Shown here: in pieces, positions 1 to 33,257 of the stretch
Position numbering within the stretch: position 1 is the stretch's first letter
Layout: the number at the start of each line of letters is the position of its first letter
Made by a program: the position numbers and the translations under genes
Assembly (NCBI GenBank): GCA_022842905.1
Contig: JALHOS010000034.1
Location: 1-33,257, forward strand
Source of the DNA: Myxococcaceae bacterium
GTDB lineage: Bacteria; Myxococcota; Myxococcia; Myxococcales; Myxococcaceae
Length of the DNA stretch: 33,257 nt
Direction of reading: 5' to 3'
The notes under the pieces: generated by a model
What the model saw: only the letters and a program-made list of their open reading frames with translations
The model's database searches: none
What the model was told of the DNA's origin: nothing

Positions 1-450
1 CCGCGTGAGCCCGCGCCGGAGCCCAAGCCCGACGAGCTCGCCGCCCCGCCGACGCCCAAGCCCGCCGAAACGAAGGCCCCGGAGGTCAAGCTCGCGGAGC
101 AGGTGAAGCAGGAGCCGACCCCGGCGCGAACGAACGACGCCGGCGCGCTCAAGGACGCGCTGGCCCGCGGCATCAAGGGCGCGGTGGCCGAGGCTCCGGT
201 ACCCGCGGCGCCCGCCGGCACCTTCGCGCTGCAGCTGTCGGCCTACCAAGAGCGCTCGGAAGCCGACCGCTTCGTCGCGGGCCTCAAGGACAAAGGCTAC
301 GCGCCGTACGTGGTCGAGGCGGCCGTGCCGGGGAAGGGCACCTGGTACCGCGTGCGCATGGGGAAGTTCACCAGCCGCGAGGCGGCGCAGCGCTACCTGA
401 CCGACTTCAAGCGCGAGACGTCGATGGACGCCTTCGTGACGAACAACTGA
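1..450 (+). CDS. SPOR-domain protein, C-terminal part (5' end outside window)
   Basis: The reading frame is open from base 1 and ends at TGA 448-450, so the N-terminus lies upstream. The first ~65 visible residues are a Pro/Ala/Glu/Lys-rich linker of the kind that spans the periplasm in SPOR proteins. The last ~75 residues form a SPOR domain: the start FALQLSAYQERSEADRF, then KGYAPYV, then WYRVRMGKFTSREAA are the usual strand-helix-strand signature. SPOR domains bind glycan strands stripped of stem peptides at the division septum. A GTG at 103 could be called as a start, but the linker composition upstream is the same, so an internal codon is more likely. It converges with the next gene, only 4 bases away. 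The domain call is firm; the rest of the protein is unseen. Confidence 0.85.
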   Translation, partial: PREPAPEPKPDELAAPPTPKPAETKAPEVKLAEQVKQEPTPARTNDAGALKDALARGIKGAVAEAPVPAAPAGTFALQLSAYQERSEADRFVAGLKDKGYAPYVVEAAVPGKGTWYRVRMGKFTSREAAQRYLTDFKRETSMDAFVTNN

Positions 451-454
451 AGCG

Positions 455-1072
455 TCAGTCCTTCGCCGTCCACAGCGCGACCTGATCGCCGGTGCGGCCC
501 ACGGTGACGAGCACCGCGTTGAACTTGGCCTTCACGCCGCGCACTGCGCCGCCGCCCTTCTTGGGCACCTGCCAGAGCCCCTGCGGCGTGAAGACGACCT
601 GAATCCGCAGCGCCCGCGCCATCACCTGCCGGGCCATCATTCCCACGTTCCAGCCTTCCGGCAGCACCGCGTCCAGCTGCATGAACGGGAGGATCGGGTT
701 GCCGTCCTTGTCCGTCTTCGCCGGCGCGCCGTGAGACAGGCCGGAGCCGCCCGCACCGAAGAAGGGCGTCAGGTTGAGCGTGAAGCCGCCGGTGCTGGGG
801 TTGGGTTCCCCCATGCTCAGCACGCCGGCCGTCTCTTCGGTGACGATCATGTAGAACTTCTTGCCCGTCGCGCCGCGGCGGAACGTCTCCGCGTTCTTCT
901 CGCACTCGGCGCCGCCGAGCATCTTCGGGCCGCAGGACCCCGCGTACTGATCCAAGAAGCCGCCCAGCGAAGCGATCGCCTCCGCGTTGTCGCGCAGCTT
1001 CGCGAACTTCGGATCCGCGTCTGCGAACGCCACTGCCGACCCCAGCAACACCATGAAACTCAACGCTCGCAT
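455..1072 (-). CDS. secreted protein of unknown function
   Basis: A 205-residue protein starting MRALSFMVLLGSAVAFADA, a clear Sec signal peptide with probable cleavage after AFA. The start ATG (1070-1072) has a GAGGCG Shine-Dalgarno about 4 bases upstream. The mature part has two cysteines (CGPK and ECEK, around residues 47-57) that could form a disulfide, then a Gly/Pro-rich middle and a beta-rich C-terminal half. I recognise no catalytic motif. It may belong to a myxobacteria-specific DUF family (DUF6066 comes to mind, from memory only). It is divergent from the PilZ gene. The coding call is good on codon bias, signal peptide and RBS; the function is unknown. Confidence 0.8.
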   Translation of the reverse strand: MRALSFMVLLGSAVAFADADPKFAKLRDNAEAIASLGGFLDQYAGSCGPKMLGGAECEKNAETFRRGATGKKFYMIVTEETAGVLSMGEPNPSTGGFTLNLTPFFGAGGSGLSHGAPAKTDKDGNPILPFMQLDAVLPEGWNVGMMARQVMARALRIQVVFTPQGLWQVPKKGGGAVRGVKAKFNAVLVTVGRTGDQVALWTAKD

Positions 1073-1102
1073 GTTCGCCTCATGAAGGTTCGGGTGGATA
1101 AA

Positions 1103-1130
1103 TTGCCTACACCATCACACTCTGTACGCT
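1103..1130 (+). promoter_or_regulatory. candidate sigma-70-type promoter for the PilZ gene
   Basis: TTGCCT (1103-1108) and TACGCT (1125-1130) are separated by 16 bases and match four and three of six consensus positions. A start about 7 bases downstream would give a ~30-nt leader ending at GTG 1166. The site lies in a locally AT-richer stretch between divergent genes. Pattern match only. Confidence 0.4.
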
Positions 1131-1132
1131 TC

Positions 1133-1162
1133 GCGACACCTACCAGCTCCAAGGAGTGTCGC
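1133..1162 (+). promoter_or_regulatory. leader hairpin enclosing the PilZ ribosome-binding site
   Basis: GCGACAC (1133-1139) and GTGTCGC (1156-1162) are a perfect 7-bp inverted repeat around a 16-base loop. The Shine-Dalgarno AAGGAG (1151-1156) lies in the loop and touches the 3' arm, and the start codon follows at 1166. In RNA this could modulate translation; in DNA it could be an operator. The dyad is visible; a regulatory role is inferred. Confidence 0.4.
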
Positions 1163-1165
1163 TTC

Positions 1166-1510
1166 GTGACCGAACGCCGCCAGAGTCTCCGCTTCGACAA
1201 AGTCTTCACCGTCTACCTCTCGACGCCCGACGGCATGACGAGGGGAGTGGCCCGAAACATCAGCAGCCTCGGACTTTTTGTGGAGACGCGGGAAGCGCTG
1301 CCCTTGGGCGGCCGGCTCCGGGTGACCTTCTCCGGAGACGACGGGACGGAGATGACCGCGCTCTGTGAGGTCCGCTACCAGGTGGCGCTCAACTACTCCG
1401 GAGACGAAGGGCAGGCCGGCACGCGCGGCGCCGGCCTGCGGATCGTCGCGTACGAGACCAAGGAAGATCACCCGCTGCTCCTGGTGGATCGCGAGCGGGT
1501 GCTCCACTGA
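1166..1510 (+). CDS. PilZ domain protein (probable c-di-GMP receptor)
   Basis: About 114 residues, essentially one PilZ domain. The c-di-GMP-binding signatures are both present: an N-terminal RRQSLRF (RxxxR) and NISSLGLFVE (the D/NxSxxG motif) about 30 residues later, followed by the beta-barrel strands GGRLRVTFS and the C-terminal GAGLRIV. I chose GTG 1166 because AAGGAG sits 9 bases upstream and because the earlier in-frame ATG at 1082 would add residues that overlap the candidate promoter and hairpin. Stand-alone PilZ proteins act as small adaptors in motility, exopolysaccharide or developmental control; the target here cannot be told. It converges with the dehydrogenase gene 13 bases away. 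Confidence 0.88.
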   Translation: MTERRQSLRFDKVFTVYLSTPDGMTRGVARNISSLGLFVETREALPLGGRLRVTFSGDDGTEMTALCEVRYQVALNYSGDEGQAGTRGAGLRIVAYETKEDHPLLLVDRERVLH

Positions 1511-1523
1511 TCGCGTTCGCTCG

Positions 1524-3074
1524 TTACTGGCTGAAGCCTTCGAGCATGTAGTGCGCTTCGATGCGCTTGAGCGCGAGCACCATGGCCGCGCAGCGCGTGT
1601 CGACGGTCTTGCCAATGCAGTACGGCCGGCTGTCGTGCACGTCGGTGCGCCGCGGCGTGTTCCGGGCGATGTCGCGAATGATCGCGTAGTTCCGCTTGAG
1701 CGCGGTCTCGAGGCGGGCGTCGACTTCCTTCTCGGTCCAGATCTCCATGCGCTTGTTCTGGATCCATTCGTAGTACGAGACCGTCACGCCGCCGGCGTTG
1801 CAGATGATGTCGGGGATGACGTCGATCTTCCGCTTCTCGAACACGCGGTCGGCCTCCGGCGTGGTCGGCCCGTTGGCGCCTTCGGCCACGAGCTTCACCT
1901 TCATCTTCTCGGCGATCTCCGCGGTGATCTCGCCGCCCAAGGCTGCGGGCACGGCGATGTCGGCCTGCACTTCCCAGAAGTCGGACTTGCTGATCGCCTG
2001 CGCGCCGGGGAAGCCGAGCACCGAGCGCTTGAGGTTCTTCGGGTTCTCGTGCGCGTAGCGCATGAGCTCCATCGCGTCGATGCCGCTCGGGTTGTAGATG
2101 CTGCCGTCGACGTCGTTCACGGCGATGAGCTTGGCGCCCATGTTCTGGAGGATCACCGCGCCCCAGCTGCCCACGTTGCCGAAGCCCTGCACGATGAACG
2201 TCTTGCCCTTCACCGTGTCCTTCTTGTCGGCGTAGTAGTCCTCGATCGTGAACGCGACGCCCTGGCCGGTGGCCTTGGTGCGGCCCTCGGAGCCTCCGAT
2301 GCGCACGTCTTTCCCGGTGATGACGCCGCGCTGGTTGTGCCGCTCGCGCTCACCGTCGGAGAACTGGCGCAGGAAGAGCGCCATGATCTCCGAGTTGGTG
2401 CCCACGTCGGGCGCCGGAATGTCGATGTTCGGGCCGACGAGCTGCTTGAGCTTGTACATGAAGCGCAAGCTGACGGCCTGCAGCTCTTCCCGGCCGAACT
2501 GCCGCGGGTCGATCTGAATGCCGCCCTTGCCGCCGCCGAACGGCACTTCGCTGATCGCCGTCTTCCACGTCATCTCCGCGGCGAGTGCCTTGAAGAGATC
2601 GAGCGAGACCTCGCGGTGGTAGCGAATGCCGCCCTTGTACGGCCCGCGCGCCTGGTTGTGCTGCACCCGGTACGCCTTGAAGCGCGCCGTCTCGCCGCGC
2701 ACCAGCTCGTAGACCAGCCCGTCGTCCAGCCGCAGGTGCCCGTTGCGGATCGACACGTCGGACCCGAGCAGCGCCTTCCCGTTCAGAATGATCTTCCCGT
2801 CGGCCAGCCGCTCGAGCCCGTGCGCGTCGCGCACCTTGGTGACCGCCAGGTCGGTGAACTTCGACGCCGCGTCCGGGGCGACCGGCACCAAGCGATCCTT
2901 GAGCTTGGTCGTCACGTAGAAAATGTGCTCGTAGTCCGGCTCTTCGAGCTCTAGGCGCACGCGGTGATCCAGCCCCATCGCGTCGGCGGCGCGGGCGAAG
3001 ATCTCCATCGCCTCGGTGTAGATCGTCTTCCGCGGCTGTGGGGCAGGGGCTCGCATGAAGTTCTCTTCGGCCAT
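1524..3074 (-). CDS. Glu/Leu/Phe/Val dehydrogenase family (probable glutamate dehydrogenase)
   Basis: A 516-residue NAD(P)-dependent amino-acid dehydrogenase, most likely interconverting glutamate and 2-oxoglutarate plus ammonia. The substrate-binding stretch GPYKGGIRYH (~144-153), the PFGGGKGG catalytic-lysine motif (~178-185), the catalytic Asp in IPAPDVGTN (~223) and the Rossmann GFGNVG (~297-302) are all present. ATG 3074 is preferred because GGGAG lies 7 bases upstream; an ATG 11 codons earlier (3107) would fall inside a 20-bp dyad. The protein is longer than the usual ~410-430 residues. Much of the excess is an insertion at about residues 60-115, between the N-terminal helix region and the DDGLVYELVRGE strand. 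Substrate specificity within the family is not certain. Confidence 0.9.
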   Translation of the reverse strand: MAEENFMRAPAPQPRKTIYTEAMEIFARAADAMGLDHRVRLELEEPDYEHIFYVTTKLKDRLVPVAPDAASKFTDLAVTKVRDAHGLERLADGKIILNGKALLGSDVSIRNGHLRLDDGLVYELVRGETARFKAYRVQHNQARGPYKGGIRYHREVSLDLFKALAAEMTWKTAISEVPFGGGKGGIQIDPRQFGREELQAVSLRFMYKLKQLVGPNIDIPAPDVGTNSEIMALFLRQFSDGERERHNQRGVITGKDVRIGGSEGRTKATGQGVAFTIEDYYADKKDTVKGKTFIVQGFGNVGSWGAVILQNMGAKLIAVNDVDGSIYNPSGIDAMELMRYAHENPKNLKRSVLGFPGAQAISKSDFWEVQADIAVPAALGGEITAEIAEKMKVKLVAEGANGPTTPEADRVFEKRKIDVIPDIICNAGGVTVSYYEWIQNKRMEIWTEKEVDARLETALKRNYAIIRDIARNTPRRTDVHDSRPYCIGKTVDTRCAAMVLALKRIEAHYMLEGFSQ

Positions 3075-3098
3075 GTCGTTACTCCCTCGTTGGATTGC

Positions 3099-3118
3099 CA
3101 CGATCACAAGTGGTCGTG
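3099..3118. promoter_or_regulatory. 20-bp operator-like dyad upstream of the dehydrogenase gene
   Basis: CACGATCAC-AA-GTGGTCGTG is an inverted repeat with 9-base arms, 8 of 9 positions matching, around a 2-base centre. It sits 25-44 bases upstream of the dehydrogenase ATG on the minus strand. Symmetry and position fit a dimeric repressor or activator site. The cognate regulator is not identified. Confidence 0.45.
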
Positions 3119-3160
3119 AGGCGGGCGGACCAAAGCGCAGCGGCGCGCGCGAGTTGAGCG

Positions 3161-3183
3161 AAAAATGACGGCACGTCGCGTCA
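3161..3183 (-). terminator. candidate intrinsic terminator after tRNA-Thr
   Basis: On the minus strand TGACG, an 8-base loop and CGTCA are followed directly by TTTTT. It lies about 65 bases past the tRNA 3' end and before the dehydrogenase gene, so it would separate the two units. The stem is only 5 bp, so the call is weak. Confidence 0.35.
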
Positions 3184-3248
3184 ACCTCGGGGCCTGCGCA
3201 AGACTTGCAGCTCGCGCGGCGACCAGCGAAGCGAACACCGATTGACGA

Positions 3249-3320
<72 letters not shown>

Positions 3321-3334
3321 GAAAAACGGGGAGG

Positions 3335-3362
3335 CTCGTACCACAGCGCGCGTCGACGTCAA
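3335..3362 (-). promoter_or_regulatory. candidate promoter of tRNA-Thr
   Basis: On the minus strand TTGACG (3362-3357), a 16-base spacer and TACGAG (3340-3335) resemble -35 and -10 boxes. The -10 ends 14 bases before the mature tRNA 5' end, giving a short 5' leader. The -35 is a 5/6 match, the -10 weaker. Confidence 0.45.
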
Positions 3363-3387
3363 TGCCGGTTTGCCTCTGACGCCGCCG

Positions 3388-4719
3388 CTACCGCACGCGG
3401 TTGAGCAGCACCCGTGTGCGGGTGGACTCGGCGCCCGTCGGCACGGTCACCGCCACGTCCGCGTCGCCGTCGCCGTCGACGTCCGCCAGGTTCAGGCTCA
3501 CCCAGGGCCCGGCGCCGAGCGGGGCGCGGAACTCGGTGAAGGTGAAGCCGCCGACGTTGCGCTTGGCCACCCAGTCGGTCCCCTGGGCAAAGCCGACGTC
3601 GAGCCGCCCGTCGCCGTCGAGATCGTGCACCCGCAGGTGCTGGGCGCCGGTCAAAGGGAACGAGCGGGCGACCGCGAAGCTCGACCCCGCGTTCTCGAAC
3701 ACCGTCACACCCGCGTCGTCCAGCCCGGCCAGATCGACGTCGCCGTCACCGTCGAAGTCTCCCGCGGCCACTTCGCGCAGGTCCGCCGTGAAGGGCAGCG
3801 ACGGCCCCGCGTCGCCCTGCGCGCCATCGAAGATCTGGACCCCCGCACTCGAGGCCACGAGCAGATCGAGCGCGCCGTCGCCGACGAAGCGCCCGGCGGC
3901 CACCGCCCCCGGCCCGACCTCGAGCTTGCGCACGGCCCCAGCCGAGAGGATCCAGACGCCGCCGTCGCCCTCACACCCGGCGATCGCCAGCCGCCGAGGA
4001 TCCGCCGCGGATGGCAGGAAGGCCCCACCGGCGCACCCGGCGTCGGCGACGATCCGCAGCGAAGACGCGCTCGCGCCAGCGCGGTACACGTCCACCGCGC
4101 CGTTCGCGTTCACCGTGGCGACGTCGACCAGCCCGTCACCGTCGTTGTCCAGCGCCGCTGCGGCTCTTGGATCGCGCTGAAACGACAGCTTGCGGCTGGT
4201 GTTCGCAAAGCCGCTCCCCTGGACCCACGCGAACGCCTCGACCCGCGCGAACGCCGGCACCGCCAACACGAGGTCCGGCGCGCCGTAGGGCGGCAGGTCG
4301 GCGACCCAGCCGAGGCCCCCCTTCGCCACGTCGAGGAATGGGCCGACCTCGTACGGGGCGCTGACGCAGCCTTGGCGATCCACGGCACAGCTGCTCGAGC
4401 AGCGCTCGGTGCCGAAGGTCCCGCAGGTGCCCAGGCCGAGCGTGCCGTCGCAGGTCTCCAGCGGGTCGAGCATGCCGTTGCCGCAGCGCCGGGTGCAGGC
4501 CGTCGTGGCGAGCTGGCAGTTGGGGCCACACACGAGCGTTCCGGCTTCGAAGCCGGCGCTCACGCAGGTGGCGCCCTTGAGATCCGAGCCGTCGCACGCC
4601 TCGTCGGCTTGGGCGATCCCGTCGCCGCAGCGCGGGACGACCTCCGGCTCGATCCGGCGTACGCCGCCGTCGCTGCACGCCACCCCTGCCAGGAAGAACA
4701 CCCACGCGAGCCGGTACAC
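3388..4719 (-). CDS. exported Cys-rich / VCBS (FG-GAP-like) repeat protein, probable lipoprotein
   Basis: 443 residues. The N-terminus [15 protein letters not shown] is a short export signal ending at a cysteine that could be lipidated, although Gly rather than Leu at -3 makes the lipobox imperfect. Residues ~30-115 hold Cys-rich repeats of the form CGDG/CGNG...ETCDG...C (nine or more cysteines), as in myxobacterial surface proteins. The rest is a run of VCBS/FG-GAP-like blades with Ca-binding-loop motifs: [33 protein letters not shown] and [11 protein letters not shown]. This suggests a beta-propeller exposed outside the cell, binding ligand or matrix. The start is GTG (4717-4719) without an obvious Shine-Dalgarno. 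It is divergent from yacG by 22 bases. The exact role is unknown. Confidence 0.85.
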
Positions 4720-4741
4720 GGGCCCGGGAGGTTACGGCAGA

Positions 4742-4945
4742 ATGCGCGGCATGGCGGTCCCTCGTTGTCCCATTTGTCAGCGGTCCGTGGCCGCCGTGGA
4801 GCCCAAGGTCTTGCCGTTCTGCAGCGATCGCTGCCGGCAGGTGGATCTGGGGCGCTGGCTGGGCGGGGACTACCGCATTCCCGTTCGGACCGACGACGAG
4901 GACGAAGACGGAGACGGCGCCGTCCGCCGCCCGGACGAGCGATGA
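4742..4945 (+). CDS. yacG: YacG family zinc-binding DNA gyrase inhibitor
   Basis: A 67-residue protein with the YacG four-cysteine zinc site: CPIC (residues 9-12) and CSDRC (27-31), followed by the family motif [15 protein letters not shown]. The tail is acidic ([10 protein letters not shown]). In Escherichia coli YacG binds GyrB and inhibits gyrase. ATG 4742 is chosen because GGGAGG lies about 11 bases upstream; an in-frame ATG at 4751 is the alternative and loses only three residues. Its TGA overlaps the next gene's ATG (ATGA), so the two are probably translationally coupled. Confidence 0.9.
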
Positions 4946-5610
4946 GCCTCTGGCTCACCGGTGGGGTGGCCTTGGGCTACGCGACGGCGGTCGTCGCCCT
5001 GCACCGGGGGAACGTGTGGCGGCTGCGGCGGCAGGCAGGGGGCTTCGAGCCGCTCTGGCGCAAGGACTGGGACACGCTGCTCGCGGGCGTCGGCGACGGC
5101 GGGACCCAGGTGCGGGCCGAGCTGCTCGACGCGCTGCGTGCGGGCGCGTCGGTTCAAGCGCAGGCGATCGAGGCGGCGGGCTTCGCGGGCGCCGAAGCGC
5201 GGTGGCTGGCGCTCCTCGGGCAGGTGTCTGGACAAGCCAGTCAGGTGCTCGACTTGCTGGAAGCGACCCCTCCGACGAGCGCGGCCGAGGCGTACCTGCG
5301 CGAACACTTGGCGCTCGAGCGCCGAGTGAACGCGCTGTCACTGGAGGTGGTGGTGTTCGCCAGCAAGCGCAGGTTGGGGCTGGCGCTCGAGCGGTTTGGG
5401 GAGCAGCCGGCGCTCTTCGCGGCCCGGGCGCTCGCGTCCTCGTTGGTGGGCTTCAGCGGGGCGGTCATCGACGACCTCGCGCGGGCCGTCTACTTCAGCC
5501 GAGAAGCGCCGTTCTACGTGCAGCTCGTCGCGGACTTGCCGTTCATCGAAGAGGCGCGGCCGTCGTTGTGGGCGGCCTGTCAGCAAAGACTTTCCGCTTC
5601 CAGTGAATGA
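4942..5610 (+). CDS. hypothetical protein, helix-rich, one N-terminal hydrophobic segment
   Basis: 222 residues starting [20 protein letters not shown], a probable membrane anchor or uncleaved signal, followed by [10 protein letters not shown] on the likely cytoplasmic side. The remainder is Ala/Leu/Glu-rich and predicted helical with no motif I recognise. The ATG overlaps the yacG stop by 4 bases and the gene is followed within 20 bases by the FHA gene, so it belongs to the same + strand run. Third-position G/C is as high as in neighbouring genes. I infer a membrane-associated accessory of the FHA/PP2C group only from position. Confidence 0.75.
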
Positions 5611-5629
5611 AGCGCAGAATGGCGCCCGC

Positions 5630-6148
5630 ATGGCCGAGACGTTGATCGCCTGGTTCACCCGCTTCACGGACGACCCGAAGAAGCTCAGCGCCAGGCTGGC
5701 GGGCCGGCCGGTGCTGGTCTTCGAGCCCCCGGTGCGCGAAGAGTCCGCCGACGACGCCGACGACGACTTCCAGTTCCGTACGAGCGCGGGTGACGGGGCG
5801 ATCAACTCGAAGACTGGCGAGGCCGTCGTGGCGGTGATCGAGAAGACGAAGGACAACGCGTTTCAGCGCCGCGTCACCATGGGGCGCACCACGAACAACG
5901 ACATCGTCCTCGAAGACGCGTCGGTGTCGCGCTTCCACGCCTGGCTCCAGCTCAACGACAAAGGCGCCTGGGAAGTGGTCGACGCGGGGTCCCGCAACGG
6001 CACCTTCATCAACGGGCGTCGGCTGTCCCAAAAGGTCGGCCAGGCGCTGGACAACGATCAGCGCCTACGAATCGGCTCGGTCGAACTGCGCTACTTCACG
6101 TCCAAGGGCTTCCTCGACTACCTCGCCCGCCGCGCGGTCGAGCGGTGA
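5630..6148 (+). CDS. FHA domain protein
   Basis: 172 residues. An N-terminal ~80-residue region of unknown role contains an acidic stretch (ESADDADDDF). It is followed by an FHA domain at about 83-155 with the phosphothreonine-binding signatures MGRTTNNDI, SVSRFHAWL and SRNGTFINGRRL (GR, SxxH and NG all present). FHA domains dock phosphothreonine made by Hanks-type Ser/Thr kinases. I chose ATG 5630; a GTG at 5603 is an alternative that overlaps the preceding stop. The next gene encodes a PP2C-type phosphatase, so a reader and an eraser of the same modification lie side by side. No kinase gene is in the window. Confidence 0.88.
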   Translation: MAETLIAWFTRFTDDPKKLSARLAGRPVLVFEPPVREESADDADDDFQFRTSAGDGAINSKTGEAVVAVIEKTKDNAFQRRVTMGRTTNNDIVLEDASVSRFHAWLQLNDKGAWEVVDAGSRNGTFINGRRLSQKVGQALDNDQRLRIGSVELRYFTSKGFLDYLARRAVER

Positions 6149-6230
6149 CGTCCGCGCAACTTTCGCTTTGCGCTCTGGGGGGTTGCAGCCCTACAGTCTC
6201 CCGTCTTTTTTCGCGAGGGGCTCTGACCGC

Positions 6231-7502
6231 GTGATCACGATCGAAGCGCATGGGCAGACGGACGTCGGCCGCAAGCGACAGCACAACGAAGACGCGTGGT
6301 TGGTCGACAAGGGCCTGGGCCTCTTCATCGTCGCGGACGGCATGGGTGGTCACGCCGCGGGTGAAGTGGCCAGCGCGCGCGCCGTCGAGGTGGTGCGCCA
6401 GCACGTCACCGGGAACAAGCAGATCCTCAAGGATCTCGCCAAGGAACCGAACCAGAACCACCGCGCCGCGGCGGCGACCATGGTTGAAGTCGCGGTCCAG
6501 CGAGCCTGCGCCGACATCTACAAGATGGCGTCGTCCGACGCTGCCAAGCGCGGCATGGGGACGACGTTCGTCTGCATGGTCGTCGCCGGCAACAAGGGCG
6601 TCATCGGCCACGTGGGCGACAGCCGCGTCTACCTGGTGCGCAACGGGCAGTGCCACCGGCTGACCGAAGACCACACGCTGATCGCCGCGCAGCTCAAGGC
6701 CGGGACGATCACCAAGGATCAGGCCGCCACCAGCGCGTACCGCAACGTCATCACCCGCGCCGTCGGCATTCAGGAGTCGGTGCAGGTCGACACGCTGCTC
6801 GTCGACATGGTGCCCGGCGACATCTTCCTGCTCTGCAGCGACGGGCTGCACGGCTACATGGCCGACGACGAAGTGCTGCCCGTCGTGCAGGCCAACGCGC
6901 TCGATCAGCAGCCGGCCCGGTTCATTCAGCTGGCGAACGAGCGCGGCGGCAAGGACAACATCACCGCCGTCGTGGTGCAGGTGGCGGGCGACGACGCGAC
7001 GGCGGCCGAAGAGGTCGTCGAAGCGCAGTCGCGCATGGAAGCGCTCAAGAAGATCCCGCTCTTCCGGCACCTCACCTACAAAGAGCAGACGGCGGTGCTG
7101 TCGGTCGCGAGCACGCGCACGTTCCCCGCGGGGCGGGAGATCGTCACCGAAGGCCAGCCGGGTGAAGAGCTGTTCGTCGTCATTCGCGGGCGGGTGTCGA
7201 TCGAGAAGGGCGGGGTGGAGATCGCCGAGCTGCGCGCCGGCGGCCACTTCGGCGAGATGGGGCTCATCGACAACGCGCCGCGCTCCGCCACGGTGCGAGC
7301 GATCGAGCCGACCCGGGTCATGGTGATCGCCCGGCCGGATCTGATGCACCTGATGAAGAAGGAGTCGATCCTCGCGGTGAAGCTGCTGTGGAGCTTCGTG
7401 CAGGTGCTGTCCGACCGGCTGCGCGAGACGAACTCGGAGCTGTCCGAGGCGCGGCAGGAGCTCGCCGCGGTGCAGGCGATCGCACCCTTTGCCGAGGAGT
7501 GA
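6231..7502 (+). CDS. PP2C-type Ser/Thr phosphatase fused to a cyclic-nucleotide-binding domain
   Basis: 423 residues. Residues 1-~255 are a PP2C/Stp1-like phosphatase with all metal-site motifs: RQHNEDAW (16-23), VADGMGGHAAGE (34-45), GTTFVC, GHVGDSRVYLV, LTEDHT, CSDGLHGY and GGKDNITAVVV. After a short linker, residues ~273-390 form a cNMP-binding domain; the phosphate-binding cassette FGEMGLIDNAPRSATVRA (~338-355) keeps the key Glu and Arg. The C-terminus is a helix likely to be coiled. The start is GTG 6231, with GAGGGG about 10 bases upstream. Known family behaviour suggests it removes phosphate from Ser/Thr kinase targets; control by cAMP or cGMP is inferred from the fusion. It sits 82 bases after the FHA gene. 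Confidence 0.92.
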   Translation: MITIEAHGQTDVGRKRQHNEDAWLVDKGLGLFIVADGMGGHAAGEVASARAVEVVRQHVTGNKQILKDLAKEPNQNHRAAAATMVEVAVQRACADIYKMASSDAAKRGMGTTFVCMVVAGNKGVIGHVGDSRVYLVRNGQCHRLTEDHTLIAAQLKAGTITKDQAATSAYRNVITRAVGIQESVQVDTLLVDMVPGDIFLLCSDGLHGYMADDEVLPVVQANALDQQPARFIQLANERGGKDNITAVVVQVAGDDATAAEEVVEAQSRMEALKKIPLFRHLTYKEQTAVLSVASTRTFPAGREIVTEGQPGEELFVVIRGRVSIEKGGVEIAELRAGGHFGEMGLIDNAPRSATVRAIEPTRVMVIARPDLMHLMKKESILAVKLLWSFVQVLSDRLRETNSELSEARQELAAVQAIAPFAEE

Positions 7503-7509
7503 GGCCACC

Positions 7510-8835
7510 GTGAAGACGCGATCGCTCGGGCTCGCCGCAGCGGCGCTGTTCATTGCGGGGTCCGCCGTCGCCGATCCGTTCTCACTGCACGGCTTCGGGC
7601 CTCGGTCTGCGGGCATGGCCGGCGCGCAGACCGCCGCGGGTGATGACTACGCGAGCACGTTCTACAACCCGTCGCTGCTCGGCGGCGCCAAGCGCACCAG
7701 CATTGGCTTGTACTTCAACTACCTGACCATGCTGTCCGACGTGCGCACGCAGAACACGAGCCGCGCGCTGGACTGCGTGTACTGCAAGGCGCCGGACACC
7801 GCGGGCTTCGGGCTGGGCGCGCAGTTCGCGTTCGGCGGCAAGGCCAAGGAACGGGTCGGCCTGGGCGTGGGCGTGTACTTCCCCACGAGCCACATGGTGC
7901 GGCTCTTCGTGCCGGATCCCAAGCGCCCGTACTGGTACCACCACAACAGCAACGCCACGCGGCTGGCCATGTACGCGTCGCTCGGCGTGAAGATCATCGA
8001 TCAGATCAGCATCGGCGCCGGCGCGCAGGTCTTCGCGGACCTGATCGCCAAGCACACCGACGTCGCGGTCGATCTGTTCAGCAAAGAAGTCAAAGGCCGA
8101 GAGCTCGACGCCGGCCTCTTCACCCGCATCGCCCCGGTGATCGGCCTGTCCGTCGCGCCGATCAAGCAGCTGCGCTTCGGCGTGACGTACCGCGGCGAGA
8201 TGAAGCTGATCTTCGAGATCCCCGCGTCGGTGGATCTGGACGGCATCGGCGCGCTCGGCTTCGTCGTCAAGGGCATCGCCCACTACTCGCCGCACACCAT
8301 TCAGTTCGGCGCGGCCTACGACATCGACGAGAAGTTCACGCTGGCGCTGGACGGCGAGTGGGGCCTGTGGAGCTTGGCGCCCAATCCGTACATGGCGGTG
8401 GTGATCGATCTGTCCGGCAAGACGTTGACCGCACTGGGCCTGGACAAGGCGCTCGATCTGCAGTCGCTCGATCAAAAGGCGGGCTTCGTCGACACGCTCA
8501 ACGTCCGCGCCGGGTTCGAGTGGAAGGCGCACGAGCGCTTCAAGCTGCGTGGCGGCGGGTACGTGCGGCCGACGCCGGTGCCGAACCAGAAGGCGGTGGG
8601 CACCAACCTCATGGACTCGACGACCGTGGGCGCGACGGTGGGCGGCGACGTGAACTTCGACGATCCGCTCAAGCTCTTCGGGCACCCGCTGCACCTCGAG
8701 TTCACCGGGCACTTCGGCTTCATCCTCCCGCGCGACGCGGCGAAGGATCTGGGCGATGCGTTCGAGGTCGTCCCTCCGTATACGTACAGCGCGACGCTGA
8801 TCGGCCTGCAGGCCGGCTTCAAGTACGAGTTCTGA
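7510..8835 (+). CDS. FadL/OmpP1-like outer-membrane transport protein
   Basis: 441 residues with a signal peptide (KTRSLGLAAAALFIAGSAVA) and a mature protein rich in alternating hydrophobic strands ending in FKYEF, the terminal aromatic recognised by the BAM machinery. Near the N-terminus, RSAGMAGAQTA...FYNPSLLGG matches the conserved 'GxGGA...NPA' region of the FadL/toluene-transport family. Such barrels pass hydrophobic compounds across the outer membrane. GTG 7510 is chosen because a GAGG Shine-Dalgarno lies 5 bases upstream and the signal peptide begins there. It starts 7 bases after the phosphatase stop, so the two are probably cotranscribed. The substrate is unknown. Confidence 0.85.
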   Translation: MKTRSLGLAAAALFIAGSAVADPFSLHGFGPRSAGMAGAQTAAGDDYASTFYNPSLLGGAKRTSIGLYFNYLTMLSDVRTQNTSRALDCVYCKAPDTAGFGLGAQFAFGGKAKERVGLGVGVYFPTSHMVRLFVPDPKRPYWYHHNSNATRLAMYASLGVKIIDQISIGAGAQVFADLIAKHTDVAVDLFSKEVKGRELDAGLFTRIAPVIGLSVAPIKQLRFGVTYRGEMKLIFEIPASVDLDGIGALGFVVKGIAHYSPHTIQFGAAYDIDEKFTLALDGEWGLWSLAPNPYMAVVIDLSGKTLTALGLDKALDLQSLDQKAGFVDTLNVRAGFEWKAHERFKLRGGGYVRPTPVPNQKAVGTNLMDSTTVGATVGGDVNFDDPLKLFGHPLHLEFTGHFGFILPRDAAKDLGDAFEVVPPYTYSATLIGLQAGFKYEF

Positions 8836-8972
8836 GGCGTCCTTCGTCGAAGGCCGTGCGGATCCGACGGAACCTGGCGCTGGCCTGCCGTGTCGGCCAG
8901 GACGAGAAACACGTTTGCCGGTCGCCGCGTTCCACGGCGGCGCGTTAGGAACGAGGCCACCTGAGAAGCCCC

Positions 8973-11930
8973 ATGCGTCGAGCCCTCGCAGTCGCGGTCG
9001 TCGTGCTGGCGGTGGGCGCTGGGCTGGCGGTGTGGCTTGGGCAGGACCCGCCGCCGCCGGCCCTGCCCACCGCTGAGGCCGACGTCCCTTCCATTGCGCC
9101 GGTCGCCATCGCCGCGGCCCCAGGGCAGCCCTCGTACACCCTGACCGGCACCGTACGCGACGCCGCAGGTAAGCCCGTGCCCGGCGCCCAGGTGTTCGTG
9201 TCCGCGTCGAGCCAGGGGAGCCTGGCCACGCTGCGCTGCTTGACGTGCAACGAGCCGCTCTTGTCCTGCCACGCGCACCCGACGACGCAGGTGATCGGCC
9301 GCATGTTGGAAGCGCACCAGGGAGAGCTGGTGTCCGGCGCGACGGCCACCACCGACGCCGAAGGCAAGTTCCGCTTCGAACGGCTGGCGGGCATCTCCTT
9401 CACGGTGTGGGCGCGGGCGGCCGGCTTCGGCGCGGGGATCAAGGAGCGCGCGGCGCCGGGGGAGCCGGTGGAGCTGTACCTGCCGGCGCGGCGGCGGATC
9501 ACGGGCCGGCTGCGCGACGACAACGGGGCGCCGGTGCAGGGCGAAGTTCGCGCGCTGTCGCGGCGGCTGGCGCAGGCGGTCGTCGCCAAGGCCGAGGCCG
9601 ACGGGCAGTTCGCGCTCGACGAGCTGGGCGAAGGGCCGTTCTACGTGCTGGCTACGGCGCCCGGGAAGCTCCCGGCGGCGCTGCGCGACGTCGAAGCCGG
9701 GCCCGAGCCCGTCAGCCTCACGTTGCTCGCGCCGCGGCGGCTCGAGGTCACCCTGCTCAAGGACAAGAAGCCGATCGACGGCACCGTCATGCTCAGCGCC
9801 GATCACCTGTCCCGCGCGCTGCCGTCGAAGGACGGGCTCATGGCGGTGGACGCGCTCTACCCAGGCAAGCTGCTCGTGAGCGCCGTCGCCGGCTCGCTGT
9901 CGTCTTCGCCGCAGGCGGTGAGCCTGGACGCGCTGGTGACGAAGGTGACGTTGAACCTGGAGCCGGGTGGGCTGCTCCACGTCACCGTGAACGACGAGGC
10001 GGGCGAGCCGGTGCCGGACCCGTCGCTCGAGGTGCTGACCGCCAGCGGTGAGCAGGTGCTGACGCGCAAGCTGAAGACCGGCGAAGCGCCGACCTTGGGG
10101 CCGCTGGGCACCGGCGACTACGTGGTGCGGGCCACGGCGCTGGGCTTTCAGCCCGGGTCGGTGCCGCTCGCGCTCAAGGCGCAGGACAACGCCGTCGAGG
10201 TGACGCTGACGCGGGGCTTCGTGATCGCCGGGCGGGTGATCGACGAGTACGGCCGGCCCGCGCCGGGGGTGTCGGTGTTGATCTCGCCCTTGGGCGACAC
10301 CGTGATCGCCGACGCGGACGGGCGCTTTTCGTCCAACGTGCCGTCGGCGGGGCTCTACACGCTGCAGGCGCACCACTCGGACTGGGGCGGCGGCGAGCTG
10401 AAGGTGACGGCGCCGAAGACGGACGTGGAGCTGCAGCTCGAGCCGAAGGCCGCCGCGGAGATCGTGGTGACGGTGGACGGGCGCCGCGTCGAAGGGGCGA
10501 ACGCGGTGTTGATCTACCCGGAAGGCAACTTCCGCAGCGATCGGCCTTCGGGCGCCGACGGGATCGTGCTCATGCGTGGCCTCCCGCCCGGGCCGTACAC
10601 GCTCGTCGTGCTGCACTCGGAGTACCTGCCGTCGGAGCGCCAGGACGTGACGCTGGAAGACGGGGTGACGAAGAAGCTGAGCGCCGAGCTGAAGAGCGGG
10701 GCGGCGGTGACGGGGCGCGTGGTGGACACGCTGGGCGCGCCGGTCGCGGGGGTCAGCGTCAGCCTCGTGCCCCGGGCCGCTGAGCCGCAGGTGACGGACG
10801 GGAACGGCGCCTTCACGCTCAAGCCGCTCCGCGCCAAGGCGCCCTACGCGGTGCGGGTGCAGCAGCGCGGGTACGAGCAGCTCGAGCGCACGGTGGCGAT
10901 CGCCGGCGGCGAGCCGGTGAAGGTCGTCGTCAAGCGGCAGCCGATCTTCCGCGGGCGCGTGCTGGGTGACGGCCAGCCGCTCAAGCACTTCCGCGTCGAC
11001 GAGTTCGAGGTGAACAGCGCCGACGGGCGCTTCGAGCTGAGCCTTCCGGCGTCGGAGGATCGGGTGATCGTCACCGTGGAGGCGCCGGGCTTCGAAACGT
11101 TGATGGCGGACCGCCCGAACACGCCGGAGCTGGGCGATCTCGAGCTGACCCGCGCGCCGATGGTGTCCGGCCTGGTGCGCGACGAGGCCGGCAACCCCGT
11201 GCCCGACGCGGTGGTGAGCTGCGACACCTGCGAGCAGTCGGTGACCAGCCAGCTCGACGGCCGCTTCCAGCTCGGCCGCCCGTCGTACCAGCGCGAGTTC
11301 ACCGTCGTGGCGAAGAAGGGCCGGCGCACGGCGACGAAGACGGTCGCGGCGGACGCGACGACGGGGATCGAGCTGGTGCTCAAGCCGGGCGTGCGGCTGC
11401 TCGGCCGGGCGTACCTGCCCAACGGGCAGCCCGCGGCGGGGGTGGAGATCGCCGGCATTCACGTGGACCGCAGCGAGACCGTGTCCGTCGTCACCGGCGC
11501 CGACGGAAGCTATTCTGTGGAGCTCGCCCCGGGCATCTACCGGCTCATGCTCAACGCCTGGGCGTACGCGCGGCAGGCGGTAGATCCTCCGGCGAGCATC
11601 ATCGACGTGCAGGGCCCGGAGACGCGGCTCGACCTGGGCGTGGCGCCGGATCAGCCGCAGCTGACCGTCCGCCTCCAGCCTCGACCGGGCTGGGCGCTCT
11701 GGCTGCTCAAGGGCGACGTGAGCCGGGTGGGGAACCCGCCGTTCGAGCTGCTGCGCGCGAGCTGGGCGCAGCTGGTCTTCCAGCCCAGGCAGGGCGCGAT
11801 CACCTTCGGCTCCTTGCAGCCGGGCCGGTACACCGTCGTCTGGGGGAGCTTCCACGCCAGCGGTGACGCCACTCCCGTCTTGATGAGCGTCACCGTCCCG
11901 GGCCAGGCCGAGGTCGTGCTGCCTCGTTGA
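8973..11930 (+). CDS. large exported protein with repeated carboxypeptidase-regulatory-like domains
   Basis: 985 residues. The N-terminal helix RRALAVAVVVLAVGAGLAV followed by a Pro-rich linker is a signal anchor. About seven modules carry the G-x-V-x-D-x-x-G-x-P-x-x-G-A motif of carboxypeptidase-regulatory-like (CarboxypepD_reg/transthyretin-like) domains: TGTVRDAAGKPVPGAQV, TGRLRDDNGAPVQG, VNDEAGEPVPDPSL, AGRVIDEYGRPAPGVSV, TGRVVDTLGAPVAGVSV, SGLVRDEAGNPVPDAVV and LGRAYLPNGQPAAGVEI. Cysteines cluster at LRCLTCNEPLLSC and again at SCDTC, possible disulfides or a metal site. No catalytic domain is seen, so this is a structural or binding protein of the periplasm or cell surface. A long open frame on the opposite strand is a composition artefact. 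Confidence 0.88.
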   Translation: MRRALAVAVVVLAVGAGLAVWLGQDPPPPALPTAEADVPSIAPVAIAAAPGQPSYTLTGTVRDAAGKPVPGAQVFVSASSQGSLATLRCLTCNEPLLSCHAHPTTQVIGRMLEAHQGELVSGATATTDAEGKFRFERLAGISFTVWARAAGFGAGIKERAAPGEPVELYLPARRRITGRLRDDNGAPVQGEVRALSRRLAQAVVAKAEADGQFALDELGEGPFYVLATAPGKLPAALRDVEAGPEPVSLTLLAPRRLEVTLLKDKKPIDGTVMLSADHLSRALPSKDGLMAVDALYPGKLLVSAVAGSLSSSPQAVSLDALVTKVTLNLEPGGLLHVTVNDEAGEPVPDPSLEVLTASGEQVLTRKLKTGEAPTLGPLGTGDYVVRATALGFQPGSVPLALKAQDNAVEVTLTRGFVIAGRVIDEYGRPAPGVSVLISPLGDTVIADADGRFSSNVPSAGLYTLQAHHSDWGGGELKVTAPKTDVELQLEPKAAAEIVVTVDGRRVEGANAVLIYPEGNFRSDRPSGADGIVLMRGLPPGPYTLVVLHSEYLPSERQDVTLEDGVTKKLSAELKSGAAVTGRVVDTLGAPVAGVSVSLVPRAAEPQVTDGNGAFTLKPLRAKAPYAVRVQQRGYEQLERTVAIAGGEPVKVVVKRQPIFRGRVLGDGQPLKHFRVDEFEVNSADGRFELSLPASEDRVIVTVEAPGFETLMADRPNTPELGDLELTRAPMVSGLVRDEAGNPVPDAVVSCDTCEQSVTSQLDGRFQLGRPSYQREFTVVAKKGRRTATKTVAADATTGIELVLKPGVRLLGRAYLPNGQPAAGVEIAGIHVDRSETVSVVTGADGSYSVELAPGIYRLMLNAWAYARQAVDPPASIIDVQGPETRLDLGVAPDQPQLTVRLQPRPGWALWLLKGDVSRVGNPPFELLRASWAQLVFQPRQGAITFGSLQPGRYTVVWGSFHASGDATPVLMSVTVPGQAEVVLPR

Positions 11931-11989
11931 CGTGGGGCAGCGCTGTCGGCCGTTTCGCGGGGCCGCAGCTTCGGTTAACGAGCCAGGAC

Positions 11990-13210
11990 ATGACGGGCAC
12001 ACTTCGAGATCGGCGCATCGCAGTGGGGATCGGCGGAGGGATCGCCGCGTACCGGGTCGGCGACGTCGTGCGTGAGCTGCGGCGGCACGGCGCGCAGGTG
12101 CGCGTGGCCATGACGAAGACGGCCCAGGAGTTCGTCACCCCGGTCACCCTGCAGGGGCTGTCGGGGCACCCGGTGTTGACGGATCTGTTCGATCCCTCGC
12201 AGGAGGCGAACTTTGGCCACTTGCAGCTGGCGCGCTGGGCGCAGGCCTTCGTGGTGGCGCCGGCCACGGCGGATCTGATCGCCCGGCTCCGCGCCGGCAT
12301 GGCGAACGACGAAGTGACGACGTCGTTGGTGGCGTACCGCGGCCCGGTTCTGCTCGCGCCGGCGATGAACACGGCCATGTGGGACAACGAGATCACCCAG
12401 GACAACGTGCGCGCGCTGCTGCGCCTGCGCCGCTTTCATGTCGTCGGGCCGGGGACGGGGCCCTTGGCGGACGGCGACGTGGGCGTGGGGCGCCTGGCCG
12501 AGGTCGCGGAGATCGTCGCCGCGACGGAGGCCCTGTTCAACGAGGGGCCGCTCACCGGCAAGAAGGTGCTGGTCACCGCGGGGCCGACTCGGGAGCCGAT
12601 CGACCCCGTGCGCTACGTGTCGAACCCTTCGACCGGCAAGATGGGGCTGGCGATCGCCCACGCCGCGCGTGCTCTCGGTGCGCAGGTGACGGTGGTGCTC
12701 GGGCCGGTCGCGGCCGACGTCGAGCTCGAAGGGCTGGACGTGCTGCACGTGCACACCGCCGACGAGATGCTCAGCGCGGTGATGAAGCACATCGACCAGG
12801 CGGACGTGTTCGTCGCCGCGGCGGCGGTCAGCGACTACAAGCCCAAGTCCTTCTCGGAGCGAAAGCTCAAGAAGGGGGAAGGGAGCGAGCTGCTCGCCTT
12901 CGTGCGCACGCCCGACGTGCTGGCCACGGCGTCCACGCACGTCCACCACCAGGTGCGCCGGCCGCTCTTGGTCGGCTTCGCCGCCGAGACGCACGACGTG
13001 CTGGCGAACGCGAAGGACAAGCTCATTCGCAAGAAGCTCGATCTGATCGTCGCCAACGACATCACGGCGCCGGGCGCCGGCTTCGGGACCGACACGAACT
13101 CCGTCACGTTCCTCGAACCCAGCGGGCACGCGGTCAGCTGCCACGGCTCGAAGCGGCAGGTCGCGGACAAGCTGTGGGAACTCGTGGTGCCGCTGGCGCA
13201 GCATCGGTAA
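11990..13210 (+). CDS. coaBC: bifunctional phosphopantothenoylcysteine decarboxylase / phosphopantothenate-cysteine ligase
   Basis: 406 residues, the normal length for CoaBC, which makes 4'-phosphopantetheine for coenzyme A in two steps. The N-terminal FMN decarboxylase half has GIGGGIAAYR (14-23), the catalytic His in FGHLQLARW (~77), PATADLIA and PAMNTAMW. The C-terminal ligase half has TAGPTREPIDPVRYVSN (Asn ~212), STGKMG and AAAVSDYKPK followed by the conserved lysine-rich RKLKK. The segment where the decarboxylase cysteine normally lies (AxxACGD-GxGRM in E. coli) reads GPLADGDVGVGRL, with Asp in place of Cys (~161). ATG 11990 is chosen by alignment to the family; the Shine-Dalgarno is weak. 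It is followed by udg 15 bases on. Confidence 0.95.
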   Translation: MTGTLRDRRIAVGIGGGIAAYRVGDVVRELRRHGAQVRVAMTKTAQEFVTPVTLQGLSGHPVLTDLFDPSQEANFGHLQLARWAQAFVVAPATADLIARLRAGMANDEVTTSLVAYRGPVLLAPAMNTAMWDNEITQDNVRALLRLRRFHVVGPGTGPLADGDVGVGRLAEVAEIVAATEALFNEGPLTGKKVLVTAGPTREPIDPVRYVSNPSTGKMGLAIAHAARALGAQVTVVLGPVAADVELEGLDVLHVHTADEMLSAVMKHIDQADVFVAAAAVSDYKPKSFSERKLKKGEGSELLAFVRTPDVLATASTHVHHQVRRPLLVGFAAETHDVLANAKDKLIRKKLDLIVANDITAPGAGFGTDTNSVTFLEPSGHAVSCHGSKRQVADKLWELVVPLAQHR

Positions 13211-13225
13211 GGTGCACGGCCCCTC

Positions 13226-13993
13226 ATGGATGAGCTGTCTGCGGTCGCGCTGGAGGTTCGGAAGTACCTGGCCTGGGTCGAGGCCGACGGGACGCGCACG
13301 ATCGTTCGCTCGCCGGGCGCTCCCGCGACCGTGAGCGCTCCGGCCGCTGCGGTCCAGGCGCCGCGCGCCGCGCAGCCGACGCCAGCGCAGCGAAGTGAGG
13401 CTCCACCAGCGTCGCCCGCGGCGTTGCCCGAGGGTGGCGGAACGCTGGACGAGGTGCGCCAGGCGCTCGGCGACTGCCGGCGCTGCAAGCTGTGCCAGGG
13501 CCGCACGCAGATCGTCTTCGGCGTGGGGAACCCGCGCGCCGAGCTCGTCTTCGTCGGCGAAGGCCCAGGGGAGCAGGAAGATCTGCAGGGCGTTCCGTTC
13601 GTCGGTGCCGCCGGGCAGCTGCTGACCAAGATGATCGAGGCGATGAAGTTCCACCGCGACGACGTCTACATTTGCAACGTGGTGAAGTGCCGGCCGCCGG
13701 GAAACCGCAACCCGGAGCCGGACGAGATCGCCGCGTGTGAGCCGTTCCTCAAGGCGCAGCTTGCGGCGCTCAAGCCGAAGGTGATCGTGGCGCTCGGCAA
13801 GTTCGCCGCGCAGACGCTGCTCCGCGACGCCACGCCGATCACGCGTCTGCGCGGGCGCTGGCGGGAATACGAGGGCATTCCGCTCATGCCCACCTACCAC
13901 CCGGCATACCTGCTCCGGACGCCCGCCGAGAAGAAGCTCGCGTGGTTGGATCTGCAGGACGTAATGCGGAGATTCGGGAAGCTCGAGACATGA
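13226..13993 (+). CDS. family-4 uracil-DNA glycosylase with 4Fe-4S cluster
   Basis: 255 residues. It removes uracil from DNA to start base-excision repair. The catalytic domain begins near residue 75 and has the family-4 features: Fe-S cysteines in CRRC (84-87), then VVKC and AAC 17 residues apart; GEGPGEQED as motif 1; PFVGAAGQLL; and HPAYLL as the C-terminal motif. The first ~70 residues are a poorly ordered Ala/Pro-rich extension (MDELSAVALEVRKYLAW then linker), which many myxobacterial and alphaproteobacterial members also carry. The gene lies 15 bases after coaBC and its stop overlaps the esterase start (ATGA), so the three form a probable operon. Confidence 0.93.
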   Translation: MDELSAVALEVRKYLAWVEADGTRTIVRSPGAPATVSAPAAAVQAPRAAQPTPAQRSEAPPASPAALPEGGGTLDEVRQALGDCRRCKLCQGRTQIVFGVGNPRAELVFVGEGPGEQEDLQGVPFVGAAGQLLTKMIEAMKFHRDDVYICNVVKCRPPGNRNPEPDEIAACEPFLKAQLAALKPKVIVALGKFAAQTLLRDATPITRLRGRWREYEGIPLMPTYHPAYLLRTPAEKKLAWLDLQDVMRRFGKLET

Positions 13994-15006
13994 CGATGAA
14001 GGGCACGATTCAACTGTCGACGATCACCTGTGGCTCGCTCGAAGGAAACCCGCTGGGCGACCCTTCATTGCGCACGGTGCCGGTGTACCTGCCGCCGGGC
14101 TACGCGGAGGACAAAGACGCGCGGTTCCCGGTCGTGTACTTCCTCCACGGCTTCACCGGGAACGGGCTGCAGTGGCTCAACACGTCGCCGTTCACCCGCA
14201 CGGTGCCTGAGCGGCTCGATGCGCTGATCGCCGAAGGGAAGATCCCGCCGGTCATCGGCGTGTTCGCCGACGGGTGGACCACGCTGGGCGGCAGCCAGTG
14301 GATCAACAGCGAAGGCATTGGCCGGTACCGCGACGTCGTGGCGAAGGACCTGGTCCACTGGGCGGACAAGAACCTGCGCACGGTCGCCAAGGGGCCGGCG
14401 CGCGCGCTCATCGGCAAGAGCTCGGGCGGGTACGGGGCGCTGGTGATCTCCCGCTTCCACCCGGACACGTTCGGTCACATCGGCGTGCACTCGGGCGATG
14501 CGGGCTTCGAGTACTGCTACCTGCACGAGCTGCCGCAGGCCGCTGGCGCGCTGCTCAAGGCCGGCGGGGTCGACGCGTGGTTCAAGGACTTCAAGGAGCG
14601 CGCGCTGAACACGAAGATGCGGGGCGACGATCACGGCGTGGTGAACATGCTCGCCATGGCCGCCGCGTACTCGCCGAAGAAGGGTGAGCCGCTGAATTTG
14701 GAGCTGCCGATCGATTTGAGCACCGGCCGCCTGCGGGTGGACGTGTGGAACCGGTGGCTCGTGCACGATCCCGTGCGCTTCGTCGGCAAGCACCTCGACG
14801 CGTACCGCAAGCTCAAGTCGGTGTTCCTCGACTGCGGCGTGCGCGACGAGTTCAACCTGCGCTGGGGCGCGCGGCTGGTCAGCGAAGAGCTCAAGACCGG
14901 GCAGATCGAACACGTGCACGAGGAGTTCGAAGACGGGCACATGGGCATCAACTACCGGCTCGATCGGAGCTTGAGCTACCTGGTGCCGCGGCTCGAGCGC
15001 GGGTGA
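13990..15006 (+). CDS. esterase D-type alpha/beta hydrolase (putative esterase family)
   Basis: 338 residues with an alpha/beta-hydrolase fold of the PF00756 'putative esterase' type: VPVYLPPGYAED, VVYFLHGFTGNG (oxyanion region), and the nucleophile motif GKSSGGYGAL (GxSxG). The catalytic His is probably in EDGHMGINYR near the C-terminus, with an acidic residue around CGVRDEFN. No signal peptide is seen, so it is probably cytoplasmic. The ATG overlaps the udg stop by 4 bases; an ATG two codons later (13996) is an equal alternative. The substrate cannot be told. It ends 6 residues after the LVPRLERG helix; GACGG/CCGTC just past the stop is a small hairpin without a T-tract. Confidence 0.88.
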   Translation: MTMKGTIQLSTITCGSLEGNPLGDPSLRTVPVYLPPGYAEDKDARFPVVYFLHGFTGNGLQWLNTSPFTRTVPERLDALIAEGKIPPVIGVFADGWTTLGGSQWINSEGIGRYRDVVAKDLVHWADKNLRTVAKGPARALIGKSSGGYGALVISRFHPDTFGHIGVHSGDAGFEYCYLHELPQAAGALLKAGGVDAWFKDFKERALNTKMRGDDHGVVNMLAMAAAYSPKKGEPLNLELPIDLSTGRLRVDVWNRWLVHDPVRFVGKHLDAYRKLKSVFLDCGVRDEFNLRWGARLVSEELKTGQIEHVHEEFEDGHMGINYRLDRSLSYLVPRLERG

Positions 15007-15069
15007 CGGTGCGTTCCGTCGGCTGACGCTGCCGTTCGCGGCGCGGCCACGGACCCAGCGGCCGCGCAC

Positions 15070-15567
15070 GTGCAGCGCAGGGTCGCCAAAGCCGGCGCCG
15101 AGATTCGAATCCTGCGCATCGACGTACGCGCCACCGATCTGCCCGAGCTCGCCGACGCCCGGGGCTTCCGGGTCGAGGCGGATCACCGCTCCTGGCAGGG
15201 GATCGAGGGCCTCGCAGGTAAGCAGCTGTCCGCGGTGAAGATCGCGGAGCTGGATGAGGTGACCCTCCGAGGGTGCACCTTCGCCCACGGACTGGCACCT
15301 GGGTGAGCGCGTGCTCCCGAAGGTTGTGCGTCGACGTTTGGACGACCTGTACCGCCCGCCACGCGCGCGCGCGCCGAGTACTCCTTCGGCCAGTACGCGC
15401 TGCGCAACGTCCACAAGTTCTTCCCGGTGCACGCGACCCTCGCGCTCCTCCGCCACCTCGGCCTGCCGCTCGGAACCGAGCTGGACGAAGAAGGGCTGCT
15501 GGAGGCCACGCTCGACCTCTTCGTGGCGCTCCAGGGCGGCGCGTACGACGACGCGCCGGCGGCCTGA
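15070..15567 (+). pseudogene. remains of a broken gene of unknown family
   Basis: This is the only stretch over 300 bases without an intact gene (15007-15612). Three pieces with protein-like composition lie in successive frames on the + strand. Piece one (15070-~15300) reads QRRVAKAGAEIRILRIDVRA then DEVTLRGCTF and stops at 15304. Piece two (from ~15302, next frame) reads GERVLPKVVRRRLDDLYRPP. Piece three (to TGA 15565) reads EYSFGQYALRNVHKFFPVHA and ends in GGAYDDAPAA. The switch from piece two to three falls in an alternating CG tract (15362-15374), and removing one CG would restore the frame. No good start or Shine-Dalgarno is present. I recognise no family. Sequencing error is an alternative to decay. 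Confidence 0.45.
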
Positions 15568-15612
15568 GCCGCGCGCGGACCTTTTCGGCCGTCAGTGCCG
15601 TCCGAGCTGCCC

Positions 15613-18600
15613 TCAGGCCCTGCGGCCGCGCCGCCGCCACCGCGCGAGCAGCGCCGCGATCGCCAGCCCAAAGCCCGCACCGCCCTGCCCACAGCTGCAG
15701 CCGATCGTGCCGGTCTTCCCCGGGTCGGCGATCTCGAACTGCAGCACGTCACCGCTGGCGTTGCCGTCCGGCGTGCTCGAGTACAGGCAGTAGAAGTACG
15801 TGCCCGGCTTGAGCCCGCTGGCCACCTGCGTGAGCTGCACCTCTTCGTGGCCGTTGCCTAGCGTCAGCCCTTCGGCAGGCACCGTGGTGCCAAACCCGAG
15901 AATGCAGACCAGCGGGCGCTCCGTGTCGTAGCGGAACCAGGCCTTGCCTTCGCTCCCGTTCGGGTTCGCCGCGCCGGTGAACGTGACCGCGCCGTCGGCG
16001 CCCACTTCCGCGCCTTGGGTGCGCGCCGTCGGTTGTGTCGGAGGCGTCGTGAAGGACTTGAGGCTGCCAAAGGCCGCGCCGCCCATGTTCGAGGCCACCG
16101 CGCAGGAGTGGTACGTGCGGTTCGGCTTCAGGTCCATCAACGCCAGGCTGAAGCTCATGGGGCCCGCGGCGCCGACCGGCAGGCCACCCATGGCCGGGAC
16201 TCGGGTGCCGAACAGATCGTCGCAGGCCGCCGGGCGCTCGAGGCTGTAGCGGAACCACCCGGTGGTCTCGGTGCCGTTCGGCGTGGCCGTGCCTCGCAGC
16301 GTCGCGGCGCGCAGCTGCACGTCGGTGGCGTCGTCCGTCACGACCGTCGGGGGCGGGGAGAAGGCCGTGAAGCTGAGCACCTGGCCAAAGCGCAGGCCGT
16401 ACTGGTTCTGGGCGATCGCGCAGAAGAAGATCGTCACGCCGGGCGCGAGCCCGACGATCGCCTGGGAGAACGGCACGTCGACCGCGCCGCTGCCGATGTT
16501 TGACGACCCCGTGAACGGCGCGCGCGTGCCGAACGTGTCGTTGCAGGTGCCGGGATCCGCCGTGTGGTAGCGGAACCACGCCGTGGTGGGCACGCCGTTC
16601 GCGCGGGCCGAGCCGTTGAGCGTGGGCATGCTGCTCGACACGTTGGTCGCCGACGACGTGGTGACGCCCGGCGCGGCGTGGGTGGTGAAGGACAGCACCT
16701 GGCCGAAGCTCGTGCCCACGACGTTCGTCGCGATCGCGCAGTAGTAGTACTGCGTGGCCTGCTGCAGCCCGGTCAGCGACTGGGCGACGGCCAAGGGCGA
16801 GCCGCCGCTGCCGACGTTGAAGCCTCCGCTCGCGGGCGATCGGGTGCCGAAGGTGTCGTTGCAGGTGCCGGGGTTGGTGGTGGCGTAGCGGAAGTAGGCG
16901 GTCGTCGGCGCGCCGTTCGCGGTGACGCTGCCGTTGATCACCGCGCCCACGTTGGTCACCTGGCTGGCCGCGACGGTCGTCGTCGTCGGCCGGTTCGGCA
17001 GCGTGAAGCTCTGCAGCGAACCAAAGGCAGTGCCGGCCGAGTTCTGCGCCACCGCGCACGTGTAATACGTGGCGCCGGGGACCAGCCCCATGGCGCCTTC
17101 GCTGAAGGCCACCGCCGTCGTCCCTGCGGGGATCGTGGTGCCGCCGGTCGCGGGGAGCCGCGCGCCGAAGCTGTCGTTGCAGGCCAAGGGGTTGGTCACG
17201 CCCACGCGCACCCACGCCGTCGCCGAAGCGCCGCCGGGGTTCACCGTCCCGCCGAGCAGGGCCGAGGTGCCGGTGATCATGCTTGGCGTCGTCGTGGTGA
17301 CGATCGGGAGCGCCGCGGGCGTCGTGAAGCTCTGCACCGCGCCGAAGCTCGTCCCAAACGTGTTCGTCACCATCGCGCAGAAGAAGTACGTGGTGCCTGG
17401 CTGCAGCCCGGTCGCGGTCTGGCTGAAGCTCTGCGGGGAGGTCCCGCTCCCGAGCGTGGCGCCACCGGAGGCCGGCGCGCGCGTCCCGAAGGTGTCGTTG
17501 CAGGTGCCCGGATCGTTCGGGGCCCAGCGGAACCACCCCGTCGTCGCCGCGCCGTTGGGCGTGCCGCTGGCGTTGAGCGTGGCGCTGCTCGCGGTGATCG
17601 ACGTGGCGGCGTTGGTCGTCACGGCAGGCGCGGCGGGCGTCGTGAAGGACTGTACGGTGCCGGTCCGGGTCCCTTCGGGGCTCGTGGCGATCGCGCAGAA
17701 GAAGTACGTCGTCGACGGCTGCAGGCCGGTGATCGCCTGGCTGTAGCTCGTGGCGGTCGAGCCGGCCCCCAGCGCGGACCCACCAGCGCCCGGCGCTCGG
17801 GTGCCGAAGGTGTCGTCACAGGTGCCCGGGTTCGTCGTCGCAAAGCGGAAGTAGCCCGTGGTCGACGCGCCGTTGGGCACCGCGCTGCCGTTGAGCGTCG
17901 CCGAGCTCGTCGTCACCGAGGTGACGCTGCCGGTGGTCGCCGTCGGGGGCGAAGGCGTGAAGAAGCTGAGGAGCGCGCCGGTCGACAGCCCGTTCGTGTT
18001 CTGGCCCAAAGCGCAGAAGTAGTACGTCGTCCCCGGCGTCAGCCCCGTGAGCGCCTGCGAGTACGTCACCGCCGACGTGCCCGTGCCGACGTCCGTGCCA
18101 CCCGTCGAAGGCGCCCGGGTGCCGAAGGTGTCGTTGCAGCTGCCGGGGCTCACCGTCGCGTAGCGGAACCAGCCCGTCGTCTGCGCGCCGAGCGGGTTGG
18201 CCGACCCGTTGATCGTGGCGCCGGTGCCGGTGACTTGGGTGGCGGCGGTCGTGGTGACGGTCGGCCCGGTCGGCGTGGTGAAGCTCAGCGTCGTGCCCGT
18301 CGTCGTGCCCGCGGCGTTCGTGGCGATCGCGCAGAAGTAGTACGTGGTGTTGGGCGCCAGGCCCGTCAGCACCTGCGAGAACGGTTGAGCGGAGCTGCCC
18401 GCGCCGACGTCCGTCCCTCCAGACGAGGGCAGCCGAACCCCGAGAGTGCAGACGCTGCTCGCGCTGGTGCTCCAGCGGAAGTAGCCCGTCGTCGTGGCGC
18501 CGCGTGGAATCGCGGTCCCGTTGAGCTGCGCCGAGCTGCTCGTCACCACCGTGGCCGCGGCGGTCGTCGTCGTCGGCGCGCCCGGCGTCGAGAAGCTCTG

Positions 18601-19488
18601 CACCGTGCCCGTGGCGATGCCGGCTGCGTTCTGGGCGATCGCGCAGAAGTAGTACGTCGTCCCGGCGGTGAGCGTGAAGGTGCCCGCCGCGAAGGAGACG
18701 GAGCTCGTCCCCGAGCCGAGCGGCGTGCCTCCCGAGCTGGGCGTGCGCGTGCCGAACGTGTCCGTGCAGGCGCCGGGATCGACGGTGGAGTAGCGGAACC
18801 ACGCAGTAGTGGCCGCGCCGTTCGGGTTCGCCGCGCCGTTGAGCGTGGCGAAGGTGCCCGTGATCGCCGACGCCGCGCCCGTGGTGACGACCGGGGCCGC
18901 CGGCGTGGTGAAGCTCTGGATCGAGCCGAAGCTCGTCCCTTCCGAGTTCTGGCCGATCGCGCAGAAGAAGTACGTGGTGGACGAAGTCAGGCCGCTGGCG
19001 GTCTGCGAGTAGCTGACGGCTGCCGTGCCGCTGCCCAGCGGCGAGCCCGACGTCGAAGGCACCCGCGTCCCGAACGAGTCGTCGCAGGCGCCGGGGTTGG
19101 TGGCCGAGATGCGGAAGTAGCCCGTCGTCGCTGCGCCGTTGGGATCGCCCGTGCCGCCCAGGAGGGCGCTCGAGCCAGTCACCGAGCTCGCCGCGGACGT
19201 CGTCATCGCCGGGGCGGCCGGCGTGGTGAAGGAGACGATCGTGCCGAACGCCGTGCCTTGTGAGTTGGAGGCCAGCGCGCAGGCGAAGTAGGTCGTGCCG
19301 GCCGTCAACCCGCCGAGGGCCTCCGTGTACGGCACTGCGCTCACGCCGCTGCCCAAGCTCGTGCCGCCGCTGGCCGGTGCCCGCGTGCCGAAGCTGTCGT
19401 CACAGGCCGTGGGGTTCGTCGTGGAATAGCGGAACCAGCCCGTCGCCGCGTCGCCGCGGGGGTTGGCCGAGCCGTTGAGGATCGCCTG
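15613..19488 (-). CDS. 3' part of the frameshifted 28-repeat Fn3-like MYXO-CTERM protein
   Basis: About 1291 codons continuing the repeat protein in the next frame after a one-base loss near 19488. It begins inside repeat 17 (QAILNGSANPRG) and carries repeats 18-28. Each has VTT..A..VT at its start, a NPG-C-DxFGTR loop, a GLxPGTTYYxCA strand and a closing SFTTP. Repeat 28 is degenerate. The C-terminus is a MYXO-CTERM-like sorting signal: CSC, the helix GAGFGLAIAALLA, then RWRRRGRR. By analogy with GlyGly-CTERM/MYXO-CTERM proteins the tail would be processed and the protein attached to the cell surface. No start codon with a ribosome site is seen near 19488, so unless the frame is restored this part may not be translated. 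The frame stays open upstream to 22791 only by chance. Confidence 0.8.
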   Translation of the reverse strand, partial: QAILNGSANPRGDAATGWFRYSTTNPTACDDSFGTRAPASGGTSLGSGVSAVPYTEALGGLTAGTTYFACALASNSQGTAFGTIVSFTTPAAPAMTTSAASSVTGSSALLGGTGDPNGAATTGYFRISATNPGACDDSFGTRVPSTSGSPLGSGTAAVSYSQTASGLTSSTTYFFCAIGQNSEGTSFGSIQSFTTPAAPVVTTGAASAITGTFATLNGAANPNGAATTAWFRYSTVDPGACTDTFGTRTPSSGGTPLGSGTSSVSFAAGTFTLTAGTTYYFCAIAQNAAGIATGTVQSFSTPGAPTTTTAAATVVTSSSAQLNGTAIPRGATTTGYFRWSTSASSVCTLGVRLPSSGGTDVGAGSSAQPFSQVLTGLAPNTTYYFCAIATNAAGTTTGTTLSFTTPTGPTVTTTAATQVTGTGATINGSANPLGAQTTGWFRYATVSPGSCNDTFGTRAPSTGGTDVGTGTSAVTYSQALTGLTPGTTYYFCALGQNTNGLSTGALLSFFTPSPPTATTGSVTSVTTSSATLNGSAVPNGASTTGYFRFATTNPGTCDDTFGTRAPGAGGSALGAGSTATSYSQAITGLQPSTTYFFCAIATSPEGTRTGTVQSFTTPAAPAVTTNAATSITASSATLNASGTPNGAATTGWFRWAPNDPGTCNDTFGTRAPASGGATLGSGTSPQSFSQTATGLQPGTTYFFCAMVTNTFGTSFGAVQSFTTPAALPIVTTTTPSMITGTSALLGGTVNPGGASATAWVRVGVTNPLACNDSFGARLPATGGTTIPAGTTAVAFSEGAMGLVPGATYYTCAVAQNSAGTAFGSLQSFTLPNRPTTTTVAASQVTNVGAVINGSVTANGAPTTAYFRYATTNPGTCNDTFGTRSPASGGFNVGSGGSPLAVAQSLTGLQQATQYYYCAIATNVVGTSFGQVLSFTTHAAPGVTTSSATNVSSSMPTLNGSARANGVPTTAWFRYHTADPGTCNDTFGTRAPFTGSSNIGSGAVDVPFSQAIVGLAPGVTIFFCAIAQNQYGLRFGQVLSFTAFSPPPTVVTDDATDVQLRAATLRGTATPNGTETTGWFRYSLERPAACDDLFGTRVPAMGGLPVGAAGPMSFSLALMDLKPNRTYHSCAVASNMGGAAFGSLKSFTTPPTQPTARTQGAEVGADGAVTFTGAANPNGSEGKAWFRYDTERPLVCILGFGTTVPAEGLTLGNGHEEVQLTQVASGLKPGTYFYCLYSSTPDGNASGDVLQFEIADPGKTGTIGCSCGQGGAGFGLAIAALLARWRRRGRRA

Positions 19489-22400
19489 GTGCCCGTGAGC
19501 ACCGTCGCGGCCGACGTGGTGACGGCCGGCGCCGCGAGCGTCGTGAAGCTCATGACCGTGCCGACCCCGGTGCCGACCACGTTCGAGGCCTGGGCGCAGT
19601 AGTAGTACGTGGTCGCGGGGCTCAGGCCCATGAGCGCCTGCGTGTACGGCTGGGCGCTGCTGCCGGCCCCCACGTTCGTTCCTCCGCTCGACGGCGCGCG
19701 GGTGCCGAAGGTCGTCGTGCAACTCCCGGGGTTGATGGTGCTGTACCGGAAGAAGCCCGTGGTGGTGGCCCCTCGCGGGTTGGCCGTGCCGTTGAGGTTG
19801 GCCGTCGTCGCGCCGATCGCCGACGCCGTGACGCTCGTCACCAGCGGCGTGCCCGGCGTGGTGAACGTGAGCACCGCGCCGAAGGACGTGCCAGCCGCGC
19901 TCGAGGCGAGCGCGCAGTAGTAGTACGTGGTCCCGCTGAAGAGGCCGGTGAGCGCGCGGTTGAAGGACACCGGCGCCGAGCCGTTGCCGAGCGCCAGGTT
20001 CGTCGCAGGCGTCGACGGCGTGCGGGTCCCGAAGCTGTCGTTGCAGCTGCCCGGATCGAGGCTGGAGTAGCGGAACCACGCCCCGGTGGCCGAGCCGTTC
20101 GGGTTCGCCGTGCCGTTGAGCGTCGCGGTGGTGCCGGTGACGAGCGTGGCCGGATCCGTCGTCACGCTGGGCGCGGTCGTGGTGGTGAACTGCTGCACGC
20201 TGCCGAACCCCGCGCCGACCACGTTCTGGGCGATCGCGCAGTAGTAGTACGTCGTCCCGGGCAGGAGCCCCGAGACGGCCTGCGTGTACGACGCCGCGAG
20301 GGAGCCGCTGCCCAGGTCCGTGCCTCCACTGGCCGGGGCACGCGTGCCGAAGGTGTCGTTGCAGCTGCCCGGGCTCGTCGTCGCGTAACGGAAGTAGCCC
20401 GTCGTCGAGGCGAGGTTGGGGTTGGCCGAGCCGTTGAGCGTCGCCACCGTGCTGCCGACGCCGGTGGCGACGACGGTGGTGACGGTGGGCAGGCCCGGCG
20501 TGGTGAACGTCTGCACCGTGCCGAACGTCGTCGCGACCGAGTTCTTGGCGATCGCGCAGTAGTAGTACGTGGTGCCCGTCGTCAGGCCGGTGACCGCGAT
20601 GTTGAAGGGCAGGGTGGTGTTGCCGCCGCCCACGTTCAGCTCCGTCGTGCCGCCCGGAGCGCGCGTGCCGAAGACGTCGTTGCAGTTGATCGGGTTGCTC
20701 GTGCTGTAGCGGAACCAGCCGGTGGTGCTCGCGCCGTTGGGGTTCGCGCTGCCGTTGAGCGTCGCGCCCGTGCCGGTGATGGCCGTCGGCGCCAGCGTGT
20801 TGGTGGCGGGCGCGGTGGGCGGCGTCGTGAAACTCAAGAGGGCGCCGTACGCCAGCCCCGCCGCGTTGTTGGCGATCGCGCAGAAGTAGTACTGCGTGCC
20901 AGGGAGGAGCCCCGACAGGCCCCGCGTGTACGGCTGCGCCACGGTGCCGGCGCCCAGCGCCGTCCCTCCCGTCGTCGGCACGCGCGTGCCGAAGGTGTCG
21001 TCGCAGCTGCCTGGGTTGGTGGTGGCGTAGCGGTACCAGCCGGTGGTGGTCGAGCCGTTGGGGTTGGCGGAGCCGTTGAGCGTCGCGGTGGTGGCCGTCA
21101 CCGGCGAGGCCGCGCTCGTGGTCACGGTCGGCAGCGCGATCGTCGTGAAGCTGAGCAGCGTGCCCAGCGTGAGCCCCACCGAGTTCTGGGCGATCGCGCA
21201 GTAGTAATACGTCGTGTTGGGGGAAAGCCCGGTGAGCGCCTGGCTGAAGGCCGTCGCGGTGTTGCCGGAGCCCAGGTCGGTACCCACCGGCGAAGGCACG
21301 CGGGTGCCGAAGGTGTCGTTGCAGACGGTGGGGTTCATCGTCGAGTACCGGAACCAGCCGGTGGTCGGCGCGCCGCGGGCGGTGCCCGAGCCGTTGATCG
21401 TGGCCGACGTGTCCAGCACCGACGTGGTGCCGACGGTGGTGACGGTGGGGGCCAGTGCCGGGGTCGTGAAGCTGAGCACCGCGCCGAAGCTCATGCCCAC
21501 CACGTTGCTGCCGATGGCGCAGAAGAAATACGTCGTGCCGGGCAACAGCCCCGACGGCGACACCGAGAAGGGCACTTCGACGAAGCCCGCGCCCAGCGCG
21601 TTGCCTCCGGAGATCGGCGCGCGTGCCCCGAAGCTGTCGTTGCAGGTGCCGGGGTTCGTCGTGGCGTAGCGGAACCACCCGGTCGTGTTCGCGCCGTTGG
21701 CGGTGCCTCGGGCCGTCAACGTGGCCGTCGTCGCCGTCACCGACACGGCGGGATCGGTGACGATGGTGGGCGCGGCCAGCGTGGTGAACTGCTGCACCGC
21801 GCCGAAGGTCGTGCCGACGCTGTTGGTCGCCGCCGCGCAGTAGAAGTACGTGGTGCCGGGCGTCAGCCCGGTGAGCGCCGTGTTGTAGTTGACGGAGAAG
21901 TTGCCGCTGCCGAGGCTGCTGCCGCCCGAGGTCGGCGAGCGCGTTCCGTAGGAGTCGTCGCAGGTGCCCGGGTTGACCAGGCCGAAGCGGAAGTAGCCGG
22001 TCGCCGCCGCGCCACCTGGGACCGCCGAGCCCAAGATCGTCGCCGCCGTCCCGCTGGAGACCGTGGAGCTGCCGGTCGTGACGATCGGCGCGGTGGGCGT
22101 GGTGAACTGAAACACGCTCCCGACGCCCGTGCCCGCGGAGTTGTTGCCCAGCGCACAGTAGAAGTACGTCGTGCCTGGCGTCAGGCCGGACAGCGGCTGA
22201 GAGAAGGCGACCGAGGCGTTGCCCGCGCCCAGCGCAGACCCCGAGCCCACCATGCCGGGCAGCCGCGTGCCGAAGGTGTCGTTGCAGGTGCCGGGGCTCG
22301 AGGTCGCGTAGCGGAAGTAGCCCGTGGTGGCCGCGCCGCCGGGGTTCGCGGTGCCGTTCAAGGTCGCGCTCGTCCCCGTCAGCAACGTCACGCTGCCGGT

Positions 22401-24641
22401 GCTGACGGCGGGGATCGCTGGCGGCGCGGTGAAGCCGAGGACGGCGCCGACGGAGGTGCCAACGGAGTTCGTTGCGATCGCGCAGAAAAAGTACGTCGTG
22501 CCCGGCACGGTGGAGATCGTCGACGCGTAGTTGGTGCCGGTCGTCAGCGTGGTGCCGCCGAAGGACGGGGTCCGCGTCCCAAAGCTGTCGTTGCACGTTC
22601 CCGGACTGACGGTGGAGTAGCGGAAGTAGCCGCTCGTCGACGAGCCGTTCGCCGAGCCTGTGCCGTTGAGCGTCGCGGTGGTCGGCGTCAGCGAAGACGC
22701 GGCGACGGTGGCGATCGTCGGCAGGTTCGGCGTGGTGAAGGTGACCGGCGCGCCCACGCCCGTGCCTTCGGCGTTCTGAGCAATCGCGCACAGGTAATAC
22801 GTGGTCCCCGGCAAGAGCCCGGTGGCCGTCTGTCCAAAGGACACGGGGCTCGAGCCCGCGCCCAGCGCCGACCCTCCGCTGACGGGGATCCGCGTCCCGA
22901 ACAGATCGTCACAGGCGATGGGGTTGGTGGTGCTGATCCGGAACCAGCCGGTGGTGCTGGCCAGGTTCGGGTTCGCCTGGCCGCTGAGCGTCGCGCTGAT
23001 GCCGTTGCTGCTGCTGCCCGCAACGGTGGTGACGGTCGGGAGCATGGGCGTCGTGAACTGCAGCACCCCGCCCACGCCCGTGCCGATCGCGTTGCTGGCG
23101 ATCGCGCAATAGAAGTACGTCGTGCCCGGGGTCAGGCCGGTCAGGCCCACGCTGTAGGCCACCGTCGAGTTGCCGTTGCCCAGCGAAGTGCCGCCGGCGG
23201 CCGGGGCGCGGGTGCCAAAGAAGTCGTTGCAGGTGCCGGGGCTCGCCGTCGCGTAGCGGAAGTGCCCAGTCGCAGCCGCGCCGCGCGGGTTCGCGCTGCC
23301 GTTCAACGTGACGGTGGAGCCCGTCAGCAACGTGACCGAGTTGGTGCCGACGGCCGGCGCGAGCGCGTCGGTGGTGAAGGTGTTGATGCCGCCGTAGGTG
23401 ATCCCCTCGAAGTTCTGCGCGATCGCGCAGTAGTAATACGTGGTGCCTGGCAGAAGCCCGCTCAGGGCGTTCGTGTAGAGGACGGGCGAGGTGCCGGTGC
23501 CCAGCCCCGTCCCTCCGGACGAAGGCGCGCGAACGCCGAAGGAGTCGTCGCACAGGCCTGGGTTGACGGACGCGTAGCGGAACCACCCTGTCGTCGACAG
23601 GCGGTTGGGCGTCGCTTCGCCGCGGAGCGTCGCCGTCGACGAGCCGAACACCGTCACCGGCAGCGTCGTGGTCAGCGGCGCCGCGCCGGTCGTGAAGGAC
23701 AGCACCGCGCCGAAGGTCGTCGCCACCGCGTTCTGGGCGATCGCGCAGAAGTAGTACGTCGTGTTGGGGCTCAGCCCGCTCGCGCCTTGGTTGAAGCTCA
23801 CGGGGTTGACGCCGCCGCCCAGGCTCGAGCCTCCGGACATGGGGACGCGGGTGCCGAAGGCGTCGTTGCAGCTGCCTGGATCCGACGAGGCGATCCGGAA
23901 CCAGCCAGTCGTCGCCGCCCCGCCAGGGTTCGCCTGGCCACTGAGCGTGGCCGTGGTGCCCGTCACGCTCGACGAGCTCGTCGTCGTCGTCACCGGTGCC
24001 GCGGTGAGCGTCGTGAAGGACAGCAGCACGCCGGTCGTCGTGCCCTGCGAGTTCGTCGCCTGTGCGCAGTAGTAGTACGTGGTGCCCGGAGAGAGCCCGG
24101 AGATGGTCTGGCTGAACGCCACGCCCGCGCTGCCGCTGCCCAGCGCCGTGCCACCGGAGATCGGGACCCGCGAGCCGAAGAAGGTGTTGCAGCTGAACGG
24201 GTTGGTGGCGCTGTAGCGGAAGAAGCCGTCGGTGCTGGCCCCGTTGGGGGTCGCCGAGCCGTTGAGCTGGGCGCTGTTGCTGGTGACGTTCGTCGCCGCG
24301 TCGGACACCGTCGTCGGGGCCAAGGCCGGCGTGGTGAACGACACCAGCGCGCCGAACGCCGTGCCCGACGTGTTCTGGGCGATCGCGCAGTACCAGTACG
24401 TCGTCCCCGGCGAGAGCCCCGTCGTCTGGAGGTTGTAGTTGACGGTCGCGCTGCCGCTGCCCACGTCGGTGCCGCCCGCGCCCGGCACGCGCACGCCGAA
24501 GTTGTCGTCACACGTCGTCGGGTTGGTCGTGCTGCGCCGGAACCAGGCCTGCGTCGACTCGCCGCCCGGGTTGACCTGGCCGTTGAGGAAGGCCGTCGCC
24601 GCCGTGACGGACGTCGCGCTGTTGGTGGTGACGGTCGGCGC
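15740..24641 (-). repeat. about 28 tandem Fn3-like protein repeats (~106 residues, ~318 bp each)
   Basis: Counting the closing S/QFTTP strand gives 28 units filling nearly all of the 9.1-kb gene. The unit reads: x-P-x-V-T-T-x-x-A-T, LNGxANPxGxxTTxWFRY, NPGxCxDxFGTRxP, GGTxLGxG, GLxPGTTYYxCAIAxN, GTxxG, then VxSFTTP. Two cysteines recur in nearly every unit, about 40 residues apart, probably an intra-repeat disulfide. Units are clearly diverged in sequence, so this is an old expansion and not a recent amplification. Confidence 0.9.
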
Positions 24642-24707
24642 CACGGCGTAGCTGCTCGTCGAGACGAGCGCGACGGCGAAGGCCAGGAGGCCCGGGAAGC
24701 GAGTCAT
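19341..24707 (-). CDS. 5' part of the 28-repeat Fn3-like surface protein (truncated by frameshift)
   Basis: 1788 codons as it stands. The N-terminus MTRFPGLLAFAVALVSTSSY is a signal peptide, cleaved after AYA/AVA-like residues ~21-23. Repeats 1-16 are intact and repeat 17 runs to VTTSAATVLTGT, after which the frame breaks and ~49 unrelated Arg/Ala-rich residues lead to a stop at 19341. ATG 24707 has AGGGAG 7 bases upstream. The original protein would be 3031 residues: 15613-24707 is 9095 bases, exactly one short of a multiple of three. The Fn3-like fold, the disulfide-type cysteine pairs and the C-terminal sorting signal in the 3' part point to a long surface fibre or adhesin. The partner is unknown. 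Confidence 0.85.
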   Translation of the reverse strand: MTRFPGLLAFAVALVSTSSYAVAPTVTTNSATSVTAATAFLNGQVNPGGESTQAWFRRSTTNPTTCDDNFGVRVPGAGGTDVGSGSATVNYNLQTTGLSPGTTYWYCAIAQNTSGTAFGALVSFTTPALAPTTVSDAATNVTSNSAQLNGSATPNGASTDGFFRYSATNPFSCNTFFGSRVPISGGTALGSGSAGVAFSQTISGLSPGTTYYYCAQATNSQGTTTGVLLSFTTLTAAPVTTTTSSSSVTGTTATLSGQANPGGAATTGWFRIASSDPGSCNDAFGTRVPMSGGSSLGGGVNPVSFNQGASGLSPNTTYYFCAIAQNAVATTFGAVLSFTTGAAPLTTTLPVTVFGSSTATLRGEATPNRLSTTGWFRYASVNPGLCDDSFGVRAPSSGGTGLGTGTSPVLYTNALSGLLPGTTYYYCAIAQNFEGITYGGINTFTTDALAPAVGTNSVTLLTGSTVTLNGSANPRGAAATGHFRYATASPGTCNDFFGTRAPAAGGTSLGNGNSTVAYSVGLTGLTPGTTYFYCAIASNAIGTGVGGVLQFTTPMLPTVTTVAGSSSNGISATLSGQANPNLASTTGWFRISTTNPIACDDLFGTRIPVSGGSALGAGSSPVSFGQTATGLLPGTTYYLCAIAQNAEGTGVGAPVTFTTPNLPTIATVAASSLTPTTATLNGTGSANGSSTSGYFRYSTVSPGTCNDSFGTRTPSFGGTTLTTGTNYASTISTVPGTTYFFCAIATNSVGTSVGAVLGFTAPPAIPAVSTGSVTLLTGTSATLNGTANPGGAATTGYFRYATSSPGTCNDTFGTRLPGMVGSGSALGAGNASVAFSQPLSGLTPGTTYFYCALGNNSAGTGVGSVFQFTTPTAPIVTTGSSTVSSGTAATILGSAVPGGAAATGYFRFGLVNPGTCDDSYGTRSPTSGGSSLGSGNFSVNYNTALTGLTPGTTYFYCAAATNSVGTTFGAVQQFTTLAAPTIVTDPAVSVTATTATLTARGTANGANTTGWFRYATTNPGTCNDSFGARAPISGGNALGAGFVEVPFSVSPSGLLPGTTYFFCAIGSNVVGMSFGAVLSFTTPALAPTVTTVGTTSVLDTSATINGSGTARGAPTTGWFRYSTMNPTVCNDTFGTRVPSPVGTDLGSGNTATAFSQALTGLSPNTTYYYCAIAQNSVGLTLGTLLSFTTIALPTVTTSAASPVTATTATLNGSANPNGSTTTGWYRYATTNPGSCDDTFGTRVPTTGGTALGAGTVAQPYTRGLSGLLPGTQYYFCAIANNAAGLAYGALLSFTTPPTAPATNTLAPTAITGTGATLNGSANPNGASTTGWFRYSTSNPINCNDVFGTRAPGGTTELNVGGGNTTLPFNIAVTGLTTGTTYYYCAIAKNSVATTFGTVQTFTTPGLPTVTTVVATGVGSTVATLNGSANPNLASTTGYFRYATTSPGSCNDTFGTRAPASGGTDLGSGSLAASYTQAVSGLLPGTTYYYCAIAQNVVGAGFGSVQQFTTTTAPSVTTDPATLVTGTTATLNGTANPNGSATGAWFRYSSLDPGSCNDSFGTRTPSTPATNLALGNGSAPVSFNRALTGLFSGTTYYYCALASSAAGTSFGAVLTFTTPGTPLVTSVTASAIGATTANLNGTANPRGATTTGFFRYSTINPGSCTTTFGTRAPSSGGTNVGAGSSAQPYTQALMGLSPATTYYYCAQASNVVGTGVGTVMSFTTLAAPAVTTSAATVLTGTRRSSTARPTPAATRRRAGSAIPRRTPRPVTTASARGHRPAAARAWAAA

Positions 24708-24712
24708 GGTGT

Positions 24713-24724
24713 TCTCCCTGGAGA
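24713..24724 (-). promoter_or_regulatory. short dyad over the repeat-protein ribosome-binding site
   Basis: On the minus strand TCTCC-AG-GGAGA overlaps the AGGGAG Shine-Dalgarno of the giant gene. As RNA it would need a 4-bp stem with a 4-base loop, so it is a weak structure. Noted because it could lower translation of a very large protein. Confidence 0.2.
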
Positions 24725-24777
24725 GGGGCGCGTTCTTGCTCGAAAGACGGCGGCAATGAAAGGCCACAGGTATGCGG

Positions 24778-25941
24778 TCAACCCACCACGACCGTGAACT
24801 GTGCACCTTCTGGTGTCTCGAGGACGTCGCCGCCCAGCAGCCGCGTCGGCTTGACGGGGCGGCCGTTGATGAGGAGGGACGGGTGGGGCTGGGCGAGCCA
24901 ATACGCCAGGGGCTCGGTCTGGATCGCGAAGCTGGTGGCCGTGCCGTGGCGGGCTTGGGCCGACGGGCTCGCTCGGAGGCGGCCGGGCTCGGTGCTGCCC
25001 ACCCACAGGCCGGCGTCGAGCGACAGGCCGCGGGCGTCTTCGGCGAAGTCGGCCCGAAACTCGAGCGCGGGTGGAATGCGGCTGGGGCGCAGGAACGCCT
25101 GAGCACGCTGGAGGAGCAGCGGCTGAACGTCGAGCGCCGGGTGCCTCGTGCGGAGGCGGGCCTCGAGCGCGGTCAGGAACGGCGAGTCGCCCAGCGCTGC
25201 GTCGACGTAGCCGAGGGAGACGGTGCGCAGACACGGGAGCGAGAACCCGCCGAGCAGCCCGCGGAGCACCAGCGACGCGTCGGCCAGGCAGCGCGCCGAC
25301 GGCCGCTGATCGCGCAGGCACACGTCGACGGTGAGCCGCTCGATCCACCGCGCCAGGCGCAGGGCCAGCACCTGGGCCAAGAGCGTCACCTGCTCGGCGG
25401 CCGAGCTCGCGCAGCGCAGCGTGGCGGCGACGATGAGGCCGTGCCGCCAGTCCAACTCGAGCCAGCCCGAGTCCACCGCGCGGCGGGTGCCTTCGAGGCA
25501 GCGCGTGGCCGTTTGTCCGTGGGCGAGAGCGGCGCCGACGGGGTCGCCCTGCTCGAGCAGCCAGTCGGCCCACACACCGAGCGTCCGCAGGTCCGCCGGC
25601 GCCCGGGTGACCTGCGCTTCGAGCTCCGCGCTGACGGCCGAGGGGCGTGGTTGGTAGACGAAGAGCGCTCCGCCCACGTCGAGCACGTCGCCGTCGGTGA
25701 GCTCCGCGCGCTCCACCGGGCTGTCGTTGAGCCGGGTGCGGCCCAGCGGGAAGGGGTTGTGCACGGCCCAGCCGGACGGCGTGCGCTTGAGGCACAGCTC
25801 CCGGCGCGTTGCCCCCACCGGCGCTACCTGGAGCGCGGGCGGCGAGCTCTGGGAAAAGTAGACCCACGCCGGTGTGGCGGGCAGCGGCAGCTCCGCCGCG
25901 GTGAAGCCTTCCAGATCGATGCGCTTGAGCACGCCGCTCAT
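24778..25941 (-). CDS. FHA-like / TIGR02996-like protein (second of a paralogous pair)
   Basis: 387 residues, MSGVLKRIDLEGF onward. An N-terminal ~100-residue FHA-like region (LNDSPVERAELTDGDVLDVG) lacks the canonical SxxH. A central segment DLRTLGVWADWLLEQGDPVG (~130-150) matches the TIGR02996 'repeat-companion' motif, followed by LDWRHGLIVAATL. A C-terminal FHA-like end (PSLLINGRPVKPTRLLGGDV) has the NGRPV turn and GD loop. Architecture and many local motifs match the upstream neighbour, so the two arose by duplication. The ATG overlaps that neighbour's stop by 4 bases (ATGA). The function is unknown; loss of the phosphothreonine contacts suggests a structural FHA fold. Confidence 0.8.
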   Translation of the reverse strand: MSGVLKRIDLEGFTAAELPLPATPAWVYFSQSSPPALQVAPVGATRRELCLKRTPSGWAVHNPFPLGRTRLNDSPVERAELTDGDVLDVGGALFVYQPRPSAVSAELEAQVTRAPADLRTLGVWADWLLEQGDPVGAALAHGQTATRCLEGTRRAVDSGWLELDWRHGLIVAATLRCASSAAEQVTLLAQVLALRLARWIERLTVDVCLRDQRPSARCLADASLVLRGLLGGFSLPCLRTVSLGYVDAALGDSPFLTALEARLRTRHPALDVQPLLLQRAQAFLRPSRIPPALEFRADFAEDARGLSLDAGLWVGSTEPGRLRASPSAQARHGTATSFAIQTEPLAYWLAQPHPSLLINGRPVKPTRLLGGDVLETPEGAQFTVVVG

Positions 25942-27113
25942 GGCACCAGCTCGAAGCGGAACTTCGCCAGCCCGTGGAAGTCGAGCAGATCGCCGGGGAG
26001 CAGCTGGGCGGTGCGTACGGCGCGGCCGTTGAGCTTCACCTCGCCGTGGAGCTTGCCTACCATGAGCGTCCAGGTGCCGCCGTCGAACGCGAAGTAGCAG
26101 GGGTTCGTGTCCGACGAGAAGAACGCGAGGCCCGGCGGCGACTCGAGGTGCAGCGTGCGCCGGTCGGCCTTGCGTACGCGCGTCAGCTCGCGCAGCAGGC
26201 GGCCCCCTTCGTCACAGCCCGTCAGCCGCGCCCCCTGAGCGACCTCGACGACGAGCAGCCGCGCCGCGCTGGCGACCGAGAAGATGGGCCGCGCAGCGAG
26301 GCCCGGGGCCGCGGCCAACAGCGCCGCGCTCAGCCCGATCGGAGGCGCCGAGGTGGGGCCGATCCGGTAGCCGAAGGACAGCGCGCGGAGCCGCCGGCAG
26401 AGCGCGGGGACGCTGGCGACGAAGGTCTGGGCTCCCTGGAGCAACTCGTCGACGGGCGTCAGACTCGAGTCGAGCCGAGGGAGATCGACCGTCAGCGAGT
26501 GCAGCAGGCGCCCCACCCGCAGCCCGAGCAGCGCGTGCACGGCCTGCTGCCAGTCGAAGGCGAGGTGGCCGGCCACGGGTCGCAGCTGCGCGCGCCGCGC
26601 AAAGCCGTGGTGCCAGTCGATCTCCAGGGCGCCGGCGACGTAGAGCTCTCGCAGCGGGCCCAGCCACGGCAGATCGTTCTGGCGTTCGCCGCGCAGCGAC
26701 GCCAGCACCCGCGCGCCCAGCGGATCTTCGCGCTCGAGCAGCCAGTCGGCGAACACCTGCCAGGCCAAAGGATCGTCGTCGTGGCTCGCCAGCGCGTCGA
26801 AGGCGACGGCGTCGTCCGGCGCTTGAGGGCTGCGAAACTGGAGCTGCACCGCACCGAACTCGAGCCGATCGCCGTCGAACAGAGCGCGCGGAAAGGACAA
26901 CGGCACGCCGTTGACGCGGGTCCCCTGGGCGCTGCCCAAGTCCCGCACGGTCCAGAGCGCGCCGTCGCCGCTCAGCTCGCAGTGCACCTGGGAGAGCCGC
27001 GGATCGTCGAAGACCAGCGTCGCCTTGCGGCCCTTGCCCAGGGTGATGGTCGCCTTGCCGTCGGGCAGCTCGATCGGTTCCCCGGGCGGCTGCACGCGGT
27101 CCAGGCGGCTCAC
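25938..27113 (-). CDS. FHA domain / TIGR02996-like protein (first of a paralogous pair)
   Basis: 391 residues. An N-terminal FHA domain (~18-90) has ITLGKGRKATLVF, DPRLSQVHCEL (SxxH-type), LGSAQGTRVNGVPL and DGDRLEFG, so phosphothreonine binding is plausible. At ~115-145, AWQVFADWLLEREDPLGA matches the TIGR02996 motif, followed by IDWHHGFARRAQL. The C-terminus (~320-391) has a second FHA-like fold with KLNGRAVRTAQLLPGDLL. GTG 27113 is chosen: its G is the last base of the typA TAG (TAGTG overlap) and GGAAGAG lies just upstream. Earlier in-frame codons would overlap typA by up to 400 bases. It is translationally coupled to typA and to the next paralogue. Confidence 0.83.
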   Translation of the reverse strand: MSRLDRVQPPGEPIELPDGKATITLGKGRKATLVFDDPRLSQVHCELSGDGALWTVRDLGSAQGTRVNGVPLSFPRALFDGDRLEFGAVQLQFRSPQAPDDAVAFDALASHDDDPLAWQVFADWLLEREDPLGARVLASLRGERQNDLPWLGPLRELYVAGALEIDWHHGFARRAQLRPVAGHLAFDWQQAVHALLGLRVGRLLHSLTVDLPRLDSSLTPVDELLQGAQTFVASVPALCRRLRALSFGYRIGPTSAPPIGLSAALLAAAPGLAARPIFSVASAARLLVVEVAQGARLTGCDEGGRLLRELTRVRKADRRTLHLESPPGLAFFSSDTNPCYFAFDGGTWTLMVGKLHGEVKLNGRAVRTAQLLPGDLLDFHGLAKFRFELVP

Positions 27114-28948
27114 TACTCTTCCATGTCGCGCTTGCGATCCCGCTGCTCGCGGTAGCGCGTGTTGAACGCGAGGTTGCGCTTGCGCAGGCGAATGGACTTG
27201 GGCGTCACCTCGACCAGCTCGTCTTCGGCGATCCACTCGAGCGACTTCTCGAGCGTGATCTCCCGCGGCGGGGTGAGGATCACGTTCTCGTCGCGGCCGG
27301 CGGCGCGAATGTTGGTGAGCTTCTTCTCGCGGCAGGCGTTGACGTCGAGATCGCTGGGGTGCGCGTGCTCGCCGATGATCATGCCTTCGTACACGGGCAC
27401 GCCGGGGCCGACGAACAGCGCGCCGCGCTCTTGGATCGAGAACAGCGCGTAGGGGATCGTCTCGCCGATGCGGTCGGCGATGATCGCGCCGTTCGAACGC
27501 CGGGGGATGTAGCCCATCCACGGTTCCCAGCCGTCGAACTGGCTGGACATGATCCCTTCACCCTTGGTGATGGTGAGGAACTCGCCGCGGAAGCCGACCA
27601 GGCCACGCGCCGGGATCCGGAACTGCAAGCGCACGCGGGCGCCGCCGATCTGATCCATGCCCATCATGCGGCCTTTGCGAGGCCCGAGGCGCTCGGTGAC
27701 GATGCCGACGGACACCTCGGGCACGTCCGCGACGAGCAGCTCCATGGGCTCGTGCTTGACGCCGTCGATCTCCTTGGTGAGCGGCACCGGGTTCGACGCG
27801 GTCAGCTCGTAGCCTTCGCGCCGCATGGTCTCGATGATCACCGCCAGCTGGAGCTCGCCGCGCGCGACGACGCGGAAGGCTTCGGGCGTGTCGGTGTCCT
27901 CCACGCGGATCGACACGTTGCGGTAGGACTCGCGCTGCAGCCGGTCACGAATGTTGCGGCTGGTGACGTACTTGCCTTCGCGCCCGGCGTACGGCCCGTC
28001 GTTGACGCGGAACACCATCATCATGGTGGGCTCGTCGACCTTGATGCGCGAGAGCGCCTTGGGCGTCTCCGGGTGGCTGACGGTGTCGCCGATCGACAGG
28101 CCTTCGATCCCGGCGATGCAGACGATCTCCCCGGGGCCCGCGTCGGGGATCTCCACGCGCTTGAGGCCGGAGAAGCCGTACAGCTTGACCAGCTTGCCTT
28201 GCTCGACCTTCCCGCCGTCACGGCAGATCGCCACCGGCATGTTCGGCGCGAGCCGCCCAGACGTCATGCGGCCAATGCCGATGCGGCCGACGTAGTCGTC
28301 GTAGTCGAGGTTCGCGATCAGCAGCTGCGGCACCTCTTCCTCGGGCGGCGGCGGCGGGGGAATGTGGCTGATGATCGCGTCGAACAGGGGCTCGAGCGTC
28401 TTGCCCGGCACGTCGAGCGCCGTCGACGCCTTGCCTTCGCGGGCGATCGCGTAGAGCACCGGGAAGTCCAGGTCCTTCTCGTCGGCGCCGAGGTCGATGT
28501 AGAGCGAATAGACCTGATCGAGCACGTCCTTCGCGCGGGCGTCCTTGCGGTCGATCTTGTTGATCACCAGCACCGTCTTGAGGCCCAGCGCCAGCGCCTT
28601 GGACAGCACGAAGCGCGTCTGCGGCAGCGGGCCTTCGGCGGCGTCCACCAGCAACAGCACGCCGTCCACCATGCGCAGGGCGCGCTCGACCTCACCGCCG
28701 AAGTCGGCGTGGCCCGGCGTGTCGACGATGTTGACGAACTTGCCCTTCCACGAAATGGCCGTGTTCTTGGCCATGATCGTGATGCCCTTCTCACGCTCGA
28801 GGTCGTTCGAGTCCATGACGCGCTCGGCGACGACTTCGTTGGAACGAAAGGCGCCGCCCTGCCGAAGCATGAAGTCGACGAGGGTGGTCTTGCCGTGGTC
28901 GACGTGTGCGACGATGCCGACGTTGCGAATGTTCTCTCGGGGAAACAT
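27113..28948 (-). CDS. typA: ribosome-associated GTPase TypA/BipA
   Basis: 611 residues, the family's usual length. It is a translational GTPase that binds 70S ribosomes and helps 50S assembly at low temperature and under stress. Motifs: G1 [11 protein letters not shown], the switch/EKGITI region, G3 [14 protein letters not shown], and G4 NKIDRKDAR. Then come domain II ([13 protein letters not shown]) and the EF-G-like domains III and V, with the BipA-specific C-terminal portion ([19 protein letters not shown]). ATG 28948 has no clear Shine-Dalgarno (CGCGCCTCC precedes it). A TATAGG at 28965-28960 would give an almost leaderless transcript. Its stop overlaps the FHA gene's GTG. Confidence 0.96.
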
Positions 28949-29013
28949 GGAGGCGCGGGCCTATAGCTGAAAGCTCTTCGGGAATGCACGCGGTTGCTCT
29001 AAGCGGCGCCCGA

Positions 29014-29577
29014 ATGTTGCTGCCCGTCCGTTCCGTCCCCGCGCTCCACAGCGCCGACAGCTCGATCTTCACGCTGCGCTACTTCGCCAGGTGCATGGCC
29101 TGCACGTTCTGCCACGACAGCTGCTGCCAGTACGGCTGCGACGTGAACGTGGGCGAGCGCGATCGAATTCTCGCCGTCAAAGACGAGCTGGCCCCCTTCG
29201 TCCGCGCGCCGGTCGACCAGTGGTTCAAGCCGCAGGTCTTCGAAGATCCCGAGTACCCGACGGGCAAGTACGTGCGCAGCGGCGTCGTCGACGGCGCGTG
29301 TGTGTTCCTGAGCAGGGACGGGCGCGGCTGCTCGATTCACCGCTTCGCGCTGGCGACCGGCCGCGACTACCACGACGTCAAGCCCATGGTGTGCTGGCTG
29401 TTCCCGGTGTGCTGGGACAAGGGTGTGCTGCGCCCCAACTCGGACGTCACCGACGATCTCCAGTGCGCCGGGGCCGGCCAGTCCCTGTACCGCTCTTCCC
29501 GCGAGGAGATCCGCAAGGTCTTCGGCTCGGAGCTGATCGCCGAGCTCGACGTGCACGCCCAGCAGTTCGAGCGCTGA
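29014..29577 (+). CDS. YkgJ/DUF3109-like cysteine-cluster protein
   Basis: About 187 residues with a dense cysteine pattern: RCMACTFCHDSCCQYGCDVN (residues ~26-45), then RGCSIHRFAL, VCWLFPVCWD and LQCAG. The first cluster plus the downstream 'CSIH...CWLFP' block resembles YkgJ-family zinc or iron-sulfur cysteine-cluster proteins and DUF3109. ATG 29014 is chosen because the ten codons after the earlier ATG 28984 have poor third-position G/C, unlike the rest; both lack a good Shine-Dalgarno. It is divergent from typA. Metal binding is likely; the biological role is not known. Confidence 0.75.
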   Translation: MLLPVRSVPALHSADSSIFTLRYFARCMACTFCHDSCCQYGCDVNVGERDRILAVKDELAPFVRAPVDQWFKPQVFEDPEYPTGKYVRSGVVDGACVFLSRDGRGCSIHRFALATGRDYHDVKPMVCWLFPVCWDKGVLRPNSDVTDDLQCAGAGQSLYRSSREEIRKVFGSELIAELDVHAQQFER

Positions 29578-29667
29578 CCCACGTCGGCAGTTCCTGCGCG
29601 TGCCCCGGGTGACGCCGCGAAAGCTGCGCGCCCCGGCGACCGCTCGGTGCTCTGGCGCGCGCCGTGG

Positions 29668-29696
29668 CCGACGGCTTGCTGAAGCCTGTCCGTCGG
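29668..29696 (+). promoter_or_regulatory. 10-bp bulged hairpin upstream of the CxxCH gene
   Basis: CCGAC (29668-29672) pairs with GTCGG (29692-29696). Inside it GGCTT (29673-29677), tetraloop GCTG and AAGCC (29682-29686) form a second stem, leaving a 5-base bulge. No T-tract follows, so it is not a classic terminator. It could be the 3' end of the preceding message or a leader element of the next gene, which starts 40 bases on. Confidence 0.3.
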
Positions 29697-29735
29697 TGCG
29701 GTGAGCGTCGTTCCTTCGAAGAAGGGGAGGCCGTC

Positions 29736-30848
29736 ATGCTGGCCCTCTTGGTCCTGGTGTTGAGCGCCGCGCCGTCGGGCGTGAAGGCGGACGAGCAGAA
29801 GCCGCGCATGCAGGCCGCGGTGGCGGCGGTGGTGACGCTCCAGCCGTACCTGGTGCGGCCGGCGGCGTTCCGCGCGAAGGAGAACGCCGCGCAGATTGCC
29901 CCGGCGATCGACGCGCTGGTGGGGCTCAAGCACGGCTTCTTCACCGATCCGAAGGCCAAGGTGGCGGCGGACGACGTGGCGCTGCTCTTCGGTCGCCAGG
30001 CCGAAGCCGCCAAGCGTGAGTTCGCCCAGGCCGACCCCGACGCGGCGCGGACGCGGCTGCTCGGCCTGACCGCGACCTGCCTGGCCTGCCACGTGCGCAC
30101 GCCGTCCGACGCCGACTTCAAGGCGGCGCTCCCGTTGGTGGACACGCTCAAGCTCACGCCGCTCGAGCGCGCGCAGCTCTACGCCACCACGCGACACTTC
30201 GACGAAGCGCTCAAGACCTGGAAGACGGCGCTGGTCGCCGCGCCGGCGAATGACGTCGAAGGGTTCGAGCAGGCCCAGGCGCTGCGGATCGCGCTGACGG
30301 TCGCCGTGCGCGGCAAGGACGACCCCAAGACGACGCTCGGGCTGCTCGAGCAGCAGCGGGGCAGGGCGGCGGTGCCGGGCTTCGTGGCCCGCTGGGTCGA
30401 CGGGTGGCTGGTGCAGGCCCGCGCGTGGAGTGACGAGAAGGTGACCGTCGCCACCGCGTCGCCGGACGCGTTGATTCAGCTCGCCCGCCGCCTCATCGAG
30501 CAGTCCAACGCCCTGCGCATGACGGGCAGCGCCGACGATCAGCTGATCGCGCTGAGCCGGGCGTCCGCCGCGCTCGACGAGCTGTTGCGCCGCGCGCCTT
30601 CGGGCCCACACCGCGCCGAAGCGCTCTTCCTGTCGGGTGTCGCGGCAGCGACGACGTCGGAGCCTGCGCTGTGGCAGCTCGAGGCGCTCTTCTTCGAAGC
30701 CTGCGTTCGGGAGAACCCCCACACGCCGATCGCCAAGGCCTGCGTCGACCGGCTGCGCGAGCGCACGTTCTTTGCGTACCAGCGCCGCGCCGACGTCGCC
30801 GCCGACGCGCTGACGCTCCTCGGGCAGCTCGCGGCGCTCGCGAAGTGA
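29736..30848 (+). CDS. exported protein with a single CxxCH haem-binding motif
   Basis: 370 residues. A signal peptide (MLALLVLVLSAAPSGVKA) precedes an all-helical protein. Residues 115-119 are CLACH, the covalent haem c attachment motif, in TATCLACHVRTPSDADF, so one c-type haem in the periplasm is likely. The rest is rich in Ala/Leu with TPR-like helical pairs (LYATTRHFDEALKTWKTALV), and I recognise no second haem. ATG 29736 is chosen for a strong AAGGGGAGG Shine-Dalgarno 5 bases upstream and the signal peptide. It converges with the hydrolase gene, 18 bases away. Function as a small electron carrier or sensor is inferred from the motif. Confidence 0.78.
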   Translation: MLALLVLVLSAAPSGVKADEQKPRMQAAVAAVVTLQPYLVRPAAFRAKENAAQIAPAIDALVGLKHGFFTDPKAKVAADDVALLFGRQAEAAKREFAQADPDAARTRLLGLTATCLACHVRTPSDADFKAALPLVDTLKLTPLERAQLYATTRHFDEALKTWKTALVAAPANDVEGFEQAQALRIALTVAVRGKDDPKTTLGLLEQQRGRAAVPGFVARWVDGWLVQARAWSDEKVTVATASPDALIQLARRLIEQSNALRMTGSADDQLIALSRASAALDELLRRAPSGPHRAEALFLSGVAAATTSEPALWQLEALFFEACVRENPHTPIAKACVDRLRERTFFAYQRRADVAADALTLLGQLAALAK

Positions 30849-30866
30849 CGGCCGGAACGAGCGCTG

Positions 30867-31744
30867 CTAGAGCCCCGCGACCCGCCGGGCCAGGAACCGC
30901 TCGATCGCCTCGTTGACCAGCCCGGGCCGCTCGATCGGCGCGGTGTGGCTGCCACCCTTGACGTACAGGTAGTCGCTCTGGGGGATCGTCTCGGCCATGC
31001 GCTCGGCGAGCCACACCGGCGTGAAACGGTCCAGCTCTCCGCCCACCACCAGCGTCGGCACGTCGATGTGCGGCAGGTGCTCCCAGGCGGAATGGTCCTT
31101 GAGCGAGTCGAGCGTGCGCACGAAGTACAGCGGGTGCATGGCCGCGAGGTGATCCATGTACGGGCCGAAGTCCTCCAGCTGCACCAGCTTGGGGTTGAGC
31201 TCCGTCAGCACGCTGAACATGAGCGCGAGCTGCGTCTTCATGAGCCGACTGGTGACGCTGCGAGCCGCGCTCGGCGCCGACTCCACCAGCTTGCGCATGT
31301 ACGGGAAGGCCACGCGCAGCATCGTGTGATCGTGCCAGGTGTCCAGCGGAGTGCCCCAGCTGCCGCACAACAGCACCAGGCCCTTCACCCGGCCGGGGTG
31401 CCGCCGGTGAAACTCGAGGACCACCTGCACGCCCATGCTGTGCCCGAAGAGCACCGCCTCGTCGAGCCGCTGCGCGTCCATGAGCCGGGCCAGATCGTCC
31501 ACGCAGTAGTCGATGCCCAGGCGCGTGTCGTCGGCCGGCACGCCCGATCGTCCGTGGCCCCGGTAGTTCCAGTGCAGCACCCGGCGATCGGCGGTGAGCG
31601 GGCGCCACAGGTAGCGCCAGATGAAGCCGTCGCAGCCCAGGCCGTCGCAGAGCACCGCTGGCGTGGCGAGCCCTTCGCCGGCGGTTTGGAACCAGAGCGG
31701 CGCGCCGTCGGGCGCGAGGAAGGTGCCAGGCGTGCGTTGAGTCG

Positions 31745-31748
<4 letters not shown>
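30867..31748 (-). CDS. alpha/beta hydrolase
   Basis: 293 residues, alpha/beta-hydrolase_1 family. The catalytic triad is visible: nucleophile Ser in LFGHSMGVQV, Asp in GGELDRFTPV and His in GGSHTAPIER, with the NYRGHGRSG loop before the lid region. No signal peptide is present. The start is GTG (31746-31748), which overlaps the stop of the sigma-54 regulator gene by 4 bases (GTGA), so they are translationally coupled. The substrate is unknown; it may be part of the regulator's response or an independent housekeeping hydrolase. Confidence 0.9.

Positions 31749-33257
<1,509 letters not shown>

Follow-up and report, generated by a model that had tools for sequence, protein, structure and literature searches.

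Background

Giant bacterial adhesins such as SiiE, LapA and MpAFP are made of Ig-like beads, are stiffened by calcium and are secreted by the type I route. Most bacterial repeat adhesins are believed to gain and lose repeats. Another class of surface proteins carries a MYXO-CTERM tail, and in M. xanthus most of these are predicted adhesins or hydrolases (PMC11980579). The enzyme MrtX was shown to process one of them, TraA, and in the working model of that study type II secretion exports the folded client, which a lipid on its Cys then anchors (PMC11980579).

Here, we analyze a giant gene in a 33,257-nucleotide stretch of DNA from a Myxococcaceae bacterium (hereafter, the window). The protein resembles SiiE, LapA and MpAFP in having tens of beta-sandwich beads per surface chain. 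It differs from them by a putative disulfide in each bead, by a type II/MYXO-CTERM route that we infer, and by the lack of a head domain. By analogy, this member of the Fn3 fold may work like the known bead-on-a-string adhesins.

Organization of the giant gene

The earlier note had described one gene encoding a 3031-residue protein at positions 15613-24707. These coordinates hold, and we can add that the gene lies on the minus strand. The single open frame does not hold: the interval 24707-15613 spans 9095 nt, which is not a multiple of 3, and is covered by two frames, so the 3031 residues correspond to a read-through. The layout is as follows.

15613-24707, minus strand: whole gene, ATG at 24707-24705, stop at 15615-15613, one frame change in unit 17
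24642-24707, minus strand: signal peptide region MTRFPGLLAFAVALVSTSSYAV, from reading the sequence
19530-24641, minus strand: units 1-16, first reading frame
19216-19529, minus strand: unit 17, with a single frame disruption at about 19485-19500
15727-19215, minus strand: units 18-28, second reading frame; units 27-28 are the most divergent
15616-15726, minus strand: MYXO-CTERM-like tail (...TGTIGCSC, hydrophobic helix, RWRRRGRRA), with sub-threshold model scores
21135-21452, minus strand: unit 11, modelled alone (beta-sandwich, pLDDT 97.6, pTM 0.88)
20814-21773, minus strand: units 10-12, modelled jointly (pLDDT 96.3, pTM 0.77, block means 93-98 throughout)

An SD-like AGGGAG is found just 5' of the ATG at 24707. 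The N-terminal signal peptide, which had been proposed earlier, reads MTRFPGLLAFAVALVSTSSYA, and unit 1 starts directly after it, with no separate head domain between the two in the window protein. The frame 25106-19341 (minus strand) reads from the start codon into the first part of unit 17, and the rest of the gene is in the frame 22791-15613 (minus strand). This one-base disruption is the sole lesion, as there is no further stop or frame change across the 9.1 kb. In relatives the homologous arrays are uninterrupted single frames of 3022 to 3435 aa, and units 18-28, although downstream of the frame change, still have their 22 cysteines and still resemble the units of relatives. We therefore take the disruption to be either a recent lesion or an error of assembly. 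Programmed frameshifting is not supported, since relatives lack any frame change. That the gene is a genuine pseudogene in this strain is possible but doubtful: the frame change is clear, does not lie at a long homopolymer and has no counterpart in the single frames of relatives, but the absence of a second lesion and the well-kept units downstream count against it, and a one-base error is plausible in a draft assembly of 667 contigs (genome of 7.85 Mb). A strain with this disruption may produce the first 16 units alone, missing the anchor.

The earlier count of about 28 units of some 106 residues agrees with our delimitation of 28 tandem units of 103-108 residues, joined by very short, Pro-containing linkers. 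Their pairwise identity averages 51% (range 31-69%). Of the 58 cysteines in the protein, 56 belong to the 28 units, two apiece, and the other 2 to the terminal GCSC. As noted before, the cysteines of the units are at fixed positions, their spacing being 37-43 and usually 41 across the 28 window units. The alignment of 27 of these units has eight invariant positions: P2, R35, C44, G49, P53, C85, G97 and F102. Judged by a profile search, the repeat is far beyond chance: the unit profile matches 28 places in the window genome (E between 2e-45 and 4e-33) and no others, an outcome that is in part built in, since 27 of the window units went into the profile. Judged from its DNA, the array is old and was not recently amplified, since the units have a mean nucleotide identity of 61.5% and the longest identical run is 35 bases. 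A three-unit period is absent from the window array.

Fold of the unit and its cysteine pair

The units had been suggested to fold as compact Fn3-like beta-sandwiches, and structure prediction bears this out. The AF2 model of unit 11, a single unit modelled with the help of the other units, is a compact seven-strand Fn3 beta-sandwich with the high scores listed above. In the joint model of units 10-12 the sandwiches recur and the linkers are also predicted with confidence. The PDB folds closest to the unit 11 model are the sensor domain of the clostridial anti-sigma factor RsgI4 (E 6e-5, TM 0.64, 19% identity) and animal Fn3 domains. The best matches of the three-unit model are tandem Fn3 segments from receptors of cell adhesion and related proteins, namely sDscam, contactins, RPTP-mu, LAR, fibronectin and titin (approximately 1e-10 to 1e-8). 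No close homologue of solved structure came from searching the sequence profile against the PDB, which gave weak and mostly antibody matches.

There is no dedicated Pfam or NCBIfam model for this unit, which we call Cys-Fn3. The whole protein exceeds the gathering cut-off of PF00041 (25) with 42.8 and 70.9 bits, which are sums over the repeats, single stretches being weak. The unit shares with Fn3 (PF00041) and the Fn3-like PF16656 (Pur_ac_phosph_N) the seven-strand sandwich, the L-x-P-G-T-x-Y tyrosine-corner region and the tandem use, and its scores summed over proteins are above the cut-offs of these models. It differs from both in that nearly all units combine an enlarged, Cys44-bearing C-C' loop with a second Cys in strand F, in the invariance of R35, G49 and P53 in the window units, and in lacking a model of its own. 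The labels "Pur_ac_phosph_N" and "PME inhibitor" reflect a partial resemblance in fold or composition, and neither a phosphatase nor a pectinesterase domain was detected.

In the predicted secondary structure, Cys44 lies in the enlarged C-C' loop (NPGxCNDxFGTRxP) that connects strand C (30-37) to strand C' (50-52). Cys85 is part of strand F (81-89). The C-C' loop of ordinary Fn3 domains is usually shorter, and the position of C85 in Fn3 repeats of the TxYxxR type is usually taken by a solvent-facing residue. Because strands C, F and C' share one sheet, a C44-C85 staple between the loop and strand F is plausible in the models. Both cysteines occur together in all 28 window units, and the earlier observation of a repeated pair extends to many species: across the 583 units in which the two positions could be aligned, the full pair occurs in 575, no cysteine in 7 and a lone cysteine in 1. 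The units with neither are the 3 units of a Ferruginibacter protein, where the pair is replaced by G/W, G/W and P/S, and 4 more distant units of L050. This paired presence and loss is the strongest support for a putative disulfide within the unit. The units appear to form a coherent Fn3 subfamily with such a disulfide built in, one that has had no name so far, in line with the distinct subfamily suggested previously. The Ferruginibacter protein (L071:9101-10987, plus strand, from a MAG), in whose three units both cysteines were lost together, is fused to a Peptidase_S74 chaperone domain.

Sorting tail and probable anchoring

After the N-terminal signal peptide and the units, the protein ends in the MYXO-CTERM architecture, a Cys motif followed by a TM helix and an Arg cluster (GCSC...GFGLAIAALLARWRRRGRRA). 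The tail scores about 10-13 bits against the MYXO-CTERM models TIGR03901 and TIGR03382 (12.6; 10.5-12.2), below both cut-offs (20 and 15.85 bits). Ten tails were scanned: each of the nine from homologues clears the cut-off of at least one of the two models, and the one that fails is the window's. MrtX itself (NF040593) is encoded in the same genome, with 329 bits for a cut-off of 180. Hence, the surface-sorting tail proposed earlier is borne out by the homologues and by MrtX, and not by the score of the window's own tail. The protein resembles TraA-type MYXO-CTERM proteins (PMC11980579) in its signal peptide, GCxC motif, TM helix, Arg tail and the presence of MrtX in the genome, and differs from them by its sub-threshold tail and by having 28 Fn3 units instead of the architecture of TraA. 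Based on the nine homologous tails and MrtX, surface anchoring of the giant protein is likely, and the protein is probably a MYXO-CTERM protein, which its own score leaves unconfirmed. A chain of this size would be unusual for the type II route.

Homologous arrays in other genomes

A search with the unit profile gave matches at E <= 1e-20 in 21 of the 96 genomes of the taxonomic family. These are the window genus, all seven species of its sister genus (g4), three of six g16, g9, a few genomes with single or low copies, and seven genomes of the Myxococcus group (g23, an inferred label), which have two units in one protein. Homologues of similar length, which the earlier note had proposed to look for, are thus present in related species. 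Complete 28-unit arrays are found in the window and in five g4 species. In the two other g4 species the array is split across contigs (20+8 and 12+16), which is consistent with 28, so that all eight species examined, from two genera, have 28 units or are consistent with it. Three g16 species have 30 units, and other lineages have 32, 30, 26, 22 and 45. The first complete arrays, with 22, 26, 28, 30 or 32 units, suggested an even number, but G163 has 45. There is also no lag-2 signal of a two-unit period.

The order of the units is conserved as well. Within g4, unit i pairs with unit i, with a diagonal identity of 0.67-0.94 versus 0.50-0.52 off the diagonal, and the diagonal is the best match for 22-28 of 27-28 units. 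Between the window and g4, the diagonal identity is 0.58-0.60 versus 0.50-0.52 off the diagonal, and the diagonal is best for 9-13 units. Unit positions 1, 10 and 11 are more conserved than the others. The giant gene is under purifying selection in relatives (dN/dS 0.13-0.40 between relatives). In five arrays from outside the Myxococcaceae (L061, L065, L068, L077 and L115) units are nearest to their third neighbour (0/300 permutations), from which these arrays were probably built from three-unit blocks. One of them, the 4867-aa ORF of L115+L116 (G163:C7), has its 45 units in one frame, the three-unit period and a GCNC-TM-Arg tail.

The genome records matched include Archangium, Myxococcus, and MAGs of Polyangiaceae and Myxococcaceae, as well as single MAGs of Acidobacteria, Anaerolinea, Ferruginibacter and Parcubacteria. 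The matches in the latter four may reflect transfer or mis-binning. Cys-Fn3 units in the MAGs labelled Acidobacteria, Anaerolinea and Parcubacteria are those of L060, L064, L079 and L080. Searches of phages, plasmids and viral contigs for Cys-Fn3 units gave no match, and the matches in BFVD are generic Fn3 folds, which led us to discard a phage, virus or plasmid origin of the array.

Proposed role

We hold, with moderate confidence, that the giant protein forms a rod on the cell surface, anchored by a lipid, built of disulfide-stapled Fn3 beads and probably serving adhesion. In an uncultured Myxococcaceae species, a Sec signal peptide would be followed by 28 Fn3 sandwiches and a MYXO-CTERM tail. 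The loop cysteine would be oxidised in the periplasm to the cysteine of strand F, a bond that would hold the C-C' loop down on the sheet and make the bead more stable. Once the Cys is lipidated, MrtX would trim the tail, and the folded protein would reach the surface through type II export, as has been proposed for TraA. In this arrangement its N-terminus could stand off by some 100 nm (28 units at about 3.5 nm each, a rise estimated from known Fn3 rods), and the non-identical beads, arrayed in a set order, could adhere to cells, matrix or prey. Counting against this reading are the sub-threshold tail of the window, the absence of any known ligand-binding domain in the 28-unit protein and the lack of a conserved neighbour outside the sister genus.

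A passive spacer or coat, keeping neighbours, phage or predators at a distance without a specific ligand, would fit a protein with no dedicated head or enzyme domain, whose units begin right after the signal peptide and number 28, or consistently so, in all eight species. Yet a pure spacer would need neither units conserved by position (diagonal 0.67-0.94 versus 0.51 off it) nor the stronger conservation of positions 1, 10 and 11, and we regard it as unlikely. Conserved number and order also raise the idea of a surface ruler of fixed length, in which bead count and order would be selected across genera to set a spacing of about 100 nm between cells or between cell and surface. This seems to us similarly improbable, and the units, at their mean nucleotide identity, may simply be too diverged to recombine. 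Slightly less probable still is a scaffold that binds polysaccharide, a reading in which the Cys-Fn3 unit serves sugar-active secreted proteins as an accessory module. It draws on the g23 proteins, of which the one scanned has its two units behind an Apiosidase-like catalytic domain and Collagen_bind_2 (two more have the same sequence layout), and on the top solved fold, RsgI4, being part of a biomass-sensing system. These Apiosidase-like proteins (L099-L101) have the same unit as the window array, with about 143 bits for the window profile, but carry two units on a catalytic domain without the long array. The 28-unit protein has no catalytic or lectin domain, its likeness to RsgI4 is that of a TM of 0.64 at 19% identity, and accessory units could be mere spacers in sugar-active proteins.

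The earlier observation is hence partly confirmed, and its interpretation partly supported, with adhesion or recognition, and stiffness along the whole chain, as its putative parts. The Cys-Fn3 subfamily appears to build giant surface proteins of 22-45 beads, mainly in uncultured Myxococcota. Since these arrays preserve how many diverged beads they have and in which order, they offer a natural test of whether the length of a surface rod is selected. The two-unit versions in the seven Myxococcus-group genomes, some of them finished chromosomes, would be more tractable for structure.

Neighbouring genes and other features

The giant gene is preceded, at a distance of 70 bases and on its own strand, by a 387-aa gene without Pfam match; an FHA-domain gene and then TypA/BipA lie further upstream. 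Downstream, on the opposite strand, are genes for an esterase, UDG, CoaBC and a CarboxypepD_reg repeat protein. None of the window neighbours was found beside the arrays of relatives in the flanking stretches examined, and therefore no partner can be deduced; a conserved operon partner across genera was discarded, as no neighbour is kept outside the sister genus. In the same genome, a giant open frame of 2863 aa (G000:C179) has at least 10 ordinary fn3 matches; it has no match to the unit profile and is unrelated to the Cys-Fn3 subfamily.

Several other genes of the window deserve mention. The two adjacent upstream genes, one with the FHA domain (24778-27521, minus strand), have similar C-terminal ends (LLGGDVLETPEGAQFTVVVG and LLPGDLLDFHGLAKFRFELVP). 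The CarboxypepD_reg repeat protein near the giant gene (8973-11930, plus strand) is a surface-type protein of 985 aa with at least 6 CarboxypepD_reg-like beta-sandwich repeats. Finally, positions 6168-7502 (plus strand) encode a PP2C phosphatase fused to a cyclic-nucleotide-binding domain.

Follow-up and report, generated by a model that had tools for sequence, protein, structure and literature searches.

A giant repeat gene on a contig of a Myxococcaceae draft genome is read in two different frames. The question is whether the gene is broken in the organism itself or only in its assembled sequence. The draft has 7.85 Mb in 667 contigs and is 98.9% complete, and the window, the whole stretch of 33,257 nucleotides analysed here, is one entire contig. 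The first-pass annotation had ascribed the split to a single-base loss in a C-run, caused by a homopolymer sequencing error, a real truncating mutation, or phase variation. The features of the gene are listed in Table 1.

The break is confirmed as a real feature of the assembled sequence. From the ATG at 24707 the 5' frame is native for 1740 codons, down to VLTGT at 19488, and is then followed by 48 foreign residues and a TGA (19341-19343). The 3' frame resumes from 19488 as QAILNGSANPRG and is open for 1291 codons, up to the stop at 15613. The full span is indeed one base short of a multiple of three (9095 nt, remainder 2 modulo 3). A single break suffices, as had been stated: a codon-usage model, blind to the repeats, switches only once in the gene, at 19488/19489. 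The window has just one other switch, close to 27115; there the upstream frame reaches its stop in no more than 3 bases, like an ordinary gene overlap.

The placing of the loss in a C-run did not hold. The site as read is CC, and the lost base has more than one frame-restoring placing near the split codon; thus the C-run is an assumption. The gene holds 547 exact CC pairs and 317 longer runs, of three to five bases each (137 of C and 180 of G). The proposed addition of a C restores the frame and yields VLTGTQAILNG, but the resulting glutamine is absent or rare in that column: it occurs in none of the 24 scorable other units of the window (three are unscorable by the pattern) and, among five sister copies, in 4 of the 113 units that could be scored (32 could not).

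Table 1. Features of the split giant gene in the window.
Feature	Position	Strand	Basis
Split giant repeat gene, about 28 FN3-like units	15613..24707	minus	Frame reads, repeat profile, Pfam
AGGGAG, candidate ribosome-binding site 6 nt ahead of the ATG	24714..24719	minus	Read by eye; putative function
Signal-peptide-like N-terminus MTRFPGLLAFAVALVSTSSYA	24645..24707	minus	Translation, recognised by eye
5' part: signal, 16 whole units, first strand of unit 17	19489..24707	minus	Codon-model segment
Frame break in FN3 unit 17, between strands A and B	19488..19489	minus	Codon model, frame reads
48-residue out-of-frame tail and TGA closing the 5' frame	19341..19487	minus	Translation
3' part in the other frame: remainder of unit 17, all of units 18-28 and the C-terminal motif	15613..19488	minus	Frame reads, codon model
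GTG in the 3' frame, overlapping the TGA (GTGA)	19342..19344	minus	Weak possible restart, probably coincidence
MYXO-CTERM-like tail GCSCGQGG..AALLARWRRRGRRA	15613..15702	minus	By eye; NCBIfam scores below cut-offs

The units are mostly 106-107 residues long (range 103-108). Of the repeat anchors, 16 lie ahead of the break and 12 behind it, which puts the break in unit 17 of 28. The Pfam domains fn3 and Pur_ac_phosph_N score above cut-off in both gene pieces, fn3 with 52 and 72.2 bits against a curated cut-off of 25. A predicted model of two units has a mean pLDDT of 97.6, and its best PDB matches in Foldseek are tandem FN3 pairs, neogenin first (E 7e-7, TM about 0.55 over two domains). The units are predicted with very high confidence to be FN3 sandwiches. 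The strands at the break were taken from this model of two other units and transferred by the repeat register. Across all 38 aligned unit pairs two cysteines are retained in both units, which suggests one disulphide per domain. In the predicted fold the units resemble tandem FN3 proteins (PF00041; also PF16656), whereas here about 28 units of about 106 residues, each with the invariant cysteine pair, stand in tandem in a myxobacterium-like genome. The product of the intact gene would be a secreted chain of about 28 FN3 domains.

The start of this product resembles an export signal, and by eye its C-terminus seems to carry a cysteine motif, a hydrophobic (transmembrane) stretch and an arginine cluster, like the MYXO-CTERM proteins described as sorted by myxosortase (PMC11980579). 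However, the window tail misses the cut-offs of TIGR03901 (7.3 of 20 bits) and TIGR03382 (11.2 of 15.85 bits), whereas the tail of one related copy, L017, passes both with 21.3 bits each. Four other TIGR03901 matches above cut-off are present elsewhere in the genome. Among the matches listed by a literature search none paired 'fibronectin type III' with 'MYXO-CTERM'; we do not claim that the gene is undescribed.

Relatives with the gene come from records named Archangium, Myxococcus, Myxococcaceae, Archangiaceae, Polyangiaceae and a few others. These names suggest that the draft most likely represents an uncultured bacterium of the Myxococcus/Archangium family. Of 20 related copies that are distinct by contig, 19 have an unbroken array whose units all share one open frame. 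In the profile scan of the window and 21 related loci, 20 of the latter yielded at least three units; two of these, L017 and L024, are the same contig, leaving 19 arrays, 18 of them unbroken. The twentieth array, L113, is the sole new one among 13 further loci, the others having been counted already or lying on the same contigs; each of the 13 is in a single frame. Several related arrays are partial at contig ends, and two contig-end pieces of one genome (L026 and L032), counted separately, may belong to a single array. Apart from the window, the sole broken copy is a four-unit array in a Polyangiaceae draft (L037:6634-7345), which shows both a change of frame and an in-frame stop. A search across the family matched 23 of 96 genomes, and none of the matches listed contained an internal stop.

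The open frames of the sister genus, measured from stop to stop, have 3022, 3045, 3056, 3067 and 3389 aa (the first four from four genomes), compared with 3031 codons for the span in the window. By the profile, the window has 29 segments, as does each of five complete sister copies (L017, L109-L112). In each of these copies the same-numbered unit is the best match for 12 or 13 of the 29 window units, as counted by eye. Thus the size of the array and, in part, the order of its units appear to be inherited, and this speaks for the full length being under constraint. Three other loci, from records named Polyangiaceae, delta proteobacterium and Myxococcales (L025, L036, L033), have 32, 30 and 23 profile segments, respectively, each in one open frame.

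Neither the relatives nor the family and order searches contained a genome of the same genus other than the window's own, hence there is no close strain for comparison. A contig scan gave 18 distinct related loci, none of the same species by identity (best segment 59%). Seven proteins from the flanks of the gene gave no tblastn match at E 1e-5 in 16 related loci. As the flanks are short, this suggests only that the near genes are not shared with the related loci. Just upstream of the giant gene, on the minus strand at 24778-27115, there are two adjacent paralogue-like genes with FHA-like sequence (by eye).

The sequence behind the break carries no signs of decay. No second frameshift, which the first-pass annotation had named as a refuting observation, and no stops, indels or lost conserved residues were found there by tracking the frame of the units, by the codon model or by profile scores. 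The third-position G+C content is 0.940 behind the break and 0.953 ahead of it. With a profile built from sister copies only, the window scores differ from the sister mean by -4.8 bits in units 2-16 and by -2.9 bits in units 18-28 (p 0.76). The 1291 stop-free codons limit neutral divergence since a loss to less than about 4%; this bound follows from 238 one-step changes to a stop, with 79 stops expected per substitution per site. If not an artefact, the break is recent.

The leading explanation is an assembly or sequencing error, to which we give a probability of about 0.52, narrowly ahead of a recent private mutation. In that case the gene would be intact in living cells, as one frame ending in a surface-sorting-like C-terminal tail, as in the relatives, and the break would be a single unprogrammed loss of one base in a draft assembly. 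This is consistent with a lone break followed by 1291 open codons free of decay, with the intact arrays in 19 of 20 relatives, and with a span that matches the sister lengths. The quality of the assembly points the same way: it is a draft of 667 contigs, some of which contain 10-N gaps, and its sampled coding DNA (about 1.06 Mb) shows 16 other apparent breaks, compared with 4 in the 0.69 Mb taken from control genomes. On the other hand, this particular contig contains no N, the break is far from its ends, and the site is not a homopolymer. Homopolymers are the usual place of indel errors. The sequencing error survives from the original proposal, but its homopolymer mechanism is unsupported, as the break spared many longer runs and the placing of the lost base is not unique. 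Repeat-driven misassembly was also considered. The longest exact repeats in the gene are of 35-39 nt, but no exact repeat of at least 12 bases spans the break, and thus repeat collapse is not the cause.

Many putative pseudogenes are reported to stem from assembly errors (Cooley and Wright 2024, PMC11017572). The present case resembles the spurious or recent single-mutation pseudogenes considered there: one indel, the rest of the gene intact, intact relatives and a draft assembly. The difference is that here the break is known from the assembled letters alone, which do not separate the spurious from the real.

The excess of breaks in the draft is not significant, and this speaks against an error. 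The window was one of 60 genome stretches sampled, which total 1,191,028 bases, 1,065,875 of them called coding. The detector reported 17 breaks: the one in the window, three at N-gaps, two no more than 250 bases from a contig end, and 11 elsewhere. The controls were a one-contig genome, a three-contig genome and two drafts; their 689,645 coding bases had 2, 0, 1 and 1 breaks, 4 in total. This gives 15.1 breaks per Mb without the window against 5.8 in the controls (p 0.11), and 12.3 per Mb (p 0.22) if the N-gaps are also set aside. These rates are rough, as some events with short arms may be false; when 100 single-base losses were simulated per genome, the detector recovered 71 here and 66-85 in the controls. 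At these rates the chance that a gene of 9.1 kb carries one or more breaks is 11-13%, so the one observed is unremarkable in number. The background breaks may be mostly true pseudogenes. In two places of the same draft, L142:2404 and L142:6639, and L152:11636-12603, two or three apparent breaks lie close together.

The second explanation, a real and recent truncation in the strain or in part of its population, also survives from the first-pass annotation and is a serious possibility, only narrowly behind an error. The absence of any N, repeat overlap or homopolymer at the site speaks for it, and break rates in the controls are not zero: the one-contig genome G006 has two. The truncated gene would encode an exported precursor of 1788 residues with 16 whole FN3 domains and without the C-terminal sorting tail. 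TraA without its MYXO-CTERM is described as released to the medium via type II secretion (PMC11980579). By analogy, the truncated product would be released or degraded rather than held at the surface; the window tail being below the family cut-offs, this step is tentative. However, 19 of the 20 distinct relatives are intact, and the part behind the break shows no relaxed constraint, so that the mutation would have to be young, although the missing stops alone bound its age no more tightly than the 4% given above. It is very unlikely that the truncation was selected in the lineage, so that a chain of about 28 FN3 domains held at the surface became one of 16 that is released, with altered contact between the cell and its neighbours. 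If it was, it affected a gene for which the sister genus otherwise keeps a fixed array size.

The remaining explanations carry little weight. Phase variation, in which a short C-run gains or loses a base and toggles a full-length surface protein, would suit a surface-type repeat protein, a class that is often phase-variable. However, neither CC nor CCC makes a mutable tract, single-base runs in the gene reach at most five, units of 2-6 bases never come to five copies within it, and no relative is broken at the same place; this part of the original proposal is thus highly improbable. It is just as hard to believe in two separate genes, the second of which would restart at the GTG that overlaps the 5' stop (GTGA, 19341-19344): no purine-rich site precedes this GTG, the second product would have no export signal, the break is in the middle of a domain, and the relatives have one gene. 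Moreover, valine is common at that position in other units, so the GTG is likely there by chance. Least probable of all is a programmed ribosomal frameshift fusing both frames, for although both frames stay open for 147 nt behind the break, and a full-length product would resemble the proteins of the relatives, there are no in-frame X-XXY-YYZ heptamers in the last 110 codons of the 5' frame, and none of the 13 further loci uses two frames.

The break thus has the look of a routine sequencing slip or a new mutation rather than of a switch. Gene callers will record two proteins here against one in the relatives, giving a misleading annotation of a giant surface-type protein. The wider interest lies in the intact gene: its array of about 28 FN3 domains has kept its size, and some of its unit order, in the sister genus, whereas repeats that recombine easily would be expected to do the opposite.
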